Shown here: one piece after another, positions 1 through 64,000 of the stretch
Layout of the letters: the number at the start of each line of letters is the position of its first letter
Position numbering within the stretch: position 1 is the first letter of the stretch
NCBI GenBank assembly: GCA_020444325.1
Contig: JAHLLD010000005.1
Coordinates: forward strand, 124,001-188,000
Direction of reading: 5' to 3'
DNA: 64,000 nt
Source: a bacterium
GTDB taxonomy: Bacteria; Bacteroidota; Ignavibacteria; SZUA-365
Notes under the pieces: model-generated
The model's input: the letters and a program-made list of their open reading frames with translations, nothing else
What the model was told of the DNA's origin: nothing
Databases searched by the model: none
Made by a program: the position numbers and the translations under genes

Positions 1-319
1 GCGTAAAGGCGATCAGCGACATGATTTCGAACGGTGTCGTCACCATGCAGCGTCCATATTCCGCCGTATGCATGCCGATATAGAGGAAATGCGTGGTCAC
101 GGTGCCCAGCAGCAGCCGCGTCTTCCATTTCCCGGAAATCGCATCGCAGCGCTGGAAATCCATCGCATACATGAAGCTCGTCAGCACATATCCAACGGGC
201 AGCAGCACTTCGGCTATACTATTTAAAAGATGTATCACGTACGCTTCCGTAATTCGGATACTGTAAATCAGAATAAAGTACGGAAAAATAGCAAAATAAT
301 GCAGTGCAATCCTCCGCAC
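1..319 (-). CDS. Cytochrome c assembly (CcsA/HemX-like) membrane protein, 3' part outside window
   Basis: The reverse strand is open from position 319 to the left edge and translates to hydrophobic segments ending in TTPFEIMSLIAFT. That phrase resembles the conserved region of CcsA/HemX-type cytochrome c biogenesis membrane proteins. The protein is therefore read as the N-terminal ~106 residues of an integral membrane haem/cytochrome c maturation factor. The chosen start is a GTG at 319-317 (reading MRRIALHYFAIFPYF); other GTG codons further in are possible and no good Shine-Dalgarno sequence is visible. A palindromic repeat element begins two bases upstream. The gene diverges from the AraC-type regulator at 552. 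The reading frame is convincing, but the family call rests on a short stretch. Confidence 0.5.
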   Translation of the reverse strand, partial: MRRIALHYFAIFPYFILIYSIRITEAYVIHLLNSIAEVLLPVGYVLTSFMYAMDFQRCDAISGKWKTRLLLGTVTTHFLYIGMHTAEYGRCMVTTPFEIMSLIAFT

Positions 320-321
320 CT

Positions 322-495
322 CATCGTCCCCACGCCCCTTCGTCCCCACGCTCTGCGTGGGGACGGGCATTCCCGCCGCTCTGCGGCGATTGCCGGAATA
401 TATGAACGCAGAGCGTTCAGGGTTTGCGTCCCCACGCTGGAGCGTGGGGACGATGCATGGAGCGTGGGGACGATGCATGGAGCGTGGGGACGATG
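322..495. repeat. Degenerate copy of the 118-bp nested-palindrome element
   Basis: The stretch begins CATCGTCCCCACG and carries the hairpins of the 118-bp family seen at 30189, 35004, 40453 and 41292. One has arms GTCCCCACGC/GCGTGGGGAC (341-365), one is a CGCCGC/GCGGCG-type hairpin (about 372-389), and one contains AACGCAGAGCGTT. This copy is longer because its right end, a 20-bp unit ending GTGGGGACGATG, is repeated three times in tandem between about 436 and 495. It lies between the divergent genes at 319 and 552 and may contribute to their 5' regions. Confidence 0.8.
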
Positions 496-502
496 CACAA
501 TC

Positions 503-551
503 TGTGATCTGCATTCTGTCATCTGCGATCTGTAATCTGTAATTTGCGATC
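503..551. repeat. Seven tandem heptanucleotide units ending at the AraC start codon
   Basis: Seven exact 7-base steps are visible: TGTGATC, TGCATTC, TGTCATC, TGCGATC, TGTAATC, TGTAATT and TGCGATC. The ATG of the next gene follows directly at 552. A related CACAATC precedes them at 496-502. No Shine-Dalgarno sequence lies between the array and the ATG, so the repeats occupy the whole translation-initiation region. A change in copy number would alter the leader of the regulator gene. Confidence 0.85.
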
Positions 552-1730
552 ATGGAACAGATCAACAACGTGGCATTAATCCTGGGCATCGCGCAGAGCG
601 CGTTCCTGGCGCTGCTGCTGAGGCGGCGGCACTGGAAGCTGTATGCGAACCGGGTGCTGGCGGCGCTGATGGCGCTGTATGGATTGATACTGCTGAATCT
701 GCTGCTGCAGGACGTCGGCGCGTTCGAGGCGCATCCGAAGCTGTGGCTGCTGCTGAGCGGATTACCGCTGGCCACGGGTCCGCTGCACTACCTGTACGCC
801 CGGCACCTGATCCATCCCGAGCGGCGGCTGCGTCCTGCGGACGTCATCCATCTCATTCCCTTCTTCCTCTACAAATTCTCCGAAGTCCCTCTGCTGTTCG
901 CGACGGATGCGGCCATGGGACGGCTGCTGGCGGACGTGGCGGCGAGCGGACTCCCCACGCGCTTCCTCTATTTCAACTGGATCATCATCGTGCAGGGGGT
1001 GGGATATCTGAGCGGGACACTGCTCATGCTGCAGCGGCATGCGCACGGACTCGAAGATGTGGTTTCCTCCGCCGATCAGCTGCGCCTGACCTGGCTGCGC
1101 AATATCACGCTGCTCGCCCTGCTCGCCTGGCTGCTGTTCATGACAGAGTACATTTTCTATCTCAACGACATCCTCCTCGCCGAGCGCTTCGGTATTTCCG
1201 GTATTCTCGGCGGCGTGATGGTGTATGCGATGGGGTATATGGGACTCTCACGCTCCGAAGTGCTCGAGGCCCCGGCAATGTCCGCTTCAATGGAAGCCCT
1301 CTCGCATTACCGGGAAGCGGGTCCCACCGTCGTCGTTCCCCCGGCGTATGCGCGATCGGGACTCGCCGAAGAGCGCGCCATCGCCGCGGAAGGCGTGCTG
1401 CATGCGCTGCTGGAAGAGGAGCACGTGTATCGCGACAGTGGACTCACACTTCCTGCACTCGCCCAGCGCATGGAAATCTCTCCGCACAACCTCTCGGAAG
1501 TCATCAACACCCGCTTTGGACAGAATTTCTCGGATCTCATCAACAGCTATCGCGTGCGCGAGGTCAGCGAACGCCTCGCCGACCCGGAATCGCAGCAATT
1601 CACCATCCTCGCCATCGCTTTCGACGCCGGTTTCAATTCTAAAACCTCCTTCAACACCATTTTCAAGCGCCATACCGGCATGACGCCCTCCACCTGGCGT
1701 GAAACCCGTCTCAAATATGGCAGTGACTAG
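552..1730 (+). CDS. AraC-family transcriptional regulator with N-terminal membrane domain
   Basis: The protein has 392 residues. The first ~230 are strongly hydrophobic, with about seven predicted membrane segments. The last ~100 form an AraC/XylS helix-turn-helix domain, with recognisable phrases such as SDLINSYRVREVSERL and AIAFDAGFNSKTSFNTIFKR. This is the architecture of Bacteroidota membrane-bound AraC regulators, which probably sense an envelope signal and bind DNA from the membrane. The start codon directly follows a heptanucleotide repeat array. Its stop codon lies inside the first unit of a 20-bp operator-like array that precedes the outer-membrane protein gene at 1883, so autoregulation or control of that gene is plausible. 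The family call is secure; the ligand is unknown. Confidence 0.9.
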   Translation: MEQINNVALILGIAQSAFLALLLRRRHWKLYANRVLAALMALYGLILLNLLLQDVGAFEAHPKLWLLLSGLPLATGPLHYLYARHLIHPERRLRPADVIHLIPFFLYKFSEVPLLFATDAAMGRLLADVAASGLPTRFLYFNWIIIVQGVGYLSGTLLMLQRHAHGLEDVVSSADQLRLTWLRNITLLALLAWLLFMTEYIFYLNDILLAERFGISGILGGVMVYAMGYMGLSRSEVLEAPAMSASMEALSHYREAGPTVVVPPAYARSGLAEERAIAAEGVLHALLEEEHVYRDSGLTLPALAQRMEISPHNLSEVINTRFGQNFSDLINSYRVREVSERLADPESQQFTILAIAFDAGFNSKTSFNTIFKRHTGMTPSTWRETRLKYGSD

Positions 1731-1783
1731 CCAGTTCTATAAATGACTCGCCAGTCATTATTCTGACCAAGCGGTCATTCGCC
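1724..1783. promoter_or_regulatory. Three 20-bp direct repeats, each an imperfect palindrome (operator-like)
   Basis: The motif TGAC recurs at 1724, 1744 and 1764 with an exact 20-bp period. The cores are TGACTAGCCAGTT, TGACTCGCCAGTCAT and TGACCAAGCGGTCAT. The second contains ATGACT/AGTCAT arms and the third TGACC/GGTCA arms. The first unit overlaps the AraC stop codon (TAG at 1728-1730). The array sits 100-160 bp before the ATG at 1883. The shape suits a dimeric repressor or activator binding phased sites two helical turns apart; the cognate protein is not known. Confidence 0.6.
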
Positions 1784-1882
1784 GAAAATTCACTCAAAAC
1801 GCCCCCGAAATCTTGTATCCAGCCGATTTTCTTGCGATGTTTGGCGGAACGCATCCTTCCACGCATCCGGGGGACGAAGCTC

Positions 1883-2650
1883 ATGCGCCATATTTCCATC
1901 CTTCTACTTTTCCATCTTTCCATTTTCCTGCTCACGCCCCAGCTCCAGGCCCAGCGGGTGAAGAAGGATACCGTGCCGAGGGATCCGGCCGGGACGTCGA
2001 TGTTCGTGATGCCGACGGGAAGGACGCTGCCCGGGGGAACGGGGTCGATCGGACTCGCGGCGCCGTACATCCCGTACGCCGCGTACAGTGTTGCCGACAA
2101 CTGGCAGATCAGTGCGGGCGGGGTGTATGTGTTCACCACCGTCGAGGATGTGGGTGAGGAATACTACTCCTACCTGTTCCTCAAGCACACGCTTTTCGAC
2201 GACCGCGGCACCAGCATGGCTGTGGGCGGCGCGGTGATGTTCTGGGGAAGGGAGTCCGTCGATGGACCCTATCCCGGGTGGAAGCAGGTCGCCATTCCCG
2301 GCGGCTTCGCGGTGATGACATTCGGGACCGAGTCGAGCGCGCTGACGCTGGGACTCGGCTTCGCCAATATCGAAGGTGGCTTCGGGATCGGACTGCAGGA
2401 GGGACTGTTCTCGGGAATCGGACTCGGCTATGAAACGCGCATCGCGCCCGAGTGGAAACTCATGACAGAGCATTTCCTGAACGTCTTCGGCTCAGGCACC
2501 CTTCACACCTTCGGCGTGCGCTACATGGTCGGACGCGCAGCCTTCGACATGGGACTCATCGTCGTCCCCAATGGCGACGTCCAAATTCCCACCGGCACGA
2601 AGATTCCCCGTGCGCTGCCCATGGTGAGCGTGTCGATTCACATCGGGTAA
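1883..2650 (+). CDS. Predicted secreted/outer-membrane protein of unknown function
   Basis: The protein has 255 residues. The in-frame ATG at 1883 was chosen over an upstream start because it begins directly with a signal peptide (MRHISILLLFHLSIFLLT, cleavage near QLQAQ). The mature part has alternating hydrophobic and polar residues and many glycines, as in a small beta-barrel (for example the repeated pattern around GLGFANIEGGFGIG). No enzymatic motif is seen. It lies downstream of the membrane AraC regulator and the three-unit operator array, so it may be that regulator's target. Confidence 0.7.
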   Translation: MRHISILLLFHLSIFLLTPQLQAQRVKKDTVPRDPAGTSMFVMPTGRTLPGGTGSIGLAAPYIPYAAYSVADNWQISAGGVYVFTTVEDVGEEYYSYLFLKHTLFDDRGTSMAVGGAVMFWGRESVDGPYPGWKQVAIPGGFAVMTFGTESSALTLGLGFANIEGGFGIGLQEGLFSGIGLGYETRIAPEWKLMTEHFLNVFGSGTLHTFGVRYMVGRAAFDMGLIVVPNGDVQIPTGTKIPRALPMVSVSIHIG

Positions 2651-3096
2651 ACTTCGAGACCTCGTGCAAGTCTGATAGCAGGTAGTTTCGTCCCGCACGG
2701 CGGGACGAGGTGTTTCGCCTGCGGCGAGTTCTTTCGCCTGCGGCGAGGAGTTTCGCCTGCGGCGAGGAGTTTCGCCTGCGGCGAGGAGTTTCGCCTGCGG
2801 CGAGGAGTTTCGCCTGCGGCAAGGAGTTTCGCCTGCGGCAAGGTGTTTCGCCTGCGGCGAGTTCTTTCCTCCCCCGCCAAGCGGGGAGGAGGTATTTCTT
2901 CAAAAACTGCTCCGCGTCAGCGGAGCAAATGCCTGAGCGGAGCGAAAAGAACGCCGCGACAGCGGCAATACCCTTTTAACGAGTTCAATCCCAGAGGATA
3001 GTACTCCCACAGCGGGTTCCAACTGCTGGGATGGGGCTATGCGCGCGCGTATTAAGGCTATGTTGCGGACCTGTTTTTCATCAGGAAAGGAAATCC
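2651..3096. repeat. Gene-free region filled with short-hairpin repeats, including a ~19-bp tandem array
   Basis: A hairpin with nine-base arms (TCGTCCCGC and its complement) lies at 2688-2708. From about 2710 to 2865 a 19-20 bp unit containing TCGCCTGCGGCGA is repeated about nine times; each unit is itself a small stem (TCGCC/GGCGA) with a three-base loop. Further inverted repeats follow: a GCGGGG-type stem near 2875-2890, GCTCCGC/GCGGAGC near 2910-2930, and GCCGC/GCGGC near 2953-2966. ORFs read through this region are repeats of one peptide and were not accepted. A ribosome-binding site for the next gene (AGGAAAGG) ends the region at about 3090. Confidence 0.8.
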
Positions 3097-5391
3097 ATGC
3101 GTCCGCTGTTCACCGCACTTCTGTTTTTCACCCTCATCATCTCATCCGTCCATGCACAGGAAAGTGCGCACGGCAGCATCCATGGAAGCGTGGTAGATAC
3201 GCGAAGCGGACAGCCGCTGGCGGGAGCGAATGTGTATCTGCCGGATGCGCAGCGCGGTGCGGCGTCTGATGCGGACGGGAAGTTCAGAATCGAGGATATT
3301 CCGGCGGGAAGTTACCGCGTGCGTGTGAGTGCCATCGGTTATGAGACACTGATGCAGACGGACGTTATCGTGCGTCCCTCGCGCGGCACCGAACTCGTGC
3401 TGCGCCTTCGCGAGGCGGTGTTCGAAACGGGCGAGGTGGAAATCACGGCGGACTATTTCCGGCAGTCGGAGGAATCGTCCGTCAGCGCTGCGCAGTTTTC
3501 GGGGGAGGAAATCCGCCGCGCGCCCGGATCGGCAGGGGACGTCAGCCGCATCATGATGGTGCTGCCCTCGGTGGCCAAGGTGAACGATCAATCGAACAGT
3601 CTGATCGTGAGGGGAGGGAGTCCGCTCGAAAACGCCTTCTTCGTCGACGGCATTGAAGTACCCAACATCAATCACTTCCCGGCGCAGGGCGCGAGCGGGG
3701 GTCCGCTGGGCATGCTGCCGGTGGACATGATTCGCGAGGTGAACTTCATCGCCGGTGGCTTCCCCGTGCGATGGGGCGACCGGCTGTCGTCGGTAATGGA
3801 CATCAGTTTCCGCGAGGGCAGCAGGGATGCACTGGAAGCGCAGGCGGATCTGAACTTTGTCGGATTTGGCGGGCTCGTGGAGGGACCGCTGGGCGCCGAC
3901 GGTTCCTGGTTGCTCTCAGTCCGTCGCAGCTATCTCGACCTCATCGTATCCGCCATAGATATCGGCACCAGCGTCGCTCCGTGGTATGGCGATGCGTCCT
4001 TCAAGCTCGCGTATGACATTTCCCCGAAGCATCGCGTAAGTCTGCTCGCGCTGTGGAGCGATGATCACAACGACCCCGACGCCGAGACCGCGGCGGAAAA
4101 CGACATGCAGTATTTCGGGCGGCAGGACATTTACAACGCGACGTCCGGCATCACCTGGCGCGCGCTGTGGGGAAAGGACACGTGGAGTGAGAGCAGTGTG
4201 TCGTGGACCGGCATGCGTTTTCGCGAGCATTTCCTGAAGACCGGATCCGAGGCGCTGCTGCTGGACAACAGGTCGGACGAACACTGGATCTCCCTCCGCA
4301 CACGCACGCAGCATCGTTTCTCGCGAGAATTCAGCATCGAAGCCGGTGCAGACGCTAAGCTGCTGCGCAACAGTTATGACAATACGTACGGAGGAGTGCC
4401 GGATGTGCTGGGGGGAAGTCAGTCCGTCATACGCGCCCGCGGCGACGCCGACGGCAGTCTCTCAGGAATCTACGCGACGCTGCAGTTGACCCCCATCGAA
4501 CGGCTCGACGTTTCGCTCGGACTCCGTGCCCAGCACAATTCCATCAATGAGAGCACGACGCTCGAACCCCGCGCATCCGCAGTGCTGCAGCTGACGCAGC
4601 GGTGGACGCTGAGCGCATCGGGGGGATTGTACACGCAGTCCCTCCCCCTGTTGCTGCTTTCCCAGAATCCTGCGCACCGGAATCTTCCCGATCCTCGTGC
4701 GCTGCACGGCGTACTCGGCACATCCTACCTGCTCACCGCCAGCACGCGCGTTTCGCTGGAGGGATACCTCAAGAAGTACGACCGTTTCCCGGTGGATCCC
4801 GCCGCGCCCGGACTCTTCGTGGTGGATGAGATGTCCTACCGTTACGGCTTCTTTTCCGCGCATGAACATCTCGTGCCTGAGGGAAAAGCCTTCTCGCGCG
4901 GACTCGAGCTCACCGTGCAGAAAAAACTTGCCGAAGATTTCTATGGCATGGCCAGCGCCGGATGGTCCACCGCCCGTTACACCGGACTCGACGGCATCGA
5001 GCGTGATCGCGCCTACGACAACCGTCTGCTCTTCAGCATCGAGGGCGGCTACAAGCCCAGTGCGGAATGGGAATGCAGTCTGCGCTGGATATACGCCGGC
5101 GGCGTTCCTTACACCCCCATCGACCTGGAAGCGTCGATTGCCGCGCGGCAGGAAGTCCTCGACCCCACCCGCATCAACGCCCTGCGCCACCCCGATTACC
5201 ACAGCATGAACATCCGCATTGACCGCCGTTTCAATTTCTCCCGTTCCAGCCTCACCGCCTACATCTCCATCTGGAACCTCTACGACCGCCGCAACATCGC
5301 CGCCCACATCTACGATGACGAAAACAAATCCATCAAGACATTATACCAATGGGGCCTCCTCCCAATCTTTGGTATCGAATGGGAGATATAG
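3097..5391 (+). CDS. TonB-dependent outer-membrane receptor
   Basis: The protein has 764 residues. Order of parts: signal peptide (MRPLFTALLFFTLIISSVHAQ), a carboxypeptidase-regulatory-like domain with GSVVDTRSGQPLAGANVYL at about 30-110, a TonB plug domain (GSAGDVSRIMMVLPSV, SLIVRGGSPLENAFFVDGIEV) to about 260, then a beta-barrel ending in a segment (LPIFGIEWEI) suitable for barrel insertion. This is typical of Bacteroidota receptors importing large or scarce substrates across the outer membrane using TonB energy. The ATG at 3097 was chosen because AGGAAAGG lies just before it and the signal peptide starts there. No SusD partner follows, so it does not look like a classical polysaccharide-utilisation pair. 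The substrate cannot be read from the sequence. Confidence 0.92.
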   Translation: MRPLFTALLFFTLIISSVHAQESAHGSIHGSVVDTRSGQPLAGANVYLPDAQRGAASDADGKFRIEDIPAGSYRVRVSAIGYETLMQTDVIVRPSRGTELVLRLREAVFETGEVEITADYFRQSEESSVSAAQFSGEEIRRAPGSAGDVSRIMMVLPSVAKVNDQSNSLIVRGGSPLENAFFVDGIEVPNINHFPAQGASGGPLGMLPVDMIREVNFIAGGFPVRWGDRLSSVMDISFREGSRDALEAQADLNFVGFGGLVEGPLGADGSWLLSVRRSYLDLIVSAIDIGTSVAPWYGDASFKLAYDISPKHRVSLLALWSDDHNDPDAETAAENDMQYFGRQDIYNATSGITWRALWGKDTWSESSVSWTGMRFREHFLKTGSEALLLDNRSDEHWISLRTRTQHRFSREFSIEAGADAKLLRNSYDNTYGGVPDVLGGSQSVIRARGDADGSLSGIYATLQLTPIERLDVSLGLRAQHNSINESTTLEPRASAVLQLTQRWTLSASGGLYTQSLPLLLLSQNPAHRNLPDPRALHGVLGTSYLLTASTRVSLEGYLKKYDRFPVDPAAPGLFVVDEMSYRYGFFSAHEHLVPEGKAFSRGLELTVQKKLAEDFYGMASAGWSTARYTGLDGIERDRAYDNRLLFSIEGGYKPSAEWECSLRWIYAGGVPYTPIDLEASIAARQEVLDPTRINALRHPDYHSMNIRIDRRFNFSRSSLTAYISIWNLYDRRNIAAHIYDDENKSIKTLYQWGLLPIFGIEWEI

Positions 5392-5432
5392 AAGTACGTA
5401 CACGTTAGCGACGTGCGAGCGAAGCGAGCACC

Positions 5433-5990
5433 TTATTTCCCTTCGTGACTCGGTGTCTTGGTGTCTTTGAGCTCACAAGATAATTTCTCCCAGTCATACC
5501 CGGCCCGTGCAATCATCTCCCTCGCATGCTCCATCGCATCCCCTTCGGGCACGGGCAGCTCCGGATCAGGATACTCCTGCATTTTTGCCAGTAATTCCGG
5601 CTGCTCGGTTTGCGAGCATTGATCCAGGACGTCATACATCGTGCGGTTCGTCTCCTCCAGCAGCTTATGCTTGTCGAGCAGTGCGCGTAGCACCGCCAGC
5701 ACTTCCCCGGTCGGCTCCAGCACCAGCAGCGCGGCAATCGCGCTATGCTCATACTGAATCTGCCGGATGGCGAAGAATCCGCCTTCCGCCTTCTCCTTGA
5801 TCAGCGGAATCACGAACTCCTCCTCGATCACCGCATGTCTGTACTGATAGAGACGAAAAACCTCGTACGCCTCCCTGTCCACCGTCCCATTTGGCGTTGC
5901 CGCCGCCAACAATGCATTGAGCCGTTTGTGATCATCGGTCAGATACGCAGAAGGAAGCATAACGCAGGTACTCTGCATTCGGTGGGACAT
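5433..5990 (-). CDS. Hemerythrin-like HHE-domain protein
   Basis: The protein has 185 residues. Hemerythrin metal-ligand motifs appear in order: DDHKRLNALL near the N-terminus, YRHAVIEEEFVIPLI, QYEHSAIAALL, and LLDKHKLLEE. These place His and Glu ligands for a di-iron centre in a four-helix bundle. Such cytoplasmic proteins bind oxygen or nitric oxide or take part in iron-sulphur repair. The start is uncertain: ATGs at 5990, 5978 and 5960 are all in frame and none has a clear ribosome-binding site. It converges with the TonB receptor gene across a 41-bp gap. Confidence 0.85.
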   Translation of the reverse strand: MSHRMQSTCVMLPSAYLTDDHKRLNALLAAATPNGTVDREAYEVFRLYQYRHAVIEEEFVIPLIKEKAEGGFFAIRQIQYEHSAIAALLVLEPTGEVLAVLRALLDKHKLLEETNRTMYDVLDQCSQTEQPELLAKMQEYPDPELPVPEGDAMEHAREMIARAGYDWEKLSCELKDTKTPSHEGK

Positions 5991-6230
5991 CAGGCGCGAT
6001 AAATTATTGAAAAAATAGAAATTATAAAATGCTGGATACGACGTTCCACCTCCGATGATCCTTCAAGTGCATAAGATCCGGACGCTGCTCAGAAGTAGCA
6101 CTGCAGCAGCAGTGCGTTTCCCTCGGATATCCCCTTGCATTCGCGGAGTCATATCCCAATATTTCTCCTGTCATCATTTTATTGATTTTTTCAGCACGGC
6201 TATCGATCCGTGCTCAGAAAGAAGGCCATC

Positions 6231-6944
6231 ATGAACGGATTTACAGACCTCCGTGCTCTATATATCAACACGTCGCTCAAGAAGAAACCGGAAGACAGTC
6301 ATACGAGGCTGCTTCTCCGTGCCTCCGCCGAAATCATGCGGAAAAACGGGGTTGGTGTCGAATTCATACATTTCGCATCGCACGATGTTGCGCCGGGGGT
6401 GTACCCTGATATGACGGAGTACGGATTGGAGCGGGATGAATGGCCGGCGATCTGGGAGAAGGTGAAGGCGGCCGACATTCTGATTGTCGGAACGCCGATC
6501 TGGCTGGGAGAAGAGAGCTCGCTGTGCCGCCTGCTTATCGAACGGTTGTACGCAATGTCCGCTATGCTCAATGAGAAGGGACAGTCGATTTATTACGGAA
6601 AGGTCGGGGGCTGCGCCATCACTGGAAATGAGGATGGAATCAAACATACAGCGATGACCATCGGGTTCTCCCTCAATCACCTCGGGTACACCCTGCCGCC
6701 GCAGGCGGATTGCGGGTGGATTGGGGAAGCGGGTCCGGGTCCCTCATACGGCGATCCCACCGACGATGGGGGACGCGTCGGCTTCGACAACGACTTCACA
6801 CAGCGAAACACGACCATCATGACCTGGAACTGCATGCATCTGGCACGGATGCTCAGGGAATCTGATGGAATTTCAAACGAAGGAAACAATCGTGAAGCGT
6901 GGAAAGCGGGTGAACGTTTCGGCTTCGAAAACCCGGCAGACTAG
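6231..6944 (+). CDS. Flavodoxin-like NAD(P)H-dependent FMN reductase family protein
   Basis: The protein has 237 residues. It begins with a flavodoxin-type strand (ALYINTSLKKKP), followed by ADILIVGTPIWLGEESS, the usual phosphate/FMN loop region, and YYGKVGGCAITGNEDG, which matches the third FMN-contact segment. The family reduces quinones, nitroaromatics or iron complexes with NAD(P)H in the cytoplasm. The ATG at 6231 follows a purine-rich AGAAAGAAGG and was preferred to the GTG at 6210. A remnant of the SnoaL gene lies just downstream. Confidence 0.85.
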   Translation: MNGFTDLRALYINTSLKKKPEDSHTRLLLRASAEIMRKNGVGVEFIHFASHDVAPGVYPDMTEYGLERDEWPAIWEKVKAADILIVGTPIWLGEESSLCRLLIERLYAMSAMLNEKGQSIYYGKVGGCAITGNEDGIKHTAMTIGFSLNHLGYTLPPQADCGWIGEAGPGPSYGDPTDDGGRVGFDNDFTQRNTTIMTWNCMHLARMLRESDGISNEGNNREAWKAGERFGFENPAD

Positions 6945-6966
6945 ATTATTTCAACCATCCTGATTT

Positions 6967-7043
6967 TCACACAACAGCAGAGTGCCATCATGACCTCAGA
7001 CGCGGAAGCGCACAGGAGCATTGTGATCGCTTTTTGCCACTGA
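6967..7043 (+). pseudogene. Truncated duplicate of the 5' end of the SnoaL-like gene
   Basis: Positions 6967-7037 closely match 7838-7908, the upstream sequence and first codons of the SnoaL-like gene. Both contain TCACACAACAGCAGAGTGCC and the words GACGCGGAAGC, GATCGC and TTTT. Here the frame from ATG 6990 reads MTSDAEAHRSIVIAFCH and then stops at 7041-7043, whereas the intact gene continues. The rest of the 382-bp region 6945-7326 shows no gene that I can support. Confidence 0.7.
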
Positions 7044-7326
7044 AAGCATGGTTCCGGAAAGCTGGGCGGGGGGAACGTTTAGTGACTCGCTTATGTTATA
7101 AGGTAATAAGACGTTAAACCCTGATAAATAGCCGTTCCGGCGCGTCGCCAGATGCGTCCCCCGGCCCCTGCGGCCATTATTGATGAGGAACACTATTTGC
7201 GGTATCCGGGCGATTTCGGGGAACTGCTTGAACACCACGACTTGAACACTACCACGCGGCAATACACGGGAGCTGTTCCGCCTGACACCCATTATTCGGG
7301 TGAAATGTCTGTAAATAGAGGTTCCC

Positions 7327-7704
7327 ATGTCTTACGAAGTTATCGTCGAAGAGTGTGACGGCGTGCTGCGAGTGCAGGTTAGTGGGGATAGAGCGGTTGG
7401 AAGCACTTCAAGGAACGCAGAATCCATGTTTCGCAAAATTTCGATTGCCAGTAAAGAAACGGGTCTTCATCGAATACTCGTGATCTCGAAAATCACGGGA
7501 TCACTCTCTACGATGAGCGTTTTCGAAACAGCGGCATCGCTGGGTGAATACGGAATTGAGTTGGGATGGAGGATCGCGCTCGTGAATCTGGATTATCCAT
7601 CTCGGATGCAACTGGAATTTGGAATGACTGTCGCTGTCAACAGAGGCACCGGCATAAAGATGTTCGACACGGAAAAGGAAGCCATGGAGTGGCTGACCAG
7701 CTGA
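7327..7704 (+). CDS. SpoIIAA/STAS-like small protein
   Basis: The protein has 125 residues, no signal peptide and no membrane segment. The pattern (YEVIVEECDGVLRVQVSG at the start; RILVISKITGSLSTM; GWRIALVNLD; NRGTGIKMFDTEKEAMEWL at the end) is that of SpoIIAA-like proteins, which share the STAS alpha/beta fold and often end in an FxxxxEAxxWL phrase. These proteins are cytoplasmic and their ligands are mostly unknown. ATAGAGG precedes the ATG. It stands alone between the SnoaL remnant and the intact SnoaL gene. Confidence 0.65.
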   Translation: MSYEVIVEECDGVLRVQVSGDRAVGSTSRNAESMFRKISIASKETGLHRILVISKITGSLSTMSVFETAASLGEYGIELGWRIALVNLDYPSRMQLEFGMTVAVNRGTGIKMFDTEKEAMEWLTS

Positions 7705-7861
7705 CACTGCCGAATGGCACTGAAGCTGCATTCCGTCGTTGCGAAGATCACTGCTCGAGTGGCGCCTTGAATTGCATTCCTGTGCGTTCTTGCATTTACA
7801 GGCGCAGGTGAGAATATTGACTTCATACCCCGCATATCTCACACAACAGCAGAGTGCCATC

Positions 7862-8245
7862 ATGACTGCAGACGCGGAAGCAAACAAGAGCAACGCGATC
7901 GCCTTTTACCGCATGGCGTATTCCGGCGATCCGAAGGGCGCCGTCGAGAAATACGTCGGCGATGACTACATACAGCACAATCCACTGGTAGGGAACGGCA
8001 AGCAGTCTTTCATCGACTACTTCACCGAGATGCAGCAGCAGTACCCGGACAAATCAATCGAGTTCGTCCGCGCCGTTGCCGAAGGCGACCTCGTCGCCCT
8101 GCACACGCATCAGGTCTGGCCGGGCAACGACGAATGGGTGACGATGGACTTCTTCCGCTTCGACGCCGCCGGCAAAGTCGTCGAGCACTGGGACTGCATC
8201 CAGCAAATCCCATCCGAAACCAGGAACGGCAACACGATGTATTGA
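7862..8245 (+). CDS. SnoaL-like polyketide cyclase/NTF2-fold protein
   Basis: The protein has 127 residues. Its pattern (FYRMAYSGDPKGAVEKYVGDDYIQHNP, then GDLVALHTHQVWPG, FFRFDAAGKVVEHWDCIQ) is diagnostic of SnoaL-like/ester-cyclase NTF2-fold proteins. These bind small hydrophobic molecules in a cone-shaped pocket; the substrate here is unknown. The ATG at 7862 is chosen because the family normally starts a few residues before the first helix; a longer frame begins upstream at 7739. A fragment of this gene is duplicated at 6967-7043. Confidence 0.85.
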   Translation: MTADAEANKSNAIAFYRMAYSGDPKGAVEKYVGDDYIQHNPLVGNGKQSFIDYFTEMQQQYPDKSIEFVRAVAEGDLVALHTHQVWPGNDEWVTMDFFRFDAAGKVVEHWDCIQQIPSETRNGNTMY

Positions 8246-8249
8246 AACC

Positions 8250-8268
8250 GTATCCGCGGAACGGATAC
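8250..8268 (+). terminator. Possible weak hairpin after the SnoaL gene
   Basis: Seven-base arms GTATCCG and CGGATAC flank a five-base loop, four bases after the stop codon. No T-run follows, so termination is uncertain; it may simply stabilise the transcript end. Confidence 0.3.
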
Positions 8269-8337
8269 AATTCACAGTCCAAATGAGCCGGCGGCAGGGC
8301 TCAGCAGTATGCATAAAATTCCCAAGGAGATATACCG

Positions 8338-8799
8338 ATGTCAAAAGTGACACCATTCCTGATGTTCAACGATCAGCTAGAAGCAGCAATTGAATTTTAT
8401 ACCGCGACGTTCCCTGATTCCAGAGTGGAGAACATCGCGCGTTCCGGGGATGACGGACCGATCACTTCCGCCGAATTCGTTATTGGCGGACAGTCCTTCA
8501 TGGGCTACAACGGCGGTCCGCACTTCAATTTCTCCCAGGGATTCTCCCTGTTCGTCGACTGTGAAGACCAGGAGGAGGTTGACGAGTACTGGAACAAGCT
8601 CGTCGACGCCGGCGCGACCTCAATGCAGTGTGGCTGGATCACCGATCAGTTCGGTCTCACATGGCAGATTGTTCCGAGGCGTTTCATGGAACTCATCAAC
8701 GATCAGAACCCTGACAAGGTAAAGGCCGTGATGGATGCCATGTTGAAGATGGTAAAGCTCGACGTTGCGGAACTCGAGGAAGCGTACGAACGGGCATGA
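8338..8799 (+). CDS. PhnB-like VOC-superfamily protein
   Basis: The protein has 153 residues. It begins KVTPFLMFNDQLEAAIEFYTATFP and contains SAEFVIGGQSFMGYNGGPHF, FSLFVDCEDQEEVDEYWNKL and DQFGLTWQIVPR. These are hallmarks of the PhnB/3-demethylubiquinone-methyltransferase-like branch of the vicinal-oxygen-chelate fold. Members are small cytoplasmic proteins of mostly unproven enzymology. A very strong ribosome-binding site, AAGGAGATATACC, ends just before the ATG, so high expression is expected. The next gene starts about 40 bp after the stop. Confidence 0.9.
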   Translation: MSKVTPFLMFNDQLEAAIEFYTATFPDSRVENIARSGDDGPITSAEFVIGGQSFMGYNGGPHFNFSQGFSLFVDCEDQEEVDEYWNKLVDAGATSMQCGWITDQFGLTWQIVPRRFMELINDQNPDKVKAVMDAMLKMVKLDVAELEEAYERA

Positions 8800-8839
8800 C
8801 GATCAGCGACGACAACGCGTACTTCTTGTGAGGAATCCG

Positions 8840-9316
8840 ATGTGGGTAAAAGATGCAATCCTGACAGCACATGTCGTGTTCGGGACAGTCGCGCTGGTTC
8901 TTGGTCCCGTTGCGATGACGGCACGAAAGGTCCGGGGACTGCACACGGAAGTTGGTGAAGCGTATCACTGGGTCGTCCTTGGAGTGTGTTTATCCGCAGG
9001 CATCCTCTCCGTGATGGGTTGGAGTCGCATCTGGTGGTTTTTCCCGATCGCATCAGGTTCCTATGCCTTCGCGCTTCTGGGGTATGTGGCGGCCAAACGG
9101 CGCTGGAAGGGTTGGCTCGGCGCGCATCTGACCGGCCAGGGAGGTTCTTATATTGCGATGTGTACGGCACTGCTGGTTGTGAACTGGCAAAGCCTGACAG
9201 GAATCTATGGTATTGCCGCGCTTATCGCGTGGGTGCTTCCGACAATCATCGGCACACCAATAATTGCCTGGATCAGCCGCCAGGTGGCGCAGGGTAAGCG
9301 TCCAAAGCTGCGGTGA
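8840..9316 (+). CDS. Four-helix membrane protein (DUF2306-like)
   Basis: The protein has 158 residues with four hydrophobic segments: ILTAHVVFGTVALVLGPVA, WVVLGVCLSAGILSVMGW, IASGSYAFALLGYVA, and a long final pair after GAHLTGQGGSYIAMCTALLV. Conserved histidines near the start of the helices resemble DUF2306-type proteins. The ATG at 8840 follows TGTGAGGAA and was preferred to an upstream start that overlaps the PhnB gene. Function unknown; it is probably co-transcribed with the genes on either side. Confidence 0.65.
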   Translation: MWVKDAILTAHVVFGTVALVLGPVAMTARKVRGLHTEVGEAYHWVVLGVCLSAGILSVMGWSRIWWFFPIASGSYAFALLGYVAAKRRWKGWLGAHLTGQGGSYIAMCTALLVVNWQSLTGIYGIAALIAWVLPTIIGTPIIAWISRQVAQGKRPKLR

Positions 9317-9342
9317 CCAGGATAACAGTGAAAGGGACGAGA

Positions 9343-10443
9343 ATGCATGCGAAGTGGACGCTCCTGCTGGTGATCCTGCTCTTCAGCTCCTGCTCGAGTC
9401 AGGACAATTCGGACGGAGACAGGAGCGAGAATTCAGATGATCGTGCAATGGAAATGAGCGTGGGGGAAAAGGATACGAGCCTGCAGCTGAGGTATACCAG
9501 CGGGATCACCGCCATCTACGAGGACAGCAAGGGACGCTTCTGGTTCGGAAGCCAGAACGAGGGCGTGTGCATGTACGATGGCAGCGGGTTCACGTACTAT
9601 ACAATGAGTGATGGACTGAGCAACAATCAGGTCCGTTCGATTCAGGAAGACCGGGACGGCGTCATCTGGTTCGGAACGGCCAACGGGATTACCAGTTTCG
9701 ACGGAGAGAAGTTGGAGATTCGTACCGGGGGGAATCACGGAATCCCGGATCCCGTCTCAGGGAATACCTGGCAGATGGCGTCCGACGACCTCTGGTTTCT
9801 CGGCGACAGCGGGATGCATGCAGGCTACTCCGATGGACAGGGTACGTACCGGTATGATGGTCGATCGCTCACGTATCTGTCCTTCCCTCTGCCACCCGGA
9901 GCAAAGCGGGACGATAGCTATCTGGTCACCGGCATCGTGAAGGGACGCAACGGAACGGTCTGGTTCGCAACCTATCCGGCCGTGTTCGGATATGACGGAC
10001 AATCCTTCACGATCATCAACGACAAGACCGCGGGAACCGGATCCGGAGCTGAACGACTTCATGTCCGCAGCATCTTCGAAGACAGCAGGGGACATCTCTG
10101 GATAGGCAACAACGGACTCGGCGTGCTGCACTACGACGGTGAGACCGTCACCAACTTTACCGAACAGCAAGGACTCAGCCTCAGGGAAAAAGGTCCGACC
10201 GGCTCCCTCGGCCGCATCTTCTCCATCGCGGAAGACGCCGCCGGCAACATCTGGTTCGGATCACGCGACAACGGCGCCTGGCGCTACGATGGTACGTCCC
10301 TGACAAACTTCACCATGAAGGACGGCCTGACCAGCAGCATGGTCTGGACCATCTACCGGGACAGCAAGGACGTCCTCTGGTTCGGCATGGCCGACGGCAG
10401 CGTATGCCGCTTCGATGGCGAGGGGTTTGACAGGACCTACTGA
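9343..10443 (+). CDS. Lipoprotein with two-component-regulator propeller repeats
   Basis: The protein has 366 residues. It starts with a lipoprotein signal (LLLVILLFSSCSSQD, lipid-modified Cys in SSC). The rest is built from propeller repeats of the Reg_prop type, recognisable as (I)xEDxxGxxWFG(T/S)xxxGV. Examples are YEDSKGRFWFGSQNEGV, QEDRDGVIWFGTANGI, FEDSRGHLWIGNNGLGV, AEDAAGNIWFGSRDNGA and YRDSKDVLWFGMADGSV. In Bacteroidota these repeats form the periplasmic sensor of hybrid two-component systems. Here there is no kinase part, so the protein is a free membrane-anchored propeller, perhaps a ligand-binding component. A longer GTG start at 9313 overlaps the preceding stop and is less likely. 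Confidence 0.85.
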   Translation: MHAKWTLLLVILLFSSCSSQDNSDGDRSENSDDRAMEMSVGEKDTSLQLRYTSGITAIYEDSKGRFWFGSQNEGVCMYDGSGFTYYTMSDGLSNNQVRSIQEDRDGVIWFGTANGITSFDGEKLEIRTGGNHGIPDPVSGNTWQMASDDLWFLGDSGMHAGYSDGQGTYRYDGRSLTYLSFPLPPGAKRDDSYLVTGIVKGRNGTVWFATYPAVFGYDGQSFTIINDKTAGTGSGAERLHVRSIFEDSRGHLWIGNNGLGVLHYDGETVTNFTEQQGLSLREKGPTGSLGRIFSIAEDAAGNIWFGSRDNGAWRYDGTSLTNFTMKDGLTSSMVWTIYRDSKDVLWFGMADGSVCRFDGEGFDRTY

Positions 10444-10501
10444 TTCTCTTAGTGCATGTTTATGACAAAAACGAACGCTGAATTTTTTTATGACAGCAGG
10501 G

Positions 10502-11827
10502 CTATAATTCAGCAGGATACACCTCTTCAACTGGCTCCTTGCTCTTGTTGAGAGACTCGCGGAGCGCCTGAGTTTCCCTGTACTCTTTGGCCTCTGCAAG
10601 TTTCGTGAACTCAATTTCCGCATTCTCTTTGCGCACTTCGGTTTCAATGTCTGCAAGTGAAACGTCGAAATACTCTCGTCTCAGGTTAACGAGGTTGACT
10701 CGTTTGTCTTCAAATTTCTTGTGCAATGCATTCTCCAGGCTCGGTGCATCCTCTGAGAAAATCATTGCATGAACATCGAAGTTGAAAGGAACGGAAGCGT
10801 CGCCCAGCTCTTTTACGCGATCGAGTGGCTCCAATCGGCGAGTCATGCCAATTTTGTATACATTCTCTCCAAAGGAGCCAATGTTGGAGATAACGTACAC
10901 ATGACCTCGTTTGGTCTGCTCTGCCATTGAAAGTGCTCGCTGACCCTTTTCCTCTGCCTCTTTCAACTGCTGTTCTAATGCTTCCATTTCGGCTTTCAGC
11001 TTATCCAGTTCTTCGCCGCTCGCTTTCTCCACGTCCGCCCGCGCTTTTTCAAGAGCCTTTTTGTATCGAGCTTCTTCCTGCTCAGCATCTTTTTTCGCTT
11101 TTTCGAATTCCCTGCGTGCTTTTTCTTCCTCCCGCATCTCTTCACGGATACGACGCTGTTCCTCCTTCTCGTCCTGCAGTTTCTCCTGGTATTCATGGCT
11201 AACGTGAAGCTCGTCGATGCGCACCTGAAGATACTCGTCGGTAAGCCATATATTCATCGGCTCACCGGCTTTGTTTACCGCTTCGAACGACTTCCGGATT
11301 CGTGCTTCCATTCGATCGAAATTATTCCATTTTACCTTGGCAATGGCTGCATCGCACTCACCGTTAAAAGCACGTAGCATGAGTTTGGAGCTACGATTAA
11401 TCATCTTTGTCCCTTCTGCTTTGCTGCCGCCAACTTGCCAGTTCGTCGGACAGATATAAGAAGTTTTGTCCCGAATCATCTGTTTTCTTTTGTCTTGAAG
11501 CTCATCGAGCTTCTTCTTGTATTTCTCAGATGAATCGAAACTGTATTGGGGTTCGTAGATACCAAAGGACTTCATTTCAAGATTGTCTTCAAGAATCTGA
11601 ACCTCTTTCGATAGATTCTCGAAAACCTCTTTTTTCGCCTTGTACGAACTTCGCAGATCCTCGATTTCTTTCTCAGTTTCGCTAACCTGTTTCTTCCGAT
11701 CGCGAACCTCTTTGTCAACATCGATTACGTCTTTGTACCGATTTTTAAGCTTCAGGTACGTGACCAGCAGAAAAATTGCCACCGCAAGAAACACGACCGC
11801 CAGAACGAGACTTATCTCTTCCAACAT
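10502..11827 (-). CDS. SNIPE-type membrane-anchored nuclease (TM + DUF4041 + GIY-YIG)
   Basis: The protein has 441 residues. A single N-terminal membrane helix (ISLVLAVVFLAVAIFLLV) is followed by a coiled coil, a DUF4041 region at about 90-200 (SKLMLRAFNGECDAAI, WNNFDRMEARIRKSFEAVN), a long charged coiled coil at about 210-300, and a GIY-YIG nuclease domain at about 308-387. The nuclease shows HVYVISN, VYKIGMTRR, the probable catalytic Glu in PSLENALHKKF, and RREYF. This order is the architecture described for SNIPE, a membrane-associated anti-phage nuclease that attacks incoming phage DNA. The ATG at 11827 has GGAG a few bases upstream; an ATG at 11839 is also possible. Its neighbours are a toxin-antitoxin pair and small orphans, which fits a defence islet. 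Family call firm; defence role inferred. Confidence 0.85.
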   Translation of the reverse strand: MLEEISLVLAVVFLAVAIFLLVTYLKLKNRYKDVIDVDKEVRDRKKQVSETEKEIEDLRSSYKAKKEVFENLSKEVQILEDNLEMKSFGIYEPQYSFDSSEKYKKKLDELQDKRKQMIRDKTSYICPTNWQVGGSKAEGTKMINRSSKLMLRAFNGECDAAIAKVKWNNFDRMEARIRKSFEAVNKAGEPMNIWLTDEYLQVRIDELHVSHEYQEKLQDEKEEQRRIREEMREEEKARREFEKAKKDAEQEEARYKKALEKARADVEKASGEELDKLKAEMEALEQQLKEAEEKGQRALSMAEQTKRGHVYVISNIGSFGENVYKIGMTRRLEPLDRVKELGDASVPFNFDVHAMIFSEDAPSLENALHKKFEDKRVNLVNLRREYFDVSLADIETEVRKENAEIEFTKLAEAKEYRETQALRESLNKSKEPVEEVYPAEL

Positions 11828-12070
11828 GCTCCACTCCATAATAGTTAGGCTAATAAGTGTTTATTATCCCGTATTGATGATATTTGGAAGTTAGCTCTGA
11901 CGTGTTTTGAATGCAATGTCCGGTAACAGAATCGTTTGCTAAGGCTCCTCCGTTCGCAAGGCACGTGTACAGAACCAACAACTTTCTGCCATGCACAGTG
12001 AAAGCACTTGCGCAGCTACGGGTACGCGGTTAATTTTAGTCTCATTCAGGAACAACTCCTTGCCGGAGAG

Positions 12071-12805
12071 ATGATAGATAACTTTGCATCAGCCACAGGA
12101 ACTGTACGGGATCGGGACATCGAAGAGCTGGAAAGTGTGCTGGATGTACCTGCATATCCCGCTGCCGAGGCGGCCCGTCTCATTGGCTTGAAGGCGGACC
12201 GGGTCCGTCGCTGGCTGAAAGGATATACGTACGCACTACATGCCAGGCAGGTACATCAGAACCCGGTCGTATCAGGTTCGCAGGCGAGCGAGACGAGCTA
12301 CGCTTCATTCCTCGATCTCATCGACCTGCTGTTCGTGAAGCAGTTTCTGGATCATGGGATCAGTCTTCAAAGGATCAGGAAAGCTCTGGACGAAGCTTCT
12401 CACATTCTTGAAACCCGACATTTCGCCCGGCAAAGTTTTTTCACGGATGGGAAAGATCTGTACCTGCAGGTCAAGGATCAGGGTGATGCGATTCTCGAGC
12501 TGTTGTCGGGAGGACAATGGGTTATCCCTGAAATCATCACCGAACTTGCACAGCAGATTGAGTTTGGCGAACATCTCGGGTTGGCGAGAAAGTGGTATCC
12601 GCTCGGAGGCGATCGTTCGATTGTGATCGATCCCTCTGTAGCTTATGGCCGACCTTCTATTGTCGGGAAAGGAGTCATGACGGCGAATGTCTATGATTTC
12701 TATCTTGCTGAAGGACGTGAGATTCGACCGACATGCAGATGGTTGGATCTTACCCAGAAGCAGGTTCAAGATGCAGTACAATTCGAGGAATCGCTCGCTG
12801 CATGA
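12071..12805 (+). CDS. VapB45-like antitoxin with HTH and DUF433 domains
   Basis: The protein has 244 residues. The N-terminal third carries a MerR-like helix-turn-helix (YPAAEAARLIGLKADRVRRWLKG). The C-terminal ~75 residues form a DUF433 domain (SIVIDPSVAYGRPSIVGKGVMTANVYDFYLAEG and a final DLTQKQVQDAVQFEE). This layout matches VapB45-type antitoxins, which repress their own operon and neutralise a PIN-like toxin. The next gene starts inside its stop codon (ATGA overlap at 12802-12805) and encodes that toxin type. The exact start is uncertain: the ATG at 12071 has GGAG unusually close, and an in-frame TTG at 12008 gives a longer form. Confidence 0.75.
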   Translation: MIDNFASATGTVRDRDIEELESVLDVPAYPAAEAARLIGLKADRVRRWLKGYTYALHARQVHQNPVVSGSQASETSYASFLDLIDLLFVKQFLDHGISLQRIRKALDEASHILETRHFARQSFFTDGKDLYLQVKDQGDAILELLSGGQWVIPEIITELAQQIEFGEHLGLARKWYPLGGDRSIVIDPSVAYGRPSIVGKGVMTANVYDFYLAEGREIRPTCRWLDLTQKQVQDAVQFEESLAA

Positions 12806-13182
12806 AAGCATTTGTGGACAATAACCTCAGTTCGAAGTTGGCTGCAGGTATGAAGGGATTCGGGGAGGACGTCGTTCATCTAAAAGAAATTTTTCCAGAT
12901 GACACTCCAGACGCCGACTGGTTGCCATACGTCGGCCAGAATGATATGATTCTCGTTACACGTGATAATAAGATTCGTTGGAATCCTTCAGAGATTGCTG
13001 CATTTAAGGCGCATAATGTTGGTGCATTTTTCCTGAGTGGGAAAAAGCGTACAGCTTGCGAGTTGATACAACAACTCGTTCGCAACTACCCCAGAATGAA
13101 AGAGCTGGCGGGAAAGACGCGACGCCCTTTCATGTTTCGTGTGCCGCCTAATGGGACGAAAATCGAGCAGCTGCAACCTTGA
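12802..13182 (+). CDS. VapC45-like PIN-fold toxin
   Basis: The protein has 126 residues. It begins MKAFVDNNLSSKLAAGMKGFG, with the first conserved aspartate of PIN-like domains in VDNNLS. It continues with EDVVHLKEIFPDDTPDADWL, ILVTRDNKIRWNP and a final helix-rich part. The family is the PIN-like ribonuclease of VapBC45 pairs. It is translationally coupled to the DUF433 antitoxin by a 4-bp overlap. The expected action is RNA cleavage in the cytoplasm when the antitoxin is degraded; this is inferred from the pairing and motifs. Confidence 0.75.
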   Translation: MKAFVDNNLSSKLAAGMKGFGEDVVHLKEIFPDDTPDADWLPYVGQNDMILVTRDNKIRWNPSEIAAFKAHNVGAFFLSGKKRTACELIQQLVRNYPRMKELAGKTRRPFMFRVPPNGTKIEQLQP

Positions 13183-13234
13183 TCCTGCTTTCGGTATGCT
13201 TTGAGAATTGTTCATACTCCATCAAGGACCACTT

Positions 13235-13582
13235 ATGGCATTGAGCGAGATTGAAATGAAGCATTGCGAGGCAGCGTTGTCGGCGTTCATCGAGAAGCGA
13301 CGGCCACCTGCACATCTCCGAAGCCAGCTGGATCTTGCATACAGGATCGAGCGGCAAAGCGTGGAAATTCTGGAGATCCGCGCAGATTGGCGAAACCCCG
13401 CAAGAAAAATTGAGCGACCTGTGGCAAAGGCGACGTTCGTGAGGAGCCAGAATGTTTGGAGGATCTTCTGGCAGCGCGCTGACCTCAAATGGCATCGCTA
13501 CGACCCGGATTCGGGAGTGGATCGCATTGAAGACGTTCTCCGCGTGATCGACATCGATGAGTTCGGCTGTTTCTTTGGATGA
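13235..13582 (+). CDS. DUF3024 domain protein
   Basis: The protein has 115 residues. It closely follows the DUF3024 pattern: MALSEIEMKHCEAALSAF, PPAHLRSQLDLAYRIERQSVEILEIR, VAKATFVRSQNVWRIFWQRADLKWHRY, and the ending EFGCFFG. It is a soluble family of unknown function, often found beside toxin-antitoxin and other accessory genes, as here downstream of the VapBC45 pair. AAGGACC precedes the ATG at 13235. Confidence 0.85.
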   Translation: MALSEIEMKHCEAALSAFIEKRRPPAHLRSQLDLAYRIERQSVEILEIRADWRNPARKIERPVAKATFVRSQNVWRIFWQRADLKWHRYDPDSGVDRIEDVLRVIDIDEFGCFFG

Positions 13583-13679
13583 CTGCTCCGTGCATGTTCC
13601 CTAGGCCGGCGGTATTGCGCAGAGTAGGAGACAACGCTGGCATGAATTGATCTACTGAACACGCTACCAAGGAGGGCGC

Positions 13680-13997
13680 ATGAATATCCGCTTTGAATAC
13701 ATGTACCGGGACGCCGCGAACTACAAGCTCAGGGACGATGTGGTGTTTGCGAACAGGAACAACTTATCGGTAGATGCTCTGACCACGGAGATTCAGAAGG
13801 GACTGATTGACGGGGAGTTCTTTGTTGCAGAGGACGTTGGGATACCGCCCCTTAAGTTCGAGCGCTACGATCCTGATCTCGATCATGGCTGGCATTGGTT
13901 CAGTGAAGTCAGTCTGACGGACGATCAAGTCACGGATTCTGAGGGACGCGATATCAGTGAACTGATCTCTGCACTGCAATCCGTCGTGCAGCTTTAA
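13680..13997 (+). CDS. Hypothetical small protein
   Basis: The protein has 105 residues; I do not recognise the family. It is acidic and soluble, with no signal peptide or membrane helix. Phrases such as RDDVVFANRNNLSVDALTTEIQKGLIDGEFFVAEDVGI and HWFSEVSLTDDQV are typical of small intracellular alpha/beta proteins found in toxin-antitoxin or immunity contexts. A strong ribosome-binding site (AAGGAGGGCGC) precedes the ATG, so the gene is likely expressed. It is the last gene of the accessory islet that begins at 10502. Confidence 0.6.
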   Translation: MNIRFEYMYRDAANYKLRDDVVFANRNNLSVDALTTEIQKGLIDGEFFVAEDVGIPPLKFERYDPDLDHGWHWFSEVSLTDDQVTDSEGRDISELISALQSVVQL

Positions 13998-14074
13998 CTG
14001 CCGAAACTACTTTTCCGCTACGATTTATGCCACGCACCCACACTATGATGGGTCTGTGTAGTATTGTCGTGCTA

Positions 14075-16291
14075 TCACTGCACGATAACCCTCCTCCTCA
14101 ACGTCATTCCTTCCATCTGCGCGGTCAGAATGTATGATCCTGGTGGGATTGCAGGAAGCAGTACGTTGCGGGTGAGTTGGTTGGTGAAGTGAAGTTGGGT
14201 GTCCTGCCAGACTTGCTTGCCGAGGGTGTTGTAGAGGGTGAGGGTGACGGATTGGGTGCCCTCGGATTGCAGGGTGACGGTGAAGCTGCCGTTGCTGGGG
14301 TCGGGGTAGACGTTGAGTTGTGGGGTGTGGGGACTCACGGCGTCCAGGCCGAGTACAGTCACGGCGAAGGGGAGCGACATGGTACCGCAGCCGCTGGTGT
14401 CGGTGATGTACACGGTGTAGCTGCCGGGAAAGAGGATGAAGTGGCTTCGGCCGGTGCCGTTGGGGATGGGTTGTCCATCGAGATACCATTGCCAGGTGAG
14501 GGCGTCGACGGTGCGGAGGGTGTCGCCGATGCGTGTGATGGGGGGCACGGGGGGCGGATTCTTTTCCTCGATGCCGTACATGGCCGAGCGTCCCCAGCAG
14601 CCGTAGGGTCCGCGCACGTACACGTTGTAGTTTCCTCCCTTCGTGACGATGATGCTGCGCGTGGTGTCGCCGGTGCTCCAGCGGTATTGCGTCGAATCAC
14701 GGTTGGCGGTCAGCAGGACGGTGTCGCCCGGACAGAATTTGAATCCACCGGTCACGGTGACGCCCGGATGGAAGACCGGGTAGTGCATGATGGTCACGCT
14801 GTCGGAAAAGGCGATGCGTCCAAGCGAATCACCCACGATCACGGTGTAGATTCCCGCACTTTTCGCGGTGCAGTAGCGGGACTTACTTCCATTGCTCCAG
14901 CTGTAGTCCTGCCAGCCCGCGCCGGCGTCCAGCTCGATGCTGTCTCCCTGGCAGATGGTGTGCGTTCCACCGGGTGTGATGGAAATGGGATCCAGCCTCA
15001 TCTCGGCGCCGGGAACGGTGAACTGCATGGTGCAGGATTCACTCCATCCGGTGTCCGCCAGCACTTCCATGCTCAGGGTGTGCGATTTGTCAAAGCGCTC
15101 AAGACGCTGCCGCATTTCCCACTGCACGGTGGCGCTGCCGCCGGGGGGAATGGTTGACGGCTGCGTCAGCTTGGTGTCATTCCCCGGGAAATCGGGTCCG
15201 CTGAAGGCGAGGATGGAATACAGCTCTCTCTTCAGTTTTGCCTGCGCGTTGTACACGGTCTTGCTGCCGGGATTGTATACGGTGCCCGTCACGATGAACG
15301 GCATGGGTGCGGGCAATCCGGTGGCAGTGTCGATAAGGATATCCTGCACGCTGAGATCGCAGTTCAGCAGCACCGTACCCACGGCGGGAACATTCATCTT
15401 CGTGCAGCACGTGCTCCCCTGCGTGTTCGCAAACGTCGCGATCGCGCAGATGTCCAGCGTGTCTCGCTGCGCGCGCGGCTTCGCCCGCAGTATCCATTCC
15501 GCGGTAGCCTTGCCGTCGACAGGAACAATGTCCGGTGTCATGGGTTGCAAGGACTGCGCCGGACTGACCAGCGTAAATGCTGTGGTGTCGTAGGACAAAC
15601 GGGCCATGGCGCCGGTGGCTTCCCGGCTGCCGTTGTTCGATACCTGCATGGAAACGAGAATGGAGTCGGGGTCGTACCTCTGTTGTGCTTCGGACCAGTG
15701 GATTCCCCGCGGTGCGCTGATGGAACACAGGATGTTCGGGTTACGCGGAAACAGGCATTGCGCGGAGCTGTCGATGCGCAGCGCATACTTGCTGGTGTCG
15801 ATCTGCAGGTCGTAGGGATGCAGGGGGCCGCAGGTGAGGGTGTCCGGATCCGCTGTCTGGAATACGAGATGACAAAGTATGCCGTCGTATGGAATGCGCT
15901 TCCCCTCGAGGAATTCGATGCGGTGTCCCGCCCCAACCGGCGTAATACGTGACTGCACTCCGTTCAGAAGGAGTCCGTCCGATTGATCAATCCCGGTCAA
16001 TTTCATCAGGGAAGTATCATAGCTCAGCACAAAGCTGAACGGGGGAATGCTGTCTACATAATTTTCCAGGCTGAGCCATATCGGAACCGGCGATCCGGCC
16101 AGTGAGGTTCCACCCATGATGCGCATGTGCAGCGAGGCTTTCGCGGCGGCTGGTGTCAGCGCATCTACACTTTCCTGCGCTTCGAGAGATTGTGGGAAAA
16201 GCAGCACGAGCAGCAGCAGGAGTATTCCCGCCAGACCTCTTCCAAGCGAATGATTGAGGGAAAAGGGGCGGACCGCAGGAATACGCAACAT
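14075..16291 (-). CDS. Large secreted protein with Ig-like domains and T9SS type A sorting domain
   Basis: The protein has 738 residues. A signal peptide (GLAGILLLLLVLLFPQSLEAQ) follows a short basic leader. The middle has repeated beta-sandwich domains resembling Bacteroidota gliding-type Ig/PKD-like modules, seen in ICQGDSIELDAGAGWQDYSW and FCPGDTVLLTANRDSTQYRW. The C-terminal ~75 residues form a T9SS sorting domain (LNVYPDPSNGSFTVTL, LTLYNTLGKQVW, PPGSYILTAQ, RRRVIVQ). It is therefore predicted to cross the outer membrane through the type IX system and stay on the cell surface or be released. Function unknown, probably adhesive or structural. The ATG at 16291 was chosen because it leads directly into the signal peptide. 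Confidence 0.88.
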   Translation of the reverse strand: MLRIPAVRPFSLNHSLGRGLAGILLLLLVLLFPQSLEAQESVDALTPAAAKASLHMRIMGGTSLAGSPVPIWLSLENYVDSIPPFSFVLSYDTSLMKLTGIDQSDGLLLNGVQSRITPVGAGHRIEFLEGKRIPYDGILCHLVFQTADPDTLTCGPLHPYDLQIDTSKYALRIDSSAQCLFPRNPNILCSISAPRGIHWSEAQQRYDPDSILVSMQVSNNGSREATGAMARLSYDTTAFTLVSPAQSLQPMTPDIVPVDGKATAEWILRAKPRAQRDTLDICAIATFANTQGSTCCTKMNVPAVGTVLLNCDLSVQDILIDTATGLPAPMPFIVTGTVYNPGSKTVYNAQAKLKRELYSILAFSGPDFPGNDTKLTQPSTIPPGGSATVQWEMRQRLERFDKSHTLSMEVLADTGWSESCTMQFTVPGAEMRLDPISITPGGTHTICQGDSIELDAGAGWQDYSWSNGSKSRYCTAKSAGIYTVIVGDSLGRIAFSDSVTIMHYPVFHPGVTVTGGFKFCPGDTVLLTANRDSTQYRWSTGDTTRSIIVTKGGNYNVYVRGPYGCWGRSAMYGIEEKNPPPVPPITRIGDTLRTVDALTWQWYLDGQPIPNGTGRSHFILFPGSYTVYITDTSGCGTMSLPFAVTVLGLDAVSPHTPQLNVYPDPSNGSFTVTLQSEGTQSVTLTLYNTLGKQVWQDTQLHFTNQLTRNVLLPAIPPGSYILTAQMEGMTLRRRVIVQ

Positions 16292-16493
16292 CGTTTCACC
16301 ATGTGTTTGTGGGATCGCAATGCCAGAAAAACACGGAGTGCAGGACAAAGTTACAGCGGTATGATTCCTCAGGCCGATTTCCTAGATTGCCGATCGAGGA
16401 TAAAGTTGTCGGAATCCGGTTCCACACGCTGTCACGTGAACGGCCGATTTCGAAGGCGATGACAGGTATCAGGCTCACGGAAATTCGAGAGTG

Positions 16494-17165
16494 ATGGACA
16501 CTGCATTTACTCAGACGGCGCGGCGCTTCGGGATTGCGTCCGCGATTATTCTCGCGACTCTGCTCGTGGCGTACGCGATTACGCTGGCCGTGGGATTCAT
16601 GTCGCTGGAATCCCCGGATCAGCCCATCGGCGATCCGATGTTCACCATACTCGAAGTGCTCATCCTCACCATGATGCCCGCCATGGTGGCGCTCATGGTG
16701 GCGGTGCATACATGGACGCCAGTCTGCTTCAAGGTATTCAGTCTGACCGCGGTCGCGTTCATGTCCATGCTCGCTGTCGTGACATCCGCGCTGCATTTCC
16801 TCATACTCACGCTCAGCCGTCAGCCGGAGTTCGCTACGCTGTCTTCACTGCCGCTGCTCGTCGCCTTCAAATGGCCCTCCGTCGCCTACGCACTCGACAT
16901 TCTCGCGTGGGATGTGTTCTTCGCACTCGCCATGCTGTTCGCCGCGCCGGTGTTCAGCGGCAGTGGGATTGCGCGGTCCGTACGCTACAGCATGATCACG
17001 AGCGGAGTGCTGGCATTGGCGGGACTCAGTGGCGTCGTCACCGGCGATATGCAGCTGCGGAATATCGGTATCGTCGGCTACCTCGGGGTGTTCCTCATTG
17101 TTGTCGTGCTCCTGGCCGTTCTTTTCCATCGCACTGCGCCGACTCCGTCGGAACGCGCGGAGTGA
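16494..17165 (+). CDS. Multi-pass membrane protein of unknown function
   Basis: The protein has 223 residues with about six hydrophobic segments (SAIILATLLVAYAITLAVGF, ILTMMPAMVALMVAV, FKVFSLTAVAFMSMLAVV, ILAWDVFFALAMLFAAPVF, GVLALAGLSGVV, GYLGVFLIVVVLLAVLF). It is probably an inner-membrane protein. I do not recognise a family with certainty. The next gene starts 5 bp after the stop codon, so the two are probably co-transcribed. Confidence 0.65.
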   Translation: MDTAFTQTARRFGIASAIILATLLVAYAITLAVGFMSLESPDQPIGDPMFTILEVLILTMMPAMVALMVAVHTWTPVCFKVFSLTAVAFMSMLAVVTSALHFLILTLSRQPEFATLSSLPLLVAFKWPSVAYALDILAWDVFFALAMLFAAPVFSGSGIARSVRYSMITSGVLALAGLSGVVTGDMQLRNIGIVGYLGVFLIVVVLLAVLFHRTAPTPSERAE

Positions 17166-17170
17166 TCAGC

Positions 17171-18208
17171 ATGTGGCATCGATTGCCTCAGCAAAAAGAA
17201 GCGCGCAGACGATGCAGCGTTTTGCTTCCTGCCCGAAATCGGATCACGGCGTTCCTGCTGCTCTTCATGGTTTTTGCGCAGACAGCATATCTCGCAGCAC
17301 AGACTCGTTCGGTAGCGGGGGATGGCAGTGCGATGGTGGAGCACATTGCGATGGCAGATCATCCTGCAATGGGCGACACAACGCACCAGCCATCCATCAA
17401 CATATACACTGCGGCCGGAGTGACGGGTGCGTACTATGCGGCTTCACTGTTTGTGCTGAGCGAGACGTGGTATAAGGACAGAGAGTATGTGCCCTTCCAT
17501 TTCTACAACGACAACAGGGCGTACCTGCAGGTGGACAAGATGGGACATGTGTTCGGTTCCTACGTCTACAGTTACATCGGCTTCCACCTTCTTCGGGAGT
17601 CGGGATTCAGCCGGGAGCAGTCGCTGCTCTACGGGGCGACGCTGGGACTCGTACTGCAGACGCCCGTCGAAATCATGGACGGTATTCATGAAGGCTACGG
17701 CTTTTCATGGGGGGATATGGCCGCCAACGCCGCGGGCTCAGCGCTGGTGTTGCTGCAGGAAGTGCTGTTCCGGGAGCAGCTCGTAACCTACAAGTTCAGC
17801 TACAGGGAATCCGACTACGCAGGCAAAGCGAACGGCTACCTCGGGACCAACACCTTCGACCGCGTATTCAATGATTACAACGGTCACACCTACTGGCTGT
17901 CCTGTCCCATCAACAAAATCGTACCGAACACGATCACGCCGGACTGGCTCAATATTGCCGTGGGATATGGGGCGAACGGGATGTACGGGGAGTTCACGAA
18001 CAGAAGCGAATACAACGGCGTCACCATTCCCCCCGCCACGCGATACCGGCAGTACCTGCTTTCCCTCGACATCGACTGGAGCAGGATCGAGACGGACTCC
18101 AGCATCCTGAACATCATCCTGAAAGCGCTGACCTTCATCAAGCTTCCCTTCCCCGCACTGGAATACACGTCGGAAGGTGTGCTGAAGGGACATTACCTCT
18201 ATTTCTGA
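17171..18208 (+). CDS. DUF2279-like envelope protein
   Basis: The protein has 345 residues. A hydrophobic signal/anchor (ITAFLLLFMVFAQTAYLAAQ) is followed by a region with DKMGHVFGSYVYSYIGFHLLR and EIMDGIHEGYGFSWGDMAANAAGSAL. This matches the conserved core of DUF2279, a predicted periplasmic or outer-membrane-associated family common in Bacteroidota. Function unknown; the mature part is probably at the envelope. The ATG at 17171 lies 5 bp after the preceding membrane gene. An ORF reading upstream from 16712 in the same frame only overlaps that gene. Confidence 0.75.
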   Translation: MWHRLPQQKEARRRCSVLLPARNRITAFLLLFMVFAQTAYLAAQTRSVAGDGSAMVEHIAMADHPAMGDTTHQPSINIYTAAGVTGAYYAASLFVLSETWYKDREYVPFHFYNDNRAYLQVDKMGHVFGSYVYSYIGFHLLRESGFSREQSLLYGATLGLVLQTPVEIMDGIHEGYGFSWGDMAANAAGSALVLLQEVLFREQLVTYKFSYRESDYAGKANGYLGTNTFDRVFNDYNGHTYWLSCPINKIVPNTITPDWLNIAVGYGANGMYGEFTNRSEYNGVTIPPATRYRQYLLSLDIDWSRIETDSSILNIILKALTFIKLPFPALEYTSEGVLKGHYLYF

Positions 18209-18265
18209 ATTCCCATGCCAATTTCGTAGGTTTGTTCTCTCACACCTATAGATAGGATTCGCGGC

Positions 18266-19279
18266 ATGGGCAGCATCACGGCACTGTTTGTCAGGAAAGT
18301 ACTGTGTGTTCTCGACACGGAGCGCAGCACGGATGCCATGCTGCGCTCGGTGGGGATTGAGCCGGACAGTCCGGTCGATCCCTCGCAGATGATTCCTGCG
18401 GATGAGTACTATGCACTACTCGAACGGGCCACCGAGGTCGATGCGCATCCGACGACGATTCCGTTGCGTGCGGGTGCGGCGATGCGGTGTGAGGACTACG
18501 GGGCGTTTGGACTGGCGTGGAAATCGGCTACCGATCTGCGTGGATCCTATGAGCGGGCCGAGCGCTATGCGCGTGTGCTGACAAGCGTTTCCAGGTATGA
18601 GGTGGAAGTGGTAACCGGGGGTGCGCTCATGCATCTGCACAGGGAGGGACGAAGACGCCTGGGTCTGCGGCTTTCCAATGAAGCGACTATCGCAAGTATC
18701 GCCGCGATCAGCCGCGAGGTTTCCACTGAAGCGTTCGCTCCGATGGCGGTGTACTTCAAGCATCCGGCGCCGGAATCGATCGCGGAACACGAAGCGTACT
18801 TCGGGTGTCCGGTACACTTTTCGTCCAATAAGGACGCGCTTCTTGTCTCGGATGCAGCTCTGCGCGTGCCGAACAGCGTTGGTGATGCGGGCATTTCCCG
18901 CTTCTTTGAATCGCATCTCGATGAGGAAGTGGCACGCATTGAAGACCATGACACGCTGGACCGGCAGGTCCGTCTGAACGTGTCGCAATCCCTCAGCGGG
19001 GGCGTCCCGACGCTCTCGGAAATCGCGAAAGGACTCGGCATGAGCAGCCGCACGCTGCAGCGAAGGTTGTCCGATCTCGGGTATACGTATCAGACGCTGG
19101 TGGATGATTCCCGCCGTCAGCTTGCGCAGCATCTGCTGCAGGAAAGCGACTTCTCCCTGGTCGATGTCGCGTTCATGACGGGCTTTTCAGAACAGAGTGC
19201 GTTTACACGCGCGTTCAAACGCTGGGAGGGACAAACCCCGCGTTCCTTCCGCATCGCTTCCCAATCCGATTCCCTCTAA
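18266..19279 (+). CDS. AraC-family transcriptional regulator (arabinose-binding-like N-terminus)
   Basis: The protein has 337 residues. The N-terminal ~190 residues resemble the OruR/ToxT-type effector domain found in AraC regulators (EPDSPVDPSQMIPADEYYALLERA, ARVLTSVSRYEVE, VYFKHPAPESIAEHEAYFGCPVHF). The C-terminus is a classical AraC helix-turn-helix (PTLSEIAKGLGMSSRTLQRRL, VDVAFMTGFSEQSAFTRAFKRWEGQTPRSF, split by a spacer). It is cytoplasmic. It precedes an NmrA-like and a DUF1772 gene, a common trio, so it probably controls them. Confidence 0.9.
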   Translation: MGSITALFVRKVLCVLDTERSTDAMLRSVGIEPDSPVDPSQMIPADEYYALLERATEVDAHPTTIPLRAGAAMRCEDYGAFGLAWKSATDLRGSYERAERYARVLTSVSRYEVEVVTGGALMHLHREGRRRLGLRLSNEATIASIAAISREVSTEAFAPMAVYFKHPAPESIAEHEAYFGCPVHFSSNKDALLVSDAALRVPNSVGDAGISRFFESHLDEEVARIEDHDTLDRQVRLNVSQSLSGGVPTLSEIAKGLGMSSRTLQRRLSDLGYTYQTLVDDSRRQLAQHLLQESDFSLVDVAFMTGFSEQSAFTRAFKRWEGQTPRSFRIASQSDSL

Positions 19280-19382
19280 AACCTCATCTGGCGCATGCTG
19301 CCAAAACGTTGGCGGGATGCGTCAAGAGTTCGTTGCCCGGGACTGGTATTATTCTCCTGTCATTCAACACAAGGAGAATACC

Positions 19383-20246
19383 ATGAGTACTACTCGAAAT
19401 ACATCGCAGCTTCATGAAGGACGTACACTCGTGCTCGGCGGCACGGGGAAAACCGGCAGCAGGGTTGCGAGAGCACTGAAGGAGAAAGGCATGCCGGTTC
19501 GCATCGGATCGCGTTCCGCTTCCCCGGCGTTTGACTGGAGCAATGAAGCGGGGTGGGATGCCTGTCTGCAGGAAGTCGACGCGGTTTACATCAATTATGC
19601 GCCGGACCTTGCCATGCCCGGGGCGACGGATTCCATACAGGCCTTCGTCGATCGCGCCCGGAAGCATGGCGTCAAAAGGCTGGTCCTGCTCTCCGGCCGG
19701 GGCGAGCCGGAAGCGCAGGCCTGTGAACGCATTGTGCAGGAGAGCGGACTCGAATGGACCATCGTCCGCGCCAGCTGGCTCAATCAGAACTTCTCGGAGG
19801 GTGCATTTATCGACATGGTGCATGCCGGACAGATCACCCTACCGACAGGTGATGCGAAGGAACCGTTTGTCGATGTCGACGATATCGCTGAAGTCGTCGT
19901 CGCCGCGTTGTCCGAAACCGGTCATAGCGGCGAAGTATATGAACTCACGGGTCCGCAACTGATGACGTTCTCGGATGTCGCTGACGAACTCTCAAAAGCG
20001 ACGGGTCGAGAAATCGCATACGTACAGATTACGCATGAGTCTTTCATCCAGGGCGTGAAGGAATCCGGTGCGCCGAAGGATGTGGTCTGGATGCTCGACT
20101 ATCTTTTCGCGAGCGTGCTCGACGGACGCAATGCGTACCTGGCCGACGGCATCGAGCGCGCGCTGGGTCGTCCCCCGAAAGCCTTCACCGCCTATGCCCG
20201 TGAGGCTGCATCCACGGGCGTGTGGCAGACAGCAGTGCAGGGGTGA
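19383..20246 (+). CDS. NmrA-like NAD(P)-binding protein
   Basis: The protein has 287 residues. An N-terminal Rossmann motif GGTGKTGSRVARAL is followed by a predicted acidic/polar stretch that deviates from NAD preference (RIGSRSASP), RLVLLSGRG, and WTIVRASWLNQNFSEG, as in NmrA/SDR-a5 NAD(P)-binding proteins. Such proteins act as redox sensors or reductases. AAGGAGAATACC precedes the ATG at 19383; a longer frame from 19197 only overlaps the regulator. It is followed at 4 bp by the DUF1772 gene, so the two form an operon. Confidence 0.88.
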   Translation: MSTTRNTSQLHEGRTLVLGGTGKTGSRVARALKEKGMPVRIGSRSASPAFDWSNEAGWDACLQEVDAVYINYAPDLAMPGATDSIQAFVDRARKHGVKRLVLLSGRGEPEAQACERIVQESGLEWTIVRASWLNQNFSEGAFIDMVHAGQITLPTGDAKEPFVDVDDIAEVVVAALSETGHSGEVYELTGPQLMTFSDVADELSKATGREIAYVQITHESFIQGVKESGAPKDVVWMLDYLFASVLDGRNAYLADGIERALGRPPKAFTAYAREAASTGVWQTAVQG

Positions 20247-20250
20247 CATC

Positions 20251-20745
20251 ATGGATATTCTGCACATTGCCATAATACTGTCGGCGTTGCTCTGCTCCCT
20301 GGCTGCGGGACTCTCCCTCGCATTCGCCATCATCGTGATGCCGGGGATTCGTACACTTGATGACCATGACTATCTTCGCGCCTTTGCTGCGGTGGATCGC
20401 GTGATACAGAACCACAGCCTGCTGTTTATCCTCGTCTGGGGCGGTTCGATCGTCGCGGTCCTGATGATGCTCGTTCTTGGCTCCCTTCACGCGGAGGGAG
20501 CCTATCGGATGCTCATCTGGATCGCCACTGCTGCGTACTTTCTCGGCGTGCAGCTGCCGACTGTTGTGGTCAACGTCCCGCTGAACAACGCACTGCAACG
20601 CCATGACCTCGCAGCGATGTCCACTGAACAGCTCCGCATCGCTCGTGAAAACTTTGAACCACCCTGGGTCCGCTGGAACGCGATAAGGACGCTCTTCGCC
20701 GTACTCACGAGCGCAGTTCTGATCATCCTGGTATTCGGCCTGTGA
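20251..20745 (+). CDS. DUF1772 (anthrone-oxygenase-like) membrane protein
   Basis: The protein has 164 residues with four hydrophobic helices. The start (IILSALLCSLAAGLSLAFAIIVMPGIRTLDD) and end (FEPPWVRWNAIRTLFAVLTSA) fit the DUF1772 family, whose characterised relatives are anthrone oxygenases. It lies 4 bp after the NmrA-like gene, with an AraC regulator upstream, an arrangement seen repeatedly in bacteria. Inner-membrane location is expected; the reaction is unproven. Confidence 0.82.
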   Translation: MDILHIAIILSALLCSLAAGLSLAFAIIVMPGIRTLDDHDYLRAFAAVDRVIQNHSLLFILVWGGSIVAVLMMLVLGSLHAEGAYRMLIWIATAAYFLGVQLPTVVVNVPLNNALQRHDLAAMSTEQLRIARENFEPPWVRWNAIRTLFAVLTSAVLIILVFGL

Positions 20746-20822
20746 TCAGATCCGGGTTACCGGAACTTCACCCACCCATCGGAACTATTCCACGCCGAAT
20801 CACGCTGTTTTGTATATGGCTC

Positions 20823-20853
20823 GATACGGTGGTGATGCATTCACCACCGTATC
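20823..20853. promoter_or_regulatory. Perfect 31-bp inverted repeat (operator-like)
   Basis: The arm GATACGGTGGTGA (20823-20835) is followed by the spacer TGCAT and then the exact reverse complement of the arm (20841-20853). The repeat ends 20 bp before the ATG of the YrdB-like gene. No T-run follows, so it is more likely a protein-binding operator or an mRNA hairpin controlling translation than a terminator. Confidence 0.7.
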
Positions 20854-20873
20854 CGGGCCGGAAAGGACGCAGT

Positions 20874-21236
20874 ATGGATACACTCAGCTTGGCACAGAAG
20901 CGCAACCTCACGCTTCGCGCACTGCTGGAAATGGGTATTGTCGCAGCACTCGGGTATTGGGGATATGTAACGGGCGATACGGCGGCATCCAGCATCGTCT
21001 TTCTCATCGTCTTCCCCGTCGTCGGCTTCGGAATCTGGGGCGCGATCGATTTTCATCAGCTCGGGAAACACGCCGAGTACTTCAGGCTCGGCGAGGAGCT
21101 CGTCATCTCACTACTCGCCGCCTATGGACTTTATGCCGCTGAAGCACCAGCGCTCGCGCTTCTCCTCGCCATCCTCACCATCGTCTATCATACACTGGTA
21201 TACACATCCGGAGAAAGGTTGTTGAAGGAGCAGTGA
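20874..21236 (+). CDS. YrdB-family (DUF2568) membrane protein
   Basis: The protein has 120 residues with four short membrane segments. It begins NLTLRALLEMGIVAALGYWGY and contains FPVVGFGIWGAIDF, LVISLLAAYGLYA and a final helix, matching the DUF2568/YrdB family. Function unknown. GGAAAGGACGC provides a ribosome-binding site for the ATG at 20874. Its stop overlaps the next start (TGATG at 21234-21238), so it is translationally coupled to the CPBP protease gene. A perfect 31-bp palindrome lies in its leader. Confidence 0.78.
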   Translation: MDTLSLAQKRNLTLRALLEMGIVAALGYWGYVTGDTAASSIVFLIVFPVVGFGIWGAIDFHQLGKHAEYFRLGEELVISLLAAYGLYAAEAPALALLLAILTIVYHTLVYTSGERLLKEQ

Positions 21237-22057
21237 TGGCCGTCTCCTGGATGTCCATACTTCGCATCGTCATCGCTTATGTGATTTATTTCGCAGGCGC
21301 CATACTCACTGCATTCGGCATTCGCAGGTTCGCCGGCGATTTGCAGGACTTCACCGTTCGAAATTCTCCGCGTGTGCTGCTGCTTGGTGGACTCGCCAAT
21401 GTCGTGATCATGCTCGCGATTCTTTCGCTTCTGCGTTTCTGGGATGAGAGACCGCTCTCCGCGCTAGGACTCGCTTTTGCTCCCACTGACTTCTTCGCCG
21501 CCATTGCCGGAATGCTTGCCACCTTCCTCCTGGCAGTTGCGTACCTTGCACTGCTGCATCGCACCAGGCGTATCGAATCGATTGAAATCGTGAAGCCGGT
21601 GGTAGTCCACTCGGATGTGATCAATCTGCTCATTGGTCTCAGCGTACTTGTGGCGATTGTGCTGCAGGAAGAAATTCTCAATCGTGGGTATCTCACGCTC
21701 AATCTCTTTCCCCTTGACCCGCTCGTGATCATCGTGGTATCCACCGCGACCTTTGTGCTGATTCATTTCCTGACCAATCGTGTGAGTCTGTATCAGGTGG
21801 TCAGCTGGACCATGGGTGGCCTGGTGCTGGTGACGGCGTACCTGCTCAGCGGCTCCCTCTGGCTTGCCGCCGCTCTGCATTACGCAAACGATGCCGCGAA
21901 TATGTTGGTGTTCAACATCACGGGACAGTATTCCTTCATCAGAACGTCACCTTCACTGACCGAAGCGCAGCGCGCTGGATTCCGTGTTCTCTACGGTGTC
22001 GTGATTCTTTCTCTACTTGTTAGTTTCTATGGTGTGAAGTTCCATTTACCCGGATAG
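21236..22057 (+). CDS. CPBP-family intramembrane glutamic endopeptidase
   Basis: The protein has 273 residues with about eight membrane helices. The CPBP signature EExxxR is present as EEILNR (E145, E146, R150). It is followed by the histidine segment ATFVLIHFLTN and the third motif ALHYANDAANM. These residues form the active site of CAAX-protease/bacteriocin-processing-like (Abi) intramembrane proteases. The substrate is unknown. It is coupled to the YrdB-like gene by a TGATG overlap, with GAAGGAG as ribosome-binding site. Confidence 0.88.
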   Translation: MAVSWMSILRIVIAYVIYFAGAILTAFGIRRFAGDLQDFTVRNSPRVLLLGGLANVVIMLAILSLLRFWDERPLSALGLAFAPTDFFAAIAGMLATFLLAVAYLALLHRTRRIESIEIVKPVVVHSDVINLLIGLSVLVAIVLQEEILNRGYLTLNLFPLDPLVIIVVSTATFVLIHFLTNRVSLYQVVSWTMGGLVLVTAYLLSGSLWLAAALHYANDAANMLVFNITGQYSFIRTSPSLTEAQRAGFRVLYGVVILSLLVSFYGVKFHLPG

Positions 22058-22177
22058 GAACGAGCACAGACTGTCGTTCCATCCTCCTTCACGAACGATG
22101 TTGGTATCCGTCCTACTTGTCCTGTATCTTGGAAATACAAAACTGGACATCTCACATCATGTGCAGGAGGCGGGGAT

Positions 22178-23728
22178 ATGCACGCCTTCCGAATTTTCCT
22201 TTTCATCACGTTCCCGGTCATCGCCCTGATCGGCTGCGGGAACACGGCCACGATGTCATATCCCGACGGGGAGGAAAGCGGAGTCAGGGAATCGGACCCG
22301 ATCGAAGGGGTGTGGATCTGTACCGAGGAGACGGCGTCGCATTTCGGCTCGAACGTCGTGCGCAATGCGCTCTATCTTCGGCGGCACGCGGGGGATACAC
22401 GGGATGCGGGCGATGGGCACAGTGTCCTGCAGGCGCAGGCCTGCTTCGTGCGCGATGGCGACTTCAGCATGACGTGGGAGCTGCGCGATGCGAGATATGA
22501 TGAGGACGCGCGGCGTCTCACGATTCTCGATGCGGATGAAGACACGCTCATTGCGTATGCGGAAGGCAGCGGAGAGCGTCTCCGTGGCGCGATGCATTTT
22601 CAGGATGGCTCTGTCGATTCGCTCAGCTTCGTGCGGATGAACGATCCCGCGCTGGCGCAGCGCTGCTTCTTCCCTCTTCCACCGGATGCGGATGGACACT
22701 ACACATACCATCCGCCCGACCAGCTCGAAGACGGCGTTCGTACAGCGACGCTGGGTGGACAGCACATGCGTGATGCGATGCGAAAGGTGATGGAGCGCAT
22801 TCTCGGCATGGAGTTCGGGCATCTCGAGTCGCTGCTTATACTTCACCATGGCGCGCTCGTGGTGGAGGAGTATTTCTACGGCTTCGACCGCGACCGCCTG
22901 CATCGCATCAACTCCTGCACCAAAAGCGTCACCTCGCTGCTGCTGGGCAGTGCGCTCGAGCAGCATCCCGAAGTGCGCACCGATCAGCCGCTGTTCAGCC
23001 TGTTTCCGCGGCATGCGGAGCTGGGGTCCGGCTGGGGTGGAGCAATGACGCTCGCGCATGTGATGACCATGACGGCCGGATACGATACAGATGAAGGGGA
23101 CGACCCGGATGAAGCGGACGATTGGGTGCGCGCACTTCTCGTCAGAAAACGAGTCCACCAGCCCGGCTCCACCTTCGCCTATGACAATGGCTGTACAGAG
23201 ATTCTCTGTGCCCTCATCGAGCAGCTGGAAGGTGTGCCGGTGCATGATTATGCGAAACAGCGCCTCTTCGATCCGATGGGAATATCCACGTACAGCTGGA
23301 CGCTCGCCGACAACGGGTTCCCGGAGTGTGCGAGCGGACTCCACTTGCGTCCGAGGGACATGGCGAAAATCGGATTGCTCGTGCTCAACAACGGCGCGTG
23401 GCAGGGGAAGCCGCTCATTCCTTCGGCATGGATCCGGGAATCCACCACTCCCCACGTCCGCGAAAGCGACTTCTTCGACTACGGCTATCAGTGGTGGTGC
23501 CGTTCAAAGGACAATAAGCACTGGTGGGAAAGGTCAGCCACACGCACAACTGAAGAACCCAGACTGGTCACCGCACTCGGGGCGGGGGGACAGTATATCA
23601 TGGTGCTCCGCGACCTCGACATGGTCGTCGTCACCACGGCTTCGGACTACCACAGCGGGCACATCGCACGCAGTAAAATCCCCATGGTGATCGAAGCCAT
23701 CGTCCCGGCACTGCTGAAAGGGAACTGA
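22178..23728 (+). CDS. Beta-lactamase-fold serine hydrolase lipoprotein
   Basis: The protein has 516 residues. A lipoprotein signal (IFLFITFPVIALIGC) anchors it to a membrane. An N-terminal ~150-residue domain is unfamiliar. The C-terminal ~330 residues are a class C beta-lactamase/penicillin-binding-type domain with catalytic SxxK at S246-K249 (RINSCTKS), YxN at Y335-N337 (FAYDNGC) and a late GAGGQ in place of the KTG/HxG motif. Such proteins hydrolyse esters, peptides or beta-lactams outside the cytoplasm. The ribosome-binding site AGGAGGCGGGG is strong. Confidence 0.9.
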   Translation: MHAFRIFLFITFPVIALIGCGNTATMSYPDGEESGVRESDPIEGVWICTEETASHFGSNVVRNALYLRRHAGDTRDAGDGHSVLQAQACFVRDGDFSMTWELRDARYDEDARRLTILDADEDTLIAYAEGSGERLRGAMHFQDGSVDSLSFVRMNDPALAQRCFFPLPPDADGHYTYHPPDQLEDGVRTATLGGQHMRDAMRKVMERILGMEFGHLESLLILHHGALVVEEYFYGFDRDRLHRINSCTKSVTSLLLGSALEQHPEVRTDQPLFSLFPRHAELGSGWGGAMTLAHVMTMTAGYDTDEGDDPDEADDWVRALLVRKRVHQPGSTFAYDNGCTEILCALIEQLEGVPVHDYAKQRLFDPMGISTYSWTLADNGFPECASGLHLRPRDMAKIGLLVLNNGAWQGKPLIPSAWIRESTTPHVRESDFFDYGYQWWCRSKDNKHWWERSATRTTEEPRLVTALGAGGQYIMVLRDLDMVVVTTASDYHSGHIARSKIPMVIEAIVPALLKGN

Positions 23729-23933
23729 TCCGCAGCGCCTCCTCTCTGACAATGGATTGCCATAAATGGAATGCCTTATATTGAAAGGCAACAACCATGA
23801 ACGCATCTGGAATGCAGAACCATGCTTTGGGCGGTGTCCCCGGCACGAATTCTCATCGCTGGCGGTCTGTCGACATTGCGTTTCAGTGCGGATGTGGAAG
23901 GAGAGGAATGACTGCAGGATGAAAGGAGGATGA

Positions 23934-24680
23934 ATGAAAACAGTATTCAGCATTTGCATAAGCGCACTGCTTCTGATCAGCGTGCTGCCGAGGGACGCGC
24001 GAGCGCAGGTGGATCTCGACATCGAAACCGGTGTCGCCATCTCCGGCTACAACGACGTTCGCGTGCCCGGCAAGGGCGGGACGGACATATCCCTCTCCGA
24101 AGAACTCGAAGCTGACCCCACAGCGTTTTACCGCATCCGCGTGCTGTATCATTTCAGCGAACGCCATCACCTGGGCGCGCTGTACGCACCGCTGACCATA
24201 CACTCCGAAGGACAAATAAACCGTGCGCTTGTATTCGAAGGCGAAACCTTTCCGTCGAAGACGGCGCTGGAAACCTCGTACAAGTTCAATTCCTACCGCC
24301 TGTTTTACCGCTACGATTTTCTGCGCAGCGACGACCTCGAAATCGGCGCCGGTTTCACGGCGAAAATCCGCGACGCGCGTATCGCTGTCGAAGGCGGGGG
24401 ACGCACATCCGAAAAAACCAACGTCGGCTTTGTGCCCATTATCAATTTCCGTCTGCTGTGGAAGTTCGCTGGCGACTTTGCGCTGTTGCTGGATGGGAAC
24501 GCCCTCGCAGCACCGCAGGGCCGTGCCGAGGACGTGCTCGCCGCGCTGCTCTACCGCGTCAACGACCGGCTGCAGCTCAAGGCCGGCTACCGCATTCTCG
24601 AAGGCGGCGCCGACAACGACGAAGTCTACAGTTTTACCCTGATCAACTATGCCGCGGTCGGGGCGATTTACCAATTCTGA
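23934..24680 (+). CDS. Predicted outer-membrane beta-barrel protein
   Basis: The protein has 248 residues. Signal peptide SICISALLLISVLPRDARAQ, then a glycine- and aromatic-rich mature part with alternating pattern (FYRIRVLYHFSERHHLGALYAPL, SYKFNSYRLFYRYDFL, IGAGFTAKIRDARI, LQLKAGYRILEGGADND) ending in an aromatic residue (GAIYQF), as barrels do. Substrate and partner unknown. AAGGAGGATG precedes the start. The 205 bp before it show nothing recognisable. Confidence 0.75.
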   Translation: MKTVFSICISALLLISVLPRDARAQVDLDIETGVAISGYNDVRVPGKGGTDISLSEELEADPTAFYRIRVLYHFSERHHLGALYAPLTIHSEGQINRALVFEGETFPSKTALETSYKFNSYRLFYRYDFLRSDDLEIGAGFTAKIRDARIAVEGGGRTSEKTNVGFVPIINFRLLWKFAGDFALLLDGNALAAPQGRAEDVLAALLYRVNDRLQLKAGYRILEGGADNDEVYSFTLINYAAVGAIYQF

Positions 24681-24701
24681 CATGTTGGCGAAGGAAAGAC
24701 G

Positions 24702-25175
24702 ATGACGAGGACCATCCGGAAGTATCGCGAGACAGATCTGGAAGCTGTGATTTCCGCATGGGAAAGCACGCAGTCGCTTGCGCATCCTTTCCTGCCGGAT
24801 GCGTTCCAGCAGCAGGAGAAGAAGAACATACGCGAACTCTATCTGCCGAATGCGGATACGTGGGTCGTGGAGGAGGACGGTCAGGTCGTCGGTTTCATTG
24901 CGCTCATCGGAAATGAAATCGGGGGATTGTTCGTGCAGCCTGCGCATCACGGCAGGAAACTGGGCAAGCAGCTGGTCGACAAAGCACGGGAGCTGCACGG
25001 CGATCTCGTCGTCGAAGTATTCGAGAAAAATGCCATCGGACGACATTTCTATGCGCAATATGGCTTCACAGAGATCGAGAGCAAGCTGCACCGGGAAACC
25101 GGAGAGGCAGTGCTGCGCCTCGAAATCAATGCAGACATCGCCAGGGAGCAGAGCACCGCTCCCCGATCTGCCTGA
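24702..25175 (+). CDS. GNAT-family N-acetyltransferase
   Basis: The protein has 157 residues. The fold-typical sequence is [37 protein letters not shown], then [20 protein letters not shown], which is the acetyl-CoA pyrophosphate loop, and [15 protein letters not shown] near the end. It acetylates an unknown amine using acetyl-CoA in the cytoplasm. AAGGAAAG precedes the ATG. It lies 21 bp after the barrel gene and 37 bp before the RidA gene. Confidence 0.9.
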
Positions 25176-25212
25176 TACGATCCCACCATTCGAACAACAC
25201 CGGAGAAAGAGC

Positions 25213-25611
25213 ATGCAACGACAGAACATCACATCAGGTGCGCCGTGGGAAGGCATCGTCGGATACTCGCGCGCGGTACGGGTGGGTCGCCACGTGCACG
25301 TGTCCGGAACCACCGCCACGACACCGGACGAAATCGCAGGCATCGGGGATCCGTACTTGCAGACGGTACAGACGATCAGGAATATCGAAGCCGCCCTCGC
25401 GCAGGCGGGTGCGACCCTGGCAGATGTTGTGCGCACACGCATCTACGTGACCGACATTTCCCAGTGGGAGGAAATCGGCCGCGCGCATAAGGAGTTCTTC
25501 GGCGACGTGCGTCCCGCCACCAGCATGGTGGAAGTGCGCAAACTCATCACACCCGACATTCTTGTCGAAATCGAGGTGGATGCGTATATAAGCGTTGAAG
25601 TACCAGCATAA
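25213..25611 (+). CDS. RidA-family (YjgF/UK114) enamine/imine deaminase
   Basis: The protein has 132 residues, close to the usual ~130. Typical phrases are [52 protein letters not shown], and [23 protein letters not shown]. The Arg just before the conserved PATS(M)VEV and the final EIEV Glu are the usual ligand contacts. The family hydrolyses reactive enamines and imines released by PLP enzymes. It starts 37 bp after the acetyltransferase. Confidence 0.9.
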
Positions 25612-25671
25612 TGTGGTTGTCTGTACACACCCGCCCCCATCATTACGAATCACACGACGAAGGAATTCTCC

Positions 25672-26412
25672 ATGGACATCCCACGTATCTTCACCATTAC
25701 CGAAAGTGCACATCGCATTCACAACCCGTTCACCCCTGATAAATTTGTCACGCTCGGGACGGCGCTGCGATTGGAAGAGGAGCAGCATGTGCTCGACCTC
25801 GGCAGCGGGTCGGGGGAGATGCTCTGCACCTGGGCGCGTGACCACGGGATCACCGGTACCGGGGTGGATATGAGTCCGCTGTTCACCGAGCAGGCAAAAG
25901 CCCGCGCGGAAGAACTTGGTGTCGCCGATCGGCTCGAATTTATCCATGACGATGCAGCAGGATTTGTGGCCGAGGAGAAGGCCGATATCGCTGCCTGCAT
26001 CGGCGCTACCTGGATCGGTGGGGGTGTGGCAGGTACCATCGAACTTCTCGAAAACAGCCTGCGCGAGGGAGGAATGATTCTCATCGGCGAACCGTACTGG
26101 CGGCAGCTGCCACCCTCGGCAGAAGTCGCGCAGGGATGTCTCGCACACGGAATTGACGACTATCTCCTGCTTCCGGATCTCCTTGCGTCGTTTCGCGATC
26201 TTGGCTGCGACGTGGTCGAGATGGTGCTGGCGGATCAGGACGGCTGGGATCGCTACGAGGCGGCCAAATGGCTCACGATGCGCCGGTGGCTGGATGCCAA
26301 TCCCGGCGACGAGATGGCGGAAGAAGTCCGCACCAATCTGACCACGGAACCCACGCGCTATGCCGCGTACACACGTGAATACCTTGGCTGGGGTGTGTTC
26401 GCGCTGATGTGA
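25672..26412 (+). CDS. Class I SAM-dependent methyltransferase
   Basis: The protein has 246 residues. The SAM-binding motif [19 protein letters not shown] is followed by [22 protein letters not shown] (acidic ribose contact) and [11 protein letters not shown], then [17 protein letters not shown]. The last ~100 residues form a cap specific to small-molecule methyltransferases. The substrate is unknown. GAAGGAA lies before the ATG. The 60-bp gap to the RidA gene shows no terminator, so co-transcription is possible. Confidence 0.88.
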
Positions 26413-26482
26413 CGCTGATGCGTGCACACTTTGCAGACACGATGCCGAACGGTCCATTTCCTTCTTCGCCGAGGCTCCTGCA

Positions 26483-26635
26483 ATGCATCCGAACACCACG
26501 CTCATCAAGGGCGTGGTCTGCGGCGTGCGCGTGGAGGATGTCGAAGACCCGCTCATGCAGAAAATCCGCTACATGGATAAGCTCATCGACGAGCTGGCAC
26601 GCGGAAAGAAGATGGAGAAAATCCTGCGGGAATAG
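26483..26635 (+). CDS. Small basic/acidic protein, 50 aa
   Basis: An unlisted short frame encodes 50 residues: a hydrophobic start ([16 protein letters not shown]) and a charged amphipathic helix ([20 protein letters not shown]) ending KILRE. Codon use resembles its neighbours. AGGCTCCTGCA before the ATG is not a good ribosome-binding site. I do not recognise it; it could be a real microprotein or the stump of a longer gene. Moderate to low confidence. Confidence 0.45.
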
Positions 26636-26671
26636 ACTTGCGCATGTAGCACATTCTGACTACATTCGGAC

Positions 26672-26908
26672 ATGGCGAGAAAAGACACATATGTGAGAGC
26701 GCGGGTCGATGAACGTCTCAAGCGGGAATCTGAAGAGATTCTGCTCGCATTGGGATTGACCACCACCGATGCAATCAGGATTTTTCTCCATCAGGTACGG
26801 CTTACTAAGGGACTGCCATTTGATGTCCGTCTGAACGAAGACAACTCGGATATCCTTCTACCGAACTCAATGCGTAGGGAGGCATTGGATTCTTTCTATG
26901 ACGACTGA
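26672..26908 (+). CDS. RelB/DinJ-type antitoxin
   Basis: The protein has 78 residues. The N-terminal ribbon-helix-helix is clear (DTYVRARVDERLKRESEEILLALGLTTTDAIRIFLHQV), followed by GLPFDVRLN, the usual RelB/DinJ phrase, and an acidic C-terminal tail for toxin binding. It binds operator DNA as a dimer and neutralises the toxin. The toxin gene overlaps its end by 11 bp. The partner is PemK-type rather than RelE/YafQ-type, so this is a mixed pair. Confidence 0.88.
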   Translation: MARKDTYVRARVDERLKRESEEILLALGLTTTDAIRIFLHQVRLTKGLPFDVRLNEDNSDILLPNSMRREALDSFYDD

Positions 26909-27218
26909 ACCGGGTCAAGTATTTATCGTTGATCTTGGCATGACCGCGAAACCGCGACCGATGCTGGTCGTTTCAAGGCGTGACGAGAATGCACCAAGAG
27001 CTTTAAGCGTTTGTGCACCGATTACAACAAGCAATCGGGGCAGCAGATATGAAATTGCCATCGGCAAACCTCGCTTCCTGCGAAGGCAGAGCTTTGTCAA
27101 CCTCCAGGGTCTTCAAGCTATCCAGCATCACGAACTTGGAAAGCCACTCGGCATGCTGTCGAAGGAAAAGATGGATGAGGTGAAAAAGGCACTCAGCTGG
27201 ATGTTAGATCTTCCTTGA
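26898..27218 (+). CDS. PemK/MazF-type toxin (endoribonuclease)
   Basis: The protein has 106 residues. It begins TTEPGQVFIVDLGMTAKPRPMLVVSR and continues with SVCAPITTSNRGSRYEIAIG, QSFVNLQGLQAI, and KEKMDEVKKALSWMLDL, the pattern of MazF/PemK mRNA interferases. These cleave mRNA at short sequences in the cytoplasm when free of antitoxin. It overlaps the RelB/DinJ-like gene by 11 bp, so the pair is translated together. Confidence 0.88.
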   Translation: MTTEPGQVFIVDLGMTAKPRPMLVVSRRDENAPRALSVCAPITTSNRGSRYEIAIGKPRFLRRQSFVNLQGLQAIQHHELGKPLGMLSKEKMDEVKKALSWMLDLP

Positions 27219-27382
27219 GAAAACGTTCTGCAAGATGTACACAGTGATCTATCGCTGATACGATACCATGTGCCAGCTTTATGGGAATGAACCACCTCAC
27301 CCTGGCAATTTCTTCCAGGTGCACATAAGCCATTGAATTGCTACCAGCTGAATTCGAGTCCGGCAGGATTGTGTGAAGTTTT

Positions 27383-27399
27383 TATGCAACTTCTGCATA
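27383..27399. repeat. Copy of the TATGCA-N5-TGCATA palindrome, upstream of the glycosidase gene
   Basis: Arms TATGCA and TGCATA flank the five-base spacer ACTTC. The motif is 49 bp before the glycosidase ATG at 27448. It matches the copies at 29854-29870 (inside the 3' part of that gene) and 49776-49898. When oriented, the spacers read GAAGT, GAAAG, GAACG, GAATG and GAAAC, so the family consensus is TATGCAGAANNTGCATA. Confidence 0.7.
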
Positions 27400-27447
27400 T
27401 TTCATGGGTTGGTATCACAACAGCCATCCCATAGTCAGCAGGATTCC

Positions 27448-30096
27448 ATGCGCAGTTTCTCCAGCTTTCGACGAGTTTCCCTCCATTCCCTCATTTCCCT
27501 CCTTGCCCTCTGCTTCGCTGCCGCTGCAGTGCACGCACAGACCTTCGTCACCGTCGACGACAGCGTACTGGTGAAGGATGTGCGACGCTTCGGTATCAAT
27601 GTCGGGTCGCGCTCGCAGTGGGGTGCGGCGCAATTCATGAAAAATCTGATCGACAATCCGGGCTTCGAGGCGGGACGATTTGCGTCCGTCGTGCTGGCTG
27701 AGGATGGGGCGTCGGTTTCGCTTTTCCCGATGGCGTTCTGGGACCCGGCGTGGAACAACGATCAGTATGGCGTCGGCTGGCCGGAGGATTTCTGGGATGG
27801 GGCCGAGTATGAAATCGTCTGGGGTGCGGCGAAGGGACGCAGCGGACAGGTGACGGATTTTTCGATCGCGGGGGGACAGAATGTGTTCACCCTCGATGGC
27901 AGCGGTGCGGCACCGGGACGGCTTGATGTGATGCTGCTTCGGGGAAAGGACATCCCGGGTTTCGGCGGGAATACCTCCGTTGCCGATGCCACCACGGTGC
28001 GGCCTGGGAGTCCGGGCCGGCAGTCCCTCCGCCTCACAAACGGCGGCTACGTCTACCGCTTTTACATGGATTCCCTCTGGCGCGACGGTGACCGCTCGGC
28101 CGGGAAGCTGCTCGTCATCAATGGCCAGTACCATTTCTCCATCTGGGCCAAGGCTGCCGCGGAAGGTGATGAACTGCGCGTGCGTTTCTTCCGCGAAGGT
28201 GAAGCGAATTTTCTCGACGAGCGCATCGCACTGACGACCGAATGGCAGCATATTGAGCGCAACTTCTTTGTGGCTGAGGGAGCGGATCCCGTCCGTGAAT
28301 ACACAGAAGAAGAATATCATCCCATCCTCGGCTTCCAGCTCGAGGCGTCCAGCAGCGGCTCCGAAGTGTGGGTCGATGATGTGGAACTGTACTCCACCGA
28401 GGATCAGAATCCCACGGTGTTCACCGACAGCTACGTCGACAGGTTGATGGAATTGCATCCGGGCATCCTGCGTTACTGGGGTGGACAGCTTGGCGCGTCG
28501 CTGGACGATCAGCTGGCTGCGCCGTTCGCGCGGCGCACGCATGGGTATTCCCCGAGAACACGTAATGCCGGATCCTGGCCGTACTCCCTGCACGAGTTTC
28601 TCGAACTGTGTGATTATGTGGATGCGGATCCGTGGTATGTGATGCCACCGACGTTTGCGCGCGAAGAGATTGAAGGACTCGTGGAATACCTTGCCGCTCC
28701 GGCAACGGCGGAATACCCGCGCGCGATGCAGCGGGCGGCGATGGGACACCCGGAGCCCTGGACGCGGCGCTTCACACGCATGCATATCGAATACGGGAAT
28801 GAACTCTGGGGCGCGGCCAGCGGTGGTGATCCTTTCATGGGCGCATCCGTCAACGGCGGCGTGCGCCTCGGCAATATCGCCAGCGACCGCTTCGACCTCC
28901 TGCGCGCTGCGCCGCATTTCGATGGGTCCACCATGACACTGGTGATCGGGGGACAGGCGGGATACGCCGGTCGTCAGCGGGAAATCGTGCAGAACAGCAG
29001 TTCCCACGACGCTGTCGCACTCGCTCCGTATTTCGGTGTGCTCGATAGCTGGTCGAGCGACGAGGAAATCTTCCTTCCCCTCTTTGCCGCGCCTATTGCT
29101 TCAGCAGCGACAGGGGGAATGCATGAAAGCCGGGGATATCTCGATGAGGGTGGCGGGACGGGAATGTCCATCTACGAAATCAACTTCCACACCACGCATG
29201 GCAACGCGCCGATCGATGTGCGCAACGATTACCTGACCGGCGCCGGCGGTGCCATTGCGCTGCCGCTGAGCATGCTCGTCTACCAGCGCGATCTCGCGGT
29301 GCGGGATCAGTGCGCCTTCTCTTCGCTGCAGTATTCCTTCCGTCTCGAGAACGGCGACATGGCGCGGCTCTGGGGAATGCTGCGCGACGTGGAAGCCACC
29401 GGTCGCAAGCGTCCCACCTGGCTTGGCGTCGAACTCGTCAACCATGCCATCAAAGGCAACGCCATGCGCACAACGCAATCAGGCGAAAATCCCACCTGGC
29501 TGCAGGAGTCCATCAACGGAGTGGGAGAGGAAACACTGGTGGAGGAGATACAGTCCTTCGCCTTCGCCGACGGAAAACAGTGGTCCCTCGTACTCTTCAA
29601 CCTCAGTCTCGACACCCCGCACCGGGTGGAATTCACCGTGCCCGGCGTTCCCAACGCCAACGCGCACTGGTATTCCATCGAGCCCGCATCCATACACGAC
29701 GATAATGAAGACAGCACCACCATCGTCATCGACAGCACGCAGCTGACGGACTTCTACAACGGTTTCTCATTCGAACTGCAGCCGCACACCATACACGTAT
29801 TCACCTGGGAAAACGAAGCCACATCCAGCGTAAGCATCCCGTTGCCCGGAGAATATGCACTTTCTGCATATTCCTCTGCTGGCAGCGTCCGCGTGCACTA
29901 CGCGCTTCCCCGTACCCAGCACATCCGCCTCGACGCCTACGACCTCCTCGGCCGCCACATCCACACCCTCGCCGACCGCGAAACCACAGCAGGACAGCAG
30001 CAGCTCACCTGGCAGCCCGGTGCGTCCGGCACGTATTTACTGGTCATGCGAAGCGCGGAGGGAATGCGGAGTGTGAGGGTGGTGAGTACACGCTAG
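27448..30096 (+). CDS. Secreted GH-A-clan glycoside hydrolase (arabinofuranosidase-like) with T9SS-like C-terminus
   Basis: The protein has 882 residues. Signal peptide ISLLALCFAAAAVHAQ. An N-terminal region (RRFGINVGSRSQW, LIDNPGFEAGRF) and a carbohydrate-binding jelly roll at about 150-330 precede a TIM-barrel domain. There HIEYGNELWG gives the acid/base Glu of clan A, and SIYEINFHTTHG a probable nucleophile Glu. The C-terminus carries a beta-sandwich and a sorting domain (IRLDAYDLLGRHIHTLADRE, GTYLLVMRS). It probably cleaves plant- or algal-type polysaccharide outside the cell. The ATG at 27448 begins the signal peptide. TATGCA palindromes lie 49 bp upstream and inside the 3' end. Confidence 0.82.
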   Translation: MRSFSSFRRVSLHSLISLLALCFAAAAVHAQTFVTVDDSVLVKDVRRFGINVGSRSQWGAAQFMKNLIDNPGFEAGRFASVVLAEDGASVSLFPMAFWDPAWNNDQYGVGWPEDFWDGAEYEIVWGAAKGRSGQVTDFSIAGGQNVFTLDGSGAAPGRLDVMLLRGKDIPGFGGNTSVADATTVRPGSPGRQSLRLTNGGYVYRFYMDSLWRDGDRSAGKLLVINGQYHFSIWAKAAAEGDELRVRFFREGEANFLDERIALTTEWQHIERNFFVAEGADPVREYTEEEYHPILGFQLEASSSGSEVWVDDVELYSTEDQNPTVFTDSYVDRLMELHPGILRYWGGQLGASLDDQLAAPFARRTHGYSPRTRNAGSWPYSLHEFLELCDYVDADPWYVMPPTFAREEIEGLVEYLAAPATAEYPRAMQRAAMGHPEPWTRRFTRMHIEYGNELWGAASGGDPFMGASVNGGVRLGNIASDRFDLLRAAPHFDGSTMTLVIGGQAGYAGRQREIVQNSSSHDAVALAPYFGVLDSWSSDEEIFLPLFAAPIASAATGGMHESRGYLDEGGGTGMSIYEINFHTTHGNAPIDVRNDYLTGAGGAIALPLSMLVYQRDLAVRDQCAFSSLQYSFRLENGDMARLWGMLRDVEATGRKRPTWLGVELVNHAIKGNAMRTTQSGENPTWLQESINGVGEETLVEEIQSFAFADGKQWSLVLFNLSLDTPHRVEFTVPGVPNANAHWYSIEPASIHDDNEDSTTIVIDSTQLTDFYNGFSFELQPHTIHVFTWENEATSSVSIPLPGEYALSAYSSAGSVRVHYALPRTQHIRLDAYDLLGRHIHTLADRETTAGQQQLTWQPGASGTYLLVMRSAEGMRSVRVVSTR
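29854..29870. repeat. Copy of the TATGCA-N5-TGCATA palindrome within coding sequence
   Basis: Arms TATGCA and TGCATA with spacer CTTTC, inside the linker before the sorting domain of the glycosidase. Its presence in coding DNA shows that the motif is not restricted to promoters. Confidence 0.65.
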
Positions 30097-30188
30097 AGCC
30101 TCCGCTCCGCGGAGGCGCTGGAGCCGCTGGAGGCGCTGGAGCCGCTGGAGGCGCTGGAGCCGCTTCGGCCTTCGGCCTCAGCGTCGAT
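30097..30188. repeat. Hairpin and 18-bp tandem repeat after the glycosidase gene
   Basis: A hairpin with arms GCCTCCGC/GCGGAGGC and a three-base loop (30098-30116) directly follows the stop. It is followed by the 18-bp unit GCTGGAGCCGCTGGAGGC repeated about 2.7 times (30117-30164) and a small CGGCCTTCGGCC-like stem. No T-run is present. The region leads into the 118-bp element. Confidence 0.75.
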
Positions 30189-30306
30189 CATCGTCCCCAC
30201 GCTCCGCGTGGGGACGTCTTCCTCCCGCCGCTCTGCGGCGATTAAGAAGCACAATGAACGCAGAGCGTTCGAAGCGCGCGTCCCCACGCAGAGCGTGGGG
30301 ACGATG
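30189..30306. repeat. 118-bp nested-palindrome element, copy 2
   Basis: The element starts CATCGTCCCCACG and ends CGTGGGGACGATG. The outer ~28 bp at each end are inverted repeats of each other, and each is itself a hairpin with GTCCCCACGC/GCGTGGGGAC arms and a three-base loop. Inside are a CGCCGC/GCGGCG stem with TCT loop and a GAACGC/GCGTTC stem with AGA loop. It has no ORF with a plausible start. Copies of exactly the same length lie at 35004, 40453 and 41292. Confidence 0.9.
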
Positions 30307-30340
30307 GACGTCGCGTCAGCGACGCTCCCGCGCGCGGTAT

Positions 30341-30375
30341 AAACAAAAGCACCCCGCCTCTTGGAGACGGGGTGC
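30341..30375 (-). terminator. Intrinsic terminator of the small calcium-loop protein gene (copy 1)
   Basis: On the reverse strand, a stem of GCACCCCG with complementary CGGGGTGC and a short loop (30349-30375) is followed by a T-rich run (complement of AAACAAAA at 30341-30348). It lies 24 bp after the stop of the gene at 30399-30833. A different terminator with the same layout follows the duplicate gene. Confidence 0.8.
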
Positions 30376-30398
30376 AGTCTTGAGAGACGCCGCGTTAC

Positions 30399-30833
30399 TT
30401 ACTTGCCCCGGCGGCCGTTGCCCTTGGGACCGGTTTCGTCACATTCGCCCGTGCCCGTTCCGGTACCTTCGCCGGCGTTTCCACCGCGCATACCGCGTTC
30501 ACCGACGTTACCCGTGCCGGAACCCGGGACGTAGTCAGGATCCTGTCCGTTGGGGATACCGTCGCCGTCGGCGTCCGGTGCGTTGTCATTGATGCCGTCA
30601 CCATCAGCGTCGACGAATCCGCGTCCGCTGATCGTGCCGGTGTAATCTTCATCGCGTCCGTTGGGGATACCGTCGCCGTCATCGTCCATGGCATTGTCAT
30701 TGTAACCGTCGCCATTGGCGTCGACGAAGCCCTTACCATCAGGCTTGCCCTGAGCGTAAGTGTCCTGCGTGTTGATGACCGTGAGCGTGAGAGCGAAAGC
30801 GAAGAGAGCTGCGAGGGAAAGAATGCGTTTCAT
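30399..30833 (-). CDS. Small secreted protein with calcium-loop (thrombospondin type 3/EF-like) repeats, copy 1
   Basis: The protein has 144 residues. Signal peptide MKRILSLAALFAFALTLTV, cleavage near YAQG. The mature part is four acidic DxDGD-type loops: FVDANGDGYNDNA, DDDGDGIPNGRDED, FVDADGDGINDNA and DADGDGIPNGQDPD, arranged as two repeats of ~40 residues. A Gly/Thr/Arg-rich tail with one Cys (GTGECDETGPKGNGRRGK) follows. Such loops bind calcium. There is no sorting domain, so it is probably released to the periplasm or exported otherwise. AGGAG lies before the ATG. The gene is nearly identical to 40648-41082; the only protein differences seen are conservative (for example T/V after YTGT). 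Confidence 0.88.
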   Translation of the reverse strand: MKRILSLAALFAFALTLTVINTQDTYAQGKPDGKGFVDANGDGYNDNAMDDDGDGIPNGRDEDYTGTISGRGFVDADGDGINDNAPDADGDGIPNGQDPDYVPGSGTGNVGERGMRGGNAGEGTGTGTGECDETGPKGNGRRGK

Positions 30834-30897
30834 GATGAACTCCTGTTGAAAATGATTCGGTGCGTATTTGCGATTCTGTCCCTAAGCAAACCACAAC

Positions 30898-30952
30898 CGT
30901 GCCAAAACCGAAAAACGCCGATTCCGGCGCATTTTCGATGATGACTCATCGG
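30898..30952 (-). promoter_or_regulatory. Upstream box of the small calcium-loop gene (copy 1), shared with the 57-aa gene
   Basis: Read on the reverse strand, a TGAGTCAT word followed by ATCG and AAATG is separated from CGGTTTTGGCACG by a CGCCG/CGGCG mini-stem and five Ts. The 57-aa gene has TGACTCATATTCGGGAATG directly joined to CGGTTTTGGCGCG (59911-59942). The stem plus T-run looks like a small terminator inserted into the shared element, perhaps blocking readthrough from the upstream FG-GAP operon. Confidence 0.55.
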
Positions 30953-31010
30953 ATGGAGTTCCATACTTGCAAGATTCGTCGAAGGGGGAGGCAAGGAATG
31001 TCGAGGGGGT

Positions 31011-31210
31011 CCCCCGCTTCGCGGGGGAAGTTGTTTCCACTCGACCCGCTACGCAGGTCTCGTGGAGTTTTTTTCTCCGCTGCGCGGAGAAGGTGTTTCT
31101 GCTTCGTCCTGCTTCGCATGACTTCGCAGAGTCATCGCGCCTTCGGCGCGCATTTGACAATCAAAACGCCCCGAAGGGGCAAGAACTCCACAAGTCCCGC
31201 GAAGCGGGAC
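31011..31210. repeat. Array of short hairpins, mostly with three-base loops
   Basis: Successive stems are CCCCCGC/GCGGGGG with loop TTC (31011-31027), CTCCGC/GCGGAG with loop TGC, GCGCC/GGCGC with loop TTC, GCCCC/GGGGC with loop GAA, and GTCCCGC/GCGGGAC with loop GAA (ending 31210). Part of it (31030-31151) is duplicated at 34863-34984. The remainder of the 488-bp gap 30834-31321 holds the promoter of the small gene and no supportable ORF. Confidence 0.8.
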
Positions 31211-31321
31211 GCGGTGGAAAAAACGGCGCAGCCAAAAACTCCGCGACCTGTCCGCCACAGTTCGAGCGAAGCGAGAACGACGGCGGAAGCGGATCGCCGC
31301 GGAAACAACGCGCCGAAGGCG

Positions 31322-33034
31322 CTACCTCACGATAATCCCGCGTCCCTCAATGCTGTCCCCATGCGCAACGCTCACATGGTAGTAGCCTGCGCGTAGTTCA
31401 GGGAATGAAATCTGAATCAACGGATCCGGCTTGCTGATTTCGATGTCCTTTCGCAGCACAGTCTGTCCAAGTACATTCCGCAAATGGATGGTCGCTGGAC
31501 CAGAACCTGAGTTCTTCAATCCGATGGTGAGTTGGCGGGTGCTGGGTGGAACGGGGTTGGGATAGATCTGGAAGGCGTCGCGCGAGGGAACGAAGGGTGT
31601 TTCCACATCCGTCAACATATCCGACGAGCCGAGATAAATCTGAAACCTGTGGTCCGCTTTGTTCTCTACTCCTCCGCCGCGCCCGAGTGTGATTACATCG
31701 TCATAGCCATCCCCATTCACATCTCCTGCATCGTGAGCGCCTGGTTCTACCCAATCTTCATCAGGTATTGTGCCGAAGTAGCCAATAGGCTCTCGCACCA
31801 GTCCCCACGGGGTCATAGGATAGAGGTAATACAATGTGCCCAAGGAGATGAAATAGGTTGCCCATCCAATCAAGATATCTCTCGTCCCGTCACCATTCAT
31901 GTCTCCGACTGGACATATCACACGAGGACGAATATCCCCTCCGAATTCAGGTCTATAGTTGGGAATGGAATCATCAGGGACGGGATGCTGCGGCAGCTGT
32001 GCTGATCCGTGAAAAACGAGGACATCACCATAGGAAGTGCGAACAGCCTGATCAATGATGTCGTCGTAGCCATCCAGATCGATATCCATGATGTGGGAGA
32101 AAAACTTACTCGGGCTCCATCCGGAATCTGCGTGTAGCGTCCGGCCGATGCCGGTAAGATCAGCATTGTTCCCGGGGTAATAATCCCAGTATTCGGCTGT
32201 CCGCTGCTCAGTTGCGTCGTAGAAACCATAACACAGAATATCATCACAACCGTTGCCATCGAGATCCCCGGTCATCATCGTATGTGCAATCGCGTGGAAG
32301 CCGATCCCACGTTTTCTCGCGTAGAACTCCAGATCAGCCTGATCGTCCAGGAGCTTGCCACCGTACAGCAGGACGAGTTTTGCTCTCGATGGAAGGGATG
32401 TGTCAAGAACCTTGAACAACAGGTCCGTATATCCATCCCCGTTGAAGTCGAGAGTCTGAATCGCGCTGCGCTGCTCATCCTCGAAATCAAAGCACCCCCA
32501 TCCGCTGGAATCCGGTCCGCGCAGCTCCATGTCAGGTTCAAAATTGAAATACGGCGGATTCGGATGGCGGAAGAACAGACGCACGCGACCCCGGTAGTCC
32601 GCATTGTAGACCTTGTCTCTCCAGCCTACGCCGGTAGCAATGTCGATTCGTCCATCTCCGTTGAAATCCCCGGACGCGAGTCCCGTGGAGCCACCGGGGA
32701 GAATGATCGCGGGGTCATGGTCCAGCGGATCCCCACCAAAGAAGATGAATGTCGTATCGAGCGACGCCGAAACAGCGAAATCGTCGTACCCATCGTCATT
32801 GATATCTCCCAGCTTGCAGAACCACCGTGCAAATCCTGGATGCTCCCCATGAACAACCTCGTCGTAGAGTTCGATTTGGTGTTTCGGGATGTCCGGCATG
32901 GCGGAAGGCGCGTACCCTGTACCTCTGTCCTGCGCGAAGGCCGCCGACCCAACGATTATCGAGAGCATGAGCAGTAGGCCTACGGCATACGCAAATTGCC
33001 TGCTGACCACTACGATGTTGAAGTTTATCTGCAT
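31322..33034 (-). CDS. T9SS-exported seven-FG-GAP-repeat propeller protein, paralogue A
   Basis: The protein has 570 residues. Signal peptide VGLLLMLSIIVGSAAFAQ. Seven DxNxDGxxD calcium loops of integrin-type FG-GAP repeats occur at about 76, 122, 195, 256, 317, 377 and 437, spaced 46-73 residues, so a seven-bladed propeller is expected. Residues 490-570 form a T9SS type A sorting domain (FQIYPNPVPPSTRQLTIGL, LRNVLGQTVLRKDIEI, LRAGYYHVSVAHG, GRGIIVR). The ATG at 33034 begins the signal peptide and lies 7 bp after the stop of paralogue B; it is the second gene of a two-gene operon. Five copies lie in the window; this one carries the DWVEPG and NKADHR variants. Likely a surface adhesin or carbohydrate- or protein-binding scaffold; substrate unknown. 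Confidence 0.9.
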   Translation of the reverse strand: MQINFNIVVVSRQFAYAVGLLLMLSIIVGSAAFAQDRGTGYAPSAMPDIPKHQIELYDEVVHGEHPGFARWFCKLGDINDDGYDDFAVSASLDTTFIFFGGDPLDHDPAIILPGGSTGLASGDFNGDGRIDIATGVGWRDKVYNADYRGRVRLFFRHPNPPYFNFEPDMELRGPDSSGWGCFDFEDEQRSAIQTLDFNGDGYTDLLFKVLDTSLPSRAKLVLLYGGKLLDDQADLEFYARKRGIGFHAIAHTMMTGDLDGNGCDDILCYGFYDATEQRTAEYWDYYPGNNADLTGIGRTLHADSGWSPSKFFSHIMDIDLDGYDDIIDQAVRTSYGDVLVFHGSAQLPQHPVPDDSIPNYRPEFGGDIRPRVICPVGDMNGDGTRDILIGWATYFISLGTLYYLYPMTPWGLVREPIGYFGTIPDEDWVEPGAHDAGDVNGDGYDDVITLGRGGGVENKADHRFQIYLGSSDMLTDVETPFVPSRDAFQIYPNPVPPSTRQLTIGLKNSGSGPATIHLRNVLGQTVLRKDIEISKPDPLIQISFPELRAGYYHVSVAHGDSIEGRGIIVR

Positions 33035-33041
33035 GCGGCCC

Positions 33042-34736
33042 TCATCGTACAATAATTCCTCTTCCCTCAATCCTGTCCCCATGCGCAACGCTCACATGGT
33101 AGTAACCTGCGCGTAGTTCAGGGAATGAAATCTGAATCAACTGATCCGGCTTGCTGATTTCGATGTCCTTTCGCAGCACAGTCTGTCCAAGTACATTCCG
33201 CAAATGGATGGTCGCTGGACCAGAACCTGAGTTCTTCAATCCGATGGTGAGTTGGCGGGTGCTGGGTGGAACGGGGTTGGGATAGATCTGGAAGGCGTCG
33301 CGCGAGGGAACGAAGGGTGTTTCCACATCCGTCAACATATCCGACGAGCCGAGATAAATCTGAAACCTGTGGTCCGCTTTGTTCTCTACTCCTCCGCCGC
33401 GCCCGAGTGTGATTACATCGTCATATCCATCCCCATTCACATCTCCTGCATCGTGAGCTCCAGGAACGACCCTGTCTTCATCGGGTATCGTACCGAAGTA
33501 GCCGATGGGCTCTCGAACCAATCCCCACGGGGTCATTGGATAGAGATAGTACAACGTGCCCAAAGATATGAAATACGTAGCCCATCCTATAAGTAGATCT
33601 CTCGTTCCGTCGCCATTCATGTCTCCTACTGGACATATCACACGAGGACGAATATCCCCTCCAAATTCCGGAGTGTAATTTGGTATGGAATCATCAGGGA
33701 CGGGATGCTGGGGCAACTGCGCCGATCCGTGAAAAACGAGGACATCACCATAGGAAGTGCGAACAGCCTGATCAATGATGTCGTCGTAGCCATCCAGATC
33801 GATATCCATGATGTGGGAGAAAAACTTACTCGGGCTCCATCCGGAATCTGCGTGTAGCGTCCGGCCGATGCCGGTAAGATCAGCATTGTTCCCGGGGTAA
33901 TAATCCCAGTATTCGGCTGTCCGCTGCTCAGTTGCGTCGTAGAAACCATAACACAGAATATCATCACAACCGTTGCCATCGAGATCCCCGGTCATCATCG
34001 TATGTGCAATCGCGTGGAAGCCGATCCCACGTTTTCTCGCGTAGAACTCCAGATCAGCCTGATCGTCCAGGAGCTTGCCACCGTACAGCAGGACGAGTTT
34101 TGCTCTCGATGGAAGGGATGTGTCAAGAACCTTGAACAACAGGTCCGTATATCCATCCCCGTTGAAGTCGAGAGTCTGAATCGCGCTGCGCTGCTCATCC
34201 TCGAAATCAAAGCACCCCCATCCGCTGGAATCCGGTCCGCGCAGCTCCATGTCAGGTTCAAAATTGAAATACGGCGGATTCGGATGGCGGAAGAACAGAC
34301 GCACGCGACCCCGGTAGTCCGCATTGTAGACCTTGTCTCTCCAGCCTACGCCGGTAGCAATGTCGATTCGTCCATCTCCGTTGAAATCCCCGGACGCGAG
34401 TCCCGTGGAGCCACCGGGGAGAATGATCGCGGGGTCATGGTCCAGCGGATCCCCACCAAAGAAGATGAATGTCGTATCGAGCGACGCCGAAACAGCGAAA
34501 TCGTCGAATCCATCATCGTTGACATCTCCCAGCTTGCAGAACCACCGCGCAAATCCCGGATGCTCCCCATGAACAACTTCGTCGTAGAGTTCGATATGGT
34601 GTTTCGGGATATCCGGCATGGCGGAAGGCGCGTACCCTGTACCTCTGTCCTGCGCAGGATTCAGCTGGGCTTGCAGCTGAGTGCACGGAATGCACAGCTG
34701 GAAAACAGCAAAAACAATCACAAAAGCAATGCGCAT
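33042..34736 (-). CDS. T9SS-exported seven-FG-GAP-repeat propeller protein, paralogue B
   Basis: The protein has 564 residues and is the first gene of the two-gene operon. Its signal peptide differs from A, C and D (MRIAFVIVFAVFQLCIPCTQ, cleavage near LQAQ) and it has LNPAQ before the common DRGTGYAPSAMPDIP. From there it is almost identical to the others, including seven FG-GAP loops and the T9SS domain. Variants are GDVNDDGFDD, NYTPEFGG, TRDLLIG, EDRVVPG and PDQLIQ. The start ATG is preceded by about 40 bp (to ~34779) identical to the upstream region of paralogue E; beyond that the two diverge. Confidence 0.9.
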   Translation of the reverse strand: MRIAFVIVFAVFQLCIPCTQLQAQLNPAQDRGTGYAPSAMPDIPKHHIELYDEVVHGEHPGFARWFCKLGDVNDDGFDDFAVSASLDTTFIFFGGDPLDHDPAIILPGGSTGLASGDFNGDGRIDIATGVGWRDKVYNADYRGRVRLFFRHPNPPYFNFEPDMELRGPDSSGWGCFDFEDEQRSAIQTLDFNGDGYTDLLFKVLDTSLPSRAKLVLLYGGKLLDDQADLEFYARKRGIGFHAIAHTMMTGDLDGNGCDDILCYGFYDATEQRTAEYWDYYPGNNADLTGIGRTLHADSGWSPSKFFSHIMDIDLDGYDDIIDQAVRTSYGDVLVFHGSAQLPQHPVPDDSIPNYTPEFGGDIRPRVICPVGDMNGDGTRDLLIGWATYFISLGTLYYLYPMTPWGLVREPIGYFGTIPDEDRVVPGAHDAGDVNGDGYDDVITLGRGGGVENKADHRFQIYLGSSDMLTDVETPFVPSRDAFQIYPNPVPPSTRQLTIGLKNSGSGPATIHLRNVLGQTVLRKDIEISKPDQLIQISFPELRAGYYHVSVAHGDRIEGRGIIVR

Positions 34737-35003
34737 GAAAACCCCGATATCATGTCGGAAGCATTGTATCAAATTTGCGGCAGCAGGTCAACCCTGCGTA
34801 CCGGAAAGACACTTGGCCGTGATGGTCTGTTCCCAACGAAAAGTCCCGCGCTTTGCGGGGGCGTTGTTTCCACTCCACCTGCTACGCAGGTCTCGCGGAG
34901 TTCTTTTCTCCGCTGCGCGGAGAAGGTGTTTCTGCTTCGTCCTGCTTCGCATGACTTCGCAGAGTCATCGCGCCTTCAGCGCGCTTGAAGAATACCGCTA
35001 CAT
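34737..35003. repeat. Spacer with a copy of the 122-bp hairpin block
   Basis: After ~40 bp shared with the upstream region of paralogue E, the spacer holds a hairpin block (34863-34984) that aligns base by base in length with 31030-31151, differing at only a few positions (for example CTCCACCTGC versus CTCGACCCGC). It includes the CTCCGC/GCGGAG and cgc-rich stems. No gene is supported here. Confidence 0.8.
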
Positions 35004-35121
35004 CATCGTCCCCACGCTCTGCGTGGGGACGTTTTCAACTCGCCGCTCTGCGGCGACTAAGAGGCACAATGAACGCAGAGCGTTCGAAGCGCGCGTCCCC
35101 ACGCAGAGCGTGGGGACGATG
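35004..35121. repeat. 118-bp nested-palindrome element, copy 3
   Basis: Same ends (CATCGTCCCCACG ... CGTGGGGACGATG), same length and same internal stems as copies 2, 4 and 5. The inner part differs slightly (TTTTCAACTCGCCGC and GATTAAGAGG variants). It separates the two FG-GAP operons. Confidence 0.9.
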
Positions 35122-35206
35122 GCGACGCTACAACGTCCCGCTTCGCGGGAGAACTCCCGCGTGAGCGCAGCGAACTCCCGCGCGTCGCGACAGCGACGCT
35201 CCCGCG
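35122..35206. repeat. Cluster of short hairpins at the end of paralogue C
   Basis: Stems include CCCGC/GCGGG with loop TTC (about 35137-35149), CTCCCGCG-containing repeats, and CGTCGC/GCGACG with loop GACA (about 35185-35200). They run directly into the stop codon of paralogue C at 35207-35209. Confidence 0.7.
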
Positions 35207-36919
35207 CTACCTCACGATTATCCCGCGTCCCTCAATCCTGTCCCCATGCGCAACGCTCACATGGTAGTAGCCTGCGCGTAGTTCAGGGAATGAAATCTGA
35301 ATCAACGGATCCGGCTTGCTGATTTCGATGTCCTTTCGCAGCACAGTTTGTCCAAGGATATTTCGCAATAGAATGGTCGCTGGACCAGAACCTGAGTCTT
35401 TCAATCCGATGGTGAGTTGGCGGGTGCTGGGTGGAACGGGGTTGGGATAGATATGGAAGGCGTCGCGCGAGGGAACGAGGGGTGTTTCCACATCCGTCAA
35501 CATATCCGACGAGCCGAGATAAATCTGGAATTTATAATTTTTATGTGATTCCACACCCCTTCCACGCCCAAGTGTAATTACATCATCATACCCATCTCCG
35601 TTTACATCCCCGGCATCATGTGCTCCAGGTACCACCCTGTCTTCATCAGGTATCGTGCCGAAGTAGCCGATTGGCTCCCGCACCAGGCCCCACGGGGTCA
35701 TTGGATAGAGATAGTATAATGTGCCAGTAGATATAAAATATGTAGCCCATCCGATGAGTAGATCTCTCGTCCCGTCACCATTCATGTCTCCAACCGGGCA
35801 TATGACACGCGGCTGAATATCACCTCCGAATTCAGGTGTATAGTTGGGAATGGAATCATTCGGCTCGGGATGCTGCGGTAAATCAGCAGTTCCGTGAAAA
35901 ACGAGGACGTCACCATATGTCTTGTGGACTGCCTGATCAATGATATCGTCGTAGCCATCCAGATCGATATCCATGATGTGGGAGAAAAACTTACTCGGGC
36001 TCCATCCGGAATCTGCGTGTAGCGTCCGGCCGATGCCGGTAAGATCAGCATTGTTCCCGGGGTAATAATCCCAGTATTCGGCTGTCCGCTGCTCAGTTGC
36101 GTCGTAGAAACCATAACACAGAATATCATCACAACCGTTGCCATCGAGATCCCCGGTCATCATCGTATGTGCAATCGCGTGGAAGCCGATCCCACGTTTT
36201 CTCGCGTAGAACTCCAGATCAGCCTGATCGTCCAGGAGCTTGCCACCGTACAGCAGGACGAGTTTTGCTCTCGATGGAAGGGATGTGTCAAGAACCTTGA
36301 ACAACAGGTCCGTATATCCATCCCCGTTGAAGTCGAGAGTCTGAATCGCGCTGCGCTGCTCATCCTCGAAATCAAAGCACCCCCATCCGCTGGAATCCGG
36401 TCCGCGCAGCTCCATGTCAGGTTCAAAATTGAAATACGGCGGATTCGGATGGCGGAAGAACAGACGCACGCGACCCCGGTAGTCCGCATTGTAGACCTTG
36501 TCTCTCCAGCCTACGCCGGTAGCAATGTCGATTCGTCCGTCTCCATTAAAATCCCCGGACGCGAGTCCTGTGGAGCCACCCGGAAGAATGATCGCGGGGT
36601 CATGGTCCAGCGGATCCCCTCCAAAGAAAATGAATGTTGTATCGAGCGACGCCGAGACAGCGAAATCGTCGTACCCATCGTCGTTGACATCGCCCAGCTT
36701 GCAGAACCACCGCGCAAATCCCGGATGCTCCCCATGAACAACCTCGTCGTAGAGTTCGATATGGTGTTTCGGGATGTCCGGCATGGCGGAAGGCGCGTAC
36801 CCTGTACCTCTGTCCTGCGCGAAGGCCGCCGACCCAACGATTATCGAGAGCATGAGCAGTAGGCCTACGGCATACGCAAATTGCCTGCTGACCACTACGA
36901 TGTTGAAGTTTATCTGCAT
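35207..36919 (-). CDS. T9SS-exported seven-FG-GAP-repeat propeller protein, paralogue C
   Basis: The protein has 570 residues and is the third and last gene of the three-gene operon. It has the same signal peptide as A and the same seven FG-GAP loops. It is the most divergent copy in blades 6-7: AVHKTYGDVLVFHGTADLPQ, PEPNDSIPNY, GDIQPRV, FISTGTLYY, EDRVVPG, GRGRGVESHKNYKFQIY, and VETPLVPSRDAFHIY. The sorting domain has LKDSGSGPATILLRNILGQ, shared only with D. It starts 7 bp after the stop of D, with the same AGGGCCG spacer as the other intra-operon junctions. The middle third is identical to the other copies. Confidence 0.9.
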   Translation of the reverse strand: MQINFNIVVVSRQFAYAVGLLLMLSIIVGSAAFAQDRGTGYAPSAMPDIPKHHIELYDEVVHGEHPGFARWFCKLGDVNDDGYDDFAVSASLDTTFIFFGGDPLDHDPAIILPGGSTGLASGDFNGDGRIDIATGVGWRDKVYNADYRGRVRLFFRHPNPPYFNFEPDMELRGPDSSGWGCFDFEDEQRSAIQTLDFNGDGYTDLLFKVLDTSLPSRAKLVLLYGGKLLDDQADLEFYARKRGIGFHAIAHTMMTGDLDGNGCDDILCYGFYDATEQRTAEYWDYYPGNNADLTGIGRTLHADSGWSPSKFFSHIMDIDLDGYDDIIDQAVHKTYGDVLVFHGTADLPQHPEPNDSIPNYTPEFGGDIQPRVICPVGDMNGDGTRDLLIGWATYFISTGTLYYLYPMTPWGLVREPIGYFGTIPDEDRVVPGAHDAGDVNGDGYDDVITLGRGRGVESHKNYKFQIYLGSSDMLTDVETPLVPSRDAFHIYPNPVPPSTRQLTIGLKDSGSGPATILLRNILGQTVLRKDIEISKPDPLIQISFPELRAGYYHVSVAHGDRIEGRGIIVR

Positions 36920-36926
36920 GCGGCCC

Positions 36927-38639
36927 TCATCGTACAATAATTCCTCTTCCCTCAATCCTGTCCCCATGCGCAACGCTCACATGGTAGTAACCTGCGCGTA
37001 GTTCAGGGAATGAAATCTGAATCAACGGATCCGGCTTGCTGATTTCGATGTCCTTTCGCAGCACAGTTTGTCCAAGGATATTTCGCAATAGAATGGTCGC
37101 TGGACCAGAACCTGAGTCTTTCAATCCGATGGTGAGTTGGCGGGTGCTGGGTGGAACGGGGTTGGGATAGATCTGGAAGGCGTCGCGCGAGGGAACGAAG
37201 GGTGTTTCCACATCCGTCAACATATCCGACGAGCCGAGATAAATCTGAAACCTGTGGTCCGCTTTGTTCTCTACTCCTCCGCCGCGCCCGAGTGTGATTA
37301 CATCGTCATAGCCATCCCCATTCACATCTCCTGCATCGTGAGCGCCTGGTTCTACCCAATCTTCATCAGGTATTGTGCCGAAGTAGCCAATAGGCTCTCG
37401 CACCAGTCCCCACGGGGTCATAGGATAGAGGTAATACAATGTGCCCAAGGAGATGAAATAGGTTGCCCATCCAATCAAGATATCTCTCGTCCCGTCACCA
37501 TTCATGTCTCCGACTGGACATATCACACGAGGACGAATATCCCCTCCGAATTCAGGTCTATAGTTGGGAATGGAATCATCAGGGACGGGATGCTGCGGCA
37601 GCTGTGCTGATCCGTGAAAAACGAGGACATCACCATAGGAAGTGCGAACAGCCTGATCAATGATGTCGTCGTAGCCATCCAGATCGATATCCATGATGTG
37701 GGAGAAAAACTTACTCGGGCTCCATCCGGAATCTGCGTGTAGCGTCCGGCCGATGCCGGTAAGATCAGCATTGTTCCCGGGGTAATAATCCCAGTATTCG
37801 GCTGTCCGCTGCTCAGTTGCGTCGTAGAAACCATAACACAGAATATCATCACAACCGTTGCCATCGAGATCCCCGGTCATCATCGTATGTGCAATCGCGT
37901 GGAAGCCGATCCCACGTTTTCTCGCGTAGAACTCCAGATCAGCCTGATCGTCCAGGAGCTTGCCACCGTACAGCAGGACGAGTTTTGCTCTCGATGGAAG
38001 GGATGTGTCAAGAACCTTGAACAACAGGTCCGTATATCCATCCCCGTTGAAGTCGAGAGTCTGAATCGCGCTGCGCTGCTCATCCTCGAAATCAAAGCAC
38101 CCCCATCCGCTGGAATCCGGTCCGCGCAGCTCCATGTCAGGTTCAAAATTGAAATACGGCGGATTCGGATGGCGGAAGAACAGACGCACGCGACCCCGGT
38201 AGTCCGCATTGTAGACCTTGTCTCTCCAGCCTACGCCGGTGGCAATGTCGATTCGTCCGTCTCCGTTGAAATCCCCGGAAGCGAGTCCTGTGGAGCCACC
38301 CGGAAGAATGATTGCGGGGTCATGGTCCAGCGGATCCCCACCGAAGAAGATGAATGTCGTATCGAGCGACGCCGAGACAGCGAAATCGTCGTATCCATCG
38401 TCATTGACATCTCCCAGCTTGCAGAACCACCGCGCAAATCCCGGATGCTCCCCATGAACAACTTCGTCGTAGAGTTCGATATGGTGTTTCGGGATATCCG
38501 GCATGGCGGAAGGCGCGTACCCTGTACCTCTGTTCTGCGCGAAAGCCGCCGACCCAACGATTATCGAGAGCATGAGCAGTCGGCCCACGGCATACGCAAA
38601 TTGCCTGTTGAGTACTACTATGTTGAAGTTTATCTGCAT
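36927..38639 (-). CDS. T9SS-exported seven-FG-GAP-repeat propeller protein, paralogue D
   Basis: The protein has 570 residues and is the second gene of the three-gene operon. It combines features of other copies: the blade 6-7 region is like A and E (TSYGDVLVFHGSAQLPQ, NYRPEFGG, EDWVEPG, NKADHR), while the sorting domain is like C (LKDSGSGPATILLRNILGQ). The signal peptide reads AVGRLLMLSIIVGSAAFAQ, a one-residue variant. It starts 7 bp after the stop of E. The mosaic suggests gene conversion. Confidence 0.9.
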   Translation of the reverse strand: MQINFNIVVLNRQFAYAVGRLLMLSIIVGSAAFAQNRGTGYAPSAMPDIPKHHIELYDEVVHGEHPGFARWFCKLGDVNDDGYDDFAVSASLDTTFIFFGGDPLDHDPAIILPGGSTGLASGDFNGDGRIDIATGVGWRDKVYNADYRGRVRLFFRHPNPPYFNFEPDMELRGPDSSGWGCFDFEDEQRSAIQTLDFNGDGYTDLLFKVLDTSLPSRAKLVLLYGGKLLDDQADLEFYARKRGIGFHAIAHTMMTGDLDGNGCDDILCYGFYDATEQRTAEYWDYYPGNNADLTGIGRTLHADSGWSPSKFFSHIMDIDLDGYDDIIDQAVRTSYGDVLVFHGSAQLPQHPVPDDSIPNYRPEFGGDIRPRVICPVGDMNGDGTRDILIGWATYFISLGTLYYLYPMTPWGLVREPIGYFGTIPDEDWVEPGAHDAGDVNGDGYDDVITLGRGGGVENKADHRFQIYLGSSDMLTDVETPFVPSRDAFQIYPNPVPPSTRQLTIGLKDSGSGPATILLRNILGQTVLRKDIEISKPDPLIQISFPELRAGYYHVSVAHGDRIEGRGIIVR

Positions 38640-38646
38640 GCGGCCC

Positions 38647-40341
38647 TCATCGTACAATAATACCTCGTCCCTCAATCCTGTCCCCATGCGCAACGCTCAC
38701 ATGGTAGTAGCCTGCGCGTAGTTCAGGGAATGAAATCTGAATCAACTGATCCGGCTTGCTGATTTCGATGTCCTTTCGCAGCACAGTCTGTCCAAGTACA
38801 TTCCGCAAATGGATGGTCGCTGGACCAGAACCTGAGTTCTTCAATCCGATGGTGAGTTGGCGGGTGCTGGGTGGAACGGGGTTGGGATAGATCTGGAAGG
38901 CGTCGCGCGAGGGAACGAAGGGTGTTTCCACATCCGTCAACATATCCGACGAGCCGAGATAAATCTGAAACCTGTGGTCCGCTTTGTTCTCTACTCCTCC
39001 GCCGCGCCCGAGTGTGATTACATCGTCATAGCCATCCCCATTCACATCTCCTGCATCGTGAGCGCCTGGTTCTACCCAATCTTCATCAGGTATTGTGCCG
39101 AAGTAGCCAATAGGCTCTCGCACCAGTCCCCACGGGGTCATAGGATAGAGGTAATACAATGTGCCCAAGGAGATGAAATAGGTTGCCCATCCAATCAAGA
39201 TATCTCTCGTCCCGTCACCATTCATGTCTCCGACTGGACATATCACACGAGGACGAATATCCCCTCCGAATTCAGGTCTATAGTTGGGAATGGAATCATC
39301 AGGGACGGGATGCTGCGGCAGCTGTGCTGATCCGTGAAAAACGAGGACATCACCATAGGAAGTGCGAACAGCCTGATCAATGATGTCGTCGTAGCCATCC
39401 AGATCGATATCCATGATGTGGGAGAAAAACTTACTCGGGCTCCATCCGGAATCTGCGTGTAGCGTCCGGCCGATGCCGGTAAGATCAGCATTGTTCCCGG
39501 GGTAATAATCCCAGTATTCGGCTGTCCGCTGCTCAGTTGCGTCGTAGAAACCATAACACAGAATATCATCACAACCGTTGCCATCGAGATCCCCGGTCAT
39601 CATCGTATGTGCAATCGCGTGGAAGCCGATCCCACGTTTTCTCGCGTAGAACTCCAGATCAGCCTGATCGTCCAGGAGCTTGCCACCGTACAGCAGGACG
39701 AGTTTTGCTCTCGATGGAAGGGATGTGTCAAGAACCTTGAACAACAGGTCCGTATATCCATCCCCGTTGAAGTCGAGAGTCTGAATCGCGCTGCGCTGCT
39801 CATCCTCGAAATCAAAGCACCCCCATCCGCTGGAATCCGGTCCGCGCAGCTCCATGTCAGGTTCAAAATTGAAATACGGCGGATTCGGATGGCGGAAGAA
39901 CAGACGCACGCGACCCCGGTAGTCCGCATTGTAGACCTTGTCTCTCCAGCCTACGCCGGTAGCAATGTCGATTCGTCCATCTCCGTTGAAATCCCCGGAC
40001 GCGAGTCCCGTGGAGCCACCGGGGAGAATGATCGCGGGGTCATGGTCCAGCGGATCCCCACCAAAGAAGATGAATGTCGTATCGAGCGACGCCGAAACAG
40101 CGAAATCGTCGAATCCATCATCGTTGACATCTCCCAGCTTGCAGAACCACCGCGCAAATCCCGGATGCTCCCCATGAACAACTTCGTCGTAGAGTTCGAT
40201 ATGGTGTTTCGGGATATCCGGCATGGCGGAAGGCGCGTACCCTGTACCTCTGTCCTGCGCAGGATTCAGCTGGGCTTGCAGCTGAGTGCACGGAATGCAC
40301 AGCTGGAAAACAGCAAAAACAATCACAAAAGCAATGCGCAT
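38647..40341 (-). CDS. T9SS-exported seven-FG-GAP-repeat propeller protein, paralogue E
   Basis: The protein has 564 residues and is the first gene of the three-gene operon. Its signal peptide is that of B (MRIAFVIVFAVFQLCIPCTQ), and N-terminal GDVNDDGFDD is as in B, but blades 6-7 match A (NYRPEFGG, TRDILIG, EDWVEPG). The sorting domain matches B (LKNSGSGPATIHLRNVLGQ, PDQLIQ). The upstream ~40 bp are identical to those of B and include TTTGATACAATGC on the coding strand, which may hold the promoter. Seven FG-GAP loops as in A. Confidence 0.9.
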   Translation of the reverse strand: MRIAFVIVFAVFQLCIPCTQLQAQLNPAQDRGTGYAPSAMPDIPKHHIELYDEVVHGEHPGFARWFCKLGDVNDDGFDDFAVSASLDTTFIFFGGDPLDHDPAIILPGGSTGLASGDFNGDGRIDIATGVGWRDKVYNADYRGRVRLFFRHPNPPYFNFEPDMELRGPDSSGWGCFDFEDEQRSAIQTLDFNGDGYTDLLFKVLDTSLPSRAKLVLLYGGKLLDDQADLEFYARKRGIGFHAIAHTMMTGDLDGNGCDDILCYGFYDATEQRTAEYWDYYPGNNADLTGIGRTLHADSGWSPSKFFSHIMDIDLDGYDDIIDQAVRTSYGDVLVFHGSAQLPQHPVPDDSIPNYRPEFGGDIRPRVICPVGDMNGDGTRDILIGWATYFISLGTLYYLYPMTPWGLVREPIGYFGTIPDEDWVEPGAHDAGDVNGDGYDDVITLGRGGGVENKADHRFQIYLGSSDMLTDVETPFVPSRDAFQIYPNPVPPSTRQLTIGLKNSGSGPATIHLRNVLGQTVLRKDIEISKPDQLIQISFPELRAGYYHVSVAHGDRIEGRGIIVR

Positions 40342-40452
40342 GAAAACCCCGATATCATGTCGGAAGCATTGTATCAAATTTGCAGATGGCTTTCAAATCA
40401 TAGTATCGGAAAGACACATGGTTGCTGTGACATGTTCCCAGTGAAAGTCACT

Positions 40453-40570
40453 CATCGTCCCCACGCTCCGCGTGGGGACGTCTTCCTCCCGCCGCTCTGC
40501 GGCGATTAAGAAGCACAATGAACGCAGAGCGTTCGAAGCGCGCGTCCCCACGCAGAGCGTGGGGACGATG
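40453..40570. repeat. 118-bp nested-palindrome element, copy 4
   Basis: Almost identical to copy 2 at 30189-30306, including the CTCCGCGTGG variant of the left hairpin and the GATTAAGAAGCACAATG core. It lies between the promoter of paralogue E and the terminator of the duplicate small gene, as copy 2 does relative to the other small gene. The remaining bases of the 306-bp gap 40342-40647 hold only that promoter and terminator. Confidence 0.9.
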
Positions 40571-40587
40571 GACAAAGACGCTCAGTA

Positions 40588-40624
40588 CCAAACGAAGACA
40601 CCCCGGAGATAACTCCGGGGTGTC
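40588..40624 (-). terminator. Intrinsic terminator of the small calcium-loop protein gene (copy 2)
   Basis: On the reverse strand, a stem of GACACCCCGGAG and its complement around a four-base loop (40597-40624) is followed by TTCGTTTGG. The stem sequence differs from that of copy 1, although the genes themselves are nearly identical. Confidence 0.7.
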
Positions 40625-40647
40625 GCGTAACCTTCAGTCCGAGCGCC

Positions 40648-41082
40648 TTACTTGCCCCGGCGGCCGTTGCCTTTGGGACCGGTTTCGTCACATTCGCCCG
40701 TGCCCGTTCCGCTACCTTCGCCGGCGTTTCCACCGCGCATACCGCGTTCACCGACGTTACCCGTGCCGGAACCAGGGACGTAGTCAGGATCCTGTCCGTT
40801 GGGGATGCCATCGCCATCGGCGTCCGGTGCATTGTCATTGATGCCGTCGCCATCAGCGTCGACGAATCCGCGTCCGCTGACCGTGCCGGTGTAATCTTCA
40901 TCGCGACCATTGGGGATGCCGTCGCCGTCATCGTCCATGGCATTGTCATTGTAGCCGTCGCCATTGGCGTCGACGAAGCCCTTGCCATCAGGTTTGCCCT
41001 GGGCGTAAGTGTCCTGCGTGTTGATGACCGTGAGCGTGAGTGCGAAAGCGAAGAGAGCTGCGAGGGAAAGAATGCGTTTCAT
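40648..41082 (-). CDS. Small secreted protein with calcium-loop repeats, copy 2
   Basis: The protein has 144 residues, nearly identical to copy 1 at 30399-30833, with the same signal peptide, four DxDGD-type loops and Gly-rich tail. Visible differences are YTGTVSGRG for YTGTISGRG and GEGSGTGTG for GEGTGTGTG, with scattered silent changes. The ~165 bp upstream are also almost unchanged to about 41247, giving a ~600-bp direct repeat that brackets the five FG-GAP genes. It is transcribed toward paralogue E but has its own terminator. Confidence 0.88.
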   Translation of the reverse strand: MKRILSLAALFAFALTLTVINTQDTYAQGKPDGKGFVDANGDGYNDNAMDDDGDGIPNGRDEDYTGTVSGRGFVDADGDGINDNAPDADGDGIPNGQDPDYVPGSGTGNVGERGMRGGNAGEGSGTGTGECDETGPKGNGRRGK

Positions 41083-41146
41083 GATGAACTCCTGTTGAAA
41101 ATGATTCGGTGCGTATTTGCGATTCTGTCCCTAAGCAAACCACAAC

Positions 41147-41201
41147 CGTGCCAAAACCGAAAAACGCCGATTCCGGCGCATTTTCGATGATGACTCATCG
41201 G
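41147..41201 (-). promoter_or_regulatory. Upstream box of the small calcium-loop gene (copy 2)
   Basis: Same arrangement as 30898-30952: TGAGTCAT, a CGCCG/CGGCG mini-stem with T-run, then CGGTTTTGGCACG on the coding strand. It is shared with the 57-aa gene at 59683-59856 (there without the mini-stem). Confidence 0.55.
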
Positions 41202-41291
41202 ATGGAGTTCCATACTTGCAAGATTCGTCGAAGCGGGAGGCAAGGAATGTCGAAGGGCCCCCGCGATGCGGGGGCGTTGTTTTCACCAAAT

Positions 41292-41409
41292 CATCGTCCC
41301 CACGCTCTGCGTGGGGACGTCTTCCTCTCGCCGCTCTGCGGCGATTAAGAGGCACAATGAACGCAGAGCGTTCGAAGCGCGCGTCCCCACGCAGAGCGTG
41401 GGGACGATG
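41292..41409. repeat. 118-bp nested-palindrome element, copy 5
   Basis: Same length, ends and stems as copies 2-4; the inner region resembles copy 3 (GATTAAGAGGCACAATG). A hairpin with GCCCCCGC/GCGGGGGC arms precedes it (about 41256-41275). The 388-bp gap 41083-41470 otherwise holds the small-gene promoter and short stems, with no gene. Confidence 0.9.
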
Positions 41410-41470
41410 GAGCCAATAACTCCGCAAGAGCCGCGAAGCGGATCGCCGCGGAAACAACGCGCCAGCGGCG

Positions 41471-42838
41471 CTACGATAAGTGCTCTTCCACCGTCGCATG
41501 CAGGCGCTCCACCCAGTCTGCGTGCTCCGGCTTCATGAGGACGCTGCGAAGGACTGTGGTCCATTCGGCGTCGGCGTTGAGGTCGGGGTAGCGGGATTTG
41601 AGGAGGCCGGATTTCACGCGGAGTTTGCTGAGGTAGAGAGGGTTTTCCTTGTCTTCCATGGTGGCGGCAAAGAGGGCATCGCTGCGGTCGGAGATGGCGG
41701 TGGACGAGCGTGCGCCGTTGTCAGGGAAGAAGACGACGATGTCGAGTGAGGGTTCGAGCACGAGGGCTACGCGGTCGGAGGTGCGGATGAGTTCGCTCCA
41801 GTGCAGGGCGGCCTCGCGGCAGCGGCGAAGGACGCCACCGAGTCCGGCCCGGCTTTCCAGCGGCAGCATGCGCAGCGTCAGCCAAAGTGCGGCGGCCGAG
41901 GCACCGGCCCGCGAACACTCGAGACTGATTTCCCCGAGATGCAGATCGTCGGAAGTGAAGTAAGTGTAGGGCGAGTCGTGCACATAGTGCTTTCCCACCG
42001 AAGGATCTTTGAACAGCACGCAGCCGCAGCCGTAGGGCTGCAGTCCATGTTTGTGCGGATCCACCACGATGCTGTCGGCCTCGCCCATGGCGCCGAACAC
42101 CGCGGCGTCCACGCCGTCCGAGCCATCATCGGCGATGAGACGGAAGAAGCCTCCGTAAGCGGAATCTACGTGCACGCGGAAGCCGTGCCGCTCGCCGAGT
42201 TCGAGAATGCGGGGAAGCGGATCGAGCGCACCGAGTCCTGTCGTTCCCAGCGTCGCCACCACCGTACCGATATCCTCGGAGAGACAGAGCTGGTGCAGCG
42301 CCTCCGCATCCATGCGTCCGCTGCTGTCGGTCGGCACTTCCACACCGCGGAGTCCGAGTACCTCGCACATGCGGCTGTGCGTGTAATGCGCCTGGTCCGA
42401 GAACGCCACGGCCTTGCCGGGATGTTCGCGCCGTGCGACCCACAGCGCTTCGAGATTGGCAATGGTGCCGCTGCTGGTGAGATGACCGAGATGCTCCGCG
42501 TAGCCGAACATCCGGGCCAGGTCGGCGGTGAGTTCCTTTTCGAGCTGACCGGTGGCGGGACCCCCGTCCAGCGCATGATTGTTCGGATTGATCAGCATGG
42601 CGGCGAGATAGCCCAGCACCGCGGCTTCATGCGGCGGCTTGAGCATCTGTCCCGCATACATCGGATGAAAGAACGGGTAATTGTCCTGCAGCTTCTCCTG
42701 CAGCGCCGCAATGCCGCGCCGCAGCGCCGCAGTATCCACCGCCAGCGATGCATCCTGTCCATACGGCATCCAACGGCCGCGAAATTCCCGCTGACCACGG
42801 ACAATATCCGTCAGCAATGCTTCGAATTGTTCCAGCAT
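41471..42838 (-). CDS. Group II PLP-dependent decarboxylase
   Basis: The protein has 455 residues. Hallmarks in order: a substrate/cofactor region GHLTSSGTIANLEALWVAR, VVATLGTTGLGALDPLP, HVDSAYGGFFRL with the PLP-pyridine Asp (D225), and DSIVVDPHKHGLQPYG with the PLP lysine (K263). These are diagnostic of the aromatic-L-amino-acid/glutamate/diaminobutyrate decarboxylase fold. The substrate amino acid cannot be decided from sequence alone. The ATG at 42838 has GAGGGA upstream and was preferred to an ATG at 42931 that would add 31 unconserved residues. Cytoplasmic. Confidence 0.88.
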   Translation of the reverse strand: MLEQFEALLTDIVRGQREFRGRWMPYGQDASLAVDTAALRRGIAALQEKLQDNYPFFHPMYAGQMLKPPHEAAVLGYLAAMLINPNNHALDGGPATGQLEKELTADLARMFGYAEHLGHLTSSGTIANLEALWVARREHPGKAVAFSDQAHYTHSRMCEVLGLRGVEVPTDSSGRMDAEALHQLCLSEDIGTVVATLGTTGLGALDPLPRILELGERHGFRVHVDSAYGGFFRLIADDGSDGVDAAVFGAMGEADSIVVDPHKHGLQPYGCGCVLFKDPSVGKHYVHDSPYTYFTSDDLHLGEISLECSRAGASAAALWLTLRMLPLESRAGLGGVLRRCREAALHWSELIRTSDRVALVLEPSLDIVVFFPDNGARSSTAISDRSDALFAATMEDKENPLYLSKLRVKSGLLKSRYPDLNADAEWTTVLRSVLMKPEHADWVERLHATVEEHLS

Positions 42839-43009
42839 GTGCGTCCCTCGTCTTCTCAGTTGTTCATCACTGGGAATATAGGGATTTCCGGTAACGGACG
42901 CTGTATTCACATGCTTTTGAATCGATTTCACTCTGGCAGGACTAACATCCGCGCCACTTTCTTCCTACATTGCTATCGAACGGAACACGTTGCACTGGAC
43001 GGAGGCCGC

Positions 43010-44005
43010 ATGTCGGAATTCAGGCAGAACCTGGCGACGAAGGAGTGGGTGATTATTGCGGGAGAGCGTGGGGAGCGTCCTCGGGATTATTCCTCGCCCG
43101 ATGATCATAACGGAAATGTGCCGCAGCATCGCGAGGATTGTCCCTTCTGCGTGGGAAACGAGGAGGAGACAGGGGAAGAGCTGCTGCAGATCGGGGAGGG
43201 GAAGGACTGGAGCATCCGCTCGGTGCGCAACAAGTACAGCGCGCTGTATCCGGATCGCTCTGTGGAGCGGCAGAGTGAAGGACGATTTCTGAAATCCGAC
43301 AGCTACGGTCACGCGGAGGTGATCATCGAATCTCCCCGCCACGATGCGACGCTGGCGACGCTCACGCAGTCCGAGCTGGAAGAACTCATCGCCGTCTACC
43401 GCCTGCGCCTGGCGGCCATCAGCCGGCTGCCGAACATTTCGATTGCCATGCTGTTCCGCAACTACGGATCACGCGCCGGTACCTCGCTCGAACATCCCCA
43501 CACACAGATCATTGCTTCGCCCATCATTCCCCCGCACATCCGTGATCCCTTCCAGAAAGCAGCGCTGCATTACGACAGCTATGGCACCTGCGTGTACTGC
43601 GACATGGTGGAGGAAGAGCGCCGGCAGGCGACGCGCATGGTCTATGAGAACGAGCACTACGCCGTGTTTTGTCCCTTCGCCGCGCGCACGCCCTACGAGC
43701 TGCGTATTTATCCGAAGCGGCACAACGCCTGCTTTTTCTGGTCCGGCGAACACGAAATTCCCGCCCTGGCCCAGGCACTTTCGCGCACCCTCCGCGCGCT
43801 GCATCGCCGTCTCGGCAGCCCGAGCTACAACATGCTGCTGCGCACCTCACCCGTGGGCGATGAGGACGTACGCTACCTGCACTGGTACATGGTGATCGTC
43901 CCGCGCATCTCCACCCCCGCCGGCTTCGAAATGGGCAGCGGCATTTACATCAACACCGTCGCTCCCGAACAGAGCGCGGAAGAGTTGCGGGAGATGGTGG
44001 GTTGA
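43010..44005 (+). CDS. galT: Galactose-1-phosphate uridylyltransferase
   Basis: The protein has 331 residues. Zinc-type ligands CPFC (44-47) and CVYC (194-197), the substrate segment HAEVIIESPRH near 101, and the active-site HPHTQ at 162-166 (second His forms the covalent uridylyl intermediate) identify GalT of the Leloir pathway. It exchanges UMP between UDP-glucose and galactose-1-phosphate in the cytoplasm. GGAGGCCGC lies before the ATG at 43010; a frame extending upstream to 41801 runs through the opposite-strand decarboxylase gene and is not real. No galK or galE neighbour is seen. Confidence 0.9.
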   Translation: MSEFRQNLATKEWVIIAGERGERPRDYSSPDDHNGNVPQHREDCPFCVGNEEETGEELLQIGEGKDWSIRSVRNKYSALYPDRSVERQSEGRFLKSDSYGHAEVIIESPRHDATLATLTQSELEELIAVYRLRLAAISRLPNISIAMLFRNYGSRAGTSLEHPHTQIIASPIIPPHIRDPFQKAALHYDSYGTCVYCDMVEEERRQATRMVYENEHYAVFCPFAARTPYELRIYPKRHNACFFWSGEHEIPALAQALSRTLRALHRRLGSPSYNMLLRTSPVGDEDVRYLHWYMVIVPRISTPAGFEMGSGIYINTVAPEQSAEELREMVG

Positions 44006-44058
44006 TTCTGCCGCTGGACGGTCAGCGGTGATGGCTGAATTCGCTACCAATCCCTCTC

Positions 44059-45306
44059 TCACGACCACAATGCCGAGATGGGCACGGCAACAAGGCGGTC
44101 ACCGAAAGATAGTACAGTATCACCATCATACAGGACTATTCCCTGGGTGAACCGTTCACCGCTTGCGTCCCTGAGTTTTGTGAGTCCCTGAAAATCCTTC
44201 GGCACTACTGTTGAGGAAGCCTTCACTTCGATTCCGCTGAGCAAATTGCCACTTCGTTCCAGTACGATATCGACTTCCTTCTTGTCCTTATCTCGGAAGT
44301 GGTAGAAACGATGCCGATGTTCAGAGAATGACGCGAGGCGTCGGATTTCCTGATAGGCAAACGTTTCGAGAAGATGTCCGAAGAGGGTACGGTCATCGTG
44401 CAGACTTTCCTGGTTCGTGCTAAGCATCGCTGATGCAAGTCCTGTATCAACCATATGTAGCTTCGGCGTCTTTATCATCCGTGTGAGCCGGTTGCTGTGC
44501 CATGGGGGGATGAGTTCCAGAAGAAAGAGCGCCTCAAGTACGGCGATATATTCTCGGATCGTGGGGCGACTGAGTTCAAACGGGGAAGCCAGGTTTGTGC
44601 TTACGAATAACGAGCCGGTTTGCGCTGCTGCAACCTCCAGCAAGCGAGGAAGTACTTCAAACGAGCGTATTCGAGAGAAATCCCTCACATCCTTCTGCAC
44701 CAGTGCCTCGCTGTATTGTTCGAGCCAGACTCTCCTTCGATGTTCAGATGAGCGAAGCACAGCTGGGGGAAAGCCCCCGGTGACGACTCTTCTCAACAGA
44801 TCGTCCCCCTGTCTCTGTGTCTGCTTTGCATATTGGGATAAACCAAATACCGCATCGAGAAATGAAGGTGCTGAGCGCATGCGCATGATCTCCGCCTGCG
44901 CCAACGGTCCAAGTCTCAGTACTTCCATCCTTCCTGCCAGAGAATCCGACAGTTCTGGGAGCAATAAAACATTTGCGGATCCAGTCAACATTAATCTTCC
45001 GGGTTTGCGATCGCTGTCGATCATCTCCTTGATAGACCGGAATAACTTCGGGACCCTCTGAACCTCATCCAGGATCGCCTTCTCTGGCAACTCCTTGCAG
45101 AATCCAACGGGATCCGACACCGCCGAGGCGAGGATGTTTTCGTCATCAAAAGTCAGATACTGATATCCCAGCTCGTCCCCATACATTTTTACCAGGGTCG
45201 ATTTCCCACACTGTCGCGGACCGTGGATAAGTACAACCGGAGTATCCTTGAGTGCCTCCTTCAGCCGGGGTAGTATGAAACGTGGAAACGGACCTCTGCT
45301 TTGCAT
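44059..45306 (-). CDS. AAA_14/DUF4143 ATP-binding protein
   Basis: The protein has 415 residues. Walker A GPRQCGKST near 29-37, Walker B KAILDEVQR, and sensor-like LMLTGSANVLLLPEL fit the AAA_14 domain. The C-terminal half is DUF4143 with a PD-(D/E)XK-like pattern (RFYHFRDKDKKEVDIVLERSG, GIEVKASSTVV). It is a common, poorly understood predicted cytoplasmic ATPase. It begins just below a five-unit repeat array (45337-45440), which may control it. Confidence 0.9.
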   Translation of the reverse strand: MQSRGPFPRFILPRLKEALKDTPVVLIHGPRQCGKSTLVKMYGDELGYQYLTFDDENILASAVSDPVGFCKELPEKAILDEVQRVPKLFRSIKEMIDSDRKPGRLMLTGSANVLLLPELSDSLAGRMEVLRLGPLAQAEIMRMRSAPSFLDAVFGLSQYAKQTQRQGDDLLRRVVTGGFPPAVLRSSEHRRRVWLEQYSEALVQKDVRDFSRIRSFEVLPRLLEVAAAQTGSLFVSTNLASPFELSRPTIREYIAVLEALFLLELIPPWHSNRLTRMIKTPKLHMVDTGLASAMLSTNQESLHDDRTLFGHLLETFAYQEIRRLASFSEHRHRFYHFRDKDKKEVDIVLERSGNLLSGIEVKASSTVVPKDFQGLTKLRDASGERFTQGIVLYDGDTVLSFGDRLVAVPISALWS

Positions 45307-45336
45307 GGCGCCAAGATGGGGATATGAAACAGGAGC

Positions 45337-45440
45337 GACTAAATGTAACTATTATGTCGACCAGATGAAAGTTTTGGCCCGTCCAGATGTAAATAACGAT
45401 CCGACCAAATGAAAATTTAGGCCCGACCAGATGTAAATCT
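45337..45440. repeat. Five iterated ~21-bp motifs upstream of the AAA/DUF4143 gene
   Basis: The core CGACCAGATG followed by A/T-rich bases recurs at about 45337 (CGACTAAATGTAAC), 45358 (CGACCAGATGAAAG), 45381 (CGTCCAGATGTAAA), 45402 (CGACCAAATGAAAA) and 45424 (CGACCAGATGTAAA). Units 2 and 4 also share a TTTTGGCCC/TTTAGGCCC tail. Spacing is 20-23 bp. It could be an operator array or the leftover end of an insertion sequence; no transposase is nearby. Confidence 0.65.
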
Positions 45441-45489
45441 GTGAGCGAAGAAAGCCAGGGAAATGTGCGGTGGGAGAGGCTTCGCGGAC

Positions 45490-46284
45490 TCAGCTCTTCC
45501 GTTTGCGGTGGAGGCGGGAGATGTTCCAGTCTTTCATCTGTTCGAAGAGGGTGTGGTCGGTGAGGCTGTAGTGGAGGGGAGTGACGGAGATCATGTTTTT
45601 GCGCAGGGCGGCGTCGTCGACGTCGGGGGTTTCGTCCCACACGTATTCGCCCACCAGCCAGTAGTAGTCGCGTCCCACGGGATCGCGACGGGCTTCGAAG
45701 CCATCGTCCCACCACGAGCGTCCCTGCTTTGTCAGTGCCACGCCCTGGATCTCGTCGGGAGGAACGGCGGGGACGTTGACGTTGAGCAGTGTGCCTTTGG
45801 GGAGTCCGTTTTTCAGGACTTCGGCGGACATCTTCCGCGCGAACGTGGCGGCGGCGCGCATGTCGGCTTTGAGCGAATGCGAGGCGAGGGAAAAGGCGAT
45901 GGCGGGAATGCCCAGTACCGCGCCTTCGGTGGCGGCGGAGACGGTGCCCGAGTAAATGACGTTGACCGAAGTATTCATCCCGTGGTTGATGCCGGAGACG
46001 ACGAGGTCGGGTTTGCGCTTCAGCAGCGTGCTCACGCCCAGCTTCACGCTGTCGGCCGGAGTCCCCTCCACCGCCCATCCCGAGAAATGCCTGCCGCGCT
46101 GTATGGGACGCGCACGCAGCGGCGTTTGCACCGTGATCGCGTGTCCCACCGCGCTCTGCTGCGTCGCAGGCGCCACCACCACGATATCCGCTATCGCCCG
46201 CAATGCCATCGCAAGCGCATAAATTCCCGGACTGTCATACCCATCATCATTCGAAACCAGAATCAAAGGACGCTTCATCGTCAC
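45490..46284 (-). CDS. surE: 5'/3'-nucleotidase SurE
   Basis: The protein has 264 residues. The N-terminal ILVSNDDGYDSPGIYALAMAL holds the metal-binding Asp pair of SurE. VVAPATQQSAVGHAITV, PDLVVSGINHGMNTSVNVIYSGTVSAATEG and GIPAIAFSL complete the signature. It is a cytoplasmic phosphatase acting on nucleoside monophosphates. Two start codons, 46284 and 46278, are both possible. Confidence 0.95.
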   Translation of the reverse strand: MTMKRPLILVSNDDGYDSPGIYALAMALRAIADIVVVAPATQQSAVGHAITVQTPLRARPIQRGRHFSGWAVEGTPADSVKLGVSTLLKRKPDLVVSGINHGMNTSVNVIYSGTVSAATEGAVLGIPAIAFSLASHSLKADMRAAATFARKMSAEVLKNGLPKGTLLNVNVPAVPPDEIQGVALTKQGRSWWDDGFEARRDPVGRDYYWLVGEYVWDETPDVDDAALRKNMISVTPLHYSLTDHTLFEQMKDWNISRLHRKRKS

Positions 46285-46474
46285 ATTCTCATGTATCCAA
46301 CAACATCCCTCAATCTACAACACCGCGTCCTAAACCAAAACCGAACGCTGTTAGCGTTTCATTGAAAATGTTTCTTCACCCGCCGAAGTCCCGCGAAGCG
46401 GGACGAAGGCGGTCCATTTGTCCTCCGCGAAAATCCGTACGACCCGTGAGAATCAGTGTTCCCCTTGAGCGCAC

Positions 46475-46789
46475 TTACTCAACTACCACGGCCGTCCCGT
46501 ACACCAGAATCTCCGCCGCAGACTGCATCAGGAAGCTCGTCGCAAATCGTACATCCACCACGGCGTTCGCGCCAAGCGATTCGGCATCGGCCAGCATGCG
46601 GTCGATGGCCTGGTCGCGCGATTCGCCCATGAGCTTTGTGTATTCCTGGATTTCACCGCCGACGATGGTCTTGAATCCCGCAAGGATATCCTTGCCGATG
46701 TGCCGGGCGCGGATGGTGTTGCCGCGGACGACGCCGAGGGTTTTGACAATGGTTTTTCCTGCGATCTGGGATGAAGTTACGACGATCAT
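46475..46789 (-). CDS. YbjQ/DUF74-family protein
   Basis: The protein has 104 residues, the normal size. Typical elements are IAGKTIVKTLGVVRGNTIRARHIGKDI, GGEIQEYTKLMGESRDQAIDRM, and LGANAVVDVRFATS. The family forms pentameric beta-structures of unknown, possibly heavy-metal-related role. The ATGA overlap with the gene at 46786-47238 shows it belongs to the sigma-factor operon. Confidence 0.9.
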   Translation of the reverse strand: MIVVTSSQIAGKTIVKTLGVVRGNTIRARHIGKDILAGFKTIVGGEIQEYTKLMGESRDQAIDRMLADAESLGANAVVDVRFATSFLMQSAAEILVYGTAVVVE

Positions 46790-47238
46790 CGCTGCACCTT
46801 TTTGTATTTGTCGTGGCGGGAAGTGAACCAGCGCTCACGGATGACGGAGAAGAGCAGGAGGAAGCTTCCACCTGCCAGTGTGAAAATACCGATTTTGACG
46901 ATGAGCGGTGCCTGGGTATCCAGCCAGAGCTTCTCGACGAATTCCACCGCGCCGTAGCCGAGGAGCAGCAGGGCGCCTGCGGTGAACAGCAGCCAGGCGA
47001 TGCCGCGCTCGGTGCGGTTGTACACGCCTTTCCAGTAGCCGTCCCACACCTCGGGAGCGGCTTCACTGAGTTTGAGATCCATGGTGGCCTCCTTGACCTT
47101 GCGGAATGCAATCCATTCCTGTTGACATTCTTCGTCCCGAAGGTAGTTATCGAATTCCGAGTGCTCGCTTCCGGCCAGTTCTCCGTCCAGTGCCTTCATC
47201 ATCAGCATGCGGAAGCGGTCTGTTTCCATTCCTTTCAT
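46786..47238 (-). CDS. Putative membrane anti-sigma-like protein
   Basis: The protein has 150 residues. An N-terminal cytoplasmic part (FRMLMMKALDGELAGSEHSEFDNYLRDEECQ) resembles the first helices of anti-sigma factors, but the HxxxCxxC zinc motif is absent. Two membrane helices follow (WLLFTAGALLLLGYGAVEF, IGIFTLAGGSFLLLFSVI). It overlaps the ECF sigma gene by 4 bp and the YbjQ gene by 4 bp. The partnership is inferred from coupling and layout. Confidence 0.7.
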   Translation of the reverse strand: MKGMETDRFRMLMMKALDGELAGSEHSEFDNYLRDEECQQEWIAFRKVKEATMDLKLSEAAPEVWDGYWKGVYNRTERGIAWLLFTAGALLLLGYGAVEFVEKLWLDTQAPLIVKIGIFTLAGGSFLLLFSVIRERWFTSRHDKYKKVQR

Positions 47239-47792
47239 ATCACATCCTCCAGCATTTCCTTCAGGTGCTTGCGTGCATAATACAGGCGCGACATCACGGT
47301 GCCGCGGGGGATTTCCAGCAGTTCGGCAATCTCATCGTAGCTGTAGCCGTCGAAATCACGTAGTACGATGATCTCACGTTCTTCGGCGCGCAGACGCTCG
47401 AGGGACCGGCGCACTTCCTCCCGCAGCATGGAGCGATCCGCAGCGGCGGCAGGGTCATCGGCAGTGTCGGCAACGTCGAACAGCGGCGTCATCGAGGAAA
47501 ACGGTGCGGCCTGCGCGGCGCGGTCGCGCAGACGGTTCAGGCAGAGATTGCGCAGGATGCGGTAATACCAGGTGAAAAAACTGCGGCCGGGCTCGAATTT
47601 CCGTATCGCCGTCCACGCCCGTATGAACGCCTGCTGTGAGCAGTCCATCGCCTCGTCATGCGAACCCATCAGCGCCAGCGCCGAGTAATACGCCGGCTGC
47701 ATGTACGTCCGCACGAGTTCCGCGTAGGCGTCGCGCTCGCCGGACTGTATCCGCCGGATCACTGCGTCGTCATTTCCTCTCGTTGCCTTCAT
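47235..47792 (-). CDS. ECF-type RNA polymerase sigma factor
   Basis: The protein has 185 residues. Region 2 is visible as YAELVRTYMQPAYYSALALMG, then DCSQQAFIRAWTAIRKFEPGRSFFTWYYRILRN. Region 4 is LRAEEREIIVLRDFDGYSYDEIAELLEIPRGTVMSRLYYARKHLKE. It directs RNA polymerase to stress or envelope promoters. It leads a coupled operon with the anti-sigma-like and YbjQ genes. Confidence 0.93.
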   Translation of the reverse strand: MKATRGNDDAVIRRIQSGERDAYAELVRTYMQPAYYSALALMGSHDEAMDCSQQAFIRAWTAIRKFEPGRSFFTWYYRILRNLCLNRLRDRAAQAAPFSSMTPLFDVADTADDPAAAADRSMLREEVRRSLERLRAEEREIIVLRDFDGYSYDEIAELLEIPRGTVMSRLYYARKHLKEMLEDVI

Positions 47793-48103
47793 TTCTTTCT
47801 GCTGCTCTCACAGTGCGATTGTTGTGGCGTTCCCTAATGATACCCGTGGGGTACGGATTTATTCAAGGGAGCGCGATTTATTTTCTGATAGGGAAAAATA
47901 TTCCGAAGACGGGCGAAGATCAGCTTGCCACGGCGTAGTCGAGCGAAGCGAGGACGAAGACGGGTGTTCCCGTTGATTGCTTGCCAGCAGCATAGGATTG
48001 CCGTTTTGCTCCATACACGCAGGACCGGAACTCCACGGATTCTCCGCCAGTATCTGTATATTACTTCTTTACCCATCATGGATATGCAAAGGACAGGAAA
48101 CAT
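47793..48103. other. Divergent intergenic region, no gene seen
   Basis: This 311-bp region lies between the leftward sigma operon and the rightward cyclophilin gene, so it must hold both promoters; neither could be placed confidently. It contains a T/A-rich segment (about 47860-47890) and a GAGCGAAGCGAGGACG repeat-like stretch, but no ORF or strong hairpin. Confidence 0.5.
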
Positions 48104-48892
48104 ATGACACGAATCGCACTCGTCGCCGCCCTGCTCACCCTCCTTGCCACTGGCAGTTTCGCGCAGAGCAGCGACAAGCTGCTCGTTCTGATGAAAACCG
48201 AACTCGGGGATATCACCATTGAAATGTGGCCCGACATTGCGCCGAAGACGGTGGATAATTTCGTCGGACTGGCGATGGGAACAAAGGAATGGAAAGACCC
48301 GGACACGGGAGAAATGAAGAAGGAGCCGTTTTATGACGGACTCACCTTCCACCGCGTGATTGATGATTTCATGATTCAGGGCGGTTGTCCAAAAGGCGAT
48401 GGCACGAGCGGACCGGGATACTCTTTCGAGGACGAATGCTTTGAAAAGGGCGAGGAGCTGAAGGGCGATATCACGGATGAAAACCAGGCCATCGTGGTTT
48501 TCCAGCAAATCCTCACACCGTATTTCCGCAATACGCCGGTGCCCGACACGGCGCTGGTCAGTATCGTCAAGGCCTGCGAAAAAGAGCAGAGCGGTCGTCC
48601 CATCATGGCTCATGACGTGGAATTCTACAAGAGTCGCACGGGACACAGTGAGCCGGTGTACGTGCCAGGCAAGCTGAAGGCGCAGGTCGCTTACGGCACC
48701 ATCTGCATGGCCAATGCAGGACCCAACACCAACGGCTCGCAGTTTTTCATCGTCACGAAAAAGGCCGGCTGTGACTGGCTCGACGGCAAGCACACGGTGT
48801 TCGGCAAGGTCACCAAGGGCATGGACGTCGTGCACAAGATCGAGAAGAAAGGAAACGGCGTGAAAATCAAATCGGTGCGCGTTGTAGAATAA
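48104..48892 (+). CDS. Periplasmic cyclophilin-type peptidyl-prolyl isomerase
   Basis: The protein has 262 residues. Signal peptide [17 protein letters not shown]. Cyclophilin core: [57 protein letters not shown] (catalytic Arg in FHR), and [35 protein letters not shown]. It is longer than the ~160-residue norm because of an insert (about 125-205) between the HRVI and GTICM parts. It assists folding of exported proteins. Confidence 0.92.
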
Positions 48893-48908
48893 CATACACG
48901 GAGCAGCC

Positions 48909-49769
48909 ATGAAGCATGAACCCTTCGTCGTTCCCCATGACAGGGAAATCCGTCTCAAGGATTATGACACCGCGGATACCGGCGAATTCGAGCACAAAGC
49001 GGACGCAAAGAAAAAGCTGCAGAAGGACATCAGGCGGCTCGCCGAGCTGCAGGATGTGCTTTATGCACACGACAGCTACGCGCTGCTGCTGATATTCCAG
49101 GCAATGGATGCGGCGGGGAAGGACAGCACGATCAAACATGTGATGTCGGGCATCAATCCCCAGGGCTGCCAGGTCTACAGCTTCAAGGCGCCCTCGGCCG
49201 AGGAACTCGATCACAACTATCTCTGGCGCTGCATGAAGCGTGCGCCCGAACGTGGACGCATCGGAATTTTCAATCGCTCGTACTACGAGGAAGTTCTGGT
49301 CACCCGCGTCCATCCCGGGATCCTGGACGCACAGAAACTGCCGCCTTCGGCGCGCAAGCATGTGTGGAAGGCGCGCTACGAGGAAATCAACAATTACGAA
49401 TCCTACCTCGTGCGCAACGGCACCCGCGTGCTGAAGTTCTTTCTCAACGTGTCGAAGGACGAACAGAAACGGCGCTTCCTGCGGCGCATCGATCGCCCGG
49501 AAAAGAACTGGAAGTTCTCTTCGAGTGACCTGCGCGAACGCGGGCACTGGCAGGATTACCAGCACGCCTATGAGGACATGTTCAATCACACCAGCACCGA
49601 GCACGCGCCCTGGCATATCATTCCCGCCGACCATAAATGGTTCATGCGCTGCGCCGTGGCTGATATTATCGTGAAGGAACTTGAATCGCTCGACCTGCAT
49701 TACCCGAAGGTCAGCGACGATCACCGCGCGGAACTGCAGCGCATCCGCGCCGAGCTCGAGAAGGACTGA
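48909..49769 (+). CDS. Polyphosphate kinase 2 (PPK2)-family phosphotransferase
   Basis: The protein has 286 residues, about the normal length of single-domain PPK2. A Walker A-like MDAAGKDSTIKHVMSGINPQG, the lid region WRCMKRAPERGRIGIFNRSYYEEVLVTRVHPG and the basic EQKRRFLRRIDRPEKNWKFSSSD identify it. It transfers phosphate between polyphosphate and nucleotides. Substrate class (AMP or ADP) not assigned. CACGGAGC before the ATG serves as ribosome-binding site. Four TATGCA palindromes follow its stop. Confidence 0.92.
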   Translation: MKHEPFVVPHDREIRLKDYDTADTGEFEHKADAKKKLQKDIRRLAELQDVLYAHDSYALLLIFQAMDAAGKDSTIKHVMSGINPQGCQVYSFKAPSAEELDHNYLWRCMKRAPERGRIGIFNRSYYEEVLVTRVHPGILDAQKLPPSARKHVWKARYEEINNYESYLVRNGTRVLKFFLNVSKDEQKRRFLRRIDRPEKNWKFSSSDLRERGHWQDYQHAYEDMFNHTSTEHAPWHIIPADHKWFMRCAVADIIVKELESLDLHYPKVSDDHRAELQRIRAELEKD

Positions 49770-49775
49770 ACGCTG

Positions 49776-49898
49776 TATGCACGTTCTGCATAATGCGCTG
49801 CCATGCGTTTATGCAGAATGTGCATATTTCTGATTTTGCGCCGGTAAATATGCAGAAACTGCATATTGCCGCGCCGTTTTTTATGCAGAAACTGCATA
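49776..49898. repeat. Four copies of the TATGCAGAANNTGCATA palindrome
   Basis: Copies at 49776-49792 (spacer CGTTC), 49810-49826 (GAATG), 49849-49865 (GAAAC) and 49882-49898 (GAAAC). Each has TATGCA and TGCATA arms. Spacing between starts is 34, 39 and 33 bp, roughly three helical turns. The cluster fills most of the 177-bp gap between PPK2 and the S9 peptidase gene and ends 49 bp before the peptidase ATG. The same motif lies 49 bp before the glycosidase ATG. Confidence 0.75.
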
Positions 49899-49946
49899 AA
49901 TGCGGGTGGGTGGGATAGAAATTGTTGTTGAACGGAGCATTGCGAT

Positions 49947-51995
49947 ATGAAATACCGCTATTCCTTCCTTTCCATTTCCCTTTTCCTCTTTCTTTTCACT
50001 GCCGGACTCCAGGCCCAGCAGGGCGAGGCCATGTCGGCCGAGACGCTGTGGAAGATCAAGCGGGTGAGCGGACTCACGGTTTCTCCCGATGGCAGTACCG
50101 CGGCCGTGGTTGTCACCAGCTACGACATCGAGAGCAACGAAGGCAGCAGTGACATCTGGCTGATCGATGTCGCTTCGGGCTCGGCGCGGCAGTTTACTTC
50201 CGGCAAAGGTTCGGAAGGTGGTCCGGCCTGGAGTCCCGACGGCAGCCAGCTCGCCTTCGTCGCAAAGCGGGGTGAGGACGAGCGCGCGCAGCTCTACGTC
50301 ATTCCCGTCGACGGCGGGGAAGCGCTGCGACTGACGGACATGCCCACAGGCGTCGGTGGGCTGCAGTGGTTTCCCGACGGCGAACGCATCGCATTTACTT
50401 CCTCGATTCTGCCCGGGATATGGGACGATTTCGATTCCCTCCGCACCGAAATCAAGCGGCGCAAGGAAAGCAAGGTCACGGCGAGAATCACCGAGAACCG
50501 CCTCTACCGCTACTGGGATCATTATCTGACCGATGGCTACCTCAAGCACATCTATGCGGTCAACGTCCGCAATCACCGGGTCACGAATCTCACGCCGGGG
50601 TACGATCGATACTTCAGTTATTCGGGCGGCGTGGATTACACGATTTCTCCTGACGGGAAAGAGATTGCCGTGAGCGGACTCACCACGGGTCCCCCATACG
50701 ACGAGCTGTATTTCGATGTGTACGTGCTCCCGACCGACGGCAGCGGCGAGCTGCGCAGTGTGACGGCCGACAATCCCGCCGATGACTTTTCCCCGTATTA
50801 CACGCATGACGGGAAATACCTGCTTTACGGCAGGCAGACGCGTACGGACATGAATGCAGAAAACGTCAAGCTCGTGCGCATGGACCGCAGCAGTGGAGAG
50901 ATCGTTGAGGTCTGCCGTGATTTTGACCGGAGCGCTTCAGGCTGGACCACGGACGAAGACGACCGTACGGTGTATTTCACCGCGTCGCATTTCGGCAAGA
51001 CCAGCGTGTTCTCGGCTCCCCTGAGCGGCGGCGCGGTATCCACCCTCCTGCACAACGGCGCGAACAGTAATCTGCAGGTGCATGATGGACGCATCGTCTT
51101 CCTCCACGAATCCCTCTCCGCGCCCGACGCCGTGTACAGCATGGACACCGACGGTGGCAATATGCGGAAGCTGTCGAATTTCAATGACGAGCTGCTCGCG
51201 AACGTGACCATGGGTCGCGTGGAAAACGCCTGGATCGAAGGCGCGGAAGGGGACAGCGTGCAGATGTACATTATCTATCCCCCGAACTTTGACGCTTCAA
51301 AGCGCTGGCCGCTGCTGGTGATGGTGCATGGTGGTCCCCACGGGGCCTTCCAGGACAACTTCCATCCCCGCTGGAATGCGCAGACCTTCGCAGCCGGCGG
51401 GTATGTGACCATCACCCCGAATTTCCACGGCTCGACAGGATTCGGTGAATACTTCGCCGACCGCATCAACGGCGAGCACCCACGACTGCCCTTCATCGAT
51501 GTGATGAAGGCGACGGACGCGATGATCAAAAAGCCGTTCATCGATTCGACGCGCATGGCCGTGGCGGGCGGCAGCTACGGCGGGTACCTGGTGTCGTGGA
51601 TCGGGGGACATACCGATCGCTACGCTGCCATCATCAATCACGCCGGCGTGTACAATCTCATGGCGCAGTTCGGATCGGACGTCACGCATCACCGCGACAT
51701 TTCCTATGGCGGAACGCCGTGGGATGGACGCGACAATGTGCTGAAATGGAGTCCTTCACAGTACGCGGCCGACTACGTGACGCCGACGCTCATCATCCAC
51801 GGCGAGAAAGATTACCGCGTGCCGTACGGACAGGCGCTCGAGATTTATGGCATGCTCAAGGCCAAGGGCGTTCCCGCCCGCCTGATTATTTATCCCGACG
51901 AAAATCACTGGGTGCTGCATGCGCAGAATTCCATTCACTGGTATGGACAGTTTCACGAATGGCTGCATCGCTGGATCGGCAGCGGCGGGAAATAA
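49947..51995 (+). CDS. Secreted S9-family serine peptidase (prolyl oligopeptidase type)
   Basis: The protein has 682 residues. Signal peptide SISLFLFLFTAGLQAQ. Residues ~35-390 are WD40-like beta-propeller repeats (TVSPDGSTAAVV, AWSPDGSQLAFVAKR, QWFPDGERIAFTS). The C-terminal alpha/beta-hydrolase has the catalytic triad Ser543 in GGSYGGYL, Asp622 in GEKDYRVP and His654 in DENHWVL. It resembles acylaminoacyl/dipeptidyl peptidases that trim oligopeptides in the periplasm. Its promoter region contains four TATGCA palindromes. The MutS-like gene follows at 3 bp. Confidence 0.93.
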   Translation: MKYRYSFLSISLFLFLFTAGLQAQQGEAMSAETLWKIKRVSGLTVSPDGSTAAVVVTSYDIESNEGSSDIWLIDVASGSARQFTSGKGSEGGPAWSPDGSQLAFVAKRGEDERAQLYVIPVDGGEALRLTDMPTGVGGLQWFPDGERIAFTSSILPGIWDDFDSLRTEIKRRKESKVTARITENRLYRYWDHYLTDGYLKHIYAVNVRNHRVTNLTPGYDRYFSYSGGVDYTISPDGKEIAVSGLTTGPPYDELYFDVYVLPTDGSGELRSVTADNPADDFSPYYTHDGKYLLYGRQTRTDMNAENVKLVRMDRSSGEIVEVCRDFDRSASGWTTDEDDRTVYFTASHFGKTSVFSAPLSGGAVSTLLHNGANSNLQVHDGRIVFLHESLSAPDAVYSMDTDGGNMRKLSNFNDELLANVTMGRVENAWIEGAEGDSVQMYIIYPPNFDASKRWPLLVMVHGGPHGAFQDNFHPRWNAQTFAAGGYVTITPNFHGSTGFGEYFADRINGEHPRLPFIDVMKATDAMIKKPFIDSTRMAVAGGSYGGYLVSWIGGHTDRYAAIINHAGVYNLMAQFGSDVTHHRDISYGGTPWDGRDNVLKWSPSQYAADYVTPTLIIHGEKDYRVPYGQALEIYGMLKAKGVPARLIIYPDENHWVLHAQNSIHWYGQFHEWLHRWIGSGGK

Positions 51996-51998
51996 CCC

Positions 51999-53852
51999 AT
52001 GACATCACCGGCTGTGGATTTGCAGCAGCGGCTTGATCGCCGCATTGCCGCGATGCAGAAGCTGAGTACGCGCTTCGTGCAGGTGCGCGTTGTGCTCTTC
52101 CTGTTTTTCCTCGGCGGCTTCGGTCTGCCGCTTGCGCCTCCGCTTGTTGCAGGCTTTCTGACGCTCGTCGCAGTCGTGTTCTTCCTGGTGGCCGCGCGAC
52201 ACCGGCGCACCGACCGCAGCATCGAACGGCATCGGCTGTGGAAGGATATCAAGCGCGCGCAGCAGGCACGGCGTGCATTGCAATGGGAGCACCTTCCCGC
52301 TCCCGGAGTGCAGCGCGCCGAAGCGGATCATCCATTCGCGGGGGATATCGGCATTTTCGGTGACGCCTCGCTGCACCGGCTGCTCGATCTCTCCGTCTCC
52401 CGGCGCGGCAGCAGTCTGCTCGGAGAGTGGCTGACATGCACGGCTCCGGAACGTGAGGATATTCTCGCGCGGCAGCGGCTGGTGAAGGGCCTCGTTCCTC
52501 TTCGTCATTTCCGGGAACACATGCAGCTCGAATACGCAATGGTGTCGGGCGAGCGGCTCGACGGTGAAGCTTTTCTTGCATGGCTGCGCTCGGCCGAATT
52601 GCCCCGCACCATACGCTGGGTGCTGCCGCTCACGCTGCTGATCGCCGCGGCGAACCTCGTACTGTTTCTGCTGTGGGGATATGGCGTGACAGGTCCCTGG
52701 TTCATGCTCGGACTCTTCGCCTACGGCGCGGTGTATTTCGCCAACGGACGCGTGCGCGAAAGCTTCATGCTCACCGCCACGCAGCTGGATGCCGAACTCG
52801 GACGGCTGAAAACCGTGTTCCGCTTCATTGAGGATTATCCCACCGCGGGCAATGAGGCGCTGCAGGAATTGACCACTGCGTTTCATGCAGAGGACAAGCG
52901 TCCCTCGCGCCACATCCGCGGCATACTGCGCGATGTGATTGCGGCGGGACTCAGTATGAACCCGGTCATGATGCTGCTGCTCAATATCGCACTGCCGTGG
53001 GATTTCATCTTCGCTGCGCGGCTCGAGCGCAAACGGAAAGCCATCGAAAAGCTGCTGCCCGACTGGCTCGAAGCCCTGCAGCAGCTCGAAGCCCTGCAGT
53101 CCCTCGCCAACCTCGCCGCGCTGTATCCCGAGTATTCTTTTCCCGCATTGCTCGAGACGCCGGAAATCACCAGCGGTGAAAGCCGCAATCCGGCACCGGT
53201 GTATGAAGCCGAGCAGCTGGGACATCCGCTGATTCCCATTGATACGCGCGTGGCCAATGATTTCCGCGTCGACAGCATCGGTACGCTGTTCCTCGTCACC
53301 GGTTCAAACATGTCGGGGAAGAGCACCTTCCTGCGCACCGTCGGTATCAACTTCGCACTGGCATGGGCGGGGGGACCCGTCGCAGCGCGGCGTTTTTCTT
53401 CACGCCTTTTCCGCCTCTATACCTGCATCGAAATCAGCGATTCGCTGCGCGAAGGCGTGTCGTATTTCTATGCCGAGGTGCGGCGGCTGCGCCGGCTGCT
53501 CGAACAGCTGGACAGCGAAGGCGATGCGCATCCGCTGTTTTTCCTCATCGATGAGATTTTCAAGGGCACAAACAATATCGAGCGTCATGTCGGCGGCGAA
53601 GCATATCTCAAGGCGCTGGCGGGCAGGCATGGGACCGGCATCGTTTCCACGCACGACATCGAGCTGACCTCGCTCGAAGGCGGGGTTGAGGGACTGGTGA
53701 ACATGCATTTCAGGGAGCAGGTGCGGGATGAGCGTATGGTGTTCGATTACACATTGCGCGAAGGACCCTGTCCCACAACCAACGCGCTGGTGATCATGCG
53801 GCTCGAGGGACTCCCCGTCCCGCCGGCAGCAAATTTGGAATCAAAGGACTGA
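51999..53852 (+). CDS. Membrane-associated MutS-like ATPase
   Basis: The protein has 617 residues. The N-terminus has two hydrophobic helices (VVLFLFFLGGFGLPLAPPLV, LTLVAVVFFLVAARH), and more lie at about 205-250. The C-terminal ~200 residues are a MutS family ATPase: VTGSNMSGKSTFLRTVGINF (Walker A), FFLIDEIFKGTNNIERHVGGEA (Walker B and D-loop), IVSTHDIELTSL (H-motif). It lacks the mismatch-recognition domain I. Such MutS-like membrane proteins are widespread in Bacteroidota with no proven role. It starts 3 bp after the S9 peptidase. Confidence 0.88.
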   Translation: MTSPAVDLQQRLDRRIAAMQKLSTRFVQVRVVLFLFFLGGFGLPLAPPLVAGFLTLVAVVFFLVAARHRRTDRSIERHRLWKDIKRAQQARRALQWEHLPAPGVQRAEADHPFAGDIGIFGDASLHRLLDLSVSRRGSSLLGEWLTCTAPEREDILARQRLVKGLVPLRHFREHMQLEYAMVSGERLDGEAFLAWLRSAELPRTIRWVLPLTLLIAAANLVLFLLWGYGVTGPWFMLGLFAYGAVYFANGRVRESFMLTATQLDAELGRLKTVFRFIEDYPTAGNEALQELTTAFHAEDKRPSRHIRGILRDVIAAGLSMNPVMMLLLNIALPWDFIFAARLERKRKAIEKLLPDWLEALQQLEALQSLANLAALYPEYSFPALLETPEITSGESRNPAPVYEAEQLGHPLIPIDTRVANDFRVDSIGTLFLVTGSNMSGKSTFLRTVGINFALAWAGGPVAARRFSSRLFRLYTCIEISDSLREGVSYFYAEVRRLRRLLEQLDSEGDAHPLFFLIDEIFKGTNNIERHVGGEAYLKALAGRHGTGIVSTHDIELTSLEGGVEGLVNMHFREQVRDERMVFDYTLREGPCPTTNALVIMRLEGLPVPPAANLESKD

Positions 53853-53895
53853 CACACTAACATAGACGCAGACAGCATTCCATTTTGAGGATAAC

Positions 53896-55212
53896 ATGAC
53901 TGCGACATTGCAGCGCGATGCGGGATCGGGCATCGTGGAGTTTCCGCTCGAGGAAACGCTGGCACAGCGTTATCAGACCGTGCGCGCGTTTACCCATCAG
54001 CTGTGCGAAACGCTGGAAACCGAAGACTACGTCGTGCAGACCATGCCCGATGTGAGTCCCACCAAATGGCATCTCGCCCACACCTCCTGGTTTTTCGAAG
54101 CCTTCCTGCTTGACCGCTACGCGGATAATTATACATCACCACATCCGCAGTATTCCTTCCTGTTCAACAGTTACTACGTGCAGATCGGCGAACGCTTTCA
54201 CCGTCCGCACAGGGGACTGCTGTCGCGTCCCACCGTGCGCGACATCTACGCCTACCGCGAACACGTTGACGCGGCGGTCATGGAATTAATCGACGGTGCG
54301 GATGCCGCGCTGCTGCGGGAAATTGAACCCATCATCACGTTGGGACTCAACCACGAACAGCAGCATCAGGAACTTCTGCTCACCGACATCAAGCATGTGC
54401 TTTCGGTCAATCCCCTGCGTCCCGCCTTTCTTCCCGCACCGGACTTTCCACAAGCGGAAACGGTTCCGTTGCGCTGGCTGGAATTCAAGGCGGGATTGCG
54501 GGAGATCGGCTATGAAGGCAGTGGCTTTTTCTATGACAATGAGGGTCCGCGGCATCAGCGTTTCATCCACGACTTCGCGCTGGCCTCGCGCGCTGTGACC
54601 TGCGGCGAGTACCTCCGGTTCATCGAAGATGACGGCTATCGGCGAGCGGAGCTGTGGCTTTCAGACGGCGCGGCGACCGTGGAGGCGGAAGGCTGGCAGG
54701 CACCGCTGTACTGGGAGAAGGTCGACGGCGTATGGCATCATTTCACGCTGCACGGTTTCGGGCCGGTGGATATGGCCCAGCCGGTCGTGCATGTCAGCCT
54801 GTACGAAGCGGACGCCTATGCGCGCTGGGCCGGAGCACGTCTGGCGGGGGAGGACGAATGGGAAGTCGCCGCTGCGTCCGACGCTGCCTCGCTTGAAGGA
54901 CACTTTGCCGACGACGGGGTGTATCATCCACGCGCAACGGAGGGAAAGCAGGGACTGCAGCAAATGTTCGGGGATGTGTGGGAGTGGACGCGGAGTGCGT
55001 ATGCGCCGTATCCCGGGTACACGCCTCCGCCGGGAGCCGTGGGCGAGTACAACGGGAAGTTCATGTCCAGCCAGGTCGTACTGCGCGGCGGATCCTGTGC
55101 CACGACACGAAATCATGTACGCAGCACGTACCGGAATTTTTTCCCCCCACACAGTCGCTGGCAGTTCATAGGGATACGTCTCGCAAAAGATGCAGAAGGA
55201 GGAGGACGATGA
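53896..55212 (+). CDS. egtB: Ergothioneine biosynthesis sulfoxide synthase EgtB
   Basis: The protein has 438 residues. The DinB-like N-terminal domain has H59 and H62 in HLAHTSWFFEAF and the iron motif HxxxHxE at H153, H157, E159 (LNHEQQHQELL). The C-terminal formylglycine-generating-enzyme-like domain carries VHVSLYEADAYARWAGARL, WEWTRSAYAPYPGY and VLRGGSCATTRNHVRSTYRNFF. It makes the C-S bond to trimethylhistidine with oxygen in the cytoplasm. The last codons overlap the start of egtD (ATGA), so the pair is an operon. No egtA, egtC or egtE homologue is seen nearby. Confidence 0.95.
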   Translation: MTATLQRDAGSGIVEFPLEETLAQRYQTVRAFTHQLCETLETEDYVVQTMPDVSPTKWHLAHTSWFFEAFLLDRYADNYTSPHPQYSFLFNSYYVQIGERFHRPHRGLLSRPTVRDIYAYREHVDAAVMELIDGADAALLREIEPIITLGLNHEQQHQELLLTDIKHVLSVNPLRPAFLPAPDFPQAETVPLRWLEFKAGLREIGYEGSGFFYDNEGPRHQRFIHDFALASRAVTCGEYLRFIEDDGYRRAELWLSDGAATVEAEGWQAPLYWEKVDGVWHHFTLHGFGPVDMAQPVVHVSLYEADAYARWAGARLAGEDEWEVAAASDAASLEGHFADDGVYHPRATEGKQGLQQMFGDVWEWTRSAYAPYPGYTPPPGAVGEYNGKFMSSQVVLRGGSCATTRNHVRSTYRNFFPPHSRWQFIGIRLAKDAEGGGR

Positions 55213-56162
55213 AAGCAACCAGGACATCGGTGGAACAGGAGCGTCAGCTCCTGCGCGAAGAACTTCTCGAGGGACTCCGGCAGCCGCAGAAAATGCTGCC
55301 GAGCAAGTATTTCTACGATGAGATCGGTTCGTCGCTGTTCGAGGAAATCTGTACGCTGAGGGAATACTATCCCACGCGCACGGAAATCAGCATCCTCCGC
55401 AACAACATCGATGACATCGCGCGACAGATGGGACGCAGCTGCCTGCTGATCGAATACGGCGCCGGGGCGAGCGTGAAAATTCGCCTGCTGCTCGACCATC
55501 TCCGCGGCATCGCGGCGTATGTGCCGATCGATATCTCCGGCGAGCATCTGCTGATGGCGGCTTCGGAATTGCGACGGGAATATCCGTCGCTGCACATTCT
55601 TCCTGTGCCTGCGGATTACACGCAGGATTATGAGCTGCCCGACATCGATGTGCCGCACGACAGGCGCGTGGTTTTCTTCCCCGGATCCACCATCGGGAAT
55701 TTCACTCCTCCCGAGGCCCGCGAATTTCTCGGCCATATTGCCGAAGTGGTGGGGGACGACGGCGGACTGCTGATCGGGGTGGACCTCAAGAAAGATCTGA
55801 ACGTGCTGGATGCAGCCTATAATGACGCTCGCGGTGTGACGGCGGATTTCAATCTCAACATGCTCGTGCGCCTCAACCGCGAGTTCGATGCGGATTTCGA
55901 TCTTGACGCATTCCGGCACAGGGCGGTGTACAACGCGGGTGAAGGACGCATTGAAATGCACCTGATCAGCAAACGTGAACAGGTCGCGCATGTGGACGGT
56001 GAGCAAGTCATCTTCCACAGCGGGGAAAGCATCTGCACCGAGTACTCCTACAAGTACAGCATCGAGGAATTCGCCGCCCTGGCGAAGCCGTATTTCAATG
56101 TCGACCGGGTGTGGACCGATTCCCGCAACCTTTTCAGCGTGCAGTATCTCTCCGTACGCTGA
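55209..56162 (+). CDS. egtD: L-histidine N-alpha-methyltransferase EgtD
   Basis: The protein has 317 residues, close to the known EgtD length. Signature regions: PSKYFYDEIGSSLFEEICTLREYYPTRTE, LIEYGAGASVKIRLLL (SAM loop), AYVPIDISGEHL, VVFFPGSTIGNF, and IEMHLISKREQ, STS-like end FSVQYL. It methylates histidine three times to hercynine, the substrate for EgtB. AGGAGGACG provides the ribosome-binding site inside the 3' end of egtB. Together the two give a minimal ergothioneine pathway. Confidence 0.95.
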   Translation: MKATRTSVEQERQLLREELLEGLRQPQKMLPSKYFYDEIGSSLFEEICTLREYYPTRTEISILRNNIDDIARQMGRSCLLIEYGAGASVKIRLLLDHLRGIAAYVPIDISGEHLLMAASELRREYPSLHILPVPADYTQDYELPDIDVPHDRRVVFFPGSTIGNFTPPEAREFLGHIAEVVGDDGGLLIGVDLKKDLNVLDAAYNDARGVTADFNLNMLVRLNREFDADFDLDAFRHRAVYNAGEGRIEMHLISKREQVAHVDGEQVIFHSGESICTEYSYKYSIEEFAALAKPYFNVDRVWTDSRNLFSVQYLSVR

Positions 56163-56261
56163 GTCGAGCGCTCAGCTCATCCCTCGTGGACATACGATGC
56201 TGCACAATTATTCCGGCCAGTGCAGTAAGCCTCGCCGGTACGATCATCCTTGGGTGCCTGA

Positions 56262-58946
56262 TTATTGCCTGCTGAGCATATGCTCCCTGTCGATCACGGC
56301 CAGCATGATGCGGATTTCCGCGAAGCTGACCTCGCTGTCGACGATTCCCTTGATCTTCTTGAGATTACTGTCGCGCAGTTTTCTCACCGCGCCGCGAATC
56401 TGATCCTGATGTGCCTGCGGCACGAGTGCATCGAGCTTGAACTGCATGCCACGCCGGATGATATCCGCCAGGTGATTCGACACCGTGCCTTCCGTCAATC
56501 CCCGCCGCTGCGCAATGTCGCCGAGTCCGAGTCCGCGCTCCGCCAGCTCCCACGTGCTGCGGAGTCCTGCCGGCAGCTCCGCGAACGCATCGCGACTCTT
56601 CTCCATGCTCTCCGACAGCGACTGTTCATGCAGATGATCGCCGATGGCGCCCAGCAGCTCGCGGCCGCATTTCTGGAAGGTCACCGGTCCCATACCCTCA
56701 ATGGCGAGCGCTTCCTCGCGGCTTCGGGGACGCTGATCAGCCATCAGGCGCAGCACCTTGTCGGGTACCAGCGTGTGCGAGGGAACGTTGGCGGCGGCGG
56801 CCAGCCGGCGACGGACGGTCTTCAGCGCCTCGTACAGCACTGGGTCTTTCACACCGGTTTCCGCAGTTTCGCCGGGTGCGGGCAGCGGCATGGGTTTGAC
56901 ATCGTAGCCGAGATGCGCCCTGCCGATTTCGGTGATGTACACCGAGGGACGCAGTGAATCGCTTTTGGCCAGCCAGCCCTGCGCGATCAGCGCATCCATG
57001 ATTTCCATGACATGCCGTTTGTCCACACTGCGCAGTTTGGCATAGCAGCTGGCTTCATGCAGGCGGAACTGCGCCAGTCGCTGCGTCTGCGCCCCGCGCA
57101 GTACGTCCACCAGTGTTGTGCGTCCGAAGCGTCCCCCGGTCTCGGCAGCGCAATGCAGCACGAGCGCATGGTAACGGTCGAAGAGATCCTGCCCGGTTTC
57201 CTCTTGCACGTCGATGGCGGTGGAGGTGCAGTTGTCGCATTTCCCGCAGACCCCTTCGATACCTTCCTCGTCGAAGTATTCCAGTATCATGTTGCGCCTG
57301 CAGGCCGCGCCGGTGATGTAATGTTCCATCGCCTGCAGCTTCTCGAGCTGATGCCGCATGCGACGCTGAATGCTGCTGTAGTCGATTTCGAGATCCGCGG
57401 CCTGCACGCGCTGACCGAGCAGTGCAATGCCGCTGCCGCGTCTTCCCGCCGTGAAATCGATGATGCGCTCGTCGTGCAGACGGCGCAGTGTGGGCATGAG
57501 ATCTTCGACGTTGTAGCCGCTTTTCTGCGCGAGTTCGTCCATGTACAGCGGGACGGGATCGTAGAAGGCCGCACCGCCCACCACACGCAGCAGATGCACC
57601 ATGACCGGCTGCAGCTCTGCCGGCGCAGTTTCTATCATCCACAGCCGCATGCGCTCGGGCGGGAGGAGGAATTGCACAGTCGACTCGCTGTACGATTCCT
57701 GTATGCGCCGGATGTAGCCCGAACGCTCCAGTACATCGAGTGACCCGCGCACCGCGGCCTCGGAAGTCTGCCCCAGCAATGCCGCGAGGGATGACGGTGT
57801 ATGGGCGACGAGTCCGTCGAACGACTGTCCGAGCTGATTCCCGGCGAACTGATGCAGCTGCGCGTAGGTCTTCTGTATCAGTGTGCGGTCGGGGAAGGTG
57901 TTGCGAATGAAAAACTCGGGCAGCGAACGGTCTTTCGGATGATACAGCAGTGTGCAGACGCTCTCCTTACCGTCGCGTCCCGCACGTCCCGCCTCCTGAT
58001 AATACTGCTCGAGCGTCGACGGCATGTCGTGATGTACCACGAAGCGCACATCCCTTTTGTCGATGCCCATGCCGAACGCCGTGGTCGCGACGATGACGCG
58101 CGTGCGTCCGTCCATGAAGCGATTCTGCACATCCTGCCGCGCGCCCGACTGCATCCCGCCGTGATACGACTCCGCGGCGATGCCATGCTGCCGCAGCATG
58201 ATGGCGATTTCCTCGACATTGTTGCGCGTGCCCGCATAGACGATGCCGCAGTCGTCATTCGTGCAGAGGCGCAGGATTTCATCGCGCTTGTTCACTCCGC
58301 GCATCACCGCGAGCGTGAGATTGGCGCGGTTGAAACCGCGTACGATGACTTCGGGATTCTCCAGCGAGAGCTGATGCTGGATGTCCTGCCGCACATCGGG
58401 TGTGGCCGTGGCGGTGAGGGCGACGGTGAGGGGACTCCCGAGTTCGGCCAGCGCATCCTTGAGCTTCATGTAACTGGGACGAAAGTCATGTCCCCATTCG
58501 CTGATGCAATGCGCTTCGTCCACCGCGAACATCGCGATACGGATGCCCTTCATGCGCTCTATGAAAGTCTTGCTTTCAAAGCGCTCGGGCGCCACGTACA
58601 TGAGTTTGTACCAGCCGTTGCGCGCCTTGTCGAGACGGGCGAGCACTTCCTGGTAATCGAGCATGGAATTGATGAAGGTGGCCTTGATGCGCGCGCGCTC
58701 CAGCGCGGCGACCTGGTCCTGCATCAATGAAATCAGTGGGGAAATGACAATGGTGAGTCCCTCGAACAGGACGGCCGGAATCTGGTAACAGATCGATTTC
58801 CCTCCGCCCGTCGGCATGACGGCGACAGTGTTTTTTCCCTCGAGAATGGTCTTGACGATATGATCCTGTCCGGGACGAAAGTTCTCGTACCCGAAATGAT
58901 GGCGCAACGCCCTGAGGGCGTCGTCAAACGAAGCGTTCTGCATCAT
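56262..58946 (-). CDS. recQ: ATP-dependent DNA helicase RecQ
   Basis: The protein has 894 residues. Helicase motifs: Walker A MPTGGGKSICYQIP, DEAH in FAVDEAHCISEWGHDFRPSY, and motif VI VHHDMPSTLEQYYQEAGRAGRDG. Then the RQC zinc cluster (CRRNMILEYFDEEGIEGVCGKCDNC region), winged helix, HRDC domain (DKVLRLMADQRPRSREEALAIEGMG) and a C-terminal HTH_40 domain (IAQRRGLTEGTVSNHLADII). The full-length E. coli protein is ~610 residues; the HTH_40 extension explains the extra length. It unwinds DNA in recombination and repair. The ATG at 58946 follows AGGGAGAAC. Confidence 0.95.
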   Translation of the reverse strand: MMQNASFDDALRALRHHFGYENFRPGQDHIVKTILEGKNTVAVMPTGGGKSICYQIPAVLFEGLTIVISPLISLMQDQVAALERARIKATFINSMLDYQEVLARLDKARNGWYKLMYVAPERFESKTFIERMKGIRIAMFAVDEAHCISEWGHDFRPSYMKLKDALAELGSPLTVALTATATPDVRQDIQHQLSLENPEVIVRGFNRANLTLAVMRGVNKRDEILRLCTNDDCGIVYAGTRNNVEEIAIMLRQHGIAAESYHGGMQSGARQDVQNRFMDGRTRVIVATTAFGMGIDKRDVRFVVHHDMPSTLEQYYQEAGRAGRDGKESVCTLLYHPKDRSLPEFFIRNTFPDRTLIQKTYAQLHQFAGNQLGQSFDGLVAHTPSSLAALLGQTSEAAVRGSLDVLERSGYIRRIQESYSESTVQFLLPPERMRLWMIETAPAELQPVMVHLLRVVGGAAFYDPVPLYMDELAQKSGYNVEDLMPTLRRLHDERIIDFTAGRRGSGIALLGQRVQAADLEIDYSSIQRRMRHQLEKLQAMEHYITGAACRRNMILEYFDEEGIEGVCGKCDNCTSTAIDVQEETGQDLFDRYHALVLHCAAETGGRFGRTTLVDVLRGAQTQRLAQFRLHEASCYAKLRSVDKRHVMEIMDALIAQGWLAKSDSLRPSVYITEIGRAHLGYDVKPMPLPAPGETAETGVKDPVLYEALKTVRRRLAAAANVPSHTLVPDKVLRLMADQRPRSREEALAIEGMGPVTFQKCGRELLGAIGDHLHEQSLSESMEKSRDAFAELPAGLRSTWELAERGLGLGDIAQRRGLTEGTVSNHLADIIRRGMQFKLDALVPQAHQDQIRGAVRKLRDSNLKKIKGIVDSEVSFAEIRIMLAVIDREHMLSRQ

Positions 58947-59059
58947 GTTCTCCCTATGCATGATTGATTGCTGTATGCGACGCGCGCTTCAGCACCTTCC
59001 CTGCGTAATTCGCAACAGTCGGGTGCTTCCCCGGTTCGGAAACGCGCGGTCACGATCGA

Positions 59060-59497
59060 TCAGTCGAAGGCGATGTGTTCTTCCGGCTCCGGCCGTGGTG
59101 CGGGACGCGAAGCGGGCGCTTTGTGCTGCGCCGGTTCGGAAGGCATCTGGTAATACGGCGCCAGTTCGGCAGACATGAACTTGGTCACGGCGAGAATGAC
59201 ACCGAGATCATCGAGATAGCCTGCGAGGGGCGCGAAATCGGGAATGGCATCCAGCGGCGAGATGAAGTACAGCAGGGCGCCGACGACGATGGTCTTTTTC
59301 TGCCAGGGCACCGCCGCATCCGAGAAATAGCGGAACAGCGCGATCAAATCCTGTGCGAAGCGCAGCTTGTGTCCCACGCGCTCGAGCTTCTCCTCGAACT
59401 GTTCACCAACCTGTTTCGACTGGTGGCGGTACACTTCCTCGTCCTGCTCCCCTGAAATGTCATATCCCTCGAAATAGTCTTTCAGTTCCTTATCCAT
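59060..59497 (-). CDS. YkvA/DUF1232-family membrane protein
   Basis: The protein has 145 residues. A charged N-terminus precedes the DUF1232 core (LIALFRYFSDAAVPWQKKTIVVGALLYFISPLDAIPDFAPLAGYLDDLGVI, read in parts), which contains two short membrane hairpins. A Pro-rich tail ends EEHIAFD. Function unknown. The start at 59497 follows GAGGGACAGCG; a frame extending to 59644 reads through a terminator and is not used. Confidence 0.85.
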   Translation of the reverse strand: MDKELKDYFEGYDISGEQDEEVYRHQSKQVGEQFEEKLERVGHKLRFAQDLIALFRYFSDAAVPWQKKTIVVGALLYFISPLDAIPDFAPLAGYLDDLGVILAVTKFMSAELAPYYQMPSEPAQHKAPASRPAPRPEPEEHIAFD

Positions 59498-59617
59498 CGC
59501 TGTCCCTCGCTGCTGAATGATTGTCGTCTGGAACCCAAAAAATAGGAGGGCACATGGCAAAGAGCAAGGGAAAAGCCCGGCGGGGTGGAAAAAATCCTTC
59601 AGGATAGGGGAGGGCAC

Positions 59618-59651
59618 AAAAAAAACCGTCCCGAAAACAGACACGGGACGG
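59618..59651 (-). terminator. Strong intrinsic terminator of the 57-aa gene
   Basis: Read on the reverse strand, the stem CCGTCCCG and its complement CGGGACGG (59626-59651, loop of ten) is followed by an uninterrupted run of Ts (complement of AAAAAAAA at 59618-59625). It lies 32 bp after the stop of the small gene at 59683-59856. Confidence 0.9.
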
Positions 59652-59682
59652 GAATGAATCTATATGAGGCTGTATTTGAAGC

Positions 59683-59856
59683 TCAGTGCAGCCGCAGTTT
59701 TGACAGAAGATTGCTCAGCGGCTTCATGAATGCATAGACGAGAGCGGCCGTTGAGTTTGCCCCGTGACGCGTAAGACTTCGAGGGTGTGCAATGGCGATG
59801 GCGCGTGAGCCGCGATTCCTGCTGCGTGCTTCTGTTATCATTTGCTGACCGACCAT
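59683..59856 (-). CDS. 57-aa basic protein with own promoter box and terminator
   Basis: A frame of 57 codons starts at an ATG with AGGAG eight bases upstream and ends 32 bp before a strong intrinsic terminator. The protein begins MVGQQMITEARSRNRG, is rich in Arg and His, and ends with an amphipathic helix-like AALVYAFMKPLSNLL. It has no signal peptide and no family that I recognise. An upstream box (59911-59942) is shared with the small calcium-loop genes. The complete expression unit makes this a likely real gene, perhaps encoding a regulator or a peptide. Confidence 0.7.
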   Translation of the reverse strand: MVGQQMITEARSRNRGSRAIAIAHPRSLTRHGANSTAALVYAFMKPLSNLLSKLRLH

Positions 59857-59910
59857 TGCTGCACTCCTATTACTGCTGAGACTACGAGGCAGTTATACTG
59901 TTGCAAATAT

Positions 59911-59949
59911 CGCGCCAAAACCGCATTCCCGAATATGAGTCATATTCGG
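59911..59949 (-). promoter_or_regulatory. Palindrome plus CGGTTTTGGCGCG box upstream of the 57-aa gene
   Basis: A perfect 21-bp inverted repeat with arms CCGAATATGA and TCATATTCGG around one base (59929-59949) has a TGA-C-TCA centre. Directly after it on the coding strand comes CGGTTTTGGCGCG. TATAAC lies further downstream. The same word pair occurs before both small calcium-loop genes (30898-30952, 41147-41201), suggesting a shared regulator. Confidence 0.6.
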
Positions 59950-60005
59950 CGAGTTAAGATTTTTGTAATGTGAAAATGGGGAACGGGTTGTGAAGAATGT
60001 TCACG

Positions 60006-60575
60006 TCAGTAGTTCGATTCGTCTTTCCACTGCGTGATTTTCCAGGGGTCGGTGGAGAGGGTGCGCCGGAGGTCGAGCGACACGCGTCCATCGACGCGCA
60101 CCACGTCGTTCGGATTGAAGGTGACGGTGAGATTGAAGCCACGCGTGACGCTGCTGCGGAGGGAGTCGCCGGAAAAGCCGACGATGTTGTTCCACACGAG
60201 ATTGAGGCTGCTGGCGTTCTGGAAGAGATGCCAGGTAATGCGCATTTCCTCATCGCGTCCCCAGCTCTCATCCACCCGTCGCTCGTAGTCGCGATAGGTG
60301 AAAACGAAATCGTGCGCCAGCAGTCCCCCGTAAATCGTGGTATCCTTGAACGTGTACGCATAGCGGAAGTTCTGGAAGAGTCCGTCTACCGTCGTCTGAT
60401 CGGTGATCAGACTGGCATCGCCACCCGTATCCTCATCCAGTGCGGGAGCAAAGGGATTGCACGCCGCAACGACGCCCAGCAGCAGCAGGGTGACGAGCAG
60501 CAACGGAGGCGTGAGGTGAAGCACCCGCGCCTGACGTCTCCGCGAAGGTTTCAATTTGCAAAGCGTCCTTTCCAT
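60006..60575 (-). CDS. Lipoprotein of unknown function
   Basis: The protein has 189 residues. A membrane/lipoprotein leader ends VTLLLLGVVAACNPF with a lipid-attachment Cys. The mature part (FRYAYTFKDTTIYGGLLAHDFVFTYRDY) resembles an NTF2-like fold. It overlaps the next lipoprotein gene by 25 bp and both probably belong to one operon with the methyltransferase. Role unknown. Confidence 0.7.
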   Translation of the reverse strand: MERTLCKLKPSRRRQARVLHLTPPLLLVTLLLLGVVAACNPFAPALDEDTGGDASLITDQTTVDGLFQNFRYAYTFKDTTIYGGLLAHDFVFTYRDYERRVDESWGRDEEMRITWHLFQNASSLNLVWNNIVGFSGDSLRSSVTRGFNLTVTFNPNDVVRVDGRVSLDLRRTLSTDPWKITQWKDESNY

Positions 60576-61165
60576 TCGCTCCAGCTCGTTTCGTCATTGA
60601 GGGGGAGGTCGGTCCAGCGCGTAATGCTCCAGATGGAATTGCGGTCGGGGTGCATGATGAACTGCAGGCTGCCGCGCGCGGTTTCGGAGACGCTGCTCAG
60701 ACCGTGACGGAAGTTGAGATCGTACTCGCCTTCGTATACGGCGGAGTCGGCCGCGATGACCGCGAAACTGCCCGTGAGGGAGAGGCTTGATGGCGCATCA
60801 TCCTCGGCGAAGGCTTTCAAGGCGGCGAACCAGCCGCGTTCGCTCTGGAGGGACCAGTCTGCGAACGTCGTCGCATAGCGTCCCGCAGCGGCGGAAGTGG
60901 GAATGAATGTGTAGCGCTGACTGGAATTGAGTGTGTCGACCAGGCAGCGCAGGTAATTCTCGGTGTTCTTTTCCGCGATGGCGTTTTCGAGGTTGGCGAG
61001 GACGAGGTCGGGAGAAGTCGCCGGTACGAAGGTGGAACTGCCGCTGCTCGGGGGTTCGGGATCGCGCGTGCTGAACAGGTCACAGGCCGTCGCGGTGAAC
61101 GCGAGCGTCAGCGACAGCGTAAGGACGCGAATGCGGTGCAGATACGTCGTTGCGGGTTTCATCAT
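60551..61165 (-). CDS. Lipoprotein of unknown function
   Basis: The protein has 204 residues. Leader LTLSLTLAFTATACDLF with a lipid-attachment Cys, then a region (SPDLVLANLENAIAEKNTENYLRCLVD) as in small periplasmic NTF2-like proteins. It resembles the downstream lipoprotein in size and probable fold. Its ATG overlaps the stop of the methyltransferase gene (ATGA at 61162-61165). Unknown function. Confidence 0.7.
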   Translation of the reverse strand: MMKPATTYLHRIRVLTLSLTLAFTATACDLFSTRDPEPPSSGSSTFVPATSPDLVLANLENAIAEKNTENYLRCLVDTLNSSQRYTFIPTSAAAGRYATTFADWSLQSERGWFAALKAFAEDDAPSSLSLTGSFAVIAADSAVYEGEYDLNFRHGLSSVSETARGSLQFIMHPDRNSIWSITRWTDLPLNDETSWSEWKGRFAN

Positions 61166-61896
61166 TCGGCCCGGGCGAACATCAGACAGCGGGGGGAGGC
61201 GTCGTCGAAGGCGCGGCCGTCATAATCACCGGCGACGCTATCGAGCACGAATCCATTTTTCTGGAACATACTGCGAAAATCGTCGAGGGTAAAGAGGCGC
61301 ACGGATTCTTCGAACTGGTGTTCGCCGTCGTCGGAAGTGATGGTGATGCGTTTTTCGACGCGGTCGTCGTGGATGCGGCGCTCCTGGCGGACGAGTACGC
61401 CGTTCATGCGCTGTTCGCTTTGCGGAACAAGATCCGCGCGTACCTGCGCGGCGTTCAGGAAATCGAGAAGGTACATGCCGCCGCTTTTCATGCTGCGCCG
61501 CACACCTGCAATAACGGCGGCATTTTCTTCATCACTGCGAAAGTAGCCGAAGGCGGTGAACAGCTGCAGCACGGCGTCGAGGCTGTGCGGCGAAATCGGC
61601 AGCCGCCGCATATCGGCCTGCAGTAATTGCATGCTGCCGGCATAGCGCTGTGTTTTGCGCGCGGCGGCTGCGAGCAGGGTTGGGGAGAGGTCTGCGGCAA
61701 GGACGCGGGCGCCGCGCCTTGCAAGTTCGAAGGCATGCCTGCCGGTGCCGCAGGCCAGATCCAGGCAATAGCGGTCACGAACCGTGAGCGCGCGCTGTTC
61801 AAACAGGTCGATGGCGCGACGCGCTTCGCTGTCATCACGATGGGCATACAGCGCCATGTAATGCTCGTCGGCGAACCATCGCTTGTACCAGGACAT
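61162..61896 (-). CDS. Class I SAM-dependent methyltransferase
   Basis: The protein has 244 residues. SAM motif DRYCLDLACGTGRHAFELARRG, acidic residue in VLAADLSPTLLAAAARK, then LQADMRRLPISPHSLDAVLQLFTAFGYF. Small-molecule substrate unknown. It precedes two lipoprotein genes, with which it overlaps, so the three are co-transcribed. Confidence 0.88.
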   Translation of the reverse strand: MSWYKRWFADEHYMALYAHRDDSEARRAIDLFEQRALTVRDRYCLDLACGTGRHAFELARRGARVLAADLSPTLLAAAARKTQRYAGSMQLLQADMRRLPISPHSLDAVLQLFTAFGYFRSDEENAAVIAGVRRSMKSGGMYLLDFLNAAQVRADLVPQSEQRMNGVLVRQERRIHDDRVEKRITITSDDGEHQFEESVRLFTLDDFRSMFQKNGFVLDSVAGDYDGRAFDDASPRCLMFARAE

Positions 61897-61916
61897 GTGT
61901 GTTGGCCGGATTAAGT

Positions 61917-62513
61917 TCAGAGGTCGATGCGTCCTTCAAACGCGCGGGTGATCGTCGCCGCGTCGGTGAATTCGAGATCGCTTCCCATAGGGATACCGCG
62001 TGCGATACGCGTTGTGCGTACGCCCAGCGGCTTAAGCAGTTTGGAGAGATACAGTGTCGTGGCTTCGCCCTCGACGTTGGGATTCATCGCGAGAATGATT
62101 TCCTCGACTTCACCCGCCGCGCGGTCGAGCAGCTCGCGGACCGAGAGATCATCGGGTCCGATGCCCTCCAGCGGCGAAAGGCGTCCCCCGAGCACGTGAT
62201 ACATCCCGCGGAATTCATTGCCGCGTTCGATGGCGAATACGTCATTGGACTCTTCCACAACGCAGATCAGGCTGCGGTCGCGCTTGTGACTGGTGCAGAT
62301 TGCGCAGGGATCGTCTTCGGTGATGTTGCAGCACACCGAGCAGGTGCGCACCTGGTCCTTGACCTGCAGCAGCGTCGTGGCCATCTGTTCGATTTCCTGG
62401 CGGGGACGCTTGAGCACGTACAGCGCGAGGCGCTGCGCGGTCTTTCGGCCGATGCCCGGGAGACGGGTGAATTCGGCGATGAGTGCATCGAGAGAAGGGG
62501 AGGTTGAGAGCAT
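61917..62513 (-). CDS. recR: Recombination mediator RecR
   Basis: The protein has 198 residues, the usual length. N-terminal helix-hairpin-helix (IAEFTRLPGIGRKTAQRLALYVL), zinc finger C-x2-C...C-x2-C (CSVCCNITEDDPCAIC) and Toprim (ICVVEESNDVFAIE...GGRLSPLEGIGPDDL). Works with RecF and RecO to load RecA at gaps. It follows ybaB on the same strand, a classic pair. Confidence 0.96.
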   Translation of the reverse strand: MLSTSPSLDALIAEFTRLPGIGRKTAQRLALYVLKRPRQEIEQMATTLLQVKDQVRTCSVCCNITEDDPCAICTSHKRDRSLICVVEESNDVFAIERGNEFRGMYHVLGGRLSPLEGIGPDDLSVRELLDRAAGEVEEIILAMNPNVEGEATTLYLSKLLKPLGVRTTRIARGIPMGSDLEFTDAATITRAFEGRIDL

Positions 62514-62537
62514 GCCTGGCCTGGGAGAATGAGATCA

Positions 62538-62559
62538 GGACCCGCGCCGCCGCGGGTCC
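62538..62559. other. Stable hairpin between ybaB and recR
   Basis: Nine-base arms GGACCCGCG and CGCGGGTCC flank a four-base loop. No T-run follows on the reverse strand, so it more likely modulates translation or mRNA decay between the co-transcribed genes than terminates. Confidence 0.5.
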
Positions 62560-62570
62560 ACATGAATTGA

Positions 62571-62909
62571 TCAGAGTCCGAGATTGCCGAGATCGAGACC
62601 GGGGATGTTCGGCAGCAGTCCCGACGTCGCACTGCCCATTTCTTCCTTGGCCATTTTCTGCGACTGGTCGATGGCTTTGTTTACTGCCGAAAGGATCAGG
62701 TCTTCGAGCAATTCCACGTCATCGGGCGTGACGACGCTTTTCTCGATGGAAATCTTGCGCACTTCCTGTTTGCCGTTCATGGTGACGCGCACCATGCCGC
62801 CGCCGACTTCCGCCGTGGTTTCGAGGTCGCGGAGTTTCTGCTGGGCTTCCGCCATGCGGCTTTGCAGTTCCTGCACGCGCGCCATCATATCCTGCATGTT
62901 GAGACTCAT
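62571..62909 (-). CDS. YbaB/EbfC nucleoid-associated protein
   Basis: The protein has 112 residues. It begins MSLNMQDMMARVQELQSRM and contains GGGMVRVTMNGKQEVRKISIEKSVVTPDDVELLEDLILSAVNKAI, the EbfC signature. It binds DNA as a dimer. The ATG at 62909 was selected because it fits family length; a longer frame to 63026 adds an unrelated leader. Positioned directly before recR as in most bacteria. Confidence 0.93.
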   Translation of the reverse strand: MSLNMQDMMARVQELQSRMAEAQQKLRDLETTAEVGGGMVRVTMNGKQEVRKISIEKSVVTPDDVELLEDLILSAVNKAIDQSQKMAKEEMGSATSGLLPNIPGLDLGNLGL

Positions 62910-63030
62910 GGTATTTCTACTTCCTGCTGATGTGTATGCTTTGCATCCTGAAAACTCGTCATCATGCGACACAGTCGCAAGTACTGTTTTCCCTGCTGTT
63001 GATTCCTCCCCGAAAACTGTGGTCACCCGC

Positions 63031-63080
63031 TGCGGGGGATGTATGCCTGCTGCGAGGGATGTATGCCTGCTGCGGGGGAT
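63031..63080. repeat. 20-bp tandem repeat after the SprA stop codon
   Basis: The unit TGCGGGGGATGTATGCCTGC at 63031-63050 is repeated with one change at 63051-63070, then a half unit to 63080. The repeat abuts the SprA stop codon (63082-63080 on the reverse strand). The rest of the 170-bp gap to ybaB holds nothing that I can identify. Confidence 0.8.
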
Positions 63081-64000
63081 CAGGATCCCGCGATGGTGAT
63101 GCGCATTTCCAGTCCGCCTTCATGCGTGGTGCTGCCCGGCACGCGGGAGCCGACCTCGGCATCGGGACTGGTACGCTGGTAGCGATAGAAGATCGAAGCC
63201 TGCACGCGCTGACTGATGCTGTAGCGGACGCGTGGTTCGATGCTGGTGCGTGTCATACCTTCGCGCGGCTGTCCATTTGTCAGGTTCTCCGGTGAGTACA
63301 CCTGCGATGCGGTTTTGCTGAGCGTGAACGACAGCGTGAACTGAATGTCATTTTTCAGCGACAGTCCGAACATCGGCATTTCAAAGCCCGCTTTCTTGAA
63401 TTCCGCGGTCAGCGAGAATTCATCGGTTTTGTCTTCCACGATGTTGCTCGATCCCGTATTGAGTGCGAAGCTGCCTTTCTTGTCCCAGCGCGTCTGCACG
63501 CTCAGGTCACCGCCCCATACCTGGTTGAACGACATGTTGACGCCAAGCAGTGGCTGGAAGCCGTAGCTGATTTTTTCGGTTTCCGTCTGCCGGCGACCGT
63601 TGTCCTGATCGTGGCGATAGGCCTGCGAGAAATTCGAGGAGTAGCGGTGCTCGAGGGAAATACGGTCGGCCAGGTTTTCGAGCAGACTCCATTTCTCGAG
63701 TCCATCCCAGCGGATGCCGTAGTTGAGACGCGGGAAATAACTGCCCAGCAATTCGCGCAGCCATGGCAGGGCTTCGAAGCCTTCTTCGAAGGCCACGGCC
63801 AGTTTTTCGGTATCCGTGCGTTTGTCCGTAAGATCGTTGAGCAGTGCCTGGTAGCGTTCGTTGACCGCATTCATGTTCGTGTTGAAAAGGCTGAACATGA
63901 GGAAGTCAGGGAAGGCCATGTACGAGCGCTCGAGCGTTCCCGTGACTTCAGAGCTGGCGATGGTCTGTCGTCCCGCGTCATCAACCTGAATCTGATAATT
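63080..64000 (-). CDS. sprA: Type IX secretion outer-membrane protein SprA, C-terminal part (5' end outside window)
   Basis: The reverse strand stays open from the stop at 63080 to the edge, giving ~306 residues. The sequence shows repeated beta-strand pairs of the giant SprA barrel: MAFPDFLMFSLFNTNM, PRLNYGIRWDGLEKWSLL, ISYGFQPLLGVNMSFNQVWGG, EFSLTAEFKKAGFEMPMFG, RVRYSISQRVQASIFYRY. SprA is the outer-membrane pore of the T9SS. Its presence explains the T9SS sorting domains elsewhere in the window. Confidence 0.88.
   Translation of the reverse strand, partial: NYQIQVDDAGRQTIASSEVTGTLERSYMAFPDFLMFSLFNTNMNAVNERYQALLNDLTDKRTDTEKLAVAFEEGFEALPWLRELLGSYFPRLNYGIRWDGLEKWSLLENLADRISLEHRYSSNFSQAYRHDQDNGRRQTETEKISYGFQPLLGVNMSFNQVWGGDLSVQTRWDKKGSFALNTGSSNIVEDKTDEFSLTAEFKKAGFEMPMFGLSLKNDIQFTLSFTLSKTASQVYSPENLTNGQPREGMTRTSIEPRVRYSISQRVQASIFYRYQRTSPDAEVGSRVPGSTTHEGGLEMRITIAGS

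Follow-up and report, generated by a model that had tools for sequence, protein, structure and literature searches.

The window analysed here is the whole 64,000-nucleotide stretch of DNA, positions 124001 to 188000 of contig C5 of a 4.65 Mb Bacteroidota genome (G000:C5:124001-188000). Judged by a single protein, its closest named relatives are Ignavibacteria/Bacteroidetes MAGs. It contains an array of FG-GAP genes (31322-34772 and 35207-40377) that is bracketed by copies of a palindromic element. A first-pass annotation had placed four 118-bp copies at 30189, 35004, 40453 and 41292, clustered around an amplified block, and the starts, the lengths and the arrangement around the gene array are all as it described. 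It had also listed a degenerate copy at 322-495; such a copy exists with a proper extent of 340-455, and the remainder of that interval is made up of repeated fragments of the element's end. The features, in window coordinates, are as follows.

about 322-335: end fragment of the element, similar to those at 456-495
340-455, forward strand: fifth copy, a degenerate full element with a 4-nt H4 loop and the foot CCTT
456-495, forward strand: end-fragment stutter, two direct repeats of the element's last ~20 bp
30188-31040, no strand assigned: segmental duplicate that starts at the edge of copy A, 90.5% identical to 40452-41286
30189-30306, forward strand: copy A, full four-hairpin element, 118 bp
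35004-35121, forward strand: copy B, full four-hairpin element, 118 bp
40452-41286, no strand assigned: segmental duplicate running from the edge of copy C to 5 bp short of copy D
40453-40570, forward strand: copy C, full four-hairpin element, 118 bp, identical to copy A
41292-41409, forward strand: copy D, full four-hairpin element, 118 bp
41291-41294, forward strand: TCAT foot of copy D, immediately 5' of H1
41295-41319, forward strand: H1 of copy D, 11-bp stem, loop TCT
41329-41343, forward strand: H2 of copy D, CGCCGC-TCT-GCGGCG
41359-41373, forward strand: H3 of copy D, GAACGC-AGA-GCGTTC
41382-41406, forward strand: H4 of copy D, 11-bp stem, loop AGA

Each of these 118-bp copies consists of two inverted units, and each unit pairs a large hairpin with an 11-bp stem (H1 or H4) with a small hairpin with a 6-bp stem (H2 or H3), all with loops of 3 nt. 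The left half reads TCAT foot, H1 (CGTCCCCACGC-TCT-GCGTGGGGACG), a spacer of 8-9 nt, H2 (CGCCGC-TCT-GCGGCG) and ATT; about 10 nt separate this from the AAT that opens the right half, which continues with H3 (GAACGC-AGA-GCGTTC), a spacer of 7-8 nt, H4 (CGTCCCCACGC-AGA-GCGTGGGGACG) and ATG. The inverted-repeat ends noted earlier are present on both sides. Loops had been given as TCT in the left half and AGA in the right; the four hairpins and their 3-nt loops hold, but the H1 loop is TCC at 30189 and 40453, and across the element the left loops are TCT or TCC and the right loops AGA, GGA or TGA. The palindrome CGTCCCCACGCNNNGCGTGGGGACG occurs nine times in the window and in none of 100 shuffles, and DNA folding of 41292-41409 is predicted to reach -56.7 kcal/mol, whereas shuffles average -23.1 (z -12). 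Searches of the window with Rfam found no match, and ARAGORN found no tRNA.

Copy B is 94% and copy D 97% identical to the identical pair A and C. One explanation of these copies is that they multiplied passively, with segmental duplication of the FG-GAP block as the sole cause, and A and C do have similar flanks, lying within one 865-bp duplication of 90.5% identity. This account is refuted as a full explanation and we give it practically no credence: A, B and D have only 118-122 bp in common, A and C agree at every base although the duplicates that hold them are 90.5% identical, and the majority of copies in the genome lie on other contigs. The duplication starts exactly at one element's edge and stops just short of another element, which is compatible with recombination at the elements without proving it; amplification of the gene block is a candidate role of the element.

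Our genome-wide search (E<=0.001) identified 17 full copies, four half copies and five single large palindromes, giving 26 loci with consistent boundaries on eight contigs (C1, C2, C5, C6, C7, C10, C11 and C16), which contradicts the possibility, entertained in the first-pass annotation, that only the local copies exist. With up to three mismatches there are 43 palindromes per strand across the genome, against 0 for a reversed control. All 17 full copies parse as inverted heterodimers of a CGCCGC (or GACCGC) half and a GAACGC (or GGACGC) half, and all four half copies are the GAACGC half (H3-H4). In the copy on C6, GACCGC and GGACGC replace the usual arms of the small hairpins, both arms having been altered together. 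When the copies are compared in pairs, identity is 96% for stems and 44% for spacers, against 30% for shuffled spacers. The foot 5' of H1 is TCAT in 15 of the 17 full copies and TTAT or CCTT in the other two, so that its first base, the T before CAT, is kept in 16; the sequence 3' of H4 is ATG followed by G (8 copies), A (5), T (2) or C (2). A conserved T on one side only is consistent with an enzyme whose foot lies 5' of the hairpin. Neither a GT[AG]G foot, sought on both strands, nor an unpaired CGTC foot occurs in any of the 17. Their inverted-repeat ends would also suit a DDE-transposase MITE whose terminal inverted repeats are the 28-bp ends. We regard this as very improbable, because the same ends flank a RAYT gene (described below) and target-site duplications are lacking: none of the 17 copies has one of 6-9 bp, and those of 3, 4 and 5 bp occur in 5, 2 and 3 copies, compared with 24%, 8% and 4% of mixed pairs. 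The lack of a target-site duplication is expected of Y1 enzymes.

Neighbouring copies resemble one another in spacer sequence and orientation. Spacer identity is 0.79 in the 12 pairs less than 20 kb apart and 0.41 in the remaining 124 (permutation p 2e-4); leaving out three of the window's four main copies gives 0.68 (6 pairs) and 0.43 (85 pairs; p 2e-4). Three groups of neighbours have related spacers, namely copies A-D in the window, a trio on C1 (127-138 kb) and a pair on C5 (115043 and 124340), and each group lies in one orientation (6/6 independent agreements, chance 0.016). A neighbour on the opposite strand, C5:117590, has lower spacer identity (0.53 and 0.57). Outside the element, the members of the C1 trio have no sequence in common, and neither do those of the C5 pair. 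Neighbours that agree in spacer and orientation while their flanks differ are the expected trace of spread over short distances with the strand fixed, although old duplications followed by rearrangement could account for individual cases.

Comparison with relatives showed presence and absence of the element at one junction. The convergent gene pair around G000:C5:115043 encloses a full element in G000 and a single palindrome in G002; G003 and G004 have no palindrome there, and in G001 a RHH/MazF-like gene pair occupies the orthologous site. Empty sites had been proposed earlier as something to look for; we found no base-exact empty site or insertion point among the relatives because their intergenic DNA does not align. 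A second candidate locus, L029, was rejected as not clean, the gaps in the relatives being as long as in G000. An alternative to mobility is that this is a host element, whose hairpins protect RNA 3' ends or act as weak terminators between genes, with the stems kept by selection in place. Copies do sit in intergenic gaps, in many cases some tens of bp from a stop codon, with L015 as an example at 11 bp on either side, and the difference in identity between stems and spacers could reflect such selection. However, the close relatives G001 and G003 have no copies, copies that are alike lie near one another although their flanks are unrelated, and the repeats are tied to a RAYT gene across genomes (see below), so we consider this explanation unlikely. 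Host-function and mobile-element ideas are compatible and can both hold.

The first-pass annotation had reported no transposase in the window, and this agrees with a Pfam scan of 24 of the window's ORFs and with genome-wide searches for Y1 and RAYT proteins, which placed none there. It had also suggested looking for a RAYT gene, and one is present elsewhere in the genome, enclosed by the halves of the element. This ORF (G000:C7:162198-162734, 178 aa) was found as a relative of a 177-aa protein at G004:C11. It scores 95.7 bits against the NCBIfam model NF047646 (REP-associated tyrosine transposase; cut-off 80), as part of an alignment (A1) of five proteins that all exceed this cut-off; against the IS200 model NF033573 all five gave no match or a score far below the cut-off. 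A profile search of the PDB matched the E. coli-type TnpArep 4er8 (E 2.9e-8), and NH.H and the Y of Y-I-H-N-N-P are intact in the G000 protein. Our Pfam Y1_Tnp search covered 41 genomes, with the G000 RAYT falling below the cut-off (17.7 vs 23 bits). The sole Y1_Tnp match in G000, at C4:175149 (L081), was the wrong gene and has no such palindrome nearby. Upstream of the RAYT gene lie H1 and H2 (H2 at C7:162149-162163), and downstream lie H3 (162741-162755), which starts 6 nt past the stop codon, and H4 (162764-162788). The left end of this copy is damaged, with a 39-nt H1 loop instead of 3 nt and the foot GAAT; both 11-nt arms of H1 are intact, and H2 contains one G-T pair. Given this layout, H1-H2-RAYT-H3-H4, the 118-bp element corresponds to the same arrangement in which ~10 nt of spacer stand in place of the gene.

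Similar arrangements were found at RAYT loci in other genomes. G109 (L341) and G474 (L334) have the H1-H2-RAYT-H3-H4 order and G004 has H1-RAYT-H3-H4, each with its own stem sequences. In Salinivibrio kushneri (NZ_CP114587.1), a 42% RAYT relative has single CGTTCCCACGC-type palindromes flanking it on both sides, of which the upstream ones closest to the gene are imperfect. We examined 39 RAYT loci for flanking hairpins, and 13 of these exceed 235 bits; stems of at least 9 bp lie on both sides in eight of the 13, on one side in four and on neither side in one (L258). At the eight two-sided loci, the upstream loop is TCT or TCC in seven (one reads as a 5-nt loop) and the downstream loop is AGA or GGA in all eight. 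No close relatives of the G004 RAYT were found in viral contigs.

The four-hairpin architecture itself also occurs elsewhere. A scanner for four CGCNNNGCG hairpins returned 26 distinct elements in the collected loci, namely 14 from G000, three from G002 and G004, one from G228 and eight from 7 of 15 viral-database contigs. Stems and loops vary between elements and match within them, for example TTC/TTT with GAA/GAA in L089 and GCC/GCT with AGC/AGC in L093, and the H4 hairpins of L037 and L098, which were not used in retrieval, still form perfect 11-bp stems with different letters. G474 contains 92 palindromes, and four perfect hairpins were present in five of eight regions, which had been picked for paired palindromes. 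With the L085 element as query, blastn of plasmids matched Thiodictyon and Salinivibrio, and plasmid pTs485 of Thiodictyon syntrophicum has a weaker copy in a gap of a T6SS operon. The same query found nothing in phages and E. coli genomes, and the window element found nothing in plasmids.

Three comparisons tie the palindromes to RAYT genes. In a tree of 39 RAYTs, TCCCA palindromes accompany 18 of 24 proteins inside one clade (support 99/96) and 0 of 15 outside it, a count in which G000 is scored as a miss since its palindrome, GTCCCCA, does not fit the TCCCA spelling. This requires 5 label changes versus 13.3 when shuffled, and 0/500 shuffles were as low. In a fixed genome set, the pattern GNTCCCANNNTCYNNNTGGGANC matched 9 of 12 testable RAYT genomes (4 sites in G228) and 0 of 14 without RAYT; G565, G465 and G533 are the three testable genomes without a match, and G000 and G002 are unable to match that spelling. 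GTYCCCANNNTCYNNNTGGGRAC is present in 24 of the 294 genomes from the class, and 21 of these 24 have a RAYT called at E<=1e-10, compared with 86 of 294 overall (Fisher 8e-10, from a cross-table read by eye). The three carriers without a RAYT at this threshold are G002, G270 and G576; in G002, where elements are present and the RAYT search was empty, the assembly is 87% complete in 510 contigs. Within the genus, G000 and G004 have both element and RAYT, and G001 and G003 have neither.

Taken together, the copies, their boundaries, presence and absence between relatives and a RAYT bracketed by element halves support the REP/MITE-like reading first suggested for these repeats, and we believe that they are very probably non-autonomous REPIN-like mobile elements, mobilised in trans by a RAYT (TnpA_REP, HUH/Y1 type). 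Our confidence is high for the partnership between RAYT and element, and moderate for the mechanism, in which a RAYT moves a REPIN, by analogy with known enzymes. The composite REP would comprise the TCAT foot, an 11-bp hairpin, a spacer of about 8 nt, a 6-bp hairpin and ATT, with two such REPs, inverted, making up the element. A RAYT acting in trans, from a gene enclosed by the element's two halves, would read the hairpins in single-stranded DNA, cleave near the foot and join the strand to a nearby site, as work on E. coli TnpA_REP and IS608 suggests. Tentatively, and as a possibility that we lean against, these may instead form a separate cross-phylum class of REP transposons, in which the RAYT is cargo of a four-hairpin element, this "REPtron" is or was itself mobile, and small derivatives spread by short strand-fixed hops, being read via the TCAT/CT foot and paired TCT/AGA loops rather than GTAG. 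The kind of element is known, and its four-hairpin form and spread across bacterial groups appear undescribed; literature searches for the palindrome and the peptides it would encode gave nothing relevant among the matches listed. If a family with the gene inside the element does exist in several Bacteroidota families and Salinivibrio, it would represent a missing step from IS200-like transposons to REP systems. A matched set of enzymes and hairpins differing in stem, loop and foot is testable, and for annotators the element explains CGTTCCCACGC...GCGTGGGAACG palindromes in bacterial intergenic DNA.

The IS200/IS605 family combines a Y1 enzyme with subterminal hairpins, a fixed orientation and no target-site duplication. 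The system described here is alike in all of these, and it differs in having few gene copies and a protein that matches the model for REP transposases rather than the one for IS200. RAYTs are generally regarded as domesticated, moving REPs and not themselves. REPINs are reportedly short inverted REP doublets, mostly intergenic, with singles beside the doublets, and Bertels and Rainey are said to have found a single RAYT gene with the same REP on either side. Our elements share the inverted doublet, the mostly intergenic position, the singles and the RAYT gene flanked by the same REP. They differ in that the REP here is two hairpins, hence four per doublet, the foot is not GTAG, the RAYT gene lies between the element's two halves, and there are far fewer copies in G000 (26 loci). 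Canonical REPs have a GT[AG]G tetranucleotide 5' of the hairpin and often more than 100 copies; as our element has neither that tetranucleotide nor so many copies, we do not file the element as a canonical GTAG REP. REPINs and RAYTs (Bertels and Rainey 2011, PMC3116915) are among the closest known systems. E. coli-type enzymes require GTAG while others tolerate changes (PMC8266576).

Among other REP families, the GTAG and CGTC types are palindromic, and head-to-head heterodimers predominate in several of them; CGTC REPs occur in Bacteroidetes and Chlorobi and have an unpaired CGTC foot, stems of 8-9 bp, loops of 4-5 nt and no transposase (Di Nocera et al. 2013, PMC3733652). Our elements are likewise palindromic repeats that form heterodimers, but here CGTC is part of the 11-bp stem, the loop has 3 nt, and there is a linked RAYT. 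For the enzyme, the likely home, judged by motifs, is TnpA_REP subclass 2.6 (RAYT group 5). In the accessible sections of Quentin et al. 2018 (PMC6006769), this subclass has a median length of 179 aa and "atypical secondary structures", and it occurs in Bacteroidota; on either side of its genes lie non-GTAG structures that are found again elsewhere in the genome. The proteins here are 176-178 aa long, and their motifs and SS extension largely fit that account, with NH[LIV]H in four of the five proteins, WQ in four and YIH[QN]NP in three. Four hairpins, paired loops and a cross-phylum family are absent from the description of the subclass in those sections. The family proposed here would give RAYTs whose partners had been termed only atypical a cognate REP structure.

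The five paralogous FG-GAP/Por_Secre_tail genes that stand in tandem in the window (31322-34772 and 35207-40377) are 92-99% identical over long stretches and represent a recent gene amplification. Many of the 118-bp elements are adjoined by intergenic repeats of the types TTCCATCTTTCCATC and AATCTGCAATCTGC. These repeats are found repeatedly in the genome and were seen in the flanks of loci L007-L011, L013, L014, L019, and L029. Other neighbors at element edges are pieces of the element's last 12-20 bases, lying at most 54 bp away in all seven cases, and they possibly reflect abortive events or slippage. Sites of these end fragments include the following:

L016:1483-1656 (window about 322-495), end fragments beside the degenerate fifth copy
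L007:1626, end fragment
L008:1447 and 1474, two end fragments
L019:1564, end fragment

Tandem end fragments also follow the element at the RAYT locus of the related genome G004 (L220), and elsewhere in that genome (C94:11249-11490) six large palindromes form a tandem array with a period of 43 bp. In G001, another relative, a ribbon-helix-helix and MazF-like (PF02452) pair (C14:117300-118250, L371) occupies the convergent gene junction that holds a full element in the source genome (C5:115043).

The source genome encodes a second, distant Y1 protein (C4:175149, L081), which scored 49.7 bits against the REP model, below the cut-off, and had no palindromes nearby. On either side of more distant RAYTs of the class (L240-L246, L293, and L294) stand palindromes of other families, such as GTGTCAGGT...ACCTGACAC, and each family appears to match its own RAYT.

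Follow-up and report, generated by a model that had tools for sequence, protein, structure and literature searches.

The window (the whole stretch of 64,000 nucleotides analysed here) most probably carries a lineage-specific island, in which five paralogous secreted FG-GAP propeller genes lie between two genes that are adjacent in relatives. The array would have expanded through tandem duplication and the duplication of operons, its members being homogenised by partial gene conversion while under purifying selection, and a small calcium-loop gene would be a passenger. This reading is carried by the gene content, the two-operon layout, the lack of the block between the flanking genes of four relatives, the mosaic identity of the copies and their low dN/dS.

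Two operons between genes adjacent in relatives

Five intact FG-GAP/T9SS genes, all on the minus strand, span positions 31322-40341 and encode proteins of 564 or 570 residues. A signal peptide, seven loops of the calcium type and a predicted type IX sorting tail at the C terminus are common to all five. They are lettered A to E in transcription order, and the letters of the initial annotation run the opposite way. The three-gene operon A-B-C is composed of gene A (38647-40341), gene B (36927-38639) and gene C (35207-36919), the C-terminal half of which is the most divergent, and the two-gene operon D-E is composed of gene D (33042-34736) and gene E (31322-33034). One kind of signal peptide (leader type 1) is common to A and D, which open the operons, and another (leader type 2) is common to the genes that follow, B, C and E. 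Both the three-plus-two layout and the different signal peptide of the operon-first copies had been described in the initial annotation, and both descriptions held. The same 7-bp spacer had also been reported for all internal junctions, and the three junctions A-B (38640-38646), B-C (36920-36926) and D-E (33035-33041), on the minus strand, are letter-identical (TGA-GGGCCGC-ATG), but the spacer is GGGCCGC, the reported AGGGCCG being shifted by one base.

Candidate promoters, found as pattern matches on the minus strand, were located for the A-B-C operon (40368-40396, TTGAAA-17-TACAAT with TG before the second hexamer) and for the D-E operon (34763-34791, TTGACC-17-TACAAT). These are the two best promoter-like matches of the region and stand at equal distance from the start codons of A and D. 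The scan returned fewer sites in total than shuffled sequence did, so both candidates rest on their position and not on the number of matches.

The block is bordered on the left by a gene encoding a 907-aa protein with weak CBM_4_9 and T9SS-tail matches (27373-30096, plus strand) and on the right by a gene encoding a PLP-dependent decarboxylase (41471-42931, minus strand). In four relatives (G002, G004, G006 and G008) these two genes adjoin each other at a distance of about 150-260 bp, and the whole block of about 11 kb is absent from the interval, whereas 11.4 kb separates them in the host. Since the flanking genes are directly adjacent in the four relatives, the block is most simply explained as a gain in the host lineage, and its loss in all four is the less likely reading. 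A search of 294 genomes of the class at E<=1e-40 detected the array family in seven, all belonging to the taxonomic family of the host and scattered within it; no relative outside that family was detected among the 294 genomes at this threshold, and a scan of genome contigs gave none there above about 33% identity. A literature search on FG-GAP T9SS proteins of Ignavibacteria gave no paper.

A dispersed repeat of 118 bp, palindromic at its ends (GTCCCCACGC..GCGTGGGGAC), occurs four times in and around the array: at the left edge of the block (30189-30306), between the two operons (35004-35121), between gene A and the second copy of the small gene (40453-40570), and at the right edge (41292-41409). 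These four copies are 94-100% alike, and full-length copies elsewhere in the host genome are 80-87% alike. Many copies occur genome-wide in the host and in G002, the repeat is also present, weakly, in G004, and a further window copy lies at 340-455. The repeat may have driven the growth of the block, and recombination at its dispersed copies possibly carried in the small gene. A REP-type (Y1) transposase is one candidate maker of the repeat; the genome has one Y1_Tnp match, and the 3.2 kb around this match hold no GTCCCCACGC motif. A second intergenic repeat, hairpin-rich, about 143 bp long and 94% alike between its copies, lies ahead of D (34843-34984) and after E (31009-31151). The window contains no tRNA that could have served as an integration site and no known RNA family at the gathering threshold, and no transposase or target duplication that would explain the arrival of the block at this site was identified.

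Mosaic identity among the five copies

In a block-wise comparison of dS and dN over the 534 codons shared by A to E, dS varied from 0 to about 1 between blocks of the same gene pair. A middle core of about 575 bp (codons about 97-288 of the shared part) is identical in all five genes, one base differing in C, and in the approximately 160 codons after this core dS is 0.43 for A-D and 0.94-1.03 for C against the rest, with a dN/dS of about 0.04-0.09. Identical stretches between copies measure 575-1364 bp, and for every gene pair 5000 reshufflings of the sites that differ gave no run as long as the longest identical one. The gene ends track operon position: at the 5' end A resembles D, C resembles E at both ends, and A, B and D are alike at the stop codon. 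The copies had been called near-identical in the initial annotation, a term that masks the strong mosaicism within single gene pairs.

The identity of the core, together with a divergent adjoining stretch at low dN/dS, points to partial gene conversion under purifying selection, and we read these sequence patterns as such conversion among older paralogues. As in concerted evolution, the five genes share an identical core and their nearest other paralogue in the host genome has 45% protein identity, with exchange between the copies deduced from the mosaics. A simple recent five-fold amplification was ruled out by the dS values of up to about 1 between copies, and diversifying selection was not seen, dN/dS being below 0.1 in the divergent block.

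Mosaic patterns were also noted elsewhere. Two FG-GAP paralogues on contig C1 of G008 (L105, 980187-981698, and L051, 3488876-3490396), 2.5 Mb apart, differ by mostly 3-19% at their ends and by 24-51% in their middle, a possible case of further exchange.

Several other origins of the mosaics were weighed. Divergent segments could have been imported from outside into recent copies, but such import needs donors, and none above 45% protein identity is present in the host genome. It is improbable that the copies are cassettes of a programmed, antigen-like variation in which blades are shuffled to vary the binding face: mosaic exchange is clear, and in the distant paralogues of G008 similar and dissimilar stretches alternate, the middle being divergent, but the differences in the array are mostly synonymous at the low dN/dS of the divergent block, all five genes are intact and have their own signal peptides, and a single expression site accompanied by silent donors is lacking. 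We give equally little credence to blade exchange between secreted FG-GAP paralogues as a standing mechanism by which the binding face is varied or tuned, in the array and in the distant paralogues of relatives; if recurrent, such exchange would give a tractable case of propeller diversification. An assembly artefact, in which the copy number or the identical core was made by collapsing or chaining repeats, is only slightly less doubtful: the identical stretches exceed short-read length, but the ends of every copy are specific to its position and each has substitutions of its own, and the contig in which the block is embedded measures 350 kb, in an assembly of 25 contigs.

The small calcium-loop gene

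As the initial annotation had noted, a duplicated gene for a small secreted calcium-loop protein flanks the array. Both copies (copy 1, 30399-30833; copy 2, 40648-41082) are on the minus strand and encode 144 aa; their protein sequences agree at 99% and their aligned codons at about 96%. Each copy is followed by a strong intrinsic terminator with a 12-bp stem on the same strand, at 30349-30375 after copy 1 and at 40597-40624 after copy 2, the latter lying between copy 2 and gene A. The protein has four calcium-type loops in two repeats, gave no match to Pfam and NCBIfam at E<=1 and a weak PDB match to dockerin (E=0.2), and its model has no ordered fold (mean pLDDT 53). In an alignment of the region 30402-30833 with its relatives, the small proteins keep a Gly-rich tail, and most of those from the host genus have one Cys and a basic end (CDxTGPKGxxRRGK).

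A third host copy of the small gene, on contig C1, has priA on one side and an aldo/keto reductase gene on the other. The small gene has this neighbourhood also in G001, G002, G003, G004, G006, G009 and G011, and in G008 it is near the aldo/keto reductase gene only. Across these eight family relatives, the small gene adjoins priA in seven and is near the aldo/keto reductase gene in all eight, away from FG-GAP genes. A tandem pair of small genes occupies the priA place in G003 (L061, 12675-13806 of G003:C177). In a phylogenetic tree the window copies group with those of G002 and C1 with modest support (0.62 and 0.94), a grouping that suggests an old departure from the priA locus and a more recent origin of the second window copy.

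The initial annotation had proposed the small protein as a possible soluble partner of the FG-GAP proteins. Such a two-component surface system, with FG-GAP receptors and small soluble partners held together by selection, would be in line with both small-gene copies flanking the array in the same direction, and with the co-occurrence of the two families in 12 genomes of the taxonomic family (seven with both, two with the small gene only, three with neither and none with FG-GAP genes alone; Fisher p=0.045, uncorrected for kinship), which is too weak to carry a claim. The arrangement in relatives argues otherwise: the small gene has its own conserved place there with no FG-GAP gene adjoining, G002 and G003, which lack a full-length FG-GAP relative, retain it, and in G008 and G009 the two kinds of gene are 16-21 kb apart, the stretches between them sharing no other gene and showing no synteny. 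The separate terminators and the lack of an ordered model also speak against a partnership, and none of the six other full-length FG-GAP paralogues of the host is located where one of its three small-gene copies lies. FG-GAP and small genes are therefore scattered independently in relatives, the outcome that the initial annotation had named as refuting its reading. No conserved physical linkage was found, and the proposed conserved partner was rejected on synteny and because no interval joining the two kinds of gene is conserved, leaving a two-component system with very little probability. The small gene is instead a duplicated passenger with its own terminators, its ordinary home being beside priA and the aldo/keto reductase gene. 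Flanking copies, as those around this array, need not mean a functional pair.

Predicted propeller fold and export, and likeness to known systems

The FG-GAP family (PF01839) matched six stretches each in A (E=1.1e-20) and C (E=6.1e-23) in a Pfam search, and all seven loops of the initial annotation were located in A (Dx[NDG]x[DN]Gxx[DN], at residues 71, 117, 190, 251, 311, 372 and 432). The loops are largely kept across 21 family members, and calcium binding is predicted from them. Structure prediction of a single propeller, which had been suggested as a check, gave a model of A with a pLDDT of 80 and a pTM of 0.76, the best Foldseek match of which was to integrin alpha heads (E 4e-12); VIA-align superposed this predicted model, not a solved structure, on integrin alphaM with a Z of 24.6 over 355 residues at 4.1 A. 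The array protein is accordingly modelled as an integrin-alpha-like propeller with seven calcium loops and a T9SS tail.

Profile scores for the T9SS tail, which cover A and C, exceeded the curated cut-offs in A (PF18962, 28.1 bits against 27; TIGR04183, 25.1 against 23) and fell narrowly under both in C (22.9 and 21.1, respectively). The host genome encodes SprA (SprA_N, E=3e-50) and at least 150 T9SS tails. Each protein would be exported by Sec and then by the type IX system, and would either leave the cell or stay attached to its surface. There, the seven calcium loops would stabilise the propeller, and the propeller face may bind a partner such as a glycan, matrix or another cell. The likeliest function, judged from the modelled fold, is that of a secreted or surface calcium-stabilised adhesin or glycan binder amplified for dosage; five copies would raise the dose and perhaps tune specificity via the C-terminal blades. 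Of the amplified calcium-dependent surface binding system proposed initially, the secreted calcium-loop propeller family in two operons stands, but the layout as a system with a small partner does not. The array offers a clean natural example of a secreted propeller family growing and staying alike in a poorly studied lineage of Ignavibacteria, with the block-free arrangement kept in relatives.

The array proteins belong to known kinds, namely T9SS-tailed integrin-type propellers and a gene-converted tandem family. Integrin-type propellers that have seven blades and DxDxDG loops have been described as a group (PMC8023676, PMC3123361), and A shares with these FG-GAP/VCBS propellers (PF01839, PF13517) the seven calcium-loop motifs, the FG-GAP matches and the integrin-alpha-like model, to which the array adds the T9SS tail and its five copies. 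With type A cargo of the type IX system (TIGR04183/PF18962) it shares the signal peptide and the C-terminal sorting domain, in a host with SprA and many such tails, although copy C scores just below the cut-offs. The small protein has the loop type of Dx[DN]xDG proteins such as thrombospondin type 3 or dockerin repeats (PMC3123361), four loops in two repeats, but differs from them in lacking a Pfam or NCBIfam match and an ordered model. As in the concerted evolution described for duplicated prokaryotic genes (PMC6053082), the paralogues of the array are homogenised over part of their length; here, however, homogenisation is confined to one block, with no evidence of long duration across species.
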